A stretch of DNA of 54,130 nucleotides from Rhodospirillales bacterium (lineage in GTDB: Bacteria > Pseudomonadota > Alphaproteobacteria > Rhodospirillales > JANQFP01), in assembly GCA_028277795.1 (NCBI GenBank), contig JANQFP010000158.1:1-54130 (forward strand). Direction: 5' to 3'. Position 1 is the stretch's first letter; each line of letters opens with the position of its first letter. Below the pieces are notes generated by a model. That model did no database searches. It was not told the DNA's origin and saw only the letters and a program-made list of their open reading frames with translations. Below, piece after piece: positions 1 to 54,130 of the stretch. Made by a program: the position numbers and the translations under genes.

Positions 1-64
1 ACGCTGGACGATGGTCAGCCATCGCCTGCGCGCCCCCTCCTGCCGAGGACGCGGGACAGGCGAT

Positions 65-99
65 CGTATGGGCACCATATGTCTCATCCAGACCACTAG
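65..99. repeat. Terminal inverted repeat, left copy
   Basis: This 35-bp stretch is the reverse complement of positions 54032-54066 at the other end of the window, with two mismatches (33 of 35 match). Looser similarity continues outward to the window edge on both sides. No transposase is visible next to it. The simplest reading is a dispersed repeat at which the contig was broken; the end of an insertion sequence lying outside the window is possible. Confidence 0.7.
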
Positions 100-102
100 C
101 CC

Positions 103-1281
103 TCAGGGCAGGGCGTCGAGGGGCCACTGCGGCAGATCGTCGGGGCGGTCCCGCCGCAGGTCCAGGAACTGCTGGGCTCGGTCTTCGCCCTCCCCGCGCA
201 GGGTGTCGATGAAGGTCGGGCTGCGGTCGAACTTCGACGGGACCTTCAGGGGCCGGCTCCGGTCTTCGCTCATGGTGATGACATAGAGCTTGATCTCCTT
301 GTGGTGATCGGCGAAGCAGCGGCCGCCCCCTGGGTCTCCGTAGTCGCAGACCCACTTGTTGACCGTCTGGATGAACGACAGCTCCTGATTGAGGGACAGG
401 TTGCCGGCCAGTTCGTTGCGGCGGTCGAAGATGTCCTCGAGGGTGACCGGCGGGTCGTCGCGCCGCTGGGGATTGATGCGGATCACCCAGATCTCGTCCG
501 GGACCTCGTCCCGGTCGACCGCGGTGACGAAGTTCCGGACCGGCGGATTCTGGGAGTAGAGCCCGTCCCAGAAGCGGCGCAGGCGCCCCGAGGCGGTGCG
601 CAGATCACCGACGGTCTCCGCCTTGCGGATGGTCGGCAGGGTCCCGGAGGCCCGCACCGCGGCATAGCCGATGTCGCAGTCGGACCAGGAGTCGGCCTTG
701 GAATCGAAGGCGAAGAAAGTTCCCTCCAGGATATCGATGGCACCGATCAGCAGCCGGGGTACGGCTTGCGGCTGGTCGATGTCGGCAAGCTCCGGCGCCA
801 CCGACTCCAGCAGGGCCTGGAAATCGTGGAACTCCTTGCGGAAGTCCATGGCGTCGCGGTCGCCCCAGATCGTCTTGTGGGCGAAGGAATAGGCGTCCAG
901 TGCATTCATCATGAACCCGTGGGGCGGCGAGTAGGGGCTCATCTCGGGGAACGGCATGCCCCGTTCCTTGGCGAAGAAGAGCTGCTGGACCATCAGGTTG
1001 AACAGCCATTCTCCTTGCTTCTTGGCCGAGAAGGTCTCCCACAGCCGGTCCAGAGTGGCGATGGCTTCGTCCGGGTTGCCGTCCCGGTCTCCTTTGCGGA
1101 CCAGGCCGTACCAGGCAGCGAAGGCGCATAACGCCCCTGCGGACGTCCCGCTCAACCCGGTGATCCGGAAGGCGTCGTCGTGGCTCTGTTGGAACTCGAG
1201 GATGCGGCGCAAGACGCCATAGGCGAAGGCCCCGTGGGTTCCCCCACCCTGGCAGGCGATGGCGACGGTCGGCGCGGCCAT
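103..1281 (-). CDS. Patatin-like phospholipase family protein
   Basis: A 392-residue probable lipid acyl hydrolase. The N-terminus holds the glycine-rich oxyanion-hole motif GGGTHGA, followed by the nucleophile elbow GTSAG (G-x-S-x-G, serine nucleophile) and a later DG motif in WDGLYSQ, which would supply the catalytic aspartate of the patatin Ser-Asp dyad. No signal peptide is seen, so it is probably cytoplasmic or membrane-associated. The reading frame is open further upstream to 1380, but the ATG at 1281 is preceded by a purine-rich GAGGGGGA ribosome site and starts right before the conserved motif, so I chose it. It is divergent from the sensor kinase at 1470 and stands alone on its strand. 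The exact substrate (phospholipid or poly-hydroxyalkanoate-type ester) cannot be told from the sequence. Confidence 0.85.
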   Translation of the reverse strand: MAAPTVAIACQGGGTHGAFAYGVLRRILEFQQSHDDAFRITGLSGTSAGALCAFAAWYGLVRKGDRDGNPDEAIATLDRLWETFSAKKQGEWLFNLMVQQLFFAKERGMPFPEMSPYSPPHGFMMNALDAYSFAHKTIWGDRDAMDFRKEFHDFQALLESVAPELADIDQPQAVPRLLIGAIDILEGTFFAFDSKADSWSDCDIGYAAVRASGTLPTIRKAETVGDLRTASGRLRRFWDGLYSQNPPVRNFVTAVDRDEVPDEIWVIRINPQRRDDPPVTLEDIFDRRNELAGNLSLNQELSFIQTVNKWVCDYGDPGGGRCFADHHKEIKLYVITMSEDRSRPLKVPSKFDRSPTFIDTLRGEGEDRAQQFLDLRRDRPDDLPQWPLDALP

Positions 1282-1469
1282 GTCGATTCCCCCTCTTTTC
1301 GTCGACGGGCCGCCGGCGAGGCGGTGCCACACCATACCTGGATCGCCACCCGCGATGCGACAGGGAACATGCCGCCGCACTTCGTTCGTTCACGGACGGC
1401 ATGGTATGATGACCGAAAGGAAGCAGGGGATCCGGGCGCCATGCACAGTGGCCTCGGCACGACTTGCCG

Positions 1470-3947
1470 ATGACCGTCCGATCGGCCGCGAACCGGTGGC
1501 GTTCCCGTTTCCGGAAGGCGGGGCTTGCCGAGGCCTTGGGGTTCGCCGTCGGGGCCATCCTGCTGGCGGCGATTTCGGTGGTCCAGGATCTGGTCAGCGG
1601 TGAAGCGCACTCGCTCGACAGTCATGTGATTTCAGTTCTGCTCGGCGGCGCCGCCGGGGTGATCGCGGCGTTCGTACGCCGGCGCGACTTGGCGCACCGG
1701 ACGACGGCCGAGCAGGCCCTGATCAGCAGCGAGGAGCGGTTTCGGGGCGCCTTCGAAAACGCCAACGTAGGCATGTCGCTGGTGCGGCCCGACGGGCGGT
1801 TCTTCATGGTCAACCGCGCCTACTGCCAGATGATCGGTCTCCCCGAAAGCGAGCTGGTGACCAAGACGGTGGCCGACATCACCCATCCCGATGACCGCGA
1901 GGACAACGATGCTCTCAACCGCCGGCTTTGGGCGGGCGGCATGGAGGGCGATTCCTTTGCCACCGAGAAGCGGTATCTGCGCGGCGACGGCGAGGTGGTC
2001 TGGGGGTCCGTCACCGTGTCCCTGGTCCGTGACGCCGATGGCCGCCCGCTCTACTCCATCGGGCAGGCGATCGACGTCACCCAACGGCGGCGCGCCGAGC
2101 AGGCTTTGAGGGACAGCGAGCGGCGCTACCGTCAGCTGGTCGAGCTGGCGCCCGATCCCATCTACATCGACCACGAGGGGCGGTTCGCCCTGGTGAATCC
2201 GAGCGCCGCGAGGATGCTGGGCGCCGACGGCGCGGATGCGCTTCTGGGCCAGTCGGTGCTCGACCGGGTCCATCCGGACTTCAGCGGCGCCGTCAGCGAA
2301 GGCGCCCGCCGCATCGTCGAGCAGGGGCGGCCGGTACGGGCGGCGGTGATGAAGTTCGTCGGCCTGGACGGGCGCGTTTCCGACGTCGAGGTCACGGCCG
2401 GTCCGGTGGCGTGGGGAAGCGGAACGGCGATCATCGTCCTGGCCCGTGACATCAGCCGCCGAATGGAGGCCGAACGGGCCTTGCGCGAAAGCCAGGAACG
2501 TCTCGAGGCCATCGCCGACAACTCGCCGGCCGCCATCTACCTGAAGGACCGGGAGGGCCGCTATCTGTTCGTCAACCGACGGTTCGAGATCCTTTACGAG
2601 CTCGATGCCGATGCCGCGGTTGGCCGCACCCTCCGGGAGATCATCGGCGAGGAAATCGCGGCGGGCTCCGAGGCCCAGGACCGGGAGGTCCTGGAACGGG
2701 GCGCGACGATCACCCGGGAGATCACGGATCACCGCGAGGGCACGGTCCTCACGCTGATGGTGACCAAGTTCCCGGTCCCGGGGCCCGACGGAACACCCAT
2801 CGGACTGGGTGGGGTCGATACCGACATCACCGACCGCAAGCGCGTCGAGGAAGCGCTGCGCCAGGGCGAGGAGCGCTTCCGCATCATCGCCGAGACCTCG
2901 CCGGTCGCCATCGTCATCAGTCGGACCGCCGATGCCGGCATCCTCTATTGCAACGGACGGGCGGGCGAGCTGCTGGGTCGGCCCGTGATCGAGCTGGTCG
3001 GGCGGTCCGTTGCCGACTTCTTCGACGACCCGGCCCAGCACCAGGCCCTGATCAGCGGCCTGGAAAGCGGTCCGCCGGTGCGCAACGAGGCGGTCCGTTG
3101 CCACTGTGCGGACGGGTCGTGGCGTTGGGCCCTGGTGTCCATGCACGCGCTGAAGTTCCAGGGCGAAGACGCCGTCGTGGTGGCGGCCATGGACGTCACC
3201 GAGATGCGGCAGACCCAGGCCCAGCTCATCCAGGCGTCGAAGATGGCGACCCTCGGCGAGATGGCGACGGGCATCGCCCACGAACTCAACCAGCCGCTCA
3301 ACATCATCCGCATGTCGGCCGACAGCATGCTGGACCTGATGGACGACAAGGACCTGCCCCCCAAGACACTGACCAACAAATTGGCGCTGATATCGGGTCA
3401 GACCGAGCGGGCGGCGGCCATCATCGACCACATGCGGGTGTTGGGCCGGCGGTCGCCGGAGTCCGTCGAGGCGTTCGATCCGCGTGAGGCGGTGGAGAGC
3501 GCCCTCGGTCTGGTCAGCGCCCAGTTCGAGGCGCGCAACATCGAGCTGGTGGTGGACCTGCCCGAGACCTGCCGCTGGGTCTCGGGATGGCCGGTCCAAC
3601 TCGAACAGGTTCTTCTCAATCTGCTCGGCAATGCCCGCGACGCCATCGAGTACGGCAACCACGGGCGGAGGCGGAACGCCCATCCCATGCGCATCACCGT
3701 TGGCCTTCGGGACAACGGGCAGGGCGACCACGTCGGGCTGGTGGTCGAGGACTCGGGCGGCGGCATTCGCGAGGATATCCTGGACCGCATCTTCGAGCCC
3801 TTTTTCACGACCAAGGACGTCGGCAAGGGAACCGGGCTCGGGCTGTCCATCTCCTACGGCATCATGAGGGACATGGGGGGCGGCATCGAGGCCGCCAACG
3901 TGGACGGGGGCGCCCGTTTCACCGTGACCCTGCCGGTGGCCGACTGA
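1470..3947 (+). CDS. Membrane-bound multi-PAS sensor histidine kinase
   Basis: An 825-residue sensor kinase. Two hydrophobic segments near residues 19-39 and 53-70 form an N-terminal anchor with almost no periplasmic loop. About four PAS domains follow (roughly 88-200, 205-325, 335-450 and 455-575), then a HisKA domain with the phospho-accepting His near residue 604 in GIAHELNQPLN. The HATPase domain has the N box (LLNLLGNARDAI), G1 (VEDSGGGI), F box (FEPFFTT) and G2 (GKGTGLGLS). All catalytic boxes are intact. There is no receiver domain and no response-regulator gene nearby, so it is an orphan whose partner is elsewhere. A TTG two codons upstream (1464) is an alternative start. A possible -10 TATGAT lies at 1405-1410, without a convincing -35. 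The sensed signal is unknown. Confidence 0.9.
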   Translation: MTVRSAANRWRSRFRKAGLAEALGFAVGAILLAAISVVQDLVSGEAHSLDSHVISVLLGGAAGVIAAFVRRRDLAHRTTAEQALISSEERFRGAFENANVGMSLVRPDGRFFMVNRAYCQMIGLPESELVTKTVADITHPDDREDNDALNRRLWAGGMEGDSFATEKRYLRGDGEVVWGSVTVSLVRDADGRPLYSIGQAIDVTQRRRAEQALRDSERRYRQLVELAPDPIYIDHEGRFALVNPSAARMLGADGADALLGQSVLDRVHPDFSGAVSEGARRIVEQGRPVRAAVMKFVGLDGRVSDVEVTAGPVAWGSGTAIIVLARDISRRMEAERALRESQERLEAIADNSPAAIYLKDREGRYLFVNRRFEILYELDADAAVGRTLREIIGEEIAAGSEAQDREVLERGATITREITDHREGTVLTLMVTKFPVPGPDGTPIGLGGVDTDITDRKRVEEALRQGEERFRIIAETSPVAIVISRTADAGILYCNGRAGELLGRPVIELVGRSVADFFDDPAQHQALISGLESGPPVRNEAVRCHCADGSWRWALVSMHALKFQGEDAVVVAAMDVTEMRQTQAQLIQASKMATLGEMATGIAHELNQPLNIIRMSADSMLDLMDDKDLPPKTLTNKLALISGQTERAAAIIDHMRVLGRRSPESVEAFDPREAVESALGLVSAQFEARNIELVVDLPETCRWVSGWPVQLEQVLLNLLGNARDAIEYGNHGRRRNAHPMRITVGLRDNGQGDHVGLVVEDSGGGIREDILDRIFEPFFTTKDVGKGTGLGLSISYGIMRDMGGGIEAANVDGGARFTVTLPVAD

Positions 3948-3967
3948 GGGATCGGCGTCGGCCGCGA

Positions 3968-4540
3968 TCAGGTGGTGCGGCCGACCGGAACGTCGTGGAC
4001 GTGGACGTCGTGGGCCGAATGGCGCGACAGGATCTCGGTCGCCCGCTGCTCATGGTCCTCGTCGCGGGTCCACACCCACAGCAGAAGCCCGCCCTTGTCC
4101 AACTGCTCGTGCAGGTGCTTGGCGTGCTGATGCTGGATCAAGGCGACCAGGACCTCGCCGATGCCGGCGCCCATGCTGCCCGCGGCGACGGCCCCGATGA
4201 TGGCTGTTGCCAGGGTGCCGCCGCTGGCGACGATGACGCCCGCTGCGGCGACGGCTCCCACGTACAGGAGGCCGCCGATGAGGCCCCCCTCGGCGTCGCC
4301 CAGCGACGCGGTGGAGAGGAACGCGGTACGCGGGACCCGCGTATCGTCCTCGAGCTCCTGGACCCGGCTGTACTTGTGGCCGAGCTTCTCCTCGACCGCC
4401 TTCTCGCTGGCCAGGAGGCTGATTTCGGCCCGGTTGAACCCGGAGCTCAGCAGCTCGTCGACGGCACTTTCCAGGGCTTCGGCGTTGTCGAAGACCCCGA
4501 CCGCCTCGCGCAGAGTCTCCTTCGGCGCTGTGTCCGACAT
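3968..4540 (-). CDS. General stress protein 17M/YflT-like domain protein
   Basis: A 190-residue protein whose N-terminal part (VFDNAEALESAVDELLSSGF) resembles the small alpha/beta domain of heat-induced stress proteins of the YflT/17M type. The middle (about residues 85-135) is a glycine/alanine-rich hydrophobic stretch of the glycine-zipper kind that could insert in a membrane. The C-terminus is rich in His (QHQHAKHLHEQ and HSAHDVHVHDV). The start was chosen because ATG 4540 follows a G-rich ribosome site (AAAGGGGGGGAC); longer open frame to 4894 has no family similarity. It converges on the sensor kinase gene, with about 20 bp between stop codons. Stress function is by similarity only. Confidence 0.6.
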   Translation of the reverse strand: MSDTAPKETLREAVGVFDNAEALESAVDELLSSGFNRAEISLLASEKAVEEKLGHKYSRVQELEDDTRVPRTAFLSTASLGDAEGGLIGGLLYVGAVAAAGVIVASGGTLATAIIGAVAAGSMGAGIGEVLVALIQHQHAKHLHEQLDKGGLLLWVWTRDEDHEQRATEILSRHSAHDVHVHDVPVGRTT

Positions 4541-4629
4541 GTCCCCCCCTTTCGGTTGTCCGTGCGCGCGCCCGGAATCATACACCCGTCGCGCAGGGCC
4601 ACCAAGGCGGGGGCATGGATAGGGGTCCT

Positions 4630-5745
4630 CTATGGCGGGCCGTCGGTGCCGCCGCGGGCGATCCATCCACCGCCGAGGACCCGCTGGTCCCGGTAGAAGA
4701 CACAGGCCTGGCCGGGCGCGACGCCGGCGCACGGTTGGTCGAGCGTGACCAGCGCCCCGTCGTCGCCGTGCCGCCGCACGGTGGCCGGCACGGGGGCCAT
4801 GGTCGAGCGCACCTTGACGTGGACGCCCACCCCGTCGTCGGGCAGGGCGTCGCCGTCCAGCCAGTTCACGGCGCCCAGCGTGAAGCGGCCGCACAGGAGG
4901 GCGGCGTAGGGGCCGACGACCACGCGACCATGCTCCGGCTCCAGGCGCACCACGTAGAGGGGGGCCCTGGCGCTGACGCCGAGGCCGCGCCGCTGGCCCA
5001 CCGTGAACCGCGCGATGCCGTCGTGCCGTCCCAGGACCCGGCCGTCCACGTGAACGATCTCCCCGGGCTCGGAGGCGCCCGGGCGCAGGGCCTCGACCAG
5101 GTCCCCATAGGTGCCGTCGCGGACGAAGCAGATGTCCTGGCTGTCGGGCTTGGCCGCCACCGGCAGGTCGTGGCGCCGGGCCAGGGCCCGGGTGGTTTCC
5201 TTGTCGAGTTCTCCGATAGGGAACCTCAGGTTGGCCAGCTGCGGCCGGGTGGTGGCGAACAGGAAATAGCTCTGGTCGCGGGCGGCGTCGGCCCCGCGAT
5301 GCAGTTCCGGGCCGTCGTCGCCCCGGCGCCAGCGGGCGTAATGGCCGGTGGCCAGGGCGTCGGCGCCCAGGTCGCGGGCGACGCCCAGGAGGTCGGTGAA
5401 CTTGACGGTCTCATTGCAGCGGATGCAGGGGATCGGGGTTTCGCCGGCCAGGTAGGCGTCGGCGAAGTCGTCGATCACCGCCTCGCGGAAGCGGGCCCGC
5501 ATGTCGAGCACGTAGTGAGGCATGCCCAGACGGTCGGCGACGCGCCGGGCGTCCTCGACGTCGCGGCCGGCACAGCAGGCGCCGGGCCGGCCGCCGGCGT
5601 CGTCGGTGAGCCGCAGGGTGATTCCGATCACGTCGAATCCCTGGTCCACCAGCAGCGCCGCCGTGGTCGACGAATCCACTCCGCCCGACATGGCGACCAC
5701 CACGCGGGTGTCCTGCGGCGACTTGTCGATGCCCAGGGCGTTCAT
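4630..5745 (-). CDS. mnmA: tRNA-specific 2-thiouridylase MnmA
   Basis: A 371-residue enzyme of normal MnmA length that puts the 2-thio group on U34 of tRNA-Lys, -Glu and -Gln. It shows the PP-loop ATP site SGGVDSS near residue 20, the substrate motif [10 protein letters not shown], and two catalytic cysteines: one in the GACCAGRD region and one in DSQDICF. In well-studied bacteria the sulfur comes from IscS, directly or through a relay. Here mnmA is the last gene of the ISC cluster, 36 bp after tenA on the same strand, so its sulfur donor is made by the same transcription unit. A 5' ATG at 5745 gives the canonical N-terminus. Confidence 0.96.
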
Positions 5746-5781
5746 GGCGCCACTATAGCGAACGGCGGTCGGCCGGCGCCA

Positions 5782-6465
5782 TCACGGCGCCGCCGCCAGA
5801 CCCATGTCCCAGAAAGCCGTCTCCAGACGCGTCGCCCGACGGAAGGTGGCGGCGAGGCCGGCAAAACGGCCGAGGCCGCCGCGCCGGTCCATCAATTGGT
5901 CCAGGTGCCCGACCTCCGCCCGCGCCACCTCCTGGTAGTCGTCGGACGCGTACATGTCGATCCAGTCGGCGTAGGGATTGCCGTCCCGCCGGGTCCCGGG
6001 ATCGGCGGCCAGGTCGGCGCCGATCTCGGCATAGCCGACGATGCACGGGGCCAGGGCCACATGCAGATCCAATAGATCGCCGGACGATCCCGTCTCCAAG
6101 ACGTACCGGGTATAGGCGAGGGTGGCGTCCGCCTCCGGCTCGGCCGCCATGGCGTCCTCGCTCAGGCCCCAGCCGGCGCAGTAGGTGACATGCAGGCCCA
6201 TTTCCGCGTCGATGATGGCGCTCAGGGCCCGCGCCGCCTGGCGGATGTCGGCGATGGTGTCGGCCTTGTAGGCGGCCAGGCCGTAGGCGCGGGCGAAATG
6301 GATCAGGAACAGGTAGTCCTGGGCCAGATAGCGGCGGAAGCAGGGCTCGGGGAGGCTGCCGTCGGCGAGGCCGCGGACGAAAGCGTGGCGGGTGTAGGCG
6401 GCCCAGTCGTCGGCGCAGGACTCGACCAGCCGGGCCATCAGGCTGCTGAGTCCGGCAACCCTCAC
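5782..6465 (-). CDS. tenA: TenA family protein (thiaminase II, thiamine salvage)
   Basis: A 227-residue all-helical TenA-type enzyme that would hydrolyse amino-HMP or thiamine breakdown products so that the pyrimidine can be reused. The catalytic cysteine is kept (ALAPCIVGYAEIG), placing it in the TenA_C group, and a C-terminal glutamate occurs in the LETAFWDMG motif. The GTG start at 6465 overlaps the iscX stop codon (GTGA) and has GAGGAG a few bases upstream, which suggests translational coupling; an internal ATG at 6438 would give 218 residues. No TPP riboswitch is visible because the gene sits inside the ISC operon, which is an uncommon home for it. Confidence 0.88.
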   Translation of the reverse strand: MRVAGLSSLMARLVESCADDWAAYTRHAFVRGLADGSLPEPCFRRYLAQDYLFLIHFARAYGLAAYKADTIADIRQAARALSAIIDAEMGLHVTYCAGWGLSEDAMAAEPEADATLAYTRYVLETGSSGDLLDLHVALAPCIVGYAEIGADLAADPGTRRDGNPYADWIDMYASDDYQEVARAEVGHLDQLMDRRGGLGRFAGLAATFRRATRLETAFWDMGLAAAP

Positions 6466-6662
6466 CCGCGCTCCTCGATCCACGCCATCTGGATGGCCTC
6501 GAGGATCTTCTCGTTGGACTTGTTGGGGTCGTCGTCGAAATCGGGGAGGTCCTGCACCCACTTCCAGAGGTCGGTGAAGCGGAGGTTGACCACGTCCACG
6601 TCCGGGTGGGCGTCCTCCAGCTCGATGGCGATGTCGTGCACGTCGGTCCAACGCAGGCCCAT
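6462..6662 (-). CDS. iscX: Fe-S assembly protein IscX (YfhJ)
   Basis: A 66-residue acidic protein typical of IscX in length and sequence: it begins GLRWTDVHDIAIEL, contains DVVNLRFTDLWKWV, and ends IQMAWIEER. IscX binds IscS and modulates sulfur and iron delivery, with frataxin-like behaviour. The ATG is preceded by GGGAGAAC. It follows fdx by about 30 bp and overlaps tenA by 4 bp. Its position as the last classical isc gene matches the E. coli order. Confidence 0.95.
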   Translation of the reverse strand: MGLRWTDVHDIAIELEDAHPDVDVVNLRFTDLWKWVQDLPDFDDDPNKSNEKILEAIQMAWIEERG

Positions 6663-6693
6663 GGACGTTCTCCCTGGTCGACGGCCCGAGGGC

Positions 6694-7026
6694 CTACTCG
6701 ACCATCATGTTGCGGGTGGCGGCGGGCAGGGTGACCACCAGCCCGTCCAGGTCGGGGGTCATCTTGATCTGGCAACCGAGCCGCGAGGTATGGGTGAGCC
6801 CGAAAGCCAGGTCCAGCATGTCCTCCTCCTCCTCGGTGCTTTCGTCCAGCCGGTCGAACCAGTCCGCATCGACGATCACGTGGCAGGTGGAGCAGGCCAG
6901 GGATCCCTCGCAGGCGCCTTCCAGGTTGATCCCGTTGCGGTGCGCGATCTCCAGCACCGACAGGCCCTCGGGCGCCTCGACGTCATGGCGGGTGCCGTTG
7001 GCGTCGATGAAGGTCATCTTAGGCAT
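6694..7026 (-). CDS. fdx: ISC [2Fe-2S] ferredoxin
   Basis: A 110-residue adrenodoxin-type ferredoxin. The cluster ligands are visible as [10 protein letters not shown] plus the distal Cys in RLGCQI. It donates electrons during cluster assembly on IscU. I chose the ATG at 7026 because homologues begin with MPKMTFID; a GTG at 7038 that overlaps the hscA stop codon (GTGA) would add four residues and couple translation. It lies between hscA and iscX as in other ISC operons. Confidence 0.95.
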
Positions 7027-7034
7027 GGTCACCG

Positions 7035-8960
7035 TCACTCCTGGCCTCGGTCTGCATCTTGGTCCGGCCCGCCGTCGAACTCTTCCACCCGGTGGCCGGC
7101 CAAGGCCCGACGGACGCCCCGGTCCATCCGCCGCTCGGCGAACGGCCGGGTGATCTCTTCGAGGGACATGACCGCGGCATCGATGGCGTCGCGGTCGTCG
7201 CCGGCCGCCGCCGAGCGCACCGCCGTCATCGCATCACCGATGCGCGCCCGCTCGTCGGCTTCCAACAGGTCTCCATCGGCCGCCACCGCGGCCGCCACCG
7301 CGCCGAGGGCGCGTTCGGCTTCGACCCGGGATTCGGTGATCAGACGCCGTGCCATGTCCTCGGCGGCGTGCTTCATGCTGTCGTACAGCATGGTCGACAT
7401 TTCGTCTTCCGTCAGACCGTAGGAGGGCTTGACGGCCACGTGCTGCTCGATGCCGGTGGTGTCCTCGTGGGCCGACACGGTGAGCAGGCCGTCGGCGTCG
7501 ACCGCGAAAGCGACCCGGATGCGGGCCGCGCCGGCGGTCATGGCCGGGATGCCGTGCAACTCGAAATGGGCCAGGGACCGGCACTGGTCGGCCAGTTCCC
7601 GCTCCCCTTGGAGGACGTGGATGGACATGGCCGTCTGGCCGTCCTGGAAGGTGGTGAACTCCTGTGCCTTGGCCACCGGCACAGGGGTGTTGCGGGGGAT
7701 GATCTTCTCGACCAGACCACCCATGGTCTCGATGCCCAGGCTGAGCGGCGTGACGTCCAGCAGCAGGGTGTCGGATCCGCGGGTCAGGGCCTCCGCCTGC
7801 AGGGCGGCGCCGTCGGCCACCACTTCGTCGGGATTGATGCCGGACAGGGGCTCCTGGCCGAACACCTCGGCGACCCGCCGGCGCACCAGCGGCACGCGGG
7901 TCGAGCCCCCGACCAGGACCACGCCCTTGACGTCGGCGGCGGTCACGCCGGCATCCTCGAGCACCCCGTCGCACAGCTTGACGGTGCGCTCGACCAGCGG
8001 GGCGATGAGGGCCTCCAGGGTGGCCCGATCGAGGCGGTGCATGGTCTGGGTCCCGTCGGCGTCCAGGCTCCACTCGCCCGCGTCCTGTTTGGTCAGGCAC
8101 TCCTTGGCCAGCCGGGCCGACATCAAGGCCATCTTGACTTCGGCGCTGCTGAGGGACGACTCGCCGAGGCTGGCCGCGCGCTCGGCCAGGAAGTGCTCGG
8201 CCACGGCGTGGTCGAAGTCGTCGCCGCCGAGGGCCGAATCGCCGCCGGTGGCCAGCACCTGGAAGACGCCCTTCTCCATGCGCAGCAGCGAGATGTCGAA
8301 GGTGCCGCCGCCCAGGTCGTAGACCACGTACAGCCCTTCCGCCCCCTCGTCGAGGCCGTAGGCCAGCGCCGCCGCCGTCGGCTCGTTGACCAGCCGCAGC
8401 ACGTCGAGGCCGGCCAGGCGCGCCGCGTCCTTGGTGGCGGTGCGGGCGGCATCGTCAAAATAGGCGGGCACCGTGACCACGGCCCGGTCCACCGTCCGGC
8501 CGAGATGATCCTCCGCCCGCTCCTTCAGCGCCTTCAGGATCTCGGCGGAGATCTCGACCGGGGTCAGGCTATGGCCGGCGACCTTGAGGCGGACCATGCC
8601 GCCGTCGGCCGCCGGCTCCACCTCGAAGGGCAGCGTCCCGGCCAGGCTCTTGACGTCCTCGACCCCCCGCCCCATCAGACGCTTGACCGAGGTGACCACC
8701 GCGTCCGGGCGGTCGAGCAGCAGGCGCCGGGCCAGCTCGCCGACCACCGCCGAGCCGTCGGCCGCGTACGCCACCACCGAAGGCACCAGGGACCGTCCGT
8801 CGCCGTCGCGCAGGACCTCGGTGTGGCCGTCGCCGCGGATGGCGACCACCGAATTGGTGGTGCCCAGGTCGATGCCCACCGCCGCCGTCTCGGTTCCCGC
8901 GTGGGGAATCGGGGTCTCGCCGGGCTCGTGGATTTGCAGCATGGGCTCGGCCACGGTCAC
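7035..8960 (-). CDS. hscA: Fe-S protein assembly chaperone HscA (Hsp70 type)
   Basis: A 641-residue specialised Hsp70. The ATPase domain shows GIDLGTTNS, the phosphate motif [10 protein letters not shown] and [10 protein letters not shown]; the substrate-binding domain begins around [14 protein letters not shown]. HscA with HscB binds the LPPVK motif of IscU and drives cluster transfer. The GTG at 8960 overlaps the hscB stop codon; an ATG six codons later (8942) gives MLQIHEPG, closer to the usual HscA N-terminus, and is a good alternative. Full length, no disruption. Confidence 0.96.
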
Positions 8961-9619
8961 ACCCCCGGGCCGATCTGAGCCCGGCGCACGCGGGTCTCCT
9001 CGGCCAGCTTGCGCAGGTACTTGAGCCGTGTCGTCAATCGACAGGCGCCCTCCAGGTCACCGTCGCCGAAGAGCACGGAAATCTGCTCGATGCAGTCGGC
9101 GATGTCCTGTCGCGCCCGCCGCTCGAGGCCGTCCACCTGCTCCACGGTATCGGCATCGGCCAACGCCTCGCGCAGCTCCATGCTTTCGGTGAGCAGGGCG
9201 GTGTCGTTGACCAGGTGGCAGCCTTCGGGCAGGACGCCCGAGCCCTTGAGATGGACCAGATAGTCGGCCCGGCGCAGGGGGTCCTTCAGGGTCTCGTAGG
9301 CGTCGTTGAGGGCGACCGCCTGCTGCTGGGACAGGGTCCGTTCGCGGGGAGTCCGGGTGGCGAAGCGGTCCGGGTGGAGCTGCCGTTGCAGGTCGAAGTA
9401 CCGGCGGTCGAGCACCGTTTCGTCCACGTCGAACTCGACCGCCAGGCCGAGGCGGATGAAGTGGTCGACCGGCGCCGGCGGTTGCACGGCGGTGCAGGTG
9501 GGGCAGAACGGCTCGGTTCCGGCAACCGGTCCCTGGCACGACCAGCAGGCGGCGGGCCGCGCCTCGCCCGGTGGGGCTGTCGCGCGCCGGATCTGCGCCA
9601 CCTGATTGCCTTTCTCCAT
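8957..9619 (-). CDS. hscB: Co-chaperone HscB with N-terminal zinc-finger-like domain
   Basis: A 220-residue J-type co-chaperone that delivers IscU to HscA. The J domain holds the HPD motif (QLHPDRF) and is followed by the C-terminal three-helix IscU-binding domain. Before the J domain is a CxxC-x(10)-CxxC module (CWSCQGPVAGTEPFCPTC), which E. coli HscB lacks but mitochondrial HSC20/HSCB has. The ATG at 9619 is chosen because the frame before it (to 9661) shows no conservation. Four-base overlap with hscA. About 100 bp separate it from iscA, and part of a dispersed repeat (CTAGTGGTCTG, 9630-9640) lies just upstream of the start. Confidence 0.93.
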   Translation of the reverse strand: MEKGNQVAQIRRATAPPGEARPAACWSCQGPVAGTEPFCPTCTAVQPPAPVDHFIRLGLAVEFDVDETVLDRRYFDLQRQLHPDRFATRTPRERTLSQQQAVALNDAYETLKDPLRRADYLVHLKGSGVLPEGCHLVNDTALLTESMELREALADADTVEQVDGLERRARQDIADCIEQISVLFGDGDLEGACRLTTRLKYLRKLAEETRVRRAQIGPGV

Positions 9620-9720
9620 CTTTGTTGACCTAGTGGTCTGTAAAAGCCCGGCCGCCCCCACCGGGAGCGGCCGCCGCCTTCATGGCCGGTGCGCCGCCCG
9701 CGCGGGGCGCCCGGCGGACG

Positions 9721-10062
9721 TCACACGTGGAAGGACTCGCCGCACCCGCACCGGCCCTTTTCGTTGGGGTTGCGGAACACGAACCCTGACTCCAGCTTGC
9801 TCTCCACGTAGTCCATCTCGGTGCCGATGATGAACATGGTGGCCTTGGGATCGATGAGGATGGTCACGCCCTTGTCCTCGACGATTTCGTCGAACGGGTT
9901 CTTCTCGTCGGCGAACTCGAGGGTATACGACATCCCGGAACAGCCCTTGGTGCGGATGCCGATGCGCACCCCGGCGCTGGGCTTGCCGCGGCCGGCCAGC
10001 AGGGCCTTGACCCGCTCCGCCGCGGTCTCCGTCAACGTCATCGGCTGAGGACGTTCGTTCAT
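9721..10062 (-). CDS. iscA: Iron-sulfur cluster assembly protein IscA
   Basis: A 113-residue A-type carrier. The three conserved cysteines are present: one in TKGCSG and two in the C-terminal CGCGESF. It accepts clusters from IscU and passes them, mainly as [4Fe-4S], to apo-targets. The ATG at 10062 is preceded by GGGAGAAGAAG. It lies 36 bp after iscU and is read in the same direction. Confidence 0.96.
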   Translation of the reverse strand: MNERPQPMTLTETAAERVKALLAGRGKPSAGVRIGIRTKGCSGMSYTLEFADEKNPFDEIVEDKGVTILIDPKATMFIIGTEMDYVESKLESGFVFRNPNEKGRCGCGESFHV

Positions 10063-10098
10063 GGACTTCTTCTCCCCACCGGTGCGGGTGGAGGCGGC

Positions 10099-10506
10099 CT
10101 ACTCGGCCGCCTCGATCTTGTCGTCGTCGTCGCGCTTGGCCTTGTAGTCGGCGACCGCGGCCTTGATAGCATCCTCGGCCAGAACCGAGCAATGAATCTT
10201 GACCGGCGGCAGGGCCAGGTGCTCGGCGATCTCGGTGTTCTTGATGGTCGAGGCCTCGTCGACGGACTTGCCCTTGACCCACTCGGTGACCAGGGACGAC
10301 GAGGCGATGGCCGAGCCGCAGCCGAAGGTCTTGAACTTGGCGTCCTCGATGATGCCCTCGGCGTCCACCTTGATCTGCAGCTTCATCACGTCGCCGCAGG
10401 CCGGCGCGCCGACCAGCCCGGTCCCGACGCTGTCGTCGTTCTTGTCGAGCGAGCCGACGTTGCGCGGGTGCTCGTAATGGTCAATGACCTTGTCGCTGTA
10501 TGCCAT
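10099..10506 (-). CDS. iscU: Fe-S cluster scaffold IscU
   Basis: A 135-residue scaffold on which IscS sulfur and iron are assembled into [2Fe-2S]. The ligands are in GAPACGD (with the conserved Asp), TFGCGSAIA and HCSVLAEDA, and the HscA recognition motif LPPVK lies directly before the third cysteine. The C-terminus is rich in Lys and Asp. ATG 10506 follows GGAGAACAACC. Adjacent to iscS (43 bp gap). Confidence 0.97.
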   Translation of the reverse strand: MAYSDKVIDHYEHPRNVGSLDKNDDSVGTGLVGAPACGDVMKLQIKVDAEGIIEDAKFKTFGCGSAIASSSLVTEWVKGKSVDEASTIKNTEIAEHLALPPVKIHCSVLAEDAIKAAVADYKAKRDDDDKIEAAE

Positions 10507-10549
10507 GGTTGTTCTCCGTCTTTGACTGGCGTTCGAGTTCCTCGGGCGA

Positions 10550-11833
10550 TCAGTGCTCGGCCCATTCGATGGACTTCAGGTCGATGCCTTCCTGGGCCAT
10601 CTCCCAGAGCGGACTCATCTGGCGCAGGCGTTCCACCTCGCCGGCGATCTTCTCGACCGCGTAGTCGACCTCGTCCTCGGTGGTGAACCGGCCGAGGCCG
10701 ATGCGCAGACTGGTGTGGGCCAGCTCCTCGTCCACTCCGAGGGCGCGCAGCACGTAGGACGGCTCCAGGGACGCCGACGTGCAGGCCGACCCCGAGGACA
10801 CGGCCAGCTCCTTGATGCCCATCATCAGGCCCTCGCCCTCCACGTAGGCGAAGCTGATGTTGAGATTGCCGGGGATGCGCTGCTCCAGGTCGCCGTTGAC
10901 GTAGACCTCGGGCAGGCGTTCGACGATGCCCTCGTAGAAGCGGTCGCGGAGCATGCGCAGGCGTTCCGCCTCGGCCCCCATCTCGGCCTTGGCGATGGCG
11001 CACGCCGCGCCCAGACCGACGCACAGCGGTGTCGGCAGGGTGCCGGAGCGCATGCCGCGCTCCTGTCCGCCGCCGGTGATCAGCGCCGCCAGGCGCACCC
11101 GCGGCCGGCGCCGGACGTACAGCGCCCCGATGCCCTTGGGACCGTAGATCTTGTGGCCCGAGATGCTCAGCAGATCGATGTTCATCTCGTCCACGTCGAG
11201 CGGGATCTTGCCCACGGCTTGGGCCGCATCGGTGTGGAAGAACACCTTGCGCTCGCGGCAGATGGCGCCGATCTCCTTGATCGGCTGGATGACCCCGATC
11301 TCGTTGTTGACCGCCATGATGGAGACGATGACCGTCTTGTCGGTGATGGCTTCGCGCAACTGGTCGAGGTCGATCAGCCCATCCTGGCGCACCGGCAGGT
11401 AGGTGACGTCGAACCCCTCCTGCTCCAGGTGCCGGCAGCTATCCAGCACGCACTTGTGCTCGGTCACGCAGGTCACGACGTGGTTCTTGCGGTCCTTGTA
11501 GAACCGGGCCACGCCCTTCAGGGCCAGGTTGTTGGACTCGGTGGCGCCGGAGGTGAAGATGACCTCGCGGGGGTCGGCGCCGATGATGTCCGCCACCTGG
11601 GACCGCGCCGTCTCCACGGCTTCCTCCGATTCCCAGCCGTAGGCGTGGTTGCGCGAGTGGGGATTGCCGAACTTCTCGGTGAAGTACGGGAGCATGGCCT
11701 CGACCACCCGCGGATCGGTGGGCGTCGTCGCCTGGTAGTCGAGGTAGACCGGCGCCTTGCGATTGCGGGGGGCACCCGCCGGGCCCGCGTCGGCCCGCGT
11801 CGTCAGAGCTGCTGTTTCGGGCATGTCGTCCAT
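10550..11833 (-). CDS. iscS: Cysteine desulfurase IscS
   Basis: A 427-residue PLP enzyme that takes sulfur from cysteine as a persulfide. The PLP lysine is in [12 protein letters not shown] and the catalytic loop cysteine in [15 protein letters not shown]. The C-terminal tail ends SIEWAEH, similar to the IscS tail that docks IscU, which marks this copy as the real ISC donor. An N-terminal extension of about 25 residues precedes the usual start ([10 protein letters not shown]). It lies 38 bp after a second desulfurase gene and 43 bp before iscU. Sulfur acceptors encoded here include IscU and MnmA. Confidence 0.96.
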
Positions 11834-11871
11834 GGTTACACCTTCTTATTCGCCTCTCGTGCGTTGTTCCC

Positions 11872-12990
11872 TCACGCCGCCGCGGCGTCGGCGCCCGCCC
11901 GTTCGGCGAGGGCACCCCATGCCGCGACGAAGGTCTCCACGTCATCGTCCGTGCTGGGCCAGCCGAGGCTCACGCGGATGGCGGTCGAGGCCACCTCCGC
12001 CGCGACGCCCATGGCGGCCAGAACGTGGCTCGCCGCCACATTGCCCGACCCGCAAGCGGAGCCCGCGCTCACGGCGACACCGGCCAGGTCGAGGGCCATC
12101 ACCTGGGTCTGGCCGCTGACGCCCGGCAGGGTGAAGCAACTGGTGTTGGGCAGGCGCTCCGCGCCCGCCCCGAACACGGTGGTCCCGCGGGCAATGGTCC
12201 GCACCCGCTCTTCCAAACGGTCCCGCAGACCGGCGAGCCGTGCGAACGTGGCCAGCATCTCTCCCGCGGCGTCCGCTGCGGCCCCGAAGCCGGCGATCCC
12301 GGGGATGTTCTCGGTCCCGGCCCGCAGGCCCTTCTCCTGGCCACCGCCGAGGATGGCCGGGGCCAGCGTCACGTCGTCCGCCGCGACCAGGGCGCCGACA
12401 CCCGGCGGTCCGCCCATTTTGTGGGCCGACAGGGACAGCATGTGGACGCCCAGGGCATCGACGTCGACCGGGATCCTGCCCGCCGCCTGGACGGCGTCGC
12501 AGTGGATCAGGGCACCGTGGCGCCGGGCGATGTCTGCCACCTCGGCGACCGGCTGGATGACCCCCGTCTCGTTGTTGGCGAGCATGACCGACACCACGGC
12601 CGGGGTCGATTGGGAGGCCATGATCCGGTCGAGCGCGCCGGTGTCGATCACACCGTTGGCGTCCACCGGGACGAGGGCCGCATCCCGCGCCACCTTGAGC
12701 ACCGAGGGGTGTTCCACCGCGGATACGGCAACCGCCGGCCGGCCGCACCCGCGCAACGCCATGTTGTTGGCTTCGCTGCCGCTGCTGGTGAACACGACCT
12801 GGGCCGGGGCGGCCCCGACCAGGGCGGCGACCTTCTCCCGCGCCTCCTCGACCGCCTTTCGCGTGGCGCGCCCGGCGCCATGGGCCGACGAGGCGTTGCC
12901 GATCAGCGCCAGAGCCGCGGCGGCGGCTTCGGCGGCGGCCGGCACGACGGCGGTCGTCGCGTTGTGATCCAGGTAGGCCGAGCGTTCCAT
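11872..12990 (-). CDS. Second cysteine desulfurase (NifS-like class V aminotransferase)
   Basis: A 372-residue paralogue of IscS. It keeps the PLP lysine (SLSAHKMGGPPG) and a catalytic cysteine in a long loop (VSAGSACGSGNVAASH), so it is probably active. It lacks the SIEWxxH-type tail that IscS uses to hold IscU. It sits between iscR and iscS in the same operon, and both ribosome-binding regions and gene spacing are normal. In nitrogen fixers NifS serves nitrogenase, but no nif gene is present here, so I give no symbol. Its acceptor is unknown. Confidence 0.88.
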   Translation of the reverse strand: MERSAYLDHNATTAVVPAAAEAAAAALALIGNASSAHGAGRATRKAVEEAREKVAALVGAAPAQVVFTSSGSEANNMALRGCGRPAVAVSAVEHPSVLKVARDAALVPVDANGVIDTGALDRIMASQSTPAVVSVMLANNETGVIQPVAEVADIARRHGALIHCDAVQAAGRIPVDVDALGVHMLSLSAHKMGGPPGVGALVAADDVTLAPAILGGGQEKGLRAGTENIPGIAGFGAAADAAGEMLATFARLAGLRDRLEERVRTIARGTTVFGAGAERLPNTSCFTLPGVSGQTQVMALDLAGVAVSAGSACGSGNVAASHVLAAMGVAAEVASTAIRVSLGWPSTDDDVETFVAAWGALAERAGADAAAA

Positions 12991-13040
12991 AACCGGTATC
13001 CGGGTCGCGGGTGTGTTTGTGGTCTGCGTGCGCGACCGCC

Positions 13041-13529
13041 CTACTCGGCGGCGACCGTCGGTTCCATGCGGTGGCCGGCGGCCTCGGGGCCGCGCAGATA
13101 GAGCCCGCTGGTGCCGAGAACCCGCTTCTCGCAGACGTCGGCGATGGTCACCGAACTCAGGTACAGGTAGATCTGGTTACCCAGTTCCGCCCACAGGTCG
13201 TGGGTGAGACATCGGCCCTTCAGGGAGTGGCAACCGGTCGGCGAGCCGGGGGCGCACCGTGTGGTGTTGATGGGTTCGTCGACGGCCAGAATGATGTCGG
13301 AGATCCTGAGGTCGGCGGCGCTGCGCGAGAGCAGGTAACCGCCGCCCGGCCCGCGCACGCTCTTGACCAGACCGCCTCGGCGCAGCTTGCCGAAAAGCTG
13401 CTCCAGGTAGGAGAGCGAGATCTCCTGGCGCTCCGCCACGTCGGCGAGAGCCACCGGCTTGCCGCTGCTGTGGTGGGCCAGGTCCACCATCGCCATCACG
13501 GCATATCGTCCCTTGGTGCTGAGTTTCAC
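13041..13529 (-). CDS. iscR: Fe-S dependent transcription regulator IscR (Rrf2 family)
   Basis: A 162-residue regulator with an N-terminal winged helix (MKLSTKGRYAVMAMVDLA, then LSYLEQLFGKLRRGGLV with the recognition helix) and the three-cysteine cluster motif CAPGSPTGCHSLKGRC. In its [2Fe-2S] form IscR represses the isc operon. Translation starts at GTG 13529 behind a strong AAGGAGAAGG site. Only 41 bp separate it from cysE, so the two may be cotranscribed; I did not find a clear IscR palindrome in that gap. Confidence 0.93.
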   Translation of the reverse strand: MKLSTKGRYAVMAMVDLAHHSSGKPVALADVAERQEISLSYLEQLFGKLRRGGLVKSVRGPGGGYLLSRSAADLRISDIILAVDEPINTTRCAPGSPTGCHSLKGRCLTHDLWAELGNQIYLYLSSVTIADVCEKRVLGTSGLYLRGPEAAGHRMEPTVAAE

Positions 13530-13570
13530 GTTCCTTCTCCTTTTTCCGAACCGGGCGGATGCGTCCGCTG

Positions 13571-14368
13571 TCAGCCCTTTCCGCCCGAGGCCACCGCCGT
13601 GGCCGGCTCTTCGTTATCCTGTTGGTGATCCTCTTGGTGGCCTTCGGCCGTCGCGCCCGCCGCCGACGGCTCGTCCGGCTCGACCTCCGCCAGCCGCCCC
13701 TCGAGTTCCTCGATCCGGTCCATGAGGCCGGTCATCTGGCGGCGCAGGGTGTCGATGGTCTGGAAGACCGGATCGGGCGCCCCGTCCACCGGCTCGCCGT
13801 AGGCCACGAACTCCTTGGCCCGGGAGCGGTCGCGCGGCATGACCACGTGGGCCGGGATGCCCACCGCGGTGACCCCCGGAGGGATGTCCTTGTGGACCAC
13901 CGAGTTGGCCCCGATGCGCGCGCCCTCGCCGACGGTGATGGGGCCCAGAACCTGCGCCCCCGACCCGACGATGACGCCGTCGTGCAGGGTGGGATGGCGT
14001 TTCCGGTCCACCTGCCTGTCGGAATCGACGGCCGGGGAGACGCCGCCCAGGGTGACGCCCTGATAGAGCGTGACGTCGTCGCCGATGATCGAGGTCTCGC
14101 CGATCACCACCCCGGTCGCGTGGTCGATGACGAAGCGCCGGCCGATGCGGGCGGCCGGATGGATCTCCACGGTGGTGATCAGTTTTCCCAGGTGGGCCAG
14201 GAAGCGTGCCGACAGCCGCCAGCCATGTCCCCACAGCCAGTGGGCCATTCGGTAAACGACGATGGCATGGAATCCGGGATAGCACAGCGCCACCTCGAAA
14301 CGCGATCGTGCCGCCGGATCGCGAGCCATAAACGAATCGATATCTTCTTGAAACCTCTTGAAAATCAT
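13571..14368 (-). CDS. cysE: Serine O-acetyltransferase
   Basis: A 265-residue enzyme that makes O-acetylserine, the direct precursor of cysteine. The left-handed beta-helix hexapeptide repeats are visible from about residue 70 ([41 protein letters not shown]), with the catalytic His-Asp pair in the [10 protein letters not shown] region. A short acidic/Glu-rich coiled segment follows ([16 protein letters not shown]), then a low-complexity tail. Placed first in the sulfur island: cysteine made here feeds the two desulfurases downstream. Confidence 0.94.
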
Positions 14369-14466
14369 GGGTCCTGCGATATGTTAATGGCGCGTCGCGG
14401 GGAGCACGACGTCACCCATGTCACCTCCGGGTGAGCTACAGTTTCGTCGTTCCCCTCGCGCATTGG

Positions 14467-14495
14467 AATATAAGATGCCCGACCAACACGGTCAA
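14467..14495 (-). promoter_or_regulatory. Sigma70-type promoter of the cysE-isc operon
   Basis: On the minus strand TTGACC (-35) and TATATT (-10) are separated by exactly 17 bp. The -10 box lies about 100 bp upstream of the cysE ATG, and the direction fits the whole cysE-iscR-isc-tenA-mnmA run. No other promoter this good was seen in the intergenic region 14369-14615. The leader of roughly 90 nt has room for operator sites, but I recognise none. Confidence 0.65.
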
Positions 14496-14615
14496 GAATA
14501 TCCGAAGAACCCTATTTTCTGCGCCGTTCGAGTTCCTGAGTATGGAACTCGGCTTTCTGTCGCATAAGTAGAAGTTCACCGTCCAGGCAGAAACCGAAGT
14601 GGACTGATCCCCGCC

Positions 14616-15263
14616 ATGCCCGAGGTCATCTTCAACGGCACCGAGGGACGTCTCGAAGGGCGATACAATCACGCCAAGCAGGACAGCGCGCCCGTCGCCC
14701 TGTTGCTGCACCCCCATCCGCAGCATGGCGGCACCATGAACCACAAGGTGGTGTTCGCCCTTTACCAGGCCTTCCAGCGCCGGGGGTTCTCGGTGCTGCG
14801 TTTCAACTTCCGCGGCGTCGGTCGTTCCCAGGGCCAGTTCGACAACGGCCAGGGCGAGCTCAGTGACGCGGCGTCGGCCCTGGACTGGATGCAGAGCTAC
14901 AACCCCAACGCCTCGGCCTGCTGGATCGGCGGCTACTCCTTCGGCGCCTGGATCGGCATGCAGCTCATGATGCGGCGACCGGAGATCAGCGGCTTCATCT
15001 CCGTCTCACCACCGGCCAGCCAACACGACTTCACCTTCCTGGCGCCGTGCCCGGCGTCGGGCCTCATCGTCCACGGCGGCGCCGACGACCTGGTGCCGGT
15101 GGCGGCGGTCAACAAGCTGGCCCGCAAGCTGGCCAGTCAGAAGAACATCACCATCGACTATCGGGTGATCGACGACTGCGATCACTTCTACGGCAGCAGC
15201 ATGGACGACCTGATCGGCCACGTGGACGACTACCTGGACAAGGCCATGGCCGAGGCGGCCTGA
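14616..15263 (+). CDS. Alpha/beta hydrolase
   Basis: A 215-residue hydrolase of the type found beside envelope and peptidase genes in many proteobacteria. The oxyanion region HPHPQHGG is followed by the nucleophile elbow GYSFG; an Asp occurs in HGGADDLVP and the catalytic His in DHFYG. Length and motifs fit the short cytoplasmic family often labelled dienelactone hydrolase/S33-like. Its substrate is unknown. It is divergent from cysE; upstream at about 14528-14548 a GAGTTC...GAACTC hairpin occurs. Its stop codon abuts a fold-back repeat element. Confidence 0.85.
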   Translation: MPEVIFNGTEGRLEGRYNHAKQDSAPVALLLHPHPQHGGTMNHKVVFALYQAFQRRGFSVLRFNFRGVGRSQGQFDNGQGELSDAASALDWMQSYNPNASACWIGGYSFGAWIGMQLMMRRPEISGFISVSPPASQHDFTFLAPCPASGLIVHGGADDLVPVAAVNKLARKLASQKNITIDYRVIDDCDHFYGSSMDDLIGHVDDYLDKAMAEAA

Positions 15264-15440
15264 CCCGCATTTCTCACATCCGCCATGGCCTGCGCGGCGC
15301 CGCCCTCCGGGTCGCATCCGGGCGGCCGCCCGCGGCGTCGCGGACCTCAACCGTAGCACAGGCTACGCTTTTCGGCCCGCTCCTCGCGGGGCGGCCGCCG
15401 GGACGCGACGCAGGCCGTGGTGGATGTGAGAAATGCGGGT
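15263..15440. repeat. 178-bp fold-back (MITE-like) element
   Basis: The 32-bp ends 15263-15294 and 15409-15440 are inverted copies with two mismatches (ACCCGCATTTCTCACATCC at one end). Inner segments (15311-15330 and 15391-15410) are also complementary, and a perfect CGTAGC-ACAG-GCTACG hairpin (15352-15367) lies at the centre. The whole element could form one long imperfect stem. It sits exactly between two convergent genes, overlapping the hydrolase stop codon by one base. There is no open reading frame. It may be a non-autonomous mobile element and could serve as a bidirectional terminator. Confidence 0.8.
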
Positions 15441-15449
15441 TAACCTCTT

Positions 15450-16538
15450 TCACGGACGGTGGAGGACGCCGCCCGTCGTCGGCTCAGGCACGCCCGTGGT
15501 CGATGGCAGGCTGAGGGGCAGGCCGTAGAGCGATCGCACGGCGAGGAAGGCGAAGGCCTGGGCCTCCAAGACGTCGCCGCGCCATCCCACCGATTCCACC
15601 GAGTCCACCGGCGCCTCCAAGGCCTGGTCCAGGGCGGCCATGAGGCTGGCGTTGTGACGGCCGCCGCCGCACACCAGCCAGCGCCGCGGCGGCGTCGGCA
15701 GGAACTCCACCGCCCTGGCCACGGCGCCGGCGGTCAGCCCGGTCAGCGTGGCCGCCCCGTCCGCCGGGCTGAGCCCCTTCACCGCGTCCCGGTGGAAATC
15801 GCTGCGGTCCAGAGATTTGGGCGGTGGCAGCCGGAAGTAGGGGTGGCGCAGCAGGGTGGCGAGGACCAGGGCGTCCACTTGGCCGCGGGCGGCCAGCCGC
15901 CCCCCCTCGTCCATGGGGCGCCGGGTGGTCCGGCGCGTCCAGTCGTCGATCAGGGCGTTGCCGGGACCGGTGTCGAAGGCGATCAGCGATCCGTCCTCGC
16001 CGATCCAGGTCACGTTGGCGATGCCGCCGATGTTGAGGACCGCCAGCGGCTTCTCCAGGTCGGTCGCCAGGGCCGCGTGAAAAAGCGGCGCGAAGGGCGC
16101 GCCCTGGCCACCCGCGGCCACGTCGCGGCTGCGGAAATCGGACACCACCGGGATGCCGGTGGCACGGGCGAGCAGGGCGCCGTCGCCGATCTGGCGGGTG
16201 AGCTGGTTCCCGGGCCGGTGCAGCACCGTATGGCCGTGAAAGCCGATAACGTCCACGTCGGACGTCGCCAGGCCGTGATCGTCCAGCAGTCGGCGGACGG
16301 CCTCGGCGTGGCGCAGGGTGAGGTCGCGGACCGTCTCCGCCTTCGGTTCGTTGTCCAGATAGGCGCGCAGGAGCTCACCCTGGAGGCGCAGATGAAAGGC
16401 CGTGTCGTAAACGCTGGTGGCGGCGGGCCCCAGGTCGCCGACACGCTCGCCGTCGGTGCGCACGATGGCAGCGTCCATGCCGTCCATGGACGTGCCGCTC
16501 ATCAGGCCCAGCGCCGTCAGCGTCCTCCGTTCCGTCAT
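15450..16538 (-). CDS. anmK: Anhydro-N-acetylmuramic acid kinase
   Basis: A 362-residue sugar kinase that hydrolyses the 1,6-anhydro ring and phosphorylates anhydro-MurNAc during recycling of cell-wall fragments. The N-terminal [14 protein letters not shown] motif is diagnostic; further ATPase-fold motifs are [23 protein letters not shown] and [13 protein letters not shown], plus VCGGGRHN near the C-terminus. Divergent from tyrS, 110 bp away. The same window also encodes other peptidoglycan enzymes (PBP1A, amidase), but not in one operon with it. Confidence 0.95.
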
Positions 16539-16648
16539 GCCCGTCCTTCATGGCGGCGCCGTTGTGCGGTGCAGCGCTTTGTGTTAAGCCGGCCGCGCCC
16601 GACGCCGGTTGCTCCTGGCGCCGAGACCTTACCAGGGATGCCGGACCG

Positions 16649-17902
16649 ATGACCACGTTCCGCTCGGACTTCCTGCGCACCATCGACCAGCGCGGCTTCA
16701 TCCACCAATGCACCGATGCCGAGGCATTGGACGCGAGGGCGGCGGATCAGGTGGTGACCGCCTACATCGGTTTCGACTGCACGGCGCCCAGCCTGCATGC
16801 GGGCAGCCTGGTGTCCATCATGCTGCTGCGTTGGCTGCAGCGCACCGGCCACCGGCCCATCGTGCTCATGGGCGGCGGCACCACCAAGGTGGGCGACCCC
16901 TCGGGCAAGGACGAATCCCGTCAACTGCTGACCGACGACCAGATCGCCGCCAACATGGCCGGCATCCGGGCGGTGTTCGAACGCTACCTGACCTTCGGCG
17001 ACGGTCCCACCGACGCGGTCATGGTCAACAACGCCGACTGGCTCGACCAGCTGGAGTACATCCCGTTCCTGCGCGAGTACGGCCGCCATTTCACCATCAA
17101 CCGCATGCTCACCTTCGAGTCGGTGAAGCTGCGCCTGGAGCGGGAGCAGCCGCTGACCTTCCTGGAGTTCAACTACATGATCCTCCAGGCCTACGACTTC
17201 CTGGAGCTGGCCCGGCGCCACGATTGCGCGCTGCAGATGGGCGGATCGGATCAGTGGGGCAACATCGTCGGCGGCGTCGAACTGGGACGGCGGGTCGACG
17301 GGCGCGCCCTGTTCGGCCTGACCACGCCGCTGCTCACGGCCGCGTCGGGGGCAAAAATGGGGAAGACGGCGAGCGGCGCCGTGTGGCTCAACGCCGATAT
17401 GCTGTCGCCCTATGACTACTGGCAGTACTGGCGCAACACCGAGGACGCCGACGTGGGCCGCTTCCTGCGTCTGTTCACCGACCTTCCCCTGGACGAGATC
17501 GCCCGGCTGGAGGCCCTGGAAGGAGTCGAAGTCAACGAGGCCAAGAAGGTGCTGGCCGACGAGGCGACCGAGATGTGCCATGGCGCCGCTGCGGCGCTGG
17601 AGGCGGCCGAGACGGCACGGCGCACCTTCGAGGATGGCGGCCTCGGCGAAGGCCTGCCCACGGTCGAGGTGGCGCGGGCGGAACTGGCCGGCGGCATCCC
17701 CGCATTCGAGCTGCTGCGGCGGGCCGGCCTCGCCGCCAGCGGCGGCGAAGCGCGCCGGCTGATCAAAGGCGGTGGCGGGCGCCTCAACGACGCCCCCATC
17801 GACAACGAGACCCGATCGGTCACCGACGCCGACCTCACCGGTGACGGCGTCATCAAGCTTTCCGCCGGCAAGAAGCGTCACGCGCTGGTTCGCGCCGTGT
17901 GA
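16649..17902 (+). CDS. tyrS: Tyrosyl-tRNA synthetase
   Basis: A 417-residue class I synthetase that charges tRNA-Tyr. The HIGH-type signature is HAGS ([11 protein letters not shown]) and the KMSKS loop is KMGKT, a pairing common in alphaproteobacterial and mitochondrial TyrRS. Tyr-binding residues lie in [10 protein letters not shown] and [12 protein letters not shown]-terminal S4 RNA-binding domain is present ([17 protein letters not shown]). The frame is open 33 codons upstream, but ATG 16649 gives the normal N-terminus. It converges on the AsmA-like gene, with 36 bp between stops. Confidence 0.96.
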
Positions 17903-17938
17903 CGAAACCCGACGGTCCGGCCTCGCGGAACGTCGGCG

Positions 17939-20900
17939 TCAGCGTGGGATTCCCGTCGGCGAGCGGTCTTGTTCGACTCCCTCCTGCGTGCTTGGCTCGC
18001 CGTCCGATTTCTCCTGCGGTTCGGTGCCGTCTTCGGCCTGTTCGTCGCCGCCGAACAGATCGAAGATCTTGCGGAAGATGCCGGGGGCGAACGCGGTCAA
18101 GGGATTGACCGAGACATCGGGCTCCTCGAAACCGCCGGACAGGGTGTAGGTGGCGGCGAACACGCCGCTGCCCTCCTCGCCGCCGGTGAAGATGTCGCCG
18201 ACCAGGGGAATGCGCCCAAGGATGCTGTTGATGGCGTAGGCCGGAACCACGGTTCCCTCCAGGTCCAAGGTCTCGGCGTCGACGGCGATCTCGCCGGATG
18301 CCGTGAACCCCAGGGATATGCCCGTTGCCTTGGCGTCGGTGAGCGTGACGATGCCGTCCTGCCAGGTGAAGGGCGCCTCCAGACCGGTGAACGCCAGACC
18401 GTCTCCCTGCAACGCTTCGACGATGCCGGTGAGCGCCATGATGCTGACCACGTGGGCCAGGGCCGGGGCGTCGACGATACGGTAGTCGCTGACCGAGACG
18501 CGGCCGGCCAGCGGTCTCTTCGACACCGTGTCGTCGAATTCGCCGCTCACGTCCAGGACGCCCCCGACCATGTTGTCGTAAACGGCGAAGGTGCGCAGCG
18601 CCTCGCCCGCGTCGTCGGCATGGATGGCCAGCGTGCGCTTGCCGAGGCCGGCGGGCTCCAGATTGATGGCCAGGGCCTCGCCGTTGGCCATGCGGCCGCT
18701 GAGCAGCACGGTCCGCCAGAGGTCGCCATCGCGGACCAGGGTCCCGACCACGTCCTCCAGGTGCCGGTCCGGTCCCAGCCACACGTTCTCGAGGTCGAGG
18801 GACAGGCTAAAGCGCAAGCCCTTACCCGTGTCGGCCGTCGAGGTGCCGTCCACGGGACGCACCATGGTCTCCCACAGCGGCGCCAGGTCGAAACTGACGC
18901 CATGGACGCTTGCCGTCCAGCCGCCGTCCTGACCGGGAATCAGCGCCCCCTTCATGTCGGTGCGGCCGTAGGAGACATGGTTGATGTCGATGCGTTCCAG
19001 ACCCAGACCGGCCGGCGAATAGGTCGCCGAGCCCGCAAGGGCGAGGTCTCCGGCGTTGACGTCGAACCGGGGAATTCCGGTGATGATGTCGCCCCGCAGT
19101 CTGAGGTCCGCCGAAAGCGTGCCGGCGACGCCGGTCTCCTTTCGCCAGCCGAGCGCAGGTGCGGACAACTCCACCTCGGTCAGGTCGGCCTTGCCGTCGA
19201 GATGGCTGGTGCCGTCGTCGAACAGCGTGAACTTCACCTCGCCGGCCACAGATCCATTGATGAAGTCCTGCGGCAGGATGTCCAGCTCGAACCCCAGGTC
19301 CTCGGCGGCCGTGATGCCGTCGATCCGGCCGACCAGTTGGTACCGGCTGCGGTACGGGGGGTCGTCGATGAAATGGCGGCGCCAGGCGAGGGTGACCGGC
19401 CAAGAGCCGAGCACCGCGTTGCCGGTCAGGTCGAGGGCGGTCTTGTCGACCACCAGGTCCAGCCGCCCGCCGGAAAGATCCTGGCCGAAGACGACATTGG
19501 TGAAAGCCGCGTCCTGCAACTCGGCGGTGGCGCTCACCTCGACCTGGTCGAGGCTCAGGGCGTGTTCCAGGATCATGCGAAGGTGCAGATCGACCGCCAC
19601 CGAGCCGGCCGTGGCGCCGGGGTCGATGGACAGGGTCGAGGCGAAGCCAAGGGGCTCGTGGTCGATCAGTCCCATGGCCGCCTGTACCGGCCCCTCGATC
19701 ACCAGGTCGATGTCGGCGAACTGGTCGTACTCGTCGAGGCCCGTGATCAGGACCCGGCCCCGGCGCACGGTCAGCCCGGACGCCTCGCTGCGGTGGATGG
19801 CGATATCGAAACGCTTGGTGTCGAAGGTGGCCCGTCCCCAGGTAGCCGTGGCCTTGGGCATGGGCGGCAAGTAGTCGACGGTGACGTCCTCGATGTCCAT
19901 GTCCCCGCGGAGCGACTCGACGGTGAATGCCCCTCCTTCGGTCGCGCGCAGCACCGCCTCGCCGCGCACGGCGCTGACCTGCCCGCCCGACAGGTGGGCC
20001 AGGCACCAGGTCCGGGGGTCCGCGCCCCATCCTCGGGGCCAATAGGTGTCGAACCCGTCCACCGGCACGTCCCTGAGAGTGCCGGCGGCGCGGACGGTCA
20101 TCGCACCACCGAGACCGTCGATACTGGCCTTGTCGAGTCGCAAGGTCGGCCCCTGCAGGTCGATGTCCAGGGAGCCGATCTCGAGGCGGCGGTCGGCGCC
20201 ATGGTACCGCCCCGTCGCCCGCAGGGATCGCAACGGCATGGTGTGATCGGCCGGCAGCGGCAGGTAGACCGCCCCTTCGGGACCCAGGTCCACGAACAGG
20301 TTGGTCACCTCCACCAGCCCGATGTCCCCTTCGAAGCGACCGCTGACCTCCACGGTCTGGACGGGAAGCCGCTGCGCCAGCGACAGCAGGCCGAGGCGCT
20401 GCGCCACGGGCACGGTGAGCGCCAGATGGCCGCCGCCGCCGGTCAGGTGAAAGCCCACCGCCTCCACGGCGCCGTCGCCGGCCATAGATGCGGTCACCGT
20501 TCCCTGCATCGGCAGATCGACGGCGCGCATCGGCTTCAGTTGCGGGGTCAGGCGCGACAGGACCGCGGGGTTGACCTCGCTGAAGGTGACCCCGACATCG
20601 AGGCGCCGGGTGCCGGCGTCGTAATCGCCGATGACCGTGAAATGGGCCGGCTCGTGCTCCAGCATCAGGGCCAGGGAGACTTCGCCCTTCAGGTGCTCGC
20701 CGTCGCGCCTGAACTGCAGTTGCGCCGACGGGGCTTCCCACGACAGCCCGAGGGTCTGGTCCTCGATGGTCACCCGGGCGTCGACCACGTCCAGTCGCCG
20801 CAGGTAGGCCAGCGGCCCCGCTGGCGCCTCAACGGCCAGGGCGTCGGCGACGATCTGGCCGACCGACGTCTCCGCCGCGCGGCGTTCGGCACCCAATCCG

Positions 20901-21304
20901 ATGGTGAGGCCCCCTTCGGCGTCCCGCACCAGGACCAGGCTGGGCCGGAACACTTCGATACGGCGGGGCGCCACCAGTCCTTGGGCCAGAGCCTGGGCGC
21001 TGAGGGACAGGGAGACCTCGGGAAAGCGGGCCACGACCGTTCCGTCGGCGGCCAGGGCGCGGACGTTGAGGACGCGGATGTCGAGGGCCCGCTCCCAGCC
21101 GGCCCAGGCGAGGATGGTGTCGTCCAGCCGCACCCGGGTGTCGGCCAGGACGGCGCTCAGCGCCCCTTCAATGTAAGATGACAGGAAGGCCAGCGAAATG
21201 GGACCCGCCGAAAGACGCCAGGCCAGCAGCACGAGGACGATCGTCAGACCCGCCCCCAGTCCGGCGAGCAACCGGAACATTCCCCGCAGCGTGCTGACGA
21301 TCAA
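17939..21304 (-). CDS. AsmA/YhdP-type large envelope protein (DUF3971-like)
   Basis: A protein of about 1120 residues with one N-terminal membrane anchor (FRLLAGLGAGLTIVLVLLAW) and a long, beta-rich periplasmic body, the pattern of AsmA-like bridge proteins that carry lipids between inner and outer membrane. The C-terminal part (FEEPDVSVNPLTAFAPGIF) matches the end found in YhdP/AsmA-2 proteins of alphaproteobacteria; a charged Glu/Asp-rich tail follows. TTG 21304 is chosen because GAGGGA lies 8 nt upstream; ATG 21280 is the alternative. Divergent from glnE, with fewer than 100 bp shared promoter space. The lipid-transport role is inferred from the family. Confidence 0.78.
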   Translation of the reverse strand: MIVSTLRGMFRLLAGLGAGLTIVLVLLAWRLSAGPISLAFLSSYIEGALSAVLADTRVRLDDTILAWAGWERALDIRVLNVRALAADGTVVARFPEVSLSLSAQALAQGLVAPRRIEVFRPSLVLVRDAEGGLTIGLGAERRAAETSVGQIVADALAVEAPAGPLAYLRRLDVVDARVTIEDQTLGLSWEAPSAQLQFRRDGEHLKGEVSLALMLEHEPAHFTVIGDYDAGTRRLDVGVTFSEVNPAVLSRLTPQLKPMRAVDLPMQGTVTASMAGDGAVEAVGFHLTGGGGHLALTVPVAQRLGLLSLAQRLPVQTVEVSGRFEGDIGLVEVTNLFVDLGPEGAVYLPLPADHTMPLRSLRATGRYHGADRRLEIGSLDIDLQGPTLRLDKASIDGLGGAMTVRAAGTLRDVPVDGFDTYWPRGWGADPRTWCLAHLSGGQVSAVRGEAVLRATEGGAFTVESLRGDMDIEDVTVDYLPPMPKATATWGRATFDTKRFDIAIHRSEASGLTVRRGRVLITGLDEYDQFADIDLVIEGPVQAAMGLIDHEPLGFASTLSIDPGATAGSVAVDLHLRMILEHALSLDQVEVSATAELQDAAFTNVVFGQDLSGGRLDLVVDKTALDLTGNAVLGSWPVTLAWRRHFIDDPPYRSRYQLVGRIDGITAAEDLGFELDILPQDFINGSVAGEVKFTLFDDGTSHLDGKADLTEVELSAPALGWRKETGVAGTLSADLRLRGDIITGIPRFDVNAGDLALAGSATYSPAGLGLERIDINHVSYGRTDMKGALIPGQDGGWTASVHGVSFDLAPLWETMVRPVDGTSTADTGKGLRFSLSLDLENVWLGPDRHLEDVVGTLVRDGDLWRTVLLSGRMANGEALAINLEPAGLGKRTLAIHADDAGEALRTFAVYDNMVGGVLDVSGEFDDTVSKRPLAGRVSVSDYRIVDAPALAHVVSIMALTGIVEALQGDGLAFTGLEAPFTWQDGIVTLTDAKATGISLGFTASGEIAVDAETLDLEGTVVPAYAINSILGRIPLVGDIFTGGEEGSGVFAATYTLSGGFEEPDVSVNPLTAFAPGIFRKIFDLFGGDEQAEDGTEPQEKSDGEPSTQEGVEQDRSPTGIPR

Positions 21305-21382
21305 CGACTGTCCCTCGCGCCCGACGGCATCTTGACCGCGGTTCCTGGTTCGCGCAGTGTGCGGCAGGCCAGGGCGTTGACT

Positions 21383-24300
21383 ATGCACGATTTCGCCTTT
21401 CCAGCCGAGCAAAACGATCTCCCTGCCGCCGCCGACCCGGACCGGGTTGCCCACGGATTCGAGCACTGGCACGCCGCCGCCGCCGAGACCGGCGACCAAG
21501 ACCTGGAGGCGTTCGCCGAGGCATCGGCCCGCGAGCCCGCATCCCGTCGCCTGCTGGAGGCGCTGTTCGGCAACAGCCCGTTTCTGACCCACTGCGTGGT
21601 CCAGGATCCGGCTTTCGCGCGCCGGCTGCTGACGCGCGGGCCCGACGCCGCCTACGCGCACGCCATGGCCGCCCTCGACGACGACGGAAGCGGCGGCGAG
21701 GCGGCGCTGGCGCGGGCTCTGCGCATCGCCCGGCGTCGCGTGGCATTGACGGTGGCCGCCGCCGACATCACCGCAGTGTGGCCTCTGGAGCGAGTCACCG
21801 GGGCGCTGAGCGATTTTGCCGATGCGGCGCTCGCTCGCGCCGCTGGCCACCTGCTGCGCGATGCGGCGGCGCAGGGTGTGCTGTCCCTGCCCGACCCGAC
21901 CGACCCGGAGCGGGGTTCCGGCCTAGTGGTGCTCGGACTAGGGAAGCTCGGCGGGCGGGAGCTCAACTACTCCAGCGATATCGATCTGATCGTGCTGTTC
22001 GACCGCGAGCGGATACAGACGGACCAGAGCGACCGCCTGCAGAACAACATGATCCGCCTGACCCGCGCTCTGGTGCGCCTGATGGAGGAGCGCACCGCCG
22101 ACGGCTACGTGTTCCGCACCGATCTGCGGTTGCGGCCCGACCCGGGCTCGACGCCGCTGGCGCTGTCGGTAGCCGCCGCCGAGACCTACTACGAGAGCCT
22201 GGGCCAGAACTGGGAGCGGTCGGCCATGATCAAGGCCCGCCCCGTCGCCGGCGACCGGCAGGCGGCGGAGGACTTCCTCAACCAGCTCGGACCCTTTGTC
22301 TGGCGCAAGCATCTGGATTTCGCGGCCATTCGCGACATCCACTCCATCAAGCGCCAGATCAACGCCCACCGGGGCGGGGGCACCATCGCGCTGGGGGGGC
22401 ACAACATCAAGCTCGGGCGCGGCGGCATCCGCGAGATCGAGTTCTTCGTGCAGACCCAGCAACTGATCTGGGGCGGCCGCGAGCCGTCGCTGCGCTCGCC
22501 GATCACCGTGGAGGCCCTCCACGCCCTGGCCGAGGCCGACAAGATCACGCGACGGACCGCGGACGATCTGGCCGCGGCCTACCGGTATCTGCGGCGGGTC
22601 GAGCACCGTCTGCAGATGATCAGCGACGAGCAGACCCATACCCTGCCCGAGGACCCGGCCGGTCTGCGCCACCTAGCGCTGTTCCTGGGGGCGCGGGACG
22701 CGGATGCGTTTGCCGACGAGTTGCTGGCCACGCTGCGGTCGGTGGAAGGCCACTACGCGGAGCTGTTCGAGGATCAGCCGGCCCTGAGCGTCGACGGCGA
22801 GACATCCGGCAACCTGGTGTTCACCGGCGGCGACGCCGACCCGGAAACGATCCGCACATTGCGCACCCTGGGATTTGCCGACCCGGCGTACGTGGACAGC
22901 ACGGTGCGCGGATGGCATCACGGCCGCTACCGGGCCATGCGCAGCGCCCGGGCCCGGGAGCTGCTGACCGAGATCATGCCCAGCCTGTTGGCCGCCCTGG
23001 CCGGGGCGGAACATCCCGACGCCACGTTCCGCCGGTTCGATGTGTTCCTGTCCCGTCTGCCGGCCGGCGTGCAGCTCTTCTCCATGTTCCATGCCAACCC
23101 CCACCTGTTGGCCCTGGTTGCCGAGATCATGGGGGGCGCTCCGCGGCTCGCCGACCATCTGAGCCGACATCCGGCCATCCTGGAAACCGTGCTCGCCGGC
23201 GACTTCTTCGACCCTCCGCCGCCGTGCCCCGACCTCATCACGGAGTTGGACCGGGCCCTGCAGCGGGCCGCGGACATGGAGGACATCCACGACATCTCCC
23301 GCCGCTGGGCCAACGACCGCAAGTTCCAGGTCGGCGTGCAGGCGCTACGCCACGCCGTCGAGCCCGAGGCGGCGGCGGCAGCCCACAGCAACATCGCCGA
23401 GGCCACCTTGACCTGCCTGCTGCCGCGGATCGAGGCGGATTTCGCCCGCCGCCACGGCCGGGTGCCCGGGTGCGGCATGGCGGTGGTGGCCATGGGCAAG
23501 CTCGGCGGCCGGGAGATGACGGCGACATCGGACCTGGACCTGATCTTCGTCTATGACACGCCGGAGGGGACGGTCCAGTCCGACGGCGACAAACCCCTCC
23601 CCGCCAGCCAGTACTTCGCGCGTCTGAGCCAACGCCTGATCAACGCCCTGACGGCGCAGACCGCGCAGGGCCGTCTCTACGACGTGGACATGCGGCTGCG
23701 CCCGTCGGGCAAGGCCGGCCCCATCGCCTCGAGCTTCGCGGCCTTCGAGCAGTACCAGCGCCATGAGGCGTGGACCTGGGAGCAGATGGCCTTGACCCGG
23801 GCCCGCGTGATCGCCGGCCCGCCCGACCTGTGCCAACGGGTCGCGGCGTTGATCCGGGACGTCCTCACGGCACCGCGCGACGTCAACGGCCTCCTGGCCG
23901 ACGTGGCGGAGATGCGGGCCCGCATGGACGACGAACACCACACGGGGTTCGTATGGCACGTCAAGCACGTGCGCGGGGGGCTGGTGGACATCGAGTTCAT
24001 CGCCCAATTCCTCCAGCTCGCCCACGCCCACACCCGGCCGGACATCCTGCACCAGAACACGCGACACGCGCTGGTGCAGCTCCGCGACGGCGGATTTCTG
24101 CCCAGCGACGTCGCGACTCAGCTGATCGATGCCCTGGCGTTCTGGCAGGCGATGCAGGCCATGCTGCGGCTGACCATCGAAGGACGGTTCACCGAGGACC
24201 GGGAAGGGGAGATGCCCGTCGCCCTACGCCAGGCCCTGGCCAAGCTCGGCGGCGCCTCCGACTACGCGGAGCTCAAGGCGAAGGCGAAAACGACGGCGGG

Positions 24301-24394
24301 CCAGGTCCGCGCCCACTTCACGGACTTGATCGAGACACCGGCGGCCGGCATCGGCGGATCGGGCCGGGAAACGGATACGGCCGGAGGCCCGTGA
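21383..24394 (+). CDS. glnE: Bifunctional glutamine synthetase adenylyltransferase/deadenylase
   Basis: A 1003-residue enzyme that switches glutamine synthetase off and on by adding or removing AMP in response to PII state. It has two nucleotidyltransferase domains, each with a G-G-R-E/D-x-D signature: GLGKLGGRELNYSSDIDLIV in the N-terminal half (removing activity) and MGKLGGREMTATSDLDLIF in the C-terminal half (adding activity). The glutamate/PII-binding helical regions follow each. The frame opens earlier with TTG 21332; ATG 21383 (MHDFAFP) is chosen. No other nitrogen gene is near. Confidence 0.95.
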   Translation: MHDFAFPAEQNDLPAAADPDRVAHGFEHWHAAAAETGDQDLEAFAEASAREPASRRLLEALFGNSPFLTHCVVQDPAFARRLLTRGPDAAYAHAMAALDDDGSGGEAALARALRIARRRVALTVAAADITAVWPLERVTGALSDFADAALARAAGHLLRDAAAQGVLSLPDPTDPERGSGLVVLGLGKLGGRELNYSSDIDLIVLFDRERIQTDQSDRLQNNMIRLTRALVRLMEERTADGYVFRTDLRLRPDPGSTPLALSVAAAETYYESLGQNWERSAMIKARPVAGDRQAAEDFLNQLGPFVWRKHLDFAAIRDIHSIKRQINAHRGGGTIALGGHNIKLGRGGIREIEFFVQTQQLIWGGREPSLRSPITVEALHALAEADKITRRTADDLAAAYRYLRRVEHRLQMISDEQTHTLPEDPAGLRHLALFLGARDADAFADELLATLRSVEGHYAELFEDQPALSVDGETSGNLVFTGGDADPETIRTLRTLGFADPAYVDSTVRGWHHGRYRAMRSARARELLTEIMPSLLAALAGAEHPDATFRRFDVFLSRLPAGVQLFSMFHANPHLLALVAEIMGGAPRLADHLSRHPAILETVLAGDFFDPPPPCPDLITELDRALQRAADMEDIHDISRRWANDRKFQVGVQALRHAVEPEAAAAAHSNIAEATLTCLLPRIEADFARRHGRVPGCGMAVVAMGKLGGREMTATSDLDLIFVYDTPEGTVQSDGDKPLPASQYFARLSQRLINALTAQTAQGRLYDVDMRLRPSGKAGPIASSFAAFEQYQRHEAWTWEQMALTRARVIAGPPDLCQRVAALIRDVLTAPRDVNGLLADVAEMRARMDDEHHTGFVWHVKHVRGGLVDIEFIAQFLQLAHAHTRPDILHQNTRHALVQLRDGGFLPSDVATQLIDALAFWQAMQAMLRLTIEGRFTEDREGEMPVALRQALAKLGGASDYAELKAKAKTTAGQVRAHFTDLIETPAAGIGGSGRETDTAGGP

Positions 24395-24430
24395 CCGTCA
24401 GCCGTGGGGTCGGCGAATCCGACGTCCGAT

Positions 24431-24613
24431 CTATACCTCGGTCTCGTCGGCGATCCACTCGGAGACCGCTTCCACGGCCTCTTCGTGCGTCGCCCCCGGA
24501 TTTCGCAGGCGGTAGACCGTAACCGCCACCTCGAAGGCCCGAAGATCGGGACGGCCACGTTTACGCAATTCCCAGTACGCGCGCAGTATTTCCGAAGATG
24601 TTCCGGAAGACAT
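24431..24613 (-). CDS. Small hypothetical protein (60 aa)
   Basis: A 60-residue charged helical protein: after MSSGTSSEILRAYWELRKRG it continues with a predicted helix rich in Arg and Ala (DLRAFEVAVTVYRLR) and ends EAVSEWIADETEV. I do not recognise a family. The frame is open to 24703, but the part before ATG 24613 looks unlike the rest. It lies convergent to glnE, 36 bp after its stop. Coding is supported only by length and even composition, so this is a moderate call. Confidence 0.5.
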   Translation of the reverse strand: MSSGTSSEILRAYWELRKRGRPDLRAFEVAVTVYRLRNPGATHEEAVEAVSEWIADETEV

Positions 24614-24885
24614 AAAGAACCGGTTCCCTGCTCTCCCCGCCGACGACCATACGAGTATTTGGAACTTTTGGTCAAGGACGACGGAAATCCCGGTCCGCGG
24701 CAACTCGTGTCTCCGGCTGTCTCGTCGACGGTAGCCCCGCAGCCAGGGCGCAGGGACGACGGGTGATGAAGCGCCGGCGGATCACGGTTGTTGCGTCCGG
24801 CGCAGGACGTATGCTTCCTTGCGCACGGGGAAAATCATGTCTGTCTTCGGTCGGTCACGACCGGCATCGGGAAAGGATTCAATCC

Positions 24886-25326
24886 ATGGCGGAGAGCGCT
24901 TACGACAAGGCGGCGGTGGTCGCGACCCTCAACAAGATCCTCGAAGCCGAACTGGCCGGCGTCGTGCGGTACACCCACTATTCCTTCATGGTCTTCGGGT
25001 ACGGCCGCATCCCCATCGTCTCGTGGCTGCGCGGTCAGGCCGAGGAATCCATGATGCATGCCCATGAAGCGGGCGAGCTGATCACCTATCTCGGCGAGCA
25101 TCCGTCCCTGGGCATCGGCCCGCTGCTCGAGACCTACCGCCACGACATCGGCGACATCCTGCGCGAATCGCTCGAGCACGAGGCTGCGGCGCGGGACCTC
25201 TATGCCGAGCTTCTGGCGCTGGTTGCTGACCGTGACATCACCCTGGAGGAATACGCCCGCCGGATGATCGCCGAGGAAACCATGCATGCCGGCGAGGTCG
25301 AAAAGATGCTCCGCGCCCCGGCGTAA
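24886..25326 (+). CDS. Ferritin-like (bacterioferritin-type) protein
   Basis: A 146-residue four-helix protein of the ferritin-like superfamily. Helix A has ILEAELAGVVRYTHY, helix B EESMMHAHE, helix C LEHEAAARDLY and helix D EETMHAGEVEKML with an E-x-x-H pair. These give the carboxylate/His ligands of a di-iron site; the methionine that binds haem in classical Bfr is not obvious, so iron storage or oxidation without haem is more likely. ATG 24886 is preceded by AAAGGA; the earlier frame from 24763 has no similarity. A second, different ferritin-like protein occurs at 40101. Confidence 0.8.
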   Translation: MAESAYDKAAVVATLNKILEAELAGVVRYTHYSFMVFGYGRIPIVSWLRGQAEESMMHAHEAGELITYLGEHPSLGIGPLLETYRHDIGDILRESLEHEAAARDLYAELLALVADRDITLEEYARRMIAEETMHAGEVEKMLRAPA

Positions 25327-25432
25327 GGCGCGCCCTACTGGCAGGCCGTCCTACAGATTGAGCCGATCTTGATCGCTCAACCGTCGGCTGATTAGATGAC
25401 AGCCGACGACGGGGAGGGCGCAGGACCGGACC

Positions 25433-26029
25433 ATGGCCGACGATCAGGACGACGAGACCGCACCCGAATCCGAGGACGGCGGAGAAGGCGAAACGGAGCC
25501 GGCCGCGGAGGACGTCGAGGGGGAAGACGGCGCCGGTGCCGAAGACGGGGAAGAGGCCGAAGGCGCTGAAGAGGCGGAAGCAGCCGCCAAGTCCCGCCGC
25601 CGCAAGTTCATCATCATCGGCGCCGCCGCGGGGGTGGTCCTGCTGGCGATCATCGGCGGCGGGGCGGCCTTCTTTCTCATGAGTCCGTCCGAGGACAAGT
25701 CGCGGGCGTCGGCGATGCTGCCCGGCCCGCCGGTGCATCACGAGCTGCCTATCCTGCTGGCCGACCTCAAGACCGGCCGATGCCGGGCGCCTTATGTGAA
25801 GCTGCACATTCTGGTCGGCGTCAACAGCAACGACGTCCCGCGCATCGAGGAGGTGCAGGTGGCGCTGATGGACGACATCCGCACCCTCTTGCGGGACAAG
25901 GAGCGAACCGACCTGGTCGGACGGGACGGAACGGAGACCCTGCGTGCCGACCTGCTGGACATCATCAACCAGCGCATCGCGCCGGCCCAGGCCAACGAGC
26001 TCCTGTTCAAGGAGTTCCTGCTGCAGTGA
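25433..26029 (+). CDS. fliL: Flagellar basal body-associated protein FliL
   Basis: A 198-residue protein with a long acidic N-terminal cytoplasmic tail (about residues 1-53, mostly Glu, Asp, Ala, Gly), one membrane helix (residues 59-82, IIIGAAAGVVLLAIIGG) and a periplasmic FliL domain with the typical ending LLDIINQRIAPAQANELLF. FliL supports stator function in the flagellar motor. No other flagellar gene lies here, so this is an isolated, possibly second, copy. The acidic tail is longer than usual. It ends 10 bp before the prfB stop (convergent). Confidence 0.85.
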   Translation: MADDQDDETAPESEDGGEGETEPAAEDVEGEDGAGAEDGEEAEGAEEAEAAAKSRRRKFIIIGAAAGVVLLAIIGGGAAFFLMSPSEDKSRASAMLPGPPVHHELPILLADLKTGRCRAPYVKLHILVGVNSNDVPRIEEVQVALMDDIRTLLRDKERTDLVGRDGTETLRADLLDIINQRIAPAQANELLFKEFLLQ

Positions 26030-26038
26030 GCGGCGTGC

Positions 26039-27158
26039 CTACTCGGCGCGGGCGTCCCCGCCCTTGATGCGGGCGGCCAGCGCCGCCGCCATGAAGTCGT
26101 CCAGGTCGCCGTCGAGCACCGCCTGGGTGTTGGACGTCTCGACCCCGGTGCGCAGGTCCTTGACCATCTGGTAGGGCTGCAGCACGTAGGACCGGATCTG
26201 GTGGCCCCAGCCGATGTCGGTCTTGGCCTCGCGGGCGGCATGGGCCTCGGCCTCCCGCTTCTGCAGTTCGAGCTCGTAGAGCCGGGCGCGCAGCATCTTC
26301 ATGGCGGCGGCGCGGTTCTTGTGCTGGGAGCGGTCGTTCTGGCACTGGACCACGATGTTGGTGGGCAGATGGGTGATGCGGACCGCGCTGTCGGTGCGGT
26401 TGACGTGCTGACCGCCGGCCCCCGAGGCGCGGTAGGTGTCGACCCGCAGGTCGCCGTCCTGGATGTCGATCTGGATGGAGTCGTCCACCACCGGGTAGAT
26501 CCACACCGAGGCGAAGCTGGTGTGACGGCGCGAGCTGGAATCGAAAGGCGAGATGCGCACCAGCCGGTGAACGCCGCTTTCGGTCTTCAGCCAGCCGTAG
26601 GCGTCGGGACCCAGGACGCGGGCCGTGGCCGACTTGATGCCGGCCTCTTCGCCGCCGCTCTCCTCGATCCAGTCCACCTTGTAGCCGTGCTGCTCGGCCC
26701 ATCGCATGTACATGCGCATGAGCATCTCGGCCCAGTCCTGGGCCTCCGTGCCGCCGGCACCGGCGTGGACCTCCACGTAGCAGTCGTTGCCGTCGGCCTC
26801 GCCGGACAGCAGGGTCTGCAGTTCGGCCTTGCCCGCGATCGCCTTGAGGCGTTCCAGGGCCTGCTCGGCCTCGGCGACCACCTCGGAGTCGTCCTCCGTC
26901 TCGCCGAGGGCGATGAGCTCCACGTTGTCGGTCAGCTCCCGGTCCAGGTCGTCGATAGTCTTGATTCCGGTTTCCAGGCGCGTGCGCTCCCGCATCACGG
27001 CCTGGGCCTCGTCCGGGTTGTCCCAAAGGTGGGCGTCTTCGGCGCGGGCGTTCAGCTCTTCGAGGCGGCGGGCGGCGGCATCGTAGTCAAAGATGCCTCC
27101 TCAGCAGTTCCAACGACTGCTTGATGTCCTGAACGATGGCTTCCGTCTCCGCCCGCAT
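26039..27158 (-). CDS. prfB: Peptide chain release factor 2 (programmed +1 frameshift)
   Basis: RF2 of 372 residues, read in two joined frames: 23 codons from ATG 27158 to CTT 27090, then a +1 shift over the UGA at 27089-27087 and 349 codons to the stop at 26039. It terminates translation at UGA and UAA. The class motif GGQ is in [11 protein letters not shown] and the stop-recognition SPF in [14 protein letters not shown]. The frame after the shift begins with [18 protein letters not shown], as expected for RF2. Autoregulated: low RF2 favours the frameshift. It is not a pseudogene. Confidence 0.96.
27086..27101 (-). promoter_or_regulatory. prfB programmed +1 frameshift site
   Basis: Read on the minus strand the site is AGGAGG-CAT-CTT-TGA-C: a Shine-Dalgarno-like AGGAGG (27101-27096), three bases later the slippery CTT (27092-27090) and an in-frame UGA followed by C. 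This is the classic RF2 arrangement, in which the ribosome-site interaction and the slow UGAC stop promote +1 slippage. Confidence 0.95.
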
Positions 27159-27288
27159 GGCGTTCTCCGTCGGCAATAGGTGGCGTCGCCCTATTTAGCG
27201 GGGCACTCGGAGGCGGCACAAGGGCCTGACGGGCAAATCCGCCTTCTTTTCGACGCATTTCAATGGCATAAGCGCGGCGGAGGTTAAG

Positions 27289-27465
27289 ATGCCCATGAAT
27301 CACGAGTTGAAGAAGCCGGCCAACGACCACAAGCCCAAGAGCCGCCGCTGCCTCATGTGCGGCGATCGCTTCACGTCGGAAGGCCCCCACAACCGCATCT
27401 GCAAGAAGTGCAAGAGCTCGGCCAGCTGGCGTGAGGGCGCGACCACCACGTTCGCCCCCAACTGA
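27289..27465 (+). CDS. Small zinc-ribbon protein (58 aa)
   Basis: A 58-residue basic protein starting MPMNHELKKPAN, with CLMCG and, 13 residues after, CKKC: a CxxC-x(13)-CxxC zinc ribbon. The ATG has a perfectly spaced GGAGG. It ends one base before the mrcA stop codon, convergent. I know of similar uncharacterised small proteins in alphaproteobacteria, but not of a function. The basic composition suggests nucleic acid binding. Confidence 0.8.
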   Translation: MPMNHELKKPANDHKPKSRRCLMCGDRFTSEGPHNRICKKCKSSASWREGATTTFAPN

Positions 27466-29898
27466 TCAGTAGAGCCCGCCGGTTCCCGACACCGGAACCG
27501 CACCCGCCGCGGACGACGTGCCCTCGACCACCTCTTCGTCGCCGGTCGGCACCGTACCTGGCTTGAATGCCTCGAGGATGACATTGGCCTCGCCCCCATG
27601 GGCCGGGCGGCCGCTGGCCGCGTTCACCCGGACCAGCCGGATGTCGGGCGGGGTGCGGAACGGGATGGCCGGCTGGTTGTGCAACGCCTGTGCCATGAAG
27701 TCGCGGAAGATGGGGGCGGCCACGGTCGAGCCACTCTCATTCGGTCCTAGGCCGCGCGGCTCGTCGAAGCCGACGAAGACGCCGACGGCCAGGTCCGGCG
27801 AAAAGCCGATGAACCAGGTGTCGACGGCGTCGTTGGTGGTGCCGGTCTTGCCGGCGAGCGGTTTGCCGACCGCCCGGATGCGCCGGCCCGTGCCCCGCTG
27901 CACCACGCCTTCCAGCATGGACACGATCTGGTAGGCGCTGCCGGGGTCGGTGACCGCTTGGCGGGTGTCGGGCATCTCGGGGACCTCTTGGCCGGTCCAG
28001 AAGGTGGCCCGGCAATCGGCGCACGGGCGGGAGTCGTGGCGGAAGACGGTGCGCCCGTGGCGGTCCTGAATGCGGTCGATGAGGGTCGGCCGGATCCGCT
28101 TGCCGCCATTGACCAGCATGGCGTAGGCGGTGGTCAGGCGCAGCAGCGTCGTCTCCCCGGCGCCCAGGGCCATGGCCAGCCGCGGCGGCAGCTCGTCGAC
28201 GATGTCCAGGCGCTGGGCGTAGCGGGCCACCCGGTCCATGCCGATGGTCTGGGCGAGGCGCACGGTCATCAGGTTGCGGGACTTCTCGATGCCCAGGCGC
28301 ATGGTGGAGGGGCCGTAGAAGCGTTTGGTGTAGTTGGCGGGCCGCCACTTGGGCAGTCCCGGTCCCTGATCGATGACGAAGGGGGCGTCGAGGATCAGGG
28401 TCGATGGCGTGTAGCCGGCGTCCAGGGCGGCCAGGTAGACCACCGGCTTGAACGCCGAGCCCGGCTGCCGCCTGGCCTGGGTGGCCCGGTTGAACTGGCT
28501 GCGGGCGTACGTGTAGCCTCCGACCATGGCCAGCACGCGGCCGGTATGGGGATCCAGCGCCACCAGGGCGCCGTCCGCGTCCGGGATCTGACGCAGGCCG
28601 TACGTGCCCTCCGGGTAGGGCCGGGCTTTCGAGTCGTCATCGGCCGGTTGGTGACGGACCTCTTCCACCGCGATGACGTCGCCAGGGGCCAGCACGTCGG
28701 CGGGGTGGCGCACCTTGGGGCCCCGCTTCTGCCCTTCCATCCAAGCCCGCGCCCAGGTCATCTCGGCCAACGGAATGCGGCCGCGGGTGCCGTCGGCGAA
28801 CCCGACCTCGGCGCCCTTGTCGTCGGTGGACAAGACCGCGGCGAGCCGCCAGGGGTCCATGCCCGGCGGGGCCTCGGTGGCGGCGAGCCATTGCGTCCAG
28901 TCCGCGTCTTCCGGCACCGTCGTGATGGGCCCCCGCCAGCCGTGGCGCCGGTCGTAGGCTTCGAGACCCCTGCGTAGCGCGTCCTCGGCGAATCTCTGCA
29001 GGCGCGGCTCCAGGGTCGTGCGGACCGACAGGCCGCCCTGGTAGAGGTCGGTCTGGCCGTAGTGGTCGGCCAGCTCGCGCCGCACCTCCTCGGCGAAGTA
29101 ATCGGCGGCCACCAGCTCGGTGGCCGCCCGCCCGCGCACCTCCAGCGGCGTCGCCCGCGCCTCCGCCGCCTCGTCGGCGGTGATGAAGCCTTCGGCCAGC
29201 ATACGCCCGATCACCCAGTCCCGGCGTTCCCGCGCCGCCTCGGGATTGTTGACGGGGTGGTAGTTGTTGGGGGCCTTGGGCAGGGCCGCCAGGTACGCGG
29301 CTTCGGCGACGGTCAGTTGGGACAGGGCCTTGTCGAAGTAGTTGAGCGCCGCCGCCGCCACGCCATAGGACCCGAACCCCAGATAGATCTCGTTGAGGTA
29401 GAGCTCGAGGATGCGGTTCTTGGTGAAGGCGCGCTCGATGCGGAAGGCAAGGATGGCCTCGCGGATCTTGCGTTCCCAGGACAGCTCGTTGCTGAGCAGG
29501 AAGTTCTTGGCCACCTGCTGGGTGATGGTGGAGGCGCCCACCAGCCGCCGGTCGCTGCCCAGGTTGCCGAGGTTGGTCCGCACCGCCCGGATGACGCCCA
29601 GGAAGTCGATGCCCGGATGGTGGTAGAAGTTCTTGTCCTCGGCGGCGAGAAAGGCGTGGACGACCCGCCGGGGCATGGCGCCGACGGGAACGAAGACCCG
29701 CTTTTCGACCGCGTACTCGGCCAGCAGACGGCCGTCGCCGGCGTAGACCCGGGTCATCACCGGCGGTTCGTAGCCGGCGAGCTGCCGGTAGTCGGGCAGA
29801 CCGCGGCCGAACTGGTAGAGCACCAGCACCCCGCCGCCGACCCCGAGCAGGACGACGATCATCAGGGTGCCGACGAGGACGACGAGGAACCGTGCCAT
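27466..29898 (-). CDS. mrcA: Penicillin-binding protein 1A
   Basis: An 810-residue bifunctional class A PBP that polymerises and cross-links peptidoglycan. One N-terminal anchor (residues about 5-27), then the GT51 glycosyltransferase domain with AAEDKNFYHHPGID (catalytic Glu) and GASTITQQVAKN. The transpeptidase domain holds the SxxK motif in PGSAFKPV, SRN, and KTGT (GKTGTTND). A possible -10 TATACT is seen upstream (29942-29937, minus strand), but without a good -35. It is followed by the zinc-ribbon gene, convergent. Confidence 0.95.
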   Translation of the reverse strand: MARFLVVLVGTLMIVVLLGVGGGVLVLYQFGRGLPDYRQLAGYEPPVMTRVYAGDGRLLAEYAVEKRVFVPVGAMPRRVVHAFLAAEDKNFYHHPGIDFLGVIRAVRTNLGNLGSDRRLVGASTITQQVAKNFLLSNELSWERKIREAILAFRIERAFTKNRILELYLNEIYLGFGSYGVAAAALNYFDKALSQLTVAEAAYLAALPKAPNNYHPVNNPEAARERRDWVIGRMLAEGFITADEAAEARATPLEVRGRAATELVAADYFAEEVRRELADHYGQTDLYQGGLSVRTTLEPRLQRFAEDALRRGLEAYDRRHGWRGPITTVPEDADWTQWLAATEAPPGMDPWRLAAVLSTDDKGAEVGFADGTRGRIPLAEMTWARAWMEGQKRGPKVRHPADVLAPGDVIAVEEVRHQPADDDSKARPYPEGTYGLRQIPDADGALVALDPHTGRVLAMVGGYTYARSQFNRATQARRQPGSAFKPVVYLAALDAGYTPSTLILDAPFVIDQGPGLPKWRPANYTKRFYGPSTMRLGIEKSRNLMTVRLAQTIGMDRVARYAQRLDIVDELPPRLAMALGAGETTLLRLTTAYAMLVNGGKRIRPTLIDRIQDRHGRTVFRHDSRPCADCRATFWTGQEVPEMPDTRQAVTDPGSAYQIVSMLEGVVQRGTGRRIRAVGKPLAGKTGTTNDAVDTWFIGFSPDLAVGVFVGFDEPRGLGPNESGSTVAAPIFRDFMAQALHNQPAIPFRTPPDIRLVRVNAASGRPAHGGEANVILEAFKPGTVPTGDEEVVEGTSSAAGAVPVSGTGGLY

Positions 29899-30003
29899 AA
29901 ACCGAATCCGGCGACCGCCATGGCCGCCGGAAAGCCAGTATAGTCCAATTCGGCGACCGTCGTTAGATACCCCGAAAATGTGGCCGAGATATGACCGGGG
30001 CGG

Positions 30004-31245
30004 CTACTGCCGGCGCGCTTCCTCGACCGAGACGAAATAGCGGTCGATGGCCCGGGCGATGGCCGCCGCCAGCCGTCCTCGGTAGTCCTTGCGCCTGAGC
30101 GCCCTTTCGTCCTGACGGTTGGACAGGAAGCCCAGCTCGACCAGGATCGACGGCACGTCGGGGGCCTTGAGCACGGCGAAACCGGCGAAGCGGTGGGTGT
30201 TGCGCAGGAGACGGGTCTCGCGCGCCAACTCGTCCACCATCACGGCGGCGAACTGGGCCGATTCGTTCATGGTCTCCCGCTGGGCCAGATCGATGAGGAT
30301 ATTGGTGACCTCGGCCGTCTCGCCGCTGAGGTCGATGCCGGCGATGAGGTCCGCCTTGTTCTCCTTCTCGGCCAGGGCCGCCGCCTCCTTGTCCGACGCC
30401 TTTTCCGACAGCGTGTAGACGGCCAGGCCGCGGACGTGGCGGTTGCGGATGGCATCTGCGTGGATGGAGACGAACAGCTCGGCACCGGCGTCGCGGGCGA
30501 ACGCCACCCGGTCCCTAAGACGGATGAACACGTCGCGGTCGCGGGTCAGCAGGACCTTGTACCGTCCGGTCCGCTCCAGCCGTGTCTTCACCTCGCGCGC
30601 CACCGCCAGGGTGATGTGCTTCTCGTAGATGCCGCTGACGCCGATGGCGCCCGGGTCCACGCCGCCGTGGCCGGCATCGAGGACGACCAGCCGCTTCACC
30701 GGGCGGCGCAGCGGCTTGGCCGGCGGCGGGGGCGGCGCGACACGGGCCGTCGTCGCGGCCCGTTTCGTACTTTGCTTGGCGGTCTTGGGCCCACCGCGGG
30801 CGTTCTGAAGGAAAGCCTCCCGGGTCGTTCGCACCAGGTCGACCACGAGGCGATGGCCGTGGGATGCATTGGGTCTGAGGGCGAACGCGTCCTTGACCGC
30901 GGCCGGCCCCTTCACGTCCAGGACCACCCGCGACGTGCCGGGCTTGAAAAGCCCGTAGCGCAACGTGGCCAGCAACCCGGTGTTGGCCGGCAACGGCTTC
31001 TGCGGCAGACGCCAGCCCACCTCCGGCAGATCGATCACCACCCGGTAGGGATCGGGCAGGGAAAAGATGCGGAAATCGACGTGGTCGGTGAGGTCGAGGA
31101 CGAAGCGGGTCGTGGCCCCGTGGTTGCCGACGCGGACGTCGGTGACCACGGTCTCGGCCGCCGGCGCCATCCGCGCCGGCAGGACGGCGAGGATCCCAAC
31201 CGCGACCGCGATGCCGACACCGCGCAGGGAGATGCCAGGCCACAT
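30004..31245 (-). CDS. N-acetylmuramoyl-L-alanine amidase with AMIN domain
   Basis: A 413-residue secreted zinc amidase (AmiC type) that cuts the bond between MurNAc and L-Ala in daughter-cell separation. Signal peptide at residues 1-30 (RGVGIAVAVGILAVLPARMA). AMIN domain from about 35-140, a proline/lysine-rich linker, then the Amidase_3 domain with the zinc His in LDAGHGGVDPGAIG, the Glu ligand in the SGIYEKHI region, FVSIHADA and the catalytic Glu in ILVELGFLSN. ATG 31245 follows GAGGAAC and gives a normal signal peptide; the open frame to 31374 does not. Adjacent to mrcA, same strand, 105 bp apart. Confidence 0.92.
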   Translation of the reverse strand: MWPGISLRGVGIAVAVGILAVLPARMAPAAETVVTDVRVGNHGATTRFVLDLTDHVDFRIFSLPDPYRVVIDLPEVGWRLPQKPLPANTGLLATLRYGLFKPGTSRVVLDVKGPAAVKDAFALRPNASHGHRLVVDLVRTTREAFLQNARGGPKTAKQSTKRAATTARVAPPPPPAKPLRRPVKRLVVLDAGHGGVDPGAIGVSGIYEKHITLAVAREVKTRLERTGRYKVLLTRDRDVFIRLRDRVAFARDAGAELFVSIHADAIRNRHVRGLAVYTLSEKASDKEAAALAEKENKADLIAGIDLSGETAEVTNILIDLAQRETMNESAQFAAVMVDELARETRLLRNTHRFAGFAVLKAPDVPSILVELGFLSNRQDERALRRKDYRGRLAAAIARAIDRYFVSVEEARRQ

Positions 31246-31274
31246 ATAGCGTTCCTCACGTCCGACCGCCTCGA

Positions 31275-31304
31275 CATATACCGCCTTAGTTGGCGGCGCA
31301 TCAA
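31275..31304 (-). promoter_or_regulatory. Candidate sigma70 promoter of the amidase gene
   Basis: Minus strand: TTGATG (31304-31299) and TATATG (31280-31275) with 18 bp between. The -10 is about 30 bp before the amidase ATG, a short normal leader. Between them a CCGCC-N6-GGCGG repeat is seen (31281-31296), which might be an operator. Confidence 0.4.
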
Positions 31305-31361
31305 TGGCGTCGAGAACGGCCGCGCCGACGGGGCCGCCGCTGACGCAAGCGACAAAGGCGA

Positions 31362-31390
31362 TTGTCCAAGCCATTCCCTACCGTTATGTT
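31362..31390 (+). promoter_or_regulatory. Candidate sigma70 promoter of rne
   Basis: TTGTCC (31362-31367) and TATGTT (31385-31390) with 17 bp between. The -10 is inside the perfect inverted repeat TACCGTTA-TGT-TAACGGTA (31379-31397), so a repressor bound there could block RNA polymerase. Confidence 0.45.
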
Positions 31391-31397
31391 AACGGTA
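31379..31397. promoter_or_regulatory. Perfect 19-bp palindrome over the rne promoter
   Basis: TACCGTTA and TAACGGTA are perfect inverted arms of 8 bp with a 3-bp spacer. It covers the -10 box of the candidate rne promoter. The arms contain CCGTTA half-sites. I do not recognise the regulator; the palindrome may also form a hairpin in the minus-strand direction. Confidence 0.5.
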
Positions 31398-31643
31398 CTG
31401 ACAGCGGGACGGTCCGCCGTCGCGCGCTCCGATCGGCGGTGCGCGGGCGTGGCGGGGGCGTCCCCCAAATCAGTTCGAGGGATTTCATGCCGGCCAGAGC
31501 CGCGCGCGCCGCTCGCGATCACGTCACGTCCGTTCTCCGGGCGCGGGAGCTGACCGCACGCGCCACCGGCACTCCTGCACACTTCTGCCGTCGCGCTCGC
31601 GGGCTGTCGCCCGCCGTGGCGGCGTCACGGAGATACGACTTTT

Positions 31644-34157
31644 ATGGCAACAAAACGCATGCTTATCGATGCCGCCCACCCGGAGGAAACCCGGGTGGTG
31701 GTTTTGGACGGAAACCGTCTCGAGGACTTTGACGTTGAGGTCGCGTCCCGGCGACAGCTCAAGGGAAACATCTATCTGGCCAAGGTGACGCGGGTCGAAC
31801 CGTCCCTGCAGGCCGCTTTCGTCGACTACGGCGGGAATCGCCACGGTTTCCTCGCCTTCAGCGAAATCCATCCCGACTACTACCAGATTCCGGTCGCCGA
31901 CCGGGAAGCCCTGATCGCCGAGCAGGAATCGGCGGTCAGGGACGACGATGACGAGTCCCCCGGCGACGCCGACGAGGACTCGGTCGAAACGCTGGGCGGC
32001 GACGATGCCGAGGAGATGGAGACCCGCCCGCCCCTGATCTCGCACCGCAACTACAAGATCCAGGAGGTCATCAAGCGCCGCCAGATCCTGCTGGTTCAGG
32101 TGGTCAAGGAGGAACGGGGCACCAAGGGCGCAGCCCTCACCACCTATCTGTCGCTGGCCGGCCGCTACTGCGTCCTCATGCCCAACACGGCGCGGGGCGG
32201 CGGGATCTCGCGCAAGATCACCAATGCGTCGGACCGCAAACGGTTGCGCTCCATCGTTACCGACATGGAGATCCCCGACGGCATGGCCGTGATCGTGCGG
32301 ACCGCCGGCAGCGAACGCAGCAAGGCCGAGATCAAGCGCGACTACGACTACCTGCTGCGCCTGTGGGACAGCGTCCGCGAGCTGACCCTCGAATCCACGG
32401 CTCCCGCCCTGGTCTACGAGGAAGGCAACCTGATCAAGCGGTCCATCCGCGATCTCTACGGCCGTGACATCGACGAGATCCTGGTCGAGGGCGAGGACGG
32501 GTACCGCACCGCCAAGGACTTCATGAAGCTGCTGATCCCGAGCCATGCCAAGCGGGTCAAGCGTTACGAAGAGGACTCCGTGCCCCTGGTCCAGAAGTTC
32601 CGGGTCGAGGGGCAGTTGGACGCCATGCACAGCCCCGAGGTGCAGCTCCGCTCGGGCGGCTACATCGTGCTCAATCCGACCGAGGCGCTGGTGGCCATCG
32701 ACGTCAATTCGGGACGGGCGACCCGGGAGCGCAATATCGAAGAGACGGCGGTCAAAACCAACCTGGAGGCGGCCGAAGAGGTGGCCCGCCAGCTCCGCCT
32801 GCGCGATCTCTCCGGCCTCATCGTCATCGACTTCATCGACATGGAGACCCAGCGCAATCAGACCCAGGTCGAACGGCGCCTCAAGGACGCCATGCGCAAC
32901 GACCGGGCGCGCATTCAGTTGGGTCGCATCAGCCCGTTCGGCCTGCTGGAGTTGTCCCGCCAGCGGCTGCGGCCCAGCATCATCGAGACCAGCTCCGAAC
33001 CCTGCCCCCATTGCGGCGGCACCGGCATCCGCCGGTCCATCGAATCCACGGCCCTGCATATGCTGCGGGTGATCGAGGAGGAGGGCATCCGCGGCCGGTC
33101 GGCCCGAACCGCCGTGCATGTGCCCACCTCGGTTGCCCTGTACATCCTGAACCAGAAGCGGGCCGCCCTGGCCGAGATCGAGAATCGGTACGACTTCTCC
33201 GTCACCTTGGAGGCGGACGATTCGCTGATCCCGCCGGACCACCGCATCGAGCGACTGGTCACCCGCAAGGCGTCCGAGCCTGAAGGCGAGGAGGAGACCG
33301 AGGAGGCCGCCGGCGAGGGTGATCGGGAGGAAACGGCCAAGCGCAAGCGCCGCCGCCGTCCGCGGCGCCGCAAGCGCAGCGACGAGACCCGCCCGTCGGC
33401 GGCCGAGGCGGCGGAGGTCGAGGACACCGGCGAGACCGAAGAAGCAGGCGAGGAGGCGGAGGTCGCCGAGGAGGACCAGACGGCTGCCGATGCCGAAGGC
33501 GAGACCGCCACCAAGCGCCGCCGCCGCGGCAAACGCGGTGGACGGCGGCGGACCCGCAAGACCGCAGATGCGGACGCCGCTCCCGATACGGAGGGCGAAG
33601 CCGTGGCCGACGAGGCCGGCGCCGAGCAGCCGCCCGATGCCGAAGCCGAGCTACCCTTGGAGGACACCACGCCAGCGGCGGAGCCCATGGCCGTGCCGTC
33701 GGCCGAGAACCTCCTGGAGGCGCCCGCCGTCGACGGCCTTCTCGAATCGGCGGTCGAAGAAAGCGTGGAGCCGGAGGCGAAGGCGCGGCCCAAGCGGTCT
33801 TCCCGCCGCGCGGCCACCGGCCGCGGGCGCAAGCGGGCGGCCAACGAGCCGGACGCAGCGGAGCCCCAGGAGACAGCGCCTGACATCATCTACGTGCCGC
33901 CATCCGAGGTGGAGGAGGGTGGTGCGCAAGCCGACGAAGACGTCGCCGCGGCGCCCCCGCCGCCCGCCGCCCAAATGGAGGACGAGGGCGCGGGACTGGA
34001 GGCCTACGGCGAGATGGGTCCGGTTGCGGACACCGAGGCCGAAACCTCCGATGACGCTGCCGCCGCCAGCCGGACGACGGTCATCCAGGTCGGCAGCGAG
34101 GACGCGGAGAAGGAACAGCCCCGCCGCCGCGGGTGGTGGCAGCGTTTCGGCGATTGA
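31644..34157 (+). CDS. rne: Ribonuclease E
   Basis: An 837-residue RNase E that starts mRNA decay and matures rRNA and tRNA. The S1 domain (about 35-150) holds an acidic insertion (VRDDDDESPGDADED), as in alphaproteobacteria. The catalytic core has the magnesium aspartates in AIDVNSG and IDFIDM, and the zinc-link CPHCGGTG. From about residue 540 the tail is disordered, alternating Glu-rich and Arg/Lys-rich blocks (KRKRRRRPRRRKR, TKRRRRGKRGGRRRTRK); it is the probable degradosome and RNA-binding scaffold. Its start ATG follows a GGAG-like site. Confidence 0.95.
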   Translation: MATKRMLIDAAHPEETRVVVLDGNRLEDFDVEVASRRQLKGNIYLAKVTRVEPSLQAAFVDYGGNRHGFLAFSEIHPDYYQIPVADREALIAEQESAVRDDDDESPGDADEDSVETLGGDDAEEMETRPPLISHRNYKIQEVIKRRQILLVQVVKEERGTKGAALTTYLSLAGRYCVLMPNTARGGGISRKITNASDRKRLRSIVTDMEIPDGMAVIVRTAGSERSKAEIKRDYDYLLRLWDSVRELTLESTAPALVYEEGNLIKRSIRDLYGRDIDEILVEGEDGYRTAKDFMKLLIPSHAKRVKRYEEDSVPLVQKFRVEGQLDAMHSPEVQLRSGGYIVLNPTEALVAIDVNSGRATRERNIEETAVKTNLEAAEEVARQLRLRDLSGLIVIDFIDMETQRNQTQVERRLKDAMRNDRARIQLGRISPFGLLELSRQRLRPSIIETSSEPCPHCGGTGIRRSIESTALHMLRVIEEEGIRGRSARTAVHVPTSVALYILNQKRAALAEIENRYDFSVTLEADDSLIPPDHRIERLVTRKASEPEGEEETEEAAGEGDREETAKRKRRRRPRRRKRSDETRPSAAEAAEVEDTGETEEAGEEAEVAEEDQTAADAEGETATKRRRRGKRGGRRRTRKTADADAAPDTEGEAVADEAGAEQPPDAEAELPLEDTTPAAEPMAVPSAENLLEAPAVDGLLESAVEESVEPEAKARPKRSSRRAATGRGRKRAANEPDAAEPQETAPDIIYVPPSEVEEGGAQADEDVAAAPPPPAAQMEDEGAGLEAYGEMGPVADTEAETSDDAAAASRTTVIQVGSEDAEKEQPRRRGWWQRFGD

Positions 34158-34226
34158 CACCCCCGCGCCAACGAAATGGCCCGAAGCGGCGTCCCATTGG
34201 CGGCGCGGTCGAATCGCCAGTCGTGA

Positions 34227-35375
34227 TCATCCCCGCCAGGCGATGAGGCGGCGGGCGGCCTCCCCCATGTCGTCGGTGGAACCGGCGAAGGAGAAGCGGA
34301 CGAAGCGGTTCCCGAGCTCGGGGTCGAAATCGATTCCGGGGGTGGCGGCGACACCGGTCTCGGCAAGCATCTGCTTGCAGAAGCTGTCGCTGTCGTTGGT
34401 CATGCGTCCCACATCCGCATAGAGGTAGAACGCCCCGTCGGCGTGGGCCAGCCGGTCGAAGCCGGCATTCGGCAATTGCTCAAGCAATAGGGACCGGTTG
34501 CGGGCGTACCGGGCGACGTTCGCGTCCAGCTCGGCGCGGCAGTCGAAGACGGCGACCGCGGCATGCTGGGAAAGGGTCGGCGGTGAGATGAACAGGTTCT
34601 GACCGAGGCATTCCAGGGAGCGCAGCAGGGCCTCGGGCACCACCATCCAGCCCAGCCGCCACCCGGTCATGGAGAAGTACTTGGAGAAGCTGTTGACGAC
34701 GATGGCGTCGTCGGTGAAGGCCAGCGCCGTCTCCGCCCGCTCACCGTAGGTGATGCCGTGGTAGATCTCGTCGGAGACCAGGCGTATGCCGCGATCCGCG
34801 CAATAGGCGACCAGGGCGGCGAGGCCGGCGCGGTCGATCATGGTCCCCGTCGGGTTGGAGGGGCTGGCGACGATCAGCCCGTCGAGCGGACCGGAGATGC
34901 GGTCCAGCACCTCCGGTGTCGGCTGGAAGTTGGTGTCCGGTCCCACCGCCATGTTGACCGGGGTGACCCCGAGGGCGCTGAGGATGTTGCGGTAGGCGGG
35001 ATAGCCGGGTCCGGCCAGGGCCACCCGGTCGCCGGCCTCGAAGGCGGCGAGAAAGGCCAGGACGAAGGCGCCCGACGAGCCGGTGGTGGCGACGATGCGG
35101 TCCGCCGCCACGTCGATCCCGTAGACCTCCGCATAGTGCCGGGCGATGCGGCGGCGCAGGGGCCACAGGCCGAAGGCGTCCGTATAGCCGAGGCGGTCCG
35201 AGGTCAGCGCCGCCTTGGCCGCCTCCAGGACCGGCATCGGGGCCGGGGTGCCCGGCTGGCCCACCTCCAGGTGCAGGACGTCGTCGCCGCGCGCCGCCCG
35301 CTCGTTGGCGGCGCGCATCACGTCCATGACGATGAACGGTGGGATGGTTCCCCGCCTGGCGACCTTCAGGGGCAT
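34227..35375 (-). CDS. PLP-dependent class I/II aminotransferase
   Basis: A 382-residue aspartate-aminotransferase-fold enzyme. The PLP lysine is in NSFSKYFSMTGWRLGW, the phosphate-binding Arg follows in the same motif, PSNPTGT is the substrate-binding loop, and the C-terminal FVRFSFAGS holds the carboxylate-binding Arg. The N-terminus (PPFIVMDVMRAA) is like that of alphaproteobacterial enzymes annotated as aspartate or aromatic aminotransferases. Substrate cannot be told. The next gene on the same strand (35398) starts upstream, 22 bp between, so they may form an operon. Confidence 0.88.
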   Translation of the reverse strand: MPLKVARRGTIPPFIVMDVMRAANERAARGDDVLHLEVGQPGTPAPMPVLEAAKAALTSDRLGYTDAFGLWPLRRRIARHYAEVYGIDVAADRIVATTGSSGAFVLAFLAAFEAGDRVALAGPGYPAYRNILSALGVTPVNMAVGPDTNFQPTPEVLDRISGPLDGLIVASPSNPTGTMIDRAGLAALVAYCADRGIRLVSDEIYHGITYGERAETALAFTDDAIVVNSFSKYFSMTGWRLGWMVVPEALLRSLECLGQNLFISPPTLSQHAAVAVFDCRAELDANVARYARNRSLLLEQLPNAGFDRLAHADGAFYLYADVGRMTNDSDSFCKQMLAETGVAATPGIDFDPELGNRFVRFSFAGSTDDMGEAARRLIAWRG

Positions 35376-35397
35376 GGACGTCGGGTCTCCCTGCCGC

Positions 35398-37050
35398 TCA
35401 TTGGTCGGCGCTGCCGGCCAGCCCGTAGCCGCGCGGGTCGGCGCGCACCGTGCAGGTTTCGGGGTCGGGGGGGATGCCGTCGGGGCAGGCCAGGGCGTTG
35501 ACCAGACCCAGGCGCGGCGTCGGCGCCACCTGATGGCCGCGTTGCCGCAACGCGTCCACCTGGACTAGGTCGAGGCGCGGCTCGTGGAAGGTCACGTCGG
35601 GCGCGGCGCCGTTGTGCACGCGCGGCGCCGCGGTCGCCTCCTCCAGAGGCTCCCTGGCCATCAGCACGCGCGCCGTCACCTGGGCCAGGGCCGTCGGCGC
35701 GGCAACGCCGCCGGACGCGGCGGCGGCAAAGAAGAACTCGTTGACGAAGTCGTTGGACACCACGACCGGGCCCAGCGACAAGGTCCCGCGTCCGGCCCGG
35801 CCCGGCGCCGCGGCCAGCAGGATGCCGGTGCCGGGGGCGACGCGGCCGGTGCCGAACAGGTTGTTCATGGTCAGGTTGCAGGCCACGGCGTTGCTGTCGC
35901 GGTCGACCGCGACGAGCCCGGCGGCGGCCGGGTTCTCCGGCTCGGTGGTCAGGGCCGGGTCCAGCTCCGCCGCCGCCAGATGGCGCGTGTCGCTGTAGCG
36001 GACCATCAGCCGCTCGATGGCGCTCTCGTCCACCAGGGCCGCCGTCTCCGCTTCGGCCCCCAGCCACCGACGGCGGTCGGCAAAGGCCCTCATGGCCGCC
36101 TCGGAGACGAGATGGGCGCGCTCTGCCGGGGACGCGTCCTCGTATCGGTCGTCATCGGCCAGCATGGCGAGCATCTGGGCCGCAACCACCCCGGCCATGG
36201 CCGGCGGCGGGGCGAAGTGGGCCGTCTCGTTGCCGACCGGCACGCGAATCGTCTCGCGCCACACGGGGACATAGTCCCGCAGGTCTTCGGCGCTCAGGGA
36301 GCCGCCGGCCTGCGCCACCGCCGCGATCAGCATTTTCGTCCGCTGCCCGCTGTACAGGTCGCCGGGCCCGATGGTGCGCAGGCGCCCCAGGGTGACCGCC
36401 AGGTCGAGCTGGGTGAGGAAGTCGCCCTCGCGCACGGCGCGCTGACCCTCGTCGGCGCCGAAGATGACCTGGGCCTGCCGGTCGGCCAGCAGGGCCGGCC
36501 CCACTTGTCCCATGTCACGGGCCAGCGCGCGCGACACCTGGACACCGAAGCGGGCCAGCTTCTCGGCCGGGCCGACCAGGAGGCCCCAGGGCAGGCGCCC
36601 ATAGCGGGAGTGCATGGCGAACAGGCCCCGGCTCATGGCCGGGATGGCGCTGGGCCGGTCCGCCGTCGGCGGCACGGCGGCCGGTGCCGGCGGCAGGAAA
36701 TCGATGACCTCGGTGGTTCCCGACGCGTGATCCCGCACCACGCACACGCCGCCGCCGCCGAGGCCGGCGGACGACGGCAGGGTCACCGACAGGGCCAGCG
36801 ACATGGCGACCGCCGCGTCCACCGCGGTGCCGCCCCGGGACAGCACGTCGCGGCCGATCAATGCGGCCTGGGGCTCGTCGGCGGCGACGCCGCCGAGGAA
36901 TCCCTCCACGTAGCCGATGGTGCCCGGCTCCCTGTCGCTGCCCGAGCAGCCGCATACCGCGGCGGCGATCAGGATGCCGGCGAATTGACGGCCGCACCGC
37001 CGCCGACTACCTTGCCTTGCAACCGAGTGGATGGCCCTGTTGAAACGCAC
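35398..37050 (-). CDS. Gamma-glutamyltransferase homologue, nucleophile missing
   Basis: A 550-residue secreted GGT-fold protein, probably a lipoprotein: LIAAAVCGCSG near the N-terminus has a lipobox ending in Cys. The GGT body is recognisable (AAVAMSLALSVTLPSSAGLGGGG and NLTMNNLFGTGRVAPGTGILL). At the spot where E. coli GGT has NQTTHYSVVD, whose first Thr is nucleophile and self-cleavage site, this protein has PAAAGLVAVD, so T, T and H become A, A and G. It cannot use the standard mechanism. GTG 37050 is chosen for the signal peptide; it overlaps the start of the divergent protease gene. Other starts, up to ATG 37167, are possible. Confidence 0.8.
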   Translation of the reverse strand: MRFNRAIHSVARQGSRRRCGRQFAGILIAAAVCGCSGSDREPGTIGYVEGFLGGVAADEPQAALIGRDVLSRGGTAVDAAVAMSLALSVTLPSSAGLGGGGVCVVRDHASGTTEVIDFLPPAPAAVPPTADRPSAIPAMSRGLFAMHSRYGRLPWGLLVGPAEKLARFGVQVSRALARDMGQVGPALLADRQAQVIFGADEGQRAVREGDFLTQLDLAVTLGRLRTIGPGDLYSGQRTKMLIAAVAQAGGSLSAEDLRDYVPVWRETIRVPVGNETAHFAPPPAMAGVVAAQMLAMLADDDRYEDASPAERAHLVSEAAMRAFADRRRWLGAEAETAALVDESAIERLMVRYSDTRHLAAAELDPALTTEPENPAAAGLVAVDRDSNAVACNLTMNNLFGTGRVAPGTGILLAAAPGRAGRGTLSLGPVVVSNDFVNEFFFAAAASGGVAAPTALAQVTARVLMAREPLEEATAAPRVHNGAAPDVTFHEPRLDLVQVDALRQRGHQVAPTPRLGLVNALACPDGIPPDPETCTVRADPRGYGLAGSADQ

Positions 37051-38392
37051 CTTGCTTCCGATCGCCCTGGCGGTCGCTCTCGTGTGGGCGGGCAGCGGGC
37101 CACCGGCTTCGGCCGCCGGTCGTCCGTCGTTCCTTCGCGACGCCGAGATCGAGAACACCATCCGCACCTACGCCCACCCCTTGTTCCGGGCGGCCGGCCT
37201 CGACCCCTCGGCTGTTGATATCTACATTGTCAACGACAAGGGTCTCAATGCCTTCGTAGCCGGGGGGCAGAAACTGTTCATCAACAGTGGCCTGCTCACC
37301 CAGGCCGCAGACGTGGGCGAGGTGATCGGGGTGATCGCCCACGAAGCCGGCCACATCGCCGGCGGTCACCTGTCCCGCACCCATGACGCCCTGGCCAAAA
37401 GCTCGGCCCAGAACATCATCGCCATGGTCATCGGCGGCGCTGCCGCCCTCGCCACCGGCCGTGGTGACGTGGGGGCCGTGGTGGCGGCCGGCGCCGGCCA
37501 GACGGGCCTGCGCAACTTTCTCGCCTACAGCCGCACCCAGGAGGCCTCGGCCGACCAGGCGGCACTGAGGATCCTCGACGCCACGGGCCAGTCTTCGCGT
37601 GGGTTGTTGAACTTCATGGAGCGCATGAGCGGCCAGGAGCTGCTCAGTCCCAAGCGCCAGGACCCCTACCTCAGGACCCATCCGCTGACCCGCGACCGCA
37701 TCATCACCCTGCGCAATCACGTGGAGACATCGGAGCACGCGGACTCGCTGCCGCCGGCGGCATTGCAGTTGATGCACGACCGGGTGCGGGCCAAGCTTTT
37801 CGCCTTCCTGTCGCTGCCGCGGGAGACCTTCCGTCGGTATCCGGAAGACGATGCCAGTGTCGCCGCCCGCTATGCCCGGGCCATCGCCTATTACCGCCGC
37901 CCCGATCTGGCCAAGGCGTTGCCCTTGATCGACGGCCTGATCGCCGAGGACCCCGACGATCCCTACTTCCACGAGTTGAAGGGACAGATGCTGTTCGAGA
38001 ACGCGCGGCCCCGTGAGGCCCTGGTGGCCTACGAGGCGGCGGCCCGGCTGCTGCCCCAGTCGCCCCTGATCCTGCGCGATCTGGGGCGTGTCCAGCTCGC
38101 CCTGGAGGACCCGTCGCTCCTCGAGCCGGCCATCACCAACCTGCGTGTCGCCCTCATGCGCGAACCCGAATCGGCGTTCACATGGCGGCAACTGGCCATC
38201 GCCTACGGCCGCAACGGACAGATGGCCGAAAGCTACCTCGCCCTGGCCGAGGAGGCCCTGTTGCTCGGCCGCAAGGGCGATGCCCTGTACCACGCGACCC
38301 GCGCCGAGAAGGACCTGGTGCCGGGCTCTCCGGGCTGGCTCAAGGCCCGCGACATCCAGCAGGCGTCGGGCCGGAAACAGCCCGGCGAATGA
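37031..38392 (+). CDS. M48 family periplasmic metalloprotease with TPR (BepA-like)
   Basis: A 453-residue secreted zinc protease resembling BepA/YfgC, which checks outer-membrane protein assembly. Signal peptide at 1-29 (LLPIALAVALVWAGSG). The zinc site is HEAGH in VIGVIAHEAGHIAGGH, with the third ligand Glu in EASADQAALR. The C-terminal half (from about 280) is helical TPR-type repeats ending in GRKQPGE. It shares a 20-bp overlap of start regions with the divergent GGT homologue and its stop overlaps the ATG of the next gene (ATGA). Confidence 0.92.
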   Translation: MALLKRTLLPIALAVALVWAGSGPPASAAGRPSFLRDAEIENTIRTYAHPLFRAAGLDPSAVDIYIVNDKGLNAFVAGGQKLFINSGLLTQAADVGEVIGVIAHEAGHIAGGHLSRTHDALAKSSAQNIIAMVIGGAAALATGRGDVGAVVAAGAGQTGLRNFLAYSRTQEASADQAALRILDATGQSSRGLLNFMERMSGQELLSPKRQDPYLRTHPLTRDRIITLRNHVETSEHADSLPPAALQLMHDRVRAKLFAFLSLPRETFRRYPEDDASVAARYARAIAYYRRPDLAKALPLIDGLIAEDPDDPYFHELKGQMLFENARPREALVAYEAAARLLPQSPLILRDLGRVQLALEDPSLLEPAITNLRVALMREPESAFTWRQLAIAYGRNGQMAESYLALAEEALLLGRKGDALYHATRAEKDLVPGSPGWLKARDIQQASGRKQPGE

Positions 38393-39105
38393 GTATCCGC
38401 AAGGCGGCGTGGCTGCTCGCCGTCGCCGGCTGCGCCGTTCCCGTGGTCGCCGTCACGCCCGAGGGGCGCCTCCCGGTCCTCGGTCCCGAACCCGGGTTTT
38501 CGCTCCAGGCGCCGCCGCCCGGCTGGGTGATGCGGGGCGATGCCGCCGCGCGGCTGGTGGTGGTCGAGGAACGGGGGGTCCCGGCGCTGCGCATCGGCGG
38601 CGGCCCGGACACGGTGTTGGCCATCCGGCGCACGCAGGCGACGCTCCTGGCCACCCCCTATCTGAGCTGGGCCTGGAAGGTTCAGGCTCAGGACACCGGG
38701 CCCCATCCGGTGCGCCTGGTGGTCGGTTTCCGCGGCGGCCGGCCGGGTGGTGACGATGGCGGGTTCACTCTGTTGCCCCCGGTTCTGCCCGACCACGACC
38801 GGGTCCTGGCCATCGCCTGGGGGGATTCCGCCCTGCGCCGGGGTCACCTCGACCGGGCATCCCCGGAGCCGCGCGTTGCGGCCGACCCGTTCTCGGCGCC
38901 GCCGGTGGTCTACACCCAGCGTGGCGGCCGCGAGAACGCCGACGGCTGGTGGCTCGAGACCGTGGACCTGGCGGACCTGTATGCCCGGGCCTGGCCTGCG
39001 GACGAGGTGGCGGCGGTGGAGGTGGTGTTCGTCGGACTGGAGGGCGCCGCCGGATCGCCGTCGGATCCGGTGGCCCGCCTGGCCGGCGTGCTGCTGTCCC
39101 GTTGA
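38389..39105 (+). CDS. DUF3047 family secreted protein
   Basis: A 238-residue protein of the DUF3047 family. Signal peptide (IRKAAWLLAVAGCAVPVVA). The body contains the typical LSWAWKV, LVVGFRGG, LAIAWGD and the C-terminal FVGLEGAAGSPSDP. The family is envelope-associated and not characterised. ATGA overlap with the BepA-like protease suggests translational coupling and a shared job in the envelope. Confidence 0.8.
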   Translation: MSIRKAAWLLAVAGCAVPVVAVTPEGRLPVLGPEPGFSLQAPPPGWVMRGDAAARLVVVEERGVPALRIGGGPDTVLAIRRTQATLLATPYLSWAWKVQAQDTGPHPVRLVVGFRGGRPGGDDGGFTLLPPVLPDHDRVLAIAWGDSALRRGHLDRASPEPRVAADPFSAPPVVYTQRGGRENADGWWLETVDLADLYARAWPADEVAAVEVVFVGLEGAAGSPSDPVARLAGVLLSR

Positions 39106-39222
39106 ACCCGATCACACCAGCGTGATGTCTGAGCAACGGCGTCGCGCGCGCTTGTTCCCCGTGGATGCATGACGCAAGATGGCGCCGATCCGCAATCACC
39201 TGGACATCCGGAAAGCCGCCTC

Positions 39223-39987
39223 ATGACCCTCACCGCCGCCCTGCGGTCTCTCATCGCCGTTCCCGTGTTGGCATTGTCCGTGGCAACGGCCGCCGCCGAG
39301 TCGTCCCTGACGCCAGATCAGAAGAGCGAGATCGAACAGGTGGTACGGGAGATCCTGCGCGAGAACCCGGAGATCCTGGTGGACGCCATCCGCGCCCTGA
39401 GGGCCCGGGAGGCGGCGGCCCGGCAGGAACGCACGCGGGCCGCCCTGGTGGCGCTGCGCGGCGACCTGGAGAACGACCCGACATCCCCGGTCGCCGGCAA
39501 TCCCGACGGCGACGTGACCATCGTGGAGTTCTTCGACTACCGCTGCGGGTTCTGCAAGCAAGTGCTCCCCGGCCTGCAGCGGCTGATCGAGACCGACGGC
39601 AACATCCGCTACGTCCTCAAGGAGCTCCCCATCCTCGGCCCCGATTCCCTGATGGCGGCGCGGGCCGCCTTGGCGGTCTGGCGCTTGCGGCCGGACGCCT
39701 ATTTCGGCTACCACGCCGCCCTGATGGGGACCCGGGGCACCCTCACCGAAGACAAGGTCCTGCGTCTGGCTGCGGACGCCGGCCTGGAGGTGGCCAAGGT
39801 GCGTGAAGAAATGGCGGCTCCGGAGATCCTCGAGGCCCTGGAACGCAATCAGGCCCTGGCCCAAGCTCTCAACATTTCCGGCACGCCGGCCTTCGTGGTG
39901 GGCGGGGCGCTCATCCCCCGCGCGATCAGCATGGAGGTCATGCAGAACCTGGTGGCCGAGGCGCGGCGGGACCCCGGCAAGGGCTGA
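39223..39987 (+). CDS. DsbA family thiol:disulfide protein
   Basis: A 254-residue secreted thioredoxin-fold protein. Signal peptide to about residue 25 (SLIAVPVLALSVATAAAE), a helical dimerisation-type stretch (SEIEQVVREILRENPEIL), and the active site CGFC in FFDYRCGFCKQVLPG, with cis-Pro in NISGTPAFVVGG. This layout is that of DsbA/ScsC/Com1-like proteins; oxidase or isomerase activity is not decided by sequence. ATG 39223 has GGAAAG upstream. Confidence 0.9.
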   Translation: MTLTAALRSLIAVPVLALSVATAAAESSLTPDQKSEIEQVVREILRENPEILVDAIRALRAREAAARQERTRAALVALRGDLENDPTSPVAGNPDGDVTIVEFFDYRCGFCKQVLPGLQRLIETDGNIRYVLKELPILGPDSLMAARAALAVWRLRPDAYFGYHAALMGTRGTLTEDKVLRLAADAGLEVAKVREEMAAPEILEALERNQALAQALNISGTPAFVVGGALIPRAISMEVMQNLVAEARRDPGKG

Positions 39988-40100
39988 CCGATTCGCCGCT
40001 GGGGCCATGGGGCGGATGTGCTAAGGTCCAATCCTGCCCCGAAGGTCCGACCCGAAGGGGGGGCAACGGGCGAACGGGAATCCAACGGGAGCATCAGTCT

Positions 40101-40646
40101 TTGACCAACGATCAGAACCATTTACGAAAACGCGCGTGTACCATCGACACGCTTGAGGAGTTCTTCGCGCACGCCTATGCCCTCGAGCTCGAGGCGGCGG
40201 AGCGCTACGAGGAGCTCGCCCACTCCATGGAGGTCCACAACAACCTGGAGGTGGCGGAGGTCTTCCACAAGCTGGCCGACTCCGGCCAAAAACATGCCAA
40301 GCAGGTTTTGCAGCGGGCCGGCGGACGGGAACTGCCGGAGATCGCGCCGTGGGACTTCAAGTGGGACCGCAGCGAGGCGCCGGAGACCGCGGCGGCGGAC
40401 GGAGTCCACTACCTGATGACGCCGTACCACGCCCTCGACCTGGCCCGCGCCTCCGAGGTGCATGCCCGGGACTTCTACGCCACCGTGGCGGAATGCACCG
40501 ACGACCCCAAGGTGCGCGAGTTGGCCGGCGAGTTCGCCGAGGAGGAGGCCGGGCACGTGGACCTGGTCAACGCCTGGATCGCCAAGTACCCGGAGCCACA
40601 GGAAGGCTGGGACGAGGATCCCGACCCGCCCCACCTTCCCGAGTAG
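40101..40646 (+). CDS. Rubrerythrin-like ferritin-family protein
   Basis: A 181-residue four-helix protein. Helix A has LELEAAERYEEL, helix C SEVHARDFY and helix D AEEEAGHVDL (E-x-x-H). In helix B the usual E-x-x-H is G-Q-K-H (ADSGQKHAKQV), so one expected iron ligand is missing. No rubredoxin cysteines. The start is TTG 40101, because no ATG precedes the conserved part. The role (peroxide defence or iron handling) is inferred only from the family. Confidence 0.78.
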   Translation: MTNDQNHLRKRACTIDTLEEFFAHAYALELEAAERYEELAHSMEVHNNLEVAEVFHKLADSGQKHAKQVLQRAGGRELPEIAPWDFKWDRSEAPETAAADGVHYLMTPYHALDLARASEVHARDFYATVAECTDDPKVRELAGEFAEEEAGHVDLVNAWIAKYPEPQEGWDEDPDPPHLPE

Positions 40647-40672
40647 CGCGCCGGAAAGCCGGCGCGGCGGTG

Positions 40673-41389
40673 TTACTGCGTCACCGGCAACAGGGAAAAG
40701 CGGAAGCCGTCGACGCCTTCCACCAGGAGCAGAAGCTGCTTGCGTCCGGCCTGCTTGGCTTCCTGGTACATGGCCATCATCTGCCGGGGATGCCAGACGT
40801 CCTCCTGGTTGACCTGACGGATGATCTCACCGCGCCGCAGGTCGGTGCCGGTGGCCTTGGCGGTGTCCAGCAGGGTCACCACCAGGCCGGTGGACCCCCA
40901 GCGGAGCTGGAAACGCTCCCTGACCTTGGGCGTGATCGCCGCCACGGTCAGGCCGACCTCGGGGATGCTGGAGAAGGCGCCCTTGCTGACCCGCCATGAC
41001 TCGGGCCATGAGCCGGTGGTCAGCTCGAAGGTGGTCTTCTTGCCCTGGCGCAGGACCGTCACCGGCACGTTCTTGCCGGAGCTAAGTTTGCCGACCACCT
41101 GAAGCAGTTTCTCGAAGGTCTCGATGTCCTCGCCGGCCAGCTCGATGATCAGGTCGCCCCGCCGCAGCCCGGCCTGACCGGACGGACCTTCGAGGGCGAT
41201 GTCGCGGACCAGCACGCCCTGGACCCGCGGCAGGCCGAGGGCCTGGGCCACGACCTCGTTCACGCCCTGGACCTGCATGCCGATGAACGCCTGATCGGCG
41301 GCGCCCACCGGCACCACCGGCGGCGCCGCGAGGAAGACAGCCACCGCCGCGGCGATTCGCAGCGAACGGTTTGTTCCGAAAGACATCAT
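40673..41389 (-). CDS. Secreted two-PDZ-domain protein
   Basis: A 238-residue periplasmic protein with a signal peptide (LRIAAAVAVFLAAPPVVPV), a first PDZ domain with the GVLVRDIALEGPSGQAGLRRGD loop shape and a second, weaker PDZ (GLVVTLLDTAKATGTDLRRGE). No protease domain. Such PDZ-only proteins act as adaptors. The translation start may be either of two adjacent ATGs. Palindromic repeats lie just upstream. Confidence 0.8.
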   Translation of the reverse strand: MMSFGTNRSLRIAAAVAVFLAAPPVVPVGAADQAFIGMQVQGVNEVVAQALGLPRVQGVLVRDIALEGPSGQAGLRRGDLIIELAGEDIETFEKLLQVVGKLSSGKNVPVTVLRQGKKTTFELTTGSWPESWRVSKGAFSSIPEVGLTVAAITPKVRERFQLRWGSTGLVVTLLDTAKATGTDLRRGEIIRQVNQEDVWHPRQMMAMYQEAKQAGRKQLLLLVEGVDGFRFSLLPVTQ

Positions 41390-41415
41390 GCCCCGATCAG
41401 CAACCAGCCGAGATA

Positions 41416-41468
41416 CTAGAGCAATATCTGATCAAACGGAATCGTTTGATCGGATTCACTTGCTCTAG
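41416..41468. repeat. Palindromic element 1
   Basis: CTAGAGCAA at 41416-41424 pairs with TTGCTCTAG at 41460-41468; an inner pair GATCAAACG (41430-41438) and CGTTTGATC (41443-41451) closes a second stem with a GAAT loop. The design, A/T-richer than the surroundings, is REP-like, and I know similar elements from other alphaproteobacterial genomes. Confidence 0.85.
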
Positions 41469-41479
41469 AAATCAACAAG

Positions 41480-41533
41480 TTAGAGCACGACCGTTCGATC
41501 AAATCGGGTCGATTTGATCGAACCGTGCTCTAA
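41480..41533. repeat. Palindromic element 2
   Basis: TTAGAGCACG (41480-41489) pairs with CGTGCTCTAA (41524-41533), and inside it the 14-bp arms GTTCGATCAAATCG (41493-41506) and CGATTTGATCGAAC (41510-41523) are perfectly inverted. Only a 3-bp loop. Same core logic (TAGAGCA ends, GATCAAA inside) as element 1, 12 bp away. It may also serve as terminator for the EipB-like gene, which ends at 41590. Confidence 0.85.
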
Positions 41534-41589
41534 TCGCACGGGGGCGGACGAGACAACGGCCTACCGGTTGGCCCCCGTGCGGGATGATC

Positions 41590-42390
41590 TCAGCACACCG
41601 GCCGCGCCAGCGCCGTGACCGTCTCCAATTCCAGGATCACCGCGAACTCGTTGAAGTCGAGGACCAGCCGGGACACGACGCCGTTGTCCAGTTGAACGGC
41701 CTCCATCTCGTACTGGGGGGCCGAGGCCGCGCTGTCCACGGGGTAGAAGGCCAGGCGCATGGTCCACCGGGGGCGGTTCGTCAGGCTGTCCGGGTCGTCG
41801 CCTTCAACGTCCGGGCGGCGGCGCGGTCCGATGAAGGCCACCACCTTCTGCGGGCCCTCGCCGTCGATTCCGTCGAACACCGTGCTCGGGACCTGCCGCG
41901 ACCCGGCGACGGCGTGATCGATCAGCGACGTGGTGTGGCCGACGGGGAACAGGGTCCCTTCCGGAAGGGGCAGGGTCCGTGCGGCGGGGGACTTGAAGAC
42001 CGCCTCGCCGGCCTGGCCGGCGCGCGCCCGGCCGCGGGTGTCGCCACGATCCCCACCCAGACGGTGGCGCGAAACGAATCGGTAGGTGGTTCCGTCGGCC
42101 GATTCCCAGCCCGCGTAGTGCATCTCTTGTTCGAAAGCGCCGTTGGCCGAATCGACCACCAGGGACAAGGTCTCGGCGATGGTCCAGCCGTCGCAGGTCT
42201 GTTCCAGGGCGAAGTGCATGTTGCCGCGGGCATCCAGGATGCCGCTTCCCGACCGGGTCGTGCTCAGCTTGAGGGAATAGAGCGCCCGATGGGGGACCAG
42301 CTCGGCGGCGGACGCGGGGCCGGCCGCGGCAGCCACGGCGATTGCTGCGACCAGCCCGGCGGCGTGGTGGCGCGGCCTCGATCGCGTCAT
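41590..42390 (-). CDS. EipB-like envelope integrity protein (DUF1849)
   Basis: A 266-residue secreted protein. Signal peptide to about residue 28 (LVAAIAVAAAAGPASA). It has EQTCDGW and a final PVC, two cysteines that in the Brucella EipB family form a conserved disulfide linking the ends of a beta-barrel-like fold. EipB is needed for envelope integrity. It stands between the tetraheme cytochrome (same strand, upstream) and the palindromic repeats. Confidence 0.85.
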   Translation of the reverse strand: MTRSRPRHHAAGLVAAIAVAAAAGPASAAELVPHRALYSLKLSTTRSGSGILDARGNMHFALEQTCDGWTIAETLSLVVDSANGAFEQEMHYAGWESADGTTYRFVSRHRLGGDRGDTRGRARAGQAGEAVFKSPAARTLPLPEGTLFPVGHTTSLIDHAVAGSRQVPSTVFDGIDGEGPQKVVAFIGPRRRPDVEGDDPDSLTNRPRWTMRLAFYPVDSAASAPQYEMEAVQLDNGVVSRLVLDFNEFAVILELETVTALARPVC

Positions 42391-42446
42391 GCCCCTAAGA
42401 GCCCGACTCGGCCCATCAAAGGCGTTCGATCCGAGCCCCCGCGCGG

Positions 42447-43841
42447 CTACTTGCGGTCGGGCAGGGTCTGGATATAGGCCAGGACGTTGACCAGCGTCGG
42501 AATCTCCAGCACCCGCAGGGCCGGCATGTTCTCGGCCGGATGGCCGTGAAGGATCTTATGCAGGGATACCCACGGGTTGTCGCGGGCGATGCGGCCCAGC
42601 GGCGGCATGGTCAGGATCTTCAGGCCGTCCAGGCCGTGGCAACTGGCGCAGATGGTCTTGTAGAAGACGTCGTGCCGGGCCGCGTTGCCTTTCGCCTTGC
42701 GGCTCTCGGCGTCGATGTGCTGGTCCACATCCATCTGGCCGTGGCTGACGAAGTTGGCCAGGTCCAGAAGGTCGTGGTTGTCCAGGACGTCCCCGTACTG
42801 GTGGGTGTCGTCCAGGAGCACGGCGAGGATGCGGCTGGCGTCCGCCCCGGCCATGGCGTCGATGCCCTTGATGCCGGTGTAATGGCGGCTTCCCTTGCCG
42901 TAGTTGCCGGAGCTCCCCTTGTAGTCCCAGCCGTGGCATTCCTTGCAGCGCCAGTTGTGGCGCGGATCACGCGCGTACTTGGCGGACCTCGGGTAGGCGG
43001 GGTGGGACTTCACCGGCGGCGGCTGCATGGTCTCCTTGTACCAGTTGTCGTAGAGCCGGCCGCCTCGGACGATGGACAGCTCCTTCTCCTCGGCGGGGAG
43101 GCTCTGGACGTAAGCCAGGATGTCGACCAGGTCCTGGATGGGGAACACGCGCAGCGCCGGCATGGTCTCATTTGGGTGCCCGTTGAGCATCTTGTGCAGC
43201 GACGCCCACGGGTTCTCCCGGGTGATCGTGCCCAGAGGCGGCATGGTCCGGACCTTGTGGCCCTCCAGACCGTGGCAGTTGGCGCAGATCACCTTGTAGT
43301 AGGTGGCCCGGCGCAGCGGGTCGCCCTTGGCCTTTCGGGTCTTGCTGTCGATGTACTGGTCCATGTCGACCTGGCCGCGGCTGATGAAGGCGGCCAGGTC
43401 CTCGAAGTCCTTGTCCGCCATCAGGCCGGCGTAGGCGTGGGTGTCGTCCTTGAGCACGGCGACGATGGCCGCAGGGTCCGCGCCCGCCATGCCCCTGATC
43501 CCCTTGATCCCCGTGAAATGGGGGCTGCCCGGTCCGTAGGCGCCGTCCTTGCCCTTGTAGTCCCAGCCGTGGCATTCGATGCACCGCCAGTTGGATTGCG
43601 GGTCCGAGGCGAACCGGGCCGAAGACGGATAGGCCGGATGGGAGGCTTCGGGCGTCGGCTCCTTGGTTTCCAGATGCCAGTCGTCGTACAGGCGCCCGCC
43701 GTGCACGATGGCGGTCTCGATCTCGTCGGCATGGGCCGGGGCCGTAACTGGCGGCATCCACGCGGCCAATCCGACGGCGACCACCGCGGCCGCAAGTCCT
43801 GGAACCCCCTTGACGCGTCGGGACGGGATTGGATCGAACAT
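42447..43841 (-). CDS. Duplicated tetraheme c-type cytochrome
   Basis: A 464-residue secreted cytochrome. Signal peptide ends near TAPAHADE. It is made of two about 215-residue repeats, each with two haem c sites: CIECH and CANCH in the first, CKECH and CASCH in the second, so four haems. Each repeat also starts with HGGRLYDDW/VRGGRLYDNW and shares SHPAYP, HTGIKGI-type and GHPxExMPALRV motifs. Such proteins occur in sulfur-oxidising and metal-using bacteria, but I cannot name a partner. ATG 43841 is the first start with a signal peptide; the frame is open without a stop up to 44804 (see next entry). Confidence 0.85.
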   Translation of the reverse strand: MFDPIPSRRVKGVPGLAAAVVAVGLAAWMPPVTAPAHADEIETAIVHGGRLYDDWHLETKEPTPEASHPAYPSSARFASDPQSNWRCIECHGWDYKGKDGAYGPGSPHFTGIKGIRGMAGADPAAIVAVLKDDTHAYAGLMADKDFEDLAAFISRGQVDMDQYIDSKTRKAKGDPLRRATYYKVICANCHGLEGHKVRTMPPLGTITRENPWASLHKMLNGHPNETMPALRVFPIQDLVDILAYVQSLPAEEKELSIVRGGRLYDNWYKETMQPPPVKSHPAYPRSAKYARDPRHNWRCKECHGWDYKGSSGNYGKGSRHYTGIKGIDAMAGADASRILAVLLDDTHQYGDVLDNHDLLDLANFVSHGQMDVDQHIDAESRKAKGNAARHDVFYKTICASCHGLDGLKILTMPPLGRIARDNPWVSLHKILHGHPAENMPALRVLEIPTLVNVLAYIQTLPDRK

Positions 43842-44804
43842 GTCGGACCCTTTTTTGTTTGCTTGCGATGGGTTCCCTGACGTCGCCGGCACAAGCCGCC
43901 CGCCAAAAAACCTTCGGCAAAATAGGGATTTCGCCTTGCCGGCGTCAACACAAGGGAGGGTGTCGCGACCGGAAATGCCGCACAATCCCGGGTCGGTCAC
44001 CCAACCTTCGTGCCGGTTGCCGCGGTCGGGAATTCCGAATCCGCTGTCGCGATGGTGCCAGGCCCAGGCACCCTGGACCGCACACAAAACGGCATCCAGG
44101 CCGTCCCCCAATGGATCGGTGATGGCGGCGTCCATGGGCACGTCCGTCAGGCGGGCGCGGACTCCGTAACGGGCCTCCGCCGCGGCGCCACCGATCCTCT
44201 CGATCACTTCGCCCCTCAAGGCGCGGCGCAGAGGGTGGCTATCGGCCTTGCCGCCCTTGTAGGATCGGGCGCCGATGGCCCAACGGGCGACCAGCGCCGG
44301 GTAGGCCTCCACCGCCACGCGGTCAGTCCGGCGCGGCCGCATGGGCAGGACGGCGGCGTCCGAGCGCCAGATCCGCGGCGCCCCTTCGAAGAACATGAAT
44401 CCGACGGGCGGATTGACGACGTTCAAGGGGCTCGCCGCGCGGGCCAGACCATCGATCTCGCGCCTCAAATCCTTGTTGCCTTCGGGACGGGACGCCTTGA
44501 AGTCGACGACCAGGGAGCGGAACCCCTGGCGATCCAGGCGCGCGACGCAGGCCAAATAGTCCTGCCAGGCGGGCGGCCAGCCCACCGCGGTCACGAAGGC
44601 CGCCGGCAGACCGAAGGGGAAGTCCACGGCGGCCAGCCACGGTCCCGGCGACCCCAGCATGGCCTCGAATCCATCGAAGTCGGCCCATTCGTGGATGGCG
44701 TCGATGGCCAGAACGGCGCCGCTAAGCCGTCCCTCGGCGCAGGTGAGGGGCTTGCGGGCGTCGGGCCGGCTGGTGAAATCGATGCCCAGGATGCGCATGG
44801 TCAC
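43842..44804 (-). CDS. DUF429 family protein, frame open into the cytochrome gene
   Basis: About 260 residues show a DUF429 domain: GIDFTSRPDARKPL at the start, AAVDFPFGLPAAF, VVNPPVGFMFFEG, and the usual C-terminal DAVLCAVQGAW...HEGWVTDP. DUF429 is an RNase H-fold family of unknown role. No stop codon follows: the same frame continues across a linker of about 60 residues into the cytochrome start at 43841 and ends at 42447, making a 785-codon ORF. The start is GTG 44804 or ATG 44798. A real fusion, a lost stop or a sequencing error cannot be told apart here. Confidence 0.7.
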
Positions 44805-44877
44805 GCGGGCGCGTCGCTCCTATATAGATCGCAGAGACGCCCGGCGCGCCGCCGCCGACCGTGACGGAGAGCCTACC

Positions 44878-46311
44878 ATGACCGATTCCATCGCCACAGA
44901 CGCCCTGTTCTGGGACCGGGCCGGGCTCGACCGCGCCCGCGTCGACGGCATCGTCGACGACGCGCTCGGCGGTGCCGACGACGGCGAGCTGTTCCTCGAA
45001 TACCGCCAGACAGAAAGCTTGGTCTTCGACGACGGGCGCCTCAAGAGCGCCGGCTTCGACACCGCCCACGGCTTCGGCCTGCGGGCCGTGTTCGGCGAGG
45101 CCACCGGCTACGCCCATGCCTCGGAGTTCGGCGAGGAGGCCCTGCGCCGGGCCGCGGAGGCCGTCAAGGCGGTGCGGACGGGACAAGGCGGCACCTTCAC
45201 CGCGCCGCCGGCCGGCACCAACGTCCGGCTCTACGGCGACGACAACCCCCTGACCGGGATCGCCTTCGACCGCAAGGTCGCGTTGCTGGCCGAGATGGAC
45301 GCCTACGCCCGCAGCCGCGACGAGCGGGTGCGGCAGGTCTCGGTGGCGGCGGCCGGCGAATGGCAGGCAGTGCAGATCGTGCGTCCCGGCGGCGAGCGCG
45401 TCGCTGACGTGCGGCCCCTGGTGCGCCTCAACGTGTCCATCGTCGTCGAGAAGGACGGGCGCATGGAATCGGGGAGCTACGGCACCGGAGGGCGGACCGC
45501 TTTCGAGCAATACATGGAGCCGGCCGTCTGGAAGGAGGCGGTGGACGAGGCCCTGCGCCAGGCCCTGGTCAACCTGGACTCGGTGCCGACGCCGGCCGGC
45601 GAGATGGCGGTGGTGCTGGGGCCGGGCTGGCCCGGAATCCTGCTCCACGAGGCCATCGGGCACGGGCTGGAGGGCGACTTCAACCGCAAGAAGACGTCGG
45701 CCTTCGCCGGCCTCGTCGGTCAGCGGGTGGCGGCACCCGGAGTCACGGTGGTGGACGACGGCACCATCCCCGACCGCCGCGGCTCCCTGACCGTGGACGA
45801 CGAAGGAACGCCGAGCCAACGCACCGTGCTGATCGATGACGGCATCCTCACCGGCTTCATGCAGGACCGCATGAACGGCCGCCTCATGGGCGCCGGCTCC
45901 ACCGGCAACGGGCGCCGCCAGAGCTACGCCCATACCCCCATGCCCCGCATGACCAACACCTACATGCTGGCCGGTCCCCACGACCCGGACGAGATCGTCC
46001 GCTCGGTGGACCACGGGCTCTACGCCACGTCCTTCGGCGGCGGCCAGGTGGACATCACGTCGGGCAAGTTCGTCTTTTCGTGCACCGAGGCGTACCTCAT
46101 CGAGGATGGCCGCCTCGGCCCTCCGGTCAAGGGGGCGACCCTGATCGGCAACGGGCCCGACGTCCTGACCCGGGTGTCCATGACCGGCAACGACATGGCC
46201 CTGGACCCCGGCATCGGCACCTGCGGCAAGGAAGGCCAGGGCGTGCCGGTGGGCGTCGGCCAGCCGACCCTCAAGATCGACAGCCTCACAGTCGGCGGCA
46301 CGGCGGTTTAA
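44878..46311 (+). CDS. tldD: Metalloprotease TldD
   Basis: A 477-residue TldD peptidase subunit. The zinc motif HEAIGHGLEGD (H-E-x-x-x-H) is in the middle, and the C-terminal CTEAYLIEDG and NGPDVLTRV are typical. TldD works with PmbA/TldE on peptides such as modified natural products and antitoxins; no pmbA lies in this window. ATG 44878 follows ACGGAGAG. It ends 4 bp inside the stop of the convergent methyltransferase. Confidence 0.94.
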   Translation: MTDSIATDALFWDRAGLDRARVDGIVDDALGGADDGELFLEYRQTESLVFDDGRLKSAGFDTAHGFGLRAVFGEATGYAHASEFGEEALRRAAEAVKAVRTGQGGTFTAPPAGTNVRLYGDDNPLTGIAFDRKVALLAEMDAYARSRDERVRQVSVAAAGEWQAVQIVRPGGERVADVRPLVRLNVSIVVEKDGRMESGSYGTGGRTAFEQYMEPAVWKEAVDEALRQALVNLDSVPTPAGEMAVVLGPGWPGILLHEAIGHGLEGDFNRKKTSAFAGLVGQRVAAPGVTVVDDGTIPDRRGSLTVDDEGTPSQRTVLIDDGILTGFMQDRMNGRLMGAGSTGNGRRQSYAHTPMPRMTNTYMLAGPHDPDEIVRSVDHGLYATSFGGGQVDITSGKFVFSCTEAYLIEDGRLGPPVKGATLIGNGPDVLTRVSMTGNDMALDPGIGTCGKEGQGVPVGVGQPTLKIDSLTVGGTAV

Positions 46312-46826
46312 CGCCGGTACCGGTACAGGTAGATGGTGCTTCGGTACAGGTCGTCGGCGGTCTGCGTGGCCAGGGGCTGCCAACCGGGCATGGCGAAGGT
46401 GTTGGACAGGACCAGGGTGCCTGGGCGCAGCTCGGCGTCCAGCTTGGGCCTGAGCTTGGTCATGGCGGCCGGAAACAGGTAGCACACCACCACGGTGGCG
46501 TCGCCCAGCGGGGCGCGGCGGAAGTCGGCCCGATGCAGCCGCAGATTCGGCGCGGGCGCGGCCATCAGGCGCAGGCGCGACACCAGCCACGGCAAGGGCG
46601 ACAGCTCGTAACCCACCACCCGGCAGTCGGGGAACCGCCGGGCCAGGGCAACCGCCAAGCCGCCCCAGCCGGACCCCAACTCCACGATGGTGCCGTTCAG
46701 CGCGTCGGGAAGCATGTCCAACATGGCTGCCCGCACCCTGGGCGACGTCGGCGTCGGCGGCATGCCGGTCCGCAACGCATAGATGAAGATCAAGGCGATG
46801 GCGGCCAGAGCCGCGAACAGGGCCAC
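46308..46826 (-). CDS. Membrane-anchored class I SAM-dependent methyltransferase
   Basis: A 172-residue protein with an N-terminal hydrophobic helix (LFAALAAIALIFIYAL) and a Rossmann methyltransferase fold with the SAM site VELGSGWGGLAVALA and the acidic VVGYELS. The rest is shorter than usual and its substrate is unknown. Its stop overlaps the tldD stop region (convergent). Confidence 0.75.
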   Translation of the reverse strand: MALFAALAAIALIFIYALRTGMPPTPTSPRVRAAMLDMLPDALNGTIVELGSGWGGLAVALARRFPDCRVVGYELSPLPWLVSRLRLMAAPAPNLRLHRADFRRAPLGDATVVVCYLFPAAMTKLRPKLDAELRPGTLVLSNTFAMPGWQPLATQTADDLYRSTIYLYRYRR

Positions 46827-46971
46827 ATGGTTGACAACGGACGTTTGAGTTCTCCCCCCAGGACGACTTAAGATTCACCGGTTGCCCGTCGACTCTTGGC
46901 TGTTTCCCGGCGAGCGTCAACGGACGGGCACCGACACCGGCATCGTCCGTTCCAGGAGAGAGACACCACCC

Positions 46972-47448
46972 GTGAAGACCCCCAGCCCCTCATCGAAGAA
47001 ACCCGACACGGGCGCCGACGACGTGGACTACGACCTGTTGCCGGACCTGGTCGGGTACCATCTGCGGCGGGCCCAGCTTGCCGACTTCGCCGGGTTCGGA
47101 CCCATCGTCGACGAATTCGGGGTCACGCCGGGCCAGTTCGGGGTGCTCACCCTGATCGACGCCAATCCCGGGCTCACCCAGTCGGCCCTGGCCAAGGCGG
47201 TCGGCATCGAGCGCTCGACCATGGTCGCGGTCATCGACGCCCTGGAGCGGCGGGGACTCGTCGAGCGCCGCCCGTCGCCGGTGGACCGGCGGTCCTACGC
47301 CCTGGTTCTGAGCCCCGGCGGGAGGACCGTGCTGGTCGGGCTCAAGGAGGCGATGCGCCGCCACGACGCGGCGACGATGGCGGGGTTCACCGACGCCGAG
47401 AAACGCACGCTCATCGCCCTGTTGCGGCGCATCTGGGAGCCCTCCTGA
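46972..47448 (+). CDS. MarR family transcription regulator
   Basis: A 158-residue regulator. The winged helix-turn-helix is clear: LTLIDANPGLTQSALAKAVG, then ERSTMVAVIDALERRGLVER and the wing PVDRRSYALVLS. MarR proteins near CoA ligases usually sense aromatic acids or their CoA esters. GTG 46972 is the first start that gives a normal N-terminus; a TTG at 46882 would add 30 residues. It is followed by the CoA-ligase gene 110 bp downstream. Confidence 0.85.
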   Translation: MKTPSPSSKKPDTGADDVDYDLLPDLVGYHLRRAQLADFAGFGPIVDEFGVTPGQFGVLTLIDANPGLTQSALAKAVGIERSTMVAVIDALERRGLVERRPSPVDRRSYALVLSPGGRTVLVGLKEAMRRHDAATMAGFTDAEKRTLIALLRRIWEPS

Positions 47449-47559
47449 CCGGCCGCGCTCGCTTGACTCCCTCGCCGGGGCTCCCGGACAATGACGGCCA
47501 TCCGACACTCAACGAGGCCGGAGGCCGTGGCGCGGTCAGACCCGTCAGCGCATGGGACC

Positions 47560-49557
47560 ATGAATGCGGGCGAGGCTCTGCTCGAACCGGCTCTCAGTCG
47601 TGGCCTCGCGACCGCCCCCGCCGTGATCGGCGGCGACCGGACCGTCACCTACGGCGAACTGGACGCGTGGGCGGCCCAATGCGGGCACGCCGCGCGGGAG
47701 CTGGGCATCGGCCGGGGCGACCGGGTGGTCATGGTGCTGCGCGACACGCCCGACTTCTTCGCCTTCTATCTCGGAGTCCTAAAGATCGGTGCCGTGCCGG
47801 TGGCCTTGAGCGTCCGCGCGACGGCCGCGGAGCTCAGGTTCGTCATCGAGGACAGCGGCTGCCGGCTGGTGGTGGTGGACGCCGAGTTGGTCTCCTGCCT
47901 GGAGGCCGCGACGGCGAGGCTCGCCGCGGCGCCGGCGCTGATGGTCGCCGGCCGCGCGGTTGGCGGCCACGCGTTGCTCAATGACGCGGTACGCGGGCAG
48001 CCGGACCGGCTGCACCCGGAGCCGATGGCAGCCGACGACATGGCCTTCTGGATGTACACGTCGGGCACCACGGGGCCGCCCAAGGCGGCCGTCCACCGCC
48101 AGGGCGCGGTGCTGACGGCGGATCGCTTCCTGGGCGAGGTGCTGGGCGTGGGGCCCGGGGACCGCCTGTTCTGCTCGTCCAAGCTGTTCTTCGCCTATGC
48201 CTTGGGCCATGCGCTGTTCGGCGTGCTGCGACGCGGGGCCACCGCCATCCTCTATGCCGACTGGCCGACGCCCGAGGCCGTGTGCGAGGTGGTGGCGCGC
48301 CATCGCCCGACGATCCTGCTCAGCGTGCCGACGTTCTATCGCAACCTGCTGCGGGCCGGCGCGGCCAAGGAGCCGGCCCTGCGCGCCGTGCGCCACTTCG
48401 TCTCCGCCGGCGAGAGGCTGCCGGAGATCGTCCTGGAACGCTGGCGGGCCGCCGTCGGCAAGCCCATCGTCGAGGCGATCGGGGCCACCGAGGCCGGCTT
48501 TCTTTTTCTGGCCAACGACCCCGACGACGTACGGGTCGGGTCGTGCGGCCGACCGACACCGGGGACCGAGGTGCGGCTTCTCGACGAGGATGACCGTCCG
48601 GTCACCGAGCCCGACGTCCCCGGCGTCCTCTGGGTGCGCATGGACAGCATCGCCGGCGGCTACTGGCGCCAGCCGGAGAAGACCGCCGCCGCGTTCCGGG
48701 ATGGCTGGTACCGCACCGGCGACGTGTTCACGGTGGATGCCGACGGCCGCTACCGGCATCAGGGCCGGGCCGACGACATGCTCAAGATCTCCGGCCAGTG
48801 GGTCAGCCCGGCCGAGATCGAGGAGCACGTCCTGGCCTGTCCCGGCGTGGGGGCGGCGGCGGTGGTCGGGGTGGCGGACGGAGACGGTCTGACCCGGCTC
48901 GCCCTGTTCGTGACCGCCCCCGACGAAGCCGACACCGAGGCCCTGGAGGCGCGGATCACCGAACACCTGCTCGGCCGCTTGGCCGTCCACAAGTGCCCGC
49001 GGCGGGTCCGGGTGCTGGAGGACCTGCCGTGCACCGCCACCGGCAAGGTGCAGCGCTTCCGGCTGCGGGAGATGGCGCGGGACCTGGTGGGCGGCATGGC
49101 GGCATTGCTCTTGTCCGCCACCGTCGCCGCCCAGGCCGCGGGCCCGGCGCAGGTCTTGGATGCCGAGACTCTGATCGTCGACGGCCGCCGGGTGTGCCTG
49201 GCCGGCATCGACGCGCCCGAGCCCGGCCAGCGGTGCACCACCCGCCATGGCAACGCCTACGATTGCCATCGGGTGGCGGCGGCCGGCCTCAAGGACCTGA
49301 CGGCCGGGGCCACGGTGCGCTGCCGGCTCACTGGGGCCGTGCGCGGCGGCTGCCCTTTGGCCACCTGCACGGCCGACGGCTACGACCTGTCGGAAGGCAT
49401 GACCTATACAGGCTGGGCCCTGGCCGACCCGGAGACCGGCGGCGCCTACAAGCGGTTCGAGGACACGGCGCGCCGCAAGGGCCATGGCCTGTGGGGCGGG
49501 ACCTTCCGCCGGCCATGGGAGGTGCGGCGGGCTAGCGGCGATCTCACGCCGAATTGA
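47560..49557 (+). CDS. Benzoate-CoA ligase-like enzyme, frame open into a thermonuclease domain
   Basis: A 665-residue ORF. Residues 1 to about 505 are an adenylate-forming CoA ligase: AMP motif YTSGTTGPPKA, A5 GATEAGF, YRTGDVF, and the C-terminal catalytic lysine in TATGKVQRFRLRE. Sequence style is closest to the benzoate-CoA ligase family. The end of the ligase runs with no stop into MARDLVGGMAALLLSATVAAQA, a signal-peptide-like stretch, and then a staphylococcal nuclease-like domain (LAGIDAPEPGQRC). The nuclease could be translated separately from ATG 49072 or 49096. The start 47560 is chosen by homology; 47491 is an alternative. The domain pair is unexpected. Confidence 0.8.
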   Translation: MNAGEALLEPALSRGLATAPAVIGGDRTVTYGELDAWAAQCGHAARELGIGRGDRVVMVLRDTPDFFAFYLGVLKIGAVPVALSVRATAAELRFVIEDSGCRLVVVDAELVSCLEAATARLAAAPALMVAGRAVGGHALLNDAVRGQPDRLHPEPMAADDMAFWMYTSGTTGPPKAAVHRQGAVLTADRFLGEVLGVGPGDRLFCSSKLFFAYALGHALFGVLRRGATAILYADWPTPEAVCEVVARHRPTILLSVPTFYRNLLRAGAAKEPALRAVRHFVSAGERLPEIVLERWRAAVGKPIVEAIGATEAGFLFLANDPDDVRVGSCGRPTPGTEVRLLDEDDRPVTEPDVPGVLWVRMDSIAGGYWRQPEKTAAAFRDGWYRTGDVFTVDADGRYRHQGRADDMLKISGQWVSPAEIEEHVLACPGVGAAAVVGVADGDGLTRLALFVTAPDEADTEALEARITEHLLGRLAVHKCPRRVRVLEDLPCTATGKVQRFRLREMARDLVGGMAALLLSATVAAQAAGPAQVLDAETLIVDGRRVCLAGIDAPEPGQRCTTRHGNAYDCHRVAAAGLKDLTAGATVRCRLTGAVRGGCPLATCTADGYDLSEGMTYTGWALADPETGGAYKRFEDTARRKGHGLWGGTFRRPWEVRRASGDLTPN

Positions 49558-49622
49558 GACTCGGTTGATCCGTTTCGGACGTAGACTGCTCGCCGTCTCA
49601 ACAACCGGCGACGGACGGATCC

Positions 49623-50822
49623 ATGGCTCTTGCGTCGGCGGACGGTCGGGTGCCCGTCCGATGGCTGTTCTGGACGATGGCGTTCGCCGCGGTGGTCGCG
49701 GCGTTCGCCCTGCTGGTGGCCGAGGGCGGCCGTATGGCCGTCCTGTTCGCCATCGGCCTGGCCATGGGGGTGACCCTCTACCACGGAGCCTTCGGGTTCA
49801 CCGGGGCCTACCGCCGGGCCATCTCGGAGAAGGACATCTCGGGCGTGGCGGCGCAGCTGATCATGATCGCCGCCGCCATCCTGCTGTTCGCCCCGGTCCT
49901 CGCCGCCGGCAGCGCCCTGGGCCGGGGCGTCGCCGCGTCGGTGGCGCCGGTCAGCGTTTCCATGGCCTTCGGCGCCTTCCTGTTCGGCATCGGCATGCAG
50001 CTCGGCGGAAGCTGCGCCTCGGGGACCCTGTATACCTCCGGTGGCGGCAACCCGCGCATGATCCTGATGCTGGCCTTCTTCTGCGTCGGCGCCTTCTGGG
50101 GCAGCCTTGATCTCGGGTGGTGGCAGGGCCTGCCGGGCATCGGCGCCGTGTCCCTGGCCGAGACCCTGGGATGGACGGGCGCCGTGGCGACCCAGCTCGT
50201 GGCCCTGGGGCTGATCTACCTGGCTCTGCGCCTGCTCGGCGGCCGCCACAAGCGGTCCCTGTGGTGGGATGGGTCCGTTTCCTGGCGTGACCTGCTGCGC
50301 GGCCCCTGGCCGCTGCTGCTGAGCGCCGGCCTGCTGGCCCTGCTCAACTGGATTACCCTGCTGACGGCCGGGCATGCCTGGTCCATCACCTGGGCGTTCT
50401 CCTTGTGGGGGGCCAAGGCGGCGGTGCTGCTGGGATGGGACCCGGCGACCAGCGCCTTCTGGAGCGGCGCCTTCCAGCAGGTCGCCCTGGCGCGCCCCAT
50501 CTGGTCCGACACGGTGTCGGTCATGAACATCGGCATCATCGGCGGGGCAGTGATGGCCTCGGCCCTGAGCGGCCGGTTCGCCACCCACGCGCCGTCGACG
50601 CCGCTGTCGGTCCTGGCAGTGGTGCTGGGCGGCCTGATGATGGGCTACGGGGCCCGCCTGGCCTACGGCTGCAACATCGGCGCCTTCTTCAGCGGCGTCG
50701 CGTCGACCAGCCTCCACGGCTGGCTATGGATACTCTGTGCTGTTCCCGGCAACTACGTGGGCATCGGGCTCCGCGGCCTGCTGCGGCTCGACCAGGGGCA
50801 GCAGGCGGCCAGCCCGGCCTGA
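49623..50822 (+). CDS. YeeE/YedE family transporter (thiosulfate type)
   Basis: A 399-residue membrane protein with about nine to ten helices. The two halves each have the conserved cysteine motif: GMQLGGSCASGTLY and MGYGARLAYGCNIGAFFSG, which in characterised YeeE (TsuA) pass thiosulfate by cysteine hydrogen bonding. So thiosulfate or a related sulfur compound is the likely substrate. It is 66 bp after the nuclease domain and 54 bp before a secreted protein of the same strand, so it probably forms a small unit with the latter. Confidence 0.88.
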   Translation: MALASADGRVPVRWLFWTMAFAAVVAAFALLVAEGGRMAVLFAIGLAMGVTLYHGAFGFTGAYRRAISEKDISGVAAQLIMIAAAILLFAPVLAAGSALGRGVAASVAPVSVSMAFGAFLFGIGMQLGGSCASGTLYTSGGGNPRMILMLAFFCVGAFWGSLDLGWWQGLPGIGAVSLAETLGWTGAVATQLVALGLIYLALRLLGGRHKRSLWWDGSVSWRDLLRGPWPLLLSAGLLALLNWITLLTAGHAWSITWAFSLWGAKAAVLLGWDPATSAFWSGAFQQVALARPIWSDTVSVMNIGIIGGAVMASALSGRFATHAPSTPLSVLAVVLGGLMMGYGARLAYGCNIGAFFSGVASTSLHGWLWILCAVPGNYVGIGLRGLLRLDQGQQAASPA

Positions 50823-50875
50823 CCGGTCCGGCCCCAGGAGACATCTTGCCCGGACATCTTGGAAAGGAGGACATC

Positions 50876-51349
50876 GTGCGGAACTCAACCCTGCTCGGCG
50901 CCACCGCGGTCGCGCTGCTCTTGGGCGCAGCACTCCCGGCGGGCGGCGCCCACCATGAGAAGGTGATCGAACTGACCCAGACCCCATGCCAGTTCCTCGA
51001 GGCGGAGAAGGACCACGGCTTCAGCACCGCCAAGAAGGCCGACTGCGAGGCCATCAACGCCCGCACCGGGGCCGATCGCCTGGCCAAGGCCAAGGTGCTG
51101 GAGCTGGCGCCCGGCGACTACGTGTTCCGGGTGAGCAACAAGAACGTCCCCTATGCCCTCGGCTTCTGGCTCCGGGAGAAGGGCTACGACTGGCGCAATC
51201 CCCTGCACAAGCTGAACAAGGTCAGCGTCTCCGGCGGCGGCCTGACGACCGGCGCCACCAAGGACTACGCGGTGACCTTGAAGCCGGGCGAATACGTGTA
51301 CTCGTGCCCCCTCAACCCGACTCCCGACTACCGGATCGTCGTCAAGTAA
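50876..51349 (+). CDS. Secreted protein of unknown function (cupredoxin-like end)
   Basis: A 157-residue protein with a signal peptide (LLGATAVALLLGAALPAGG, then HHEK). GTG 50876 follows a very strong AAGGAGG. The mature part has three Cys (TPCQFLEAE, KADCEAI, YSCPLNPTPDY) and a beta-rich C-terminal half (GDYVFRVSNKNVPYALGFW; LKPGEYVYSCPLNPTPDY) that recalls the cupredoxin fold, including a late Cys in place of the usual copper loop. The HxxxM part is absent, so copper binding is not shown. I cannot name its family. Together with the YeeE protein it may handle a sulfur or metal compound. Confidence 0.75.
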   Translation: MRNSTLLGATAVALLLGAALPAGGAHHEKVIELTQTPCQFLEAEKDHGFSTAKKADCEAINARTGADRLAKAKVLELAPGDYVFRVSNKNVPYALGFWLREKGYDWRNPLHKLNKVSVSGGGLTTGATKDYAVTLKPGEYVYSCPLNPTPDYRIVVK

Positions 51350-51358
51350 GGGTCAGGC

Positions 51359-52258
51359 TCACCGGTCGCCCCCGTCCTCTAGCACCAGCCGGAACCCGAT
51401 GAGGATGTGCTTGAGGGCGGCGGGCCGGGTGTGCCGCGCGGCCGGGCGGCAGACTCCGCACCCGCGGTCGTCCCATGAGCCGCCCTTGACGATGAACCGT
51501 CCCGGGGCCGCGGCATCGGCGGTCCACTCGAACACCTGGCCGGCGGCATCCAGCATGCCGTAAGGGCTGGCGCCGGCGGGGAAACGCCCCACCGGGAGGG
51601 TGTCGAACGGCCCGGCGTCGTGGCTGTTCAGGCGCGTCGGGTCGAAGGCATCGCCCCAAGGGAATCTGCGGCCGTCGGTGCCGCGGGCGGCCTTCTCCCA
51701 CTCGATCTCCGTGGGCAGCCGCCAGGTGTGGCCGGTCCGCCGCGACAGCCACGCGGCGTAGCGTTCCGCATCCGCATGGGACACCAGCACCACCGGGTGT
51801 TCGCCGCGTCCTGCCGGCACCGTGCCGCCGGTCCAGGCGTGGCGTCGCGTCCGCGCGAAGGGATGGATCAGTCCGTAACCGGCCCAGGTGCCGGCGGTCA
51901 CGTCCGGTACCGGGTGGCCGGTGTCGCGCACGAAGGCGGCGTACTGGGCATTGGTGATGGCGGTGCCGGTGATGGCGAAGGCGCCGGTGCGCACGGTCGC
52001 GCGCGGTCGCTCGCGCTCGTACCAACGGCCGCGTCGGGTGCGGTCGTGGCCGTACGCCACCTCGTCCAGACGGTAGGCGGCGTCCCGCTCTGCGCGGTCC
52101 GATCCGGCGATGAACGGGCCGGCCGAGACCGCCACGGTGGGCGGCACCGGGACCCCGTTCGGAGGCGCCGCCGAGGCCGCCGGGACTCCCCAATCAACGA
52201 CCGCCAGAACGAGCGGCAAACACAGGCGGACCCAAGGGGATCGGAAAATCACAGACAT
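51359..52258 (-). CDS. Secreted SUMF1/FGE-family protein
   Basis: A 299-residue periplasmic protein of the formylglycine-generating-enzyme (SUMF1) family: signal peptide (LCLPLVLAVVDWGVPA), then FAITGTAITNAQYAAF, WRLPTEIEWEKAARG, FPWGDAF, GMLDAAGQVFEWTAD and KGGSWDDRGCGVCRPAARH near the end. In true FGE two cysteines near this end form the copper active site; here a CxxC (CGVC) lies in a similar place. True FGE enzymes oxidise Cys in C-x-P-x-R; the substrate here is not known. It is divergent from the CxP-repeat protein genes. Confidence 0.88.
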   Translation of the reverse strand: MSVIFRSPWVRLCLPLVLAVVDWGVPAASAAPPNGVPVPPTVAVSAGPFIAGSDRAERDAAYRLDEVAYGHDRTRRGRWYERERPRATVRTGAFAITGTAITNAQYAAFVRDTGHPVPDVTAGTWAGYGLIHPFARTRRHAWTGGTVPAGRGEHPVVLVSHADAERYAAWLSRRTGHTWRLPTEIEWEKAARGTDGRRFPWGDAFDPTRLNSHDAGPFDTLPVGRFPAGASPYGMLDAAGQVFEWTADAAAPGRFIVKGGSWDDRGCGVCRPAARHTRPAALKHILIGFRLVLEDGGDR

Positions 52259-52292
52259 GTGATGGGCCGTGACTGGCTGTGGTCCCTCAATT

Positions 52293-52335
52293 CTGACAGG
52301 CTGCGCTTAGAAGGTTTAACTGATTATCGTTTTCA
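52293..52335 (+). promoter_or_regulatory. Candidate promoter and Fur-like site before the repeat gene
   Basis: CTGACA (52293-52298), 17 bp, then TTAACT (52316-52321), a weak -10. Downstream, TGATTATCGTTTTCA (52321-52335) matches 11 of 15 positions of a Fur-type 7-1-7 inverted repeat. The match is suggestive only. Confidence 0.3.
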
Positions 52336-52361
52336 ACAAATTCGCCAGAGGAGAATTGGAC

Positions 52362-53567
52362 GTGGGGCCGTTCAAATCCAAGCTGAAATCGAGCACCGTT
52401 ATCCCCGTCTGGATCGGGCTCGGGGTGCTTGCCGGAGGACTCGCGGTGGCGGGCTGTACGCAGGCCGGGCCGTCGGACGGTTCGGGCAATCCGGCGGCGG
52501 TGGCCAAGAACCCCTGCAACCCATGCAATCCCTGCGCTGCCAAGAATCCTTGCAACCCCTGTAATCCCTGTGCCGCCAAGAATCCGTGCGCGGCCAAGAA
52601 CCCCTGCAATCCGTGCAATCCCTGTGCGGCCAGGAATCCCTGCAATCCGTGCGCGGCGCGGAACCCGTGCGGCCCCTGCAATCCGTGCAATCCCTGCGCA
52701 GCCGCCGCGGCCCTGTCCAAGAACTGCTTCGTGCCGCGACTGATGGCGTTGGCCAATCCCTGCAATCCCTGCGCTGCCCGGAACCCCTGCAATCCGTGCG
52801 CGGCGAAGAACCCGTGTAACCCCTGCAATCCTTGTGCGGCGAAAAACCCGTGCGCGGCCAAGGCATGGAATCCGTGCAACCCCTGCGCCGCCAAGAACCC
52901 GTGCAATCCGTGCGCGGCCAGAAATCCCTGCAATCCGTGCGCGGCGAAGAACCCGTGCAACCCCTGTAATCCCTGTGCCGCCAAGAACCCCTGCGCTGCC
53001 AAGAACCCGTGTAGCCCCTGCAATCCCTGTAATCCGTGCAATCCGTGCGCGGCCGGAGATGCGGTGGAGATCAGCGCCGCCGAGGCCCGTGCCGTCTACG
53101 ACTGCCTGAAGCCGGAGATGACGTCGGGTTACGTGAAGGCGGGGCTGTCCAATGTTCGTGGGTACCTGGGTTGGACCAACGCGGCGACGGCGCCGTACCT
53201 GGGCGCCACCCATGGCAACCGCTACGTCAACAACTGGGTCAACGGCACCGGGCGTGCCGCCTACCTCAAATACGAGGACGTGGGCCGGGTGCCGGTGGGG
53301 ACGGTGGTGGCCAAGGACAGCTTCGTCGTGCATCCCAATGGGCGCACCGGGGCCGGGCCCTTGTTCGTCATGGAGAAGATGGGGCGTGGGTTCAACGCCA
53401 AGACGGACGACTGGCGCTACACCATGGTGATGCCGGACGGCGCCGTTTTCGGAACCACCAACGGCACGAACTCGGCCGGCGTGACGTTCTGCGCCGAATG
53501 CCATGCCGCGGTCGCCGAGGACCAGGACTCGCTGATGTTCCTGCCGGCGGAGTTCCGCATGCAGTAG
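52362..53567 (+). CDS. NPC-repeat lipoprotein with C-terminal cytochrome P460 domain
   Basis: A 401-residue lipoprotein. The signal part ends in the lipobox LAVAGC (Cys32). Residues 50-229 are a Cys-Asn-Pro array: 37 NPC triplets plus one GPC and one SPC, spaced by AAK, AAR or AAKAW, and broken once by a 19-residue segment with KNCF. About 40 cysteines lie here. From residue 235 a cytochrome P460 family domain follows ([35 protein letters not shown], then FCAECH with haem site Cys377-Cys380-His381). The GTG 52362 start has AGAGGAG at correct spacing; TTG 52356 is too near it. I know no characterised protein like this. Confidence 0.88.
52509..53048 (+). repeat. Cys-Asn-Pro coding repeat array 1
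   Basis: 180 codons with 37 NPC triplets, about 9-bp units, in frame within the lipoprotein gene. The codons vary (AAC/AAT, CCC/CCG/CCT/CCA, TGC/TGT) while the peptide hardly varies. Confidence 0.95.
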
Positions 53568-53635
53568 CCGGTCGGCCCCCGAGATCGTGATCGGAGCAAC
53601 TGAGGACGGACCCATTGGGGAAGGAAGGAAAGGAC

Positions 53636-53914
53636 ATGTTGAAGAAGACCGCAACCGCGACCGCCGTGAGCCTGGTGGCCCTGGCCGGCGCCACCGCCAT
53701 GACGGCCCTGCCCCAGGCGCAGGCCGCCGGCAGCGTGCAGATCGCCGGCAATCCGTGCAACCCGTGCAAGGCGAAGAACCCCTGCAATCCGTGCGCGGGG
53801 AAGAACCCGTGCGCGGCCCGGAACCCGTGCAATCCGTGTGCGGCGAAGAACCCCTGCGCCGCCAAGAACCCTTGCAATCCCTGCAATCCCTGCGCGGCCA
53901 AGAAGCGCTACTGA
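53636..53914 (+). CDS. Small secreted NPC-repeat protein (92 aa)
   Basis: A 92-residue protein with a clean signal peptide ([18 protein letters not shown], cleavage near AQA/AGS). The mature part is a short lead and residues 39-86 that contain 11 NPC triplets spaced by KAK, AGK, AAR and AAK, ending KKRY. ATG 53636 has AAGGAAGGAAAGG. It lies 68 bp after the NPC/P460 lipoprotein, in the same direction, and is followed by a terminator-like hairpin. It looks like a free form of the repeat domain, a possible metal-binding or thiol-rich peptide. Confidence 0.9.
53750..53893 (+). repeat. Cys-Asn-Pro coding repeat array 2
   Basis: 48 codons with 11 NPC triplets, the same unit as in array 1 but shorter. 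Confidence 0.95.
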
Positions 53915-53935
53915 CAATCCTGCCTCGACTGACAA

Positions 53936-53971
53936 GGGGCCGCGGCCCGGGGCATCCGGGCTCGCGGCCCC
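53936..53971 (+). terminator. Terminator-like hairpin after the NPC-repeat genes
   Basis: GGGGCCGCG (53936-53944) and CGCGGCCCC (53963-53971) are perfectly inverted, and inside GCCCGG and CCGGGC extend the stem. Followed by GATCTTTGTC, only a short T run, so an imperfect rho-independent terminator 21 bp after the small gene's stop. Confidence 0.65.
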
Positions 53972-54031
53972 GATCTTTGTCTAATTGGTTTGACTCGCCC
54001 GCCGGCGTCGGCTTGGGTGGGCGAAATGGCG

Positions 54032-54066
54032 CTAGTGGTCTGGATGAGACATAAGGTACCCATACG
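54032..54066. repeat. Terminal inverted repeat, right copy
   Basis: Inverted copy of positions 65-99 (33 of 35 bases). Near the window end GATGCTGGAGCATC is also a perfect hairpin. See the left copy. Confidence 0.7.
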
Positions 54067-54130
54067 ACGGCCTTCCGAGACCATCCGGCCAGGCGCGCGG
54101 CGCGCCGTGATGCTGGAGCATCACCAGCGC

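Follow-up and report, generated by a model that had tools for sequence, protein, structure and literature searches.

Haem domains fused to long cysteine arrays in a possible envelope gene set of marine Proteobacteria

The described systems closest to the locus presented here are the cytochrome P460/c'-beta superfamily, the bufferins, the SoxA/TsdA cytochromes, the FGE/SUMF1 family and metallothionein-like proteins. Rare bufferin fusions of the form Buf1|Cytochrom_C|FGE have been reported, and FGEs have been noted as cuproenzymes (PMC12452194). In TsdA, the haem-ligand cysteine carries a catalytic thiosulfonate intermediate (PMC4423706). Within the P460/c'-beta superfamily, the positions of Phe61 (7ead) and Met79 (7s5o) correspond to the cross-link Lys70 of NeP460 (Table 2, PMC11928373). 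The original prediction for this DNA named no characterised protein of its build, which agrees with the open-access literature, where we found none; a text search of that literature (5.39 million open papers; subscription papers lay outside it) returned no paper that uses the array strings in a biological sense and none that mentions DUF6969.

The window analysed is a stretch of 54,130 nucleotides from a Rhodospirillales bacterium (contig JANQFP010000158.1). At its right end the gene order is YeeE, cupredoxin-like, FGE-like (divergent), array-P460, short array gene and contig end, with the following features:

49623..50822, forward strand: YeeE/YedE-family sulfur transporter (PF04143, E 2.3e-62), a neighbour in at least 22 loci
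50888..51349 (ORF segment used), forward strand: exported cupredoxin-like protein, next to array genes in at least 22 other loci
51359..52258, reverse strand: exported SUMF1/FGE-like protein (PF03781, E 1.2e-42) with the family-conserved GSWDDKGCGVCRPAARH, a neighbour in at least 39 loci
52249..52274, no strand assigned: TCACA-N4-TGTGA-N7-TGACT, a motif resembling an operator, located between the genes for the FGE-like and array-P460 proteins
52362..53567, forward strand: Cys-array-P460 protein, 401 aa, GTG start, RBS AGGAG at 52349-52353
52362..52460, forward strand: signal peptide that includes the lipobox AVAGC, whose Cys codon is 52455-52457; the lipobox is not kept in relatives
52506..53048, forward strand: Cys array, residues 49-229, 181 aa, exactly 37 NPC and 40 Cys, with repeats also at the DNA level
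52717..52751, forward strand: array interruption with the motif NCFVPRL (C-x-[VI]-P-R-[LMI]), found in 31 of the 50 array-P460 ORFs listed
53055..53564, forward strand: cytochrome P460/c'-beta superfamily domain, CAECH near 53490-53504, invariant Lys at domain residue 87
53636..53914, forward strand: second, stand-alone exported NPC-array protein with signal peptide and 11 NPC, equivalents in at least about 70 loci

The array-P460 ORF, whose stop lies at 53567, encodes 44 cysteines in all. The count originally given, 37 NPC triplets and about 40 cysteines in one ORF, proved exact for the triplets and comes to 40 cysteines within the 181-residue array, where neighbouring cysteines are spaced by 3 (23 times) or 6 (13 times). 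All 37 triplets read AAY CCN TGY and differ at third positions only, with no change at positions 1 and 2, as expected under selection keeping the protein sequence. This synonymous-only variation and the presence of in-frame arrays at more than 100 loci rule out an assembly or frame artefact; a shift out of frame in relatives, which the original prediction had named as counting against it, was not seen. DNA coding for NPCNPC occurs 24 times in this genome, always within the array-P460 ORF or its neighbour, and a reversed control gave 0. That neighbour, the stand-alone array gene directly downstream, was not mentioned in the original prediction.

Relatives were gathered with a pattern scan (NPCNPCAA[K/R-like]NPC, one genome per species), which returned at least 119 stretches. 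The loci are mostly 8-kb slices, which makes the neighbour counts minimum values; in relatives, ORF starts were estimated mechanically, and cluster labels come from similarity clustering. Among the matches listed, hosts were mainly marine Alphaproteobacteria with some Gammaproteobacteria, including many uncultured marine Rhodospirillales relatives, tubeworm symbionts and the cultured Pelagibius litoralis, Denitrobaculum tricleocarpae, Sneathiella sedimenti and Hahella ganghwensis. Three builds recur. An array joined to a P460 domain, the combination for which a database search had been suggested, is present in at least 50 loci; an array joined to a cytochrome c domain in at least 22 (SoxA/TsdA-like in 21 of 22, with L074 of a different type); and a short stand-alone array in at least about 70. 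In L028 and L046 (Acidobacteria MAG), NPC motifs lie within a predicted membrane protein, and a canonical-looking FGE gene is nearby.

Pooled over the arrays listed, gaps between cysteines were 3 in 1545 of 2843 cases and 6 in 788 of 2843. The NPC sequence itself is dispensable: a P460-type domain in L149 (7248-8546), adjoining DUF6969 and an FGE-like gene, carries a CGAC array in its place. Since NPC gives way to CGAC or other spellings in relatives, their sequences identify Cys spacing, rather than Asn-Pro, as the conserved feature of the array. Both the export signal and the lipobox (VAGC) predicted for the window protein are present, but an outer-membrane location did not hold up as a fixed feature. 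A lipobox-like Cys occurs in 11 of the 50 array-P460 ORFs listed and is missing from the close relative L118; apart from the window's AVAGC, most of these sites resemble AxA|C signal-peptidase-I sites, which rules out an outer-membrane lipoprotein as the general build.

The P460-type haem domain originally read from the CAECH motif is upheld by structure prediction: an AlphaFold (AF2) model of the 170-residue domain (pLDDT 94.3) matched, at probability 1.00, only cytochrome c'-beta and P460 structures in the PDB, and C146, C149 and H150 of the motif are invariant across 33 sequences. The suggested Pfam check of the C-terminal part gave a divided answer, in that PF16694 (Cytochrome_P460) was matched by the full protein (E 1.2e-4, 22.9 bits) and by the domain alone (2.3e-5, 25.2 bits), but both values lie below the gathering cut-off of 27 bits, which is a database threshold and not a biochemical feature. 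Each of the 33 family members in the alignment matches PF16694 at E<=0.01 (best 9.4e-11), and an array-less P460-type paralogue in the same genome (G000:C148:43130-43621; 41% identity) scores 33.1 bits, above the cut-off. As the cut-off is a database threshold, we file the domain by its predicted fold, on which it belongs to the P460/c'-beta superfamily. A phmmer search of the single domain against the PDB had a low yield.

The putative cross-link position is Lys in 33 of 33 relatives, and other residues of the haem pocket are also invariant. In a profile alignment, Lys87 of the window domain pairs with Phe61 of Thermus cytochrome c'-beta (7ead) and Met79 of NeCP-beta (7s5o), and direct alignment to Nitrosomonas P460 likewise puts it at the Lys70 position. 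For the distal carboxylate (Glu96/Asp102) the methods disagree: E107 pairs with Glu96 in mafft but not in hhalign.

The cytochrome c domain linked to arrays elsewhere matches PF21342 (SoxA/TsdA) in 18 of 18 members scanned. Its best PDB match is SoxA 1h31, and an invariant Cys, which we infer to be a TsdA-type haem ligand, falls in the column of a SoxA Cys. The window protein lacks this domain, its haem domain being P460-type. The hydroxylamine or NO chemistry originally linked to P460-type proteins is not the common denominator, since the haem domain can be exchanged for a SoxA/TsdA-like cytochrome c.

Similarity clustering of ORFs showed DUF6969 to be the most frequent neighbour (at least 53 loci), followed by the FGE-like protein, by YeeE and a histidine kinase (at least 22 each) and by DUF302 (at least 10). 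The window's FGE-like protein belongs to the SUMF1 fold family and matches FGE structures. Its own family has a conserved GCGVC (CxxC) in the FGE copper-site region, versus CxxxxC in the canonical-looking L046, so that the canonical spacing of the copper-site Cys pair is absent; of the two positions where canonical members have Cys, only one can be aligned. A simple FGE substrate by the CxPxR rule can be rejected for the array, as CxPxR was found in no array protein. In the conserved C-x-V-P-R motif the spacing differs from CxPxR by one residue, and array-cytochrome c proteins lack this motif. In the cupredoxin-like neighbour we recognised no clear copper ligands by sequence, and one relative gave a weak PF13473 match.

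An exported SNase-like protein is found near arrays in several loci. In the window, 47491-49557 forms one 688-aa frame in which an AMP-binding (acyl-CoA ligase-like) protein continues into an exported SNase-like part at the C-terminus; this part is a separate gene in related loci, and the joined frame may be a fusion, a frameshift or an assembly effect. Some stand-alone array genes (L018, L036, L043, L071, L072, L089, L099 and L120) sit in a different cluster with a MerA-like flavoprotein (TIGR02053, below cut-off), the array protein and a histidine kinase, joined in several by a VTT protein; in most of this set the operator half-sites lie about one helical turn further apart.

The motif at 52249-52274 is the sole exact match to its three-part pattern in the genome, and it overlaps the listed start codon of the FGE-like gene, whose true start may therefore lie further inside. 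A recurrent form, TCACA-N4-TGTGAA-N6-[GT]TGATT, occurs 5' of array genes. Its core, TCAC-N6-GTGA, lies upstream of 20 of 42 genes for array-P460 proteins, of 11 of 68 for short arrays and of 2 of 18 for array-cytochrome c proteins, where dinucleotide shuffles predict 0.02-0.06 (0.02 for the array-P460 set), though kinship of the sequences means that significance is overstated. The strict pattern gave only three hits in 385 genomes; one (G001:C90) precedes an NPC array by about 300 bp, and two seem unrelated. In the upstream DNA we recognised none of the known copper regulator sites. The gene set of the envelope is apparently co-regulated.

At the genome level, 37 genomes have two or more NPCNPC hits, and 34 of them contain DUF6969, versus 56 of 348 others (odds ratio 59, Fisher p 5e-21, in a set of 385 genomes of the class and with statistics that ignore kinship). 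Neither MNIO (12 of 37 array genomes vs 148 of 385 overall) nor SoxY (11 of 37 vs 102 of 385) was enriched, and the window's genome contains no MNIO (PF05114). Twenty DUF6969 loci came from genomes without an NPCNPC match; several have arrays of other spelling (CGAC in L149; NPCAAKNPC), and around others the nearest 5 kb or so contain no array, so the distribution of DUF6969 is broader than that of the arrays. The predicted model of the protein (L146 / G000:C252:25102-25806; pLDDT 94.5), which has many invariant His, Asp and Glu residues, found no PDB match (best E 0.84) and is possibly a new metalloenzyme fold.

In this genome 104 bp separate the DUF6969 gene from the end of contig C252. About 36 bp (CTAGTGGTCTGGATGAGACATAAGGTACCCATACGA) are common to the ends of both contigs (window 54031-54066; C252 25812-25847), and the 26-bp core of this repeat has eight copies in the genome. 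Judged from its sequence, the repeat resembles the terminal repeat of an IS that went in between DUF6969 and the gene for the short array. Since the same repeat stands at both ends, in the orientation expected for two ends of one insertion element, the two contigs are likely, though not proven, to be adjacent.

At the level of sequence, our analysis establishes the array, the P460-superfamily domain, the export signals, the second array protein, the conserved neighbours and the common upstream motif. The occurrence of two haem folds, the varied spelling of the array and the exported FGE-like protein point to thiols and envelope redox chemistry as the common factor. Our preferred explanation, which falls only just short of what we would call probable, is an exported thiol buffer that would serve Cu(I)-like metals and carry its own haem redox module, set in a conserved envelope gene set. 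A regular CxxC array in the cell envelope would bind Cu(I)-like soft metals or take up thiol-reactive oxidants, the haem domain would exchange electrons with the array or its ligand, and the exported FGE-like protein might modify or oxidise array thiols or handle copper; the system would then act like a bufferin but without an MNIO enzyme. This model is favoured by the retention of Cys spacing while other array residues change, by the recurrent fusion of two different haem folds to arrays, and by the association of DUF6969 with array genomes. Its metal side draws on published cases in which cytochrome c and FGE domains are fused to bufferins (PMC12452194), on the MerA-like flavoprotein and VTT protein beside some array genes, and on two array/DUF6969 clusters among the loci examined, L167 and L157, that adjoin complete bufferin genes. 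At L167, from Hahella ganghwensis, a DUF2282-MNIO-DUF2063-DoxX bufferin operon directly flanks the genes for array-cytochrome c, DUF6969 and a cupredoxin-like protein, and L157 also has an apparent sigma factor and thioredoxin- and CcdA-like ORFs (judged by eye). Several observations argue against the model: the null genome-level result for MNIO and its absence from this genome, the non-canonical Cys spacing of the FGE-like family, the lack of clear copper ligands in the cupredoxin-like neighbour and of a recognised copper regulator site upstream, and the YeeE gene and SoxA/TsdA-like domain, which point to sulfur instead.

This sulfur evidence underlies an alternative that we consider rather unlikely, in which the array is a relay for sulfane sulfur or thiosulfate: YeeE would carry sulfur across the membrane, and the haem domain would oxidatively conjugate a reduced sulfur compound to thiols of the array, a reaction that SoxA/TsdA carry out on a cysteine thiol. 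The uniform PF21342 matches, the alignment of the invariant Cys with SoxA 1h31 and the TsdA thiosulfonate precedent (PMC4423706) are consistent with such a relay, as are YeeE's recurrence beside arrays, including in the window, and the hosts of some array-cytochrome c genes that are thiotrophic by name (tubeworm endosymbionts, Thioploca and Leucothrix). However, the SoxY counts show no association with the Sox pathway, the window's own haem domain is P460-type, not SoxA-type, and most loci, as sampled, contain no YeeE. With evidence on both sides and neither MNIO nor SoxY enriched, we place the metal-leaning buffer first and the sulfur relay second.

A structural or redox-cycling role, in which disulfides would crosslink the array into an envelope layer, or its thiols would form a pool against oxidant stress, with the haem as electron outlet, seems improbable. 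Repetitive, regularly spaced cysteines in an exported protein would suit it, as would the ORFs resembling thioredoxin and CcdA close to one distant cluster, but enzyme-like conserved neighbours and a haem domain whose pocket has invariant residues exceed what a structural protein needs. We judge defence against nitrogen oxides to be more improbable still. Its P460-type haem would bind or oxidise NO or hydroxylamine and its thiols act as a sink for NO or nitrosothiols, consistent with the superfamily fold and with the invariant Lys at the NeP460 cross-link position (Table 2, PMC11928373), yet the distal carboxylate for hydroxylamine oxidation is not securely identified given the differing alignments of E107, a SoxA/TsdA-like cytochrome c replaces the domain in other clusters, and the recurrent neighbours included no conspicuous genes of denitrification or nitrification.

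Returning to the thiol buffer, we tentatively propose, as something somewhat short of probable, that these loci represent a new envelope system, widespread in marine Proteobacteria, in which interchangeable P460- and SoxA/TsdA-type haem domains are fused to long CxxC arrays. That a variant exported FGE, DUF6969 and a common operator complete the system, making it a store of thiols, wired to haem, that would take soft metals or sulfur, is put forward with the same reserve. If true, dense thiol arrays and two unrelated haem folds would link metal or sulfur handling in the envelope to haem redox chemistry, P460-type domains would gain a role outside nitrification, and DUF6969, the variant FGE proteins and a common regulator would acquire a testable context.

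Among known systems, the P460/c'-beta superfamily (PF16694; 2je2, 7zqz) shares with the window protein its fold, a C-terminal CxxCH and Lys at the cross-link position, whereas the fusion to a Cys array, the Pfam score below cut-off, the low identity of about 17-18% with members of solved structure and the insecurely placed distal carboxylate set the protein apart. Bufferins (DUF2282 / Buf_6-12Cys, EGKCG proteins) are likewise exported and Cys-rich, with rare cytochrome c/FGE fusions on their side (PMC12452194) and operons adjoining two related array clusters; the window protein differs in having far more Cys, DUF6969 as a conserved neighbour and no MNIO in its genome, and neither window array protein matched DUF2282 or a Buf_6/12Cys domain (Pfam, NCBIfam). 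Metallothionein-like proteins also have Cys-dense repetitive arrays, whereas the window array is exported, has Pro-rich spacing and is fused to a haem domain. Related clusters resemble the SoxA/TsdA cytochromes in fusing such a haem domain, with its invariant Cys aligned to a SoxA Cys, to arrays, from which the window protein differs by its P460-type domain and the lack of SoxY association. The divergent neighbour is a clear member of the FGE/SUMF1 family (PF03781), though of a family that is exported and carries the conserved GCGVC where L046 has CxxxxC.
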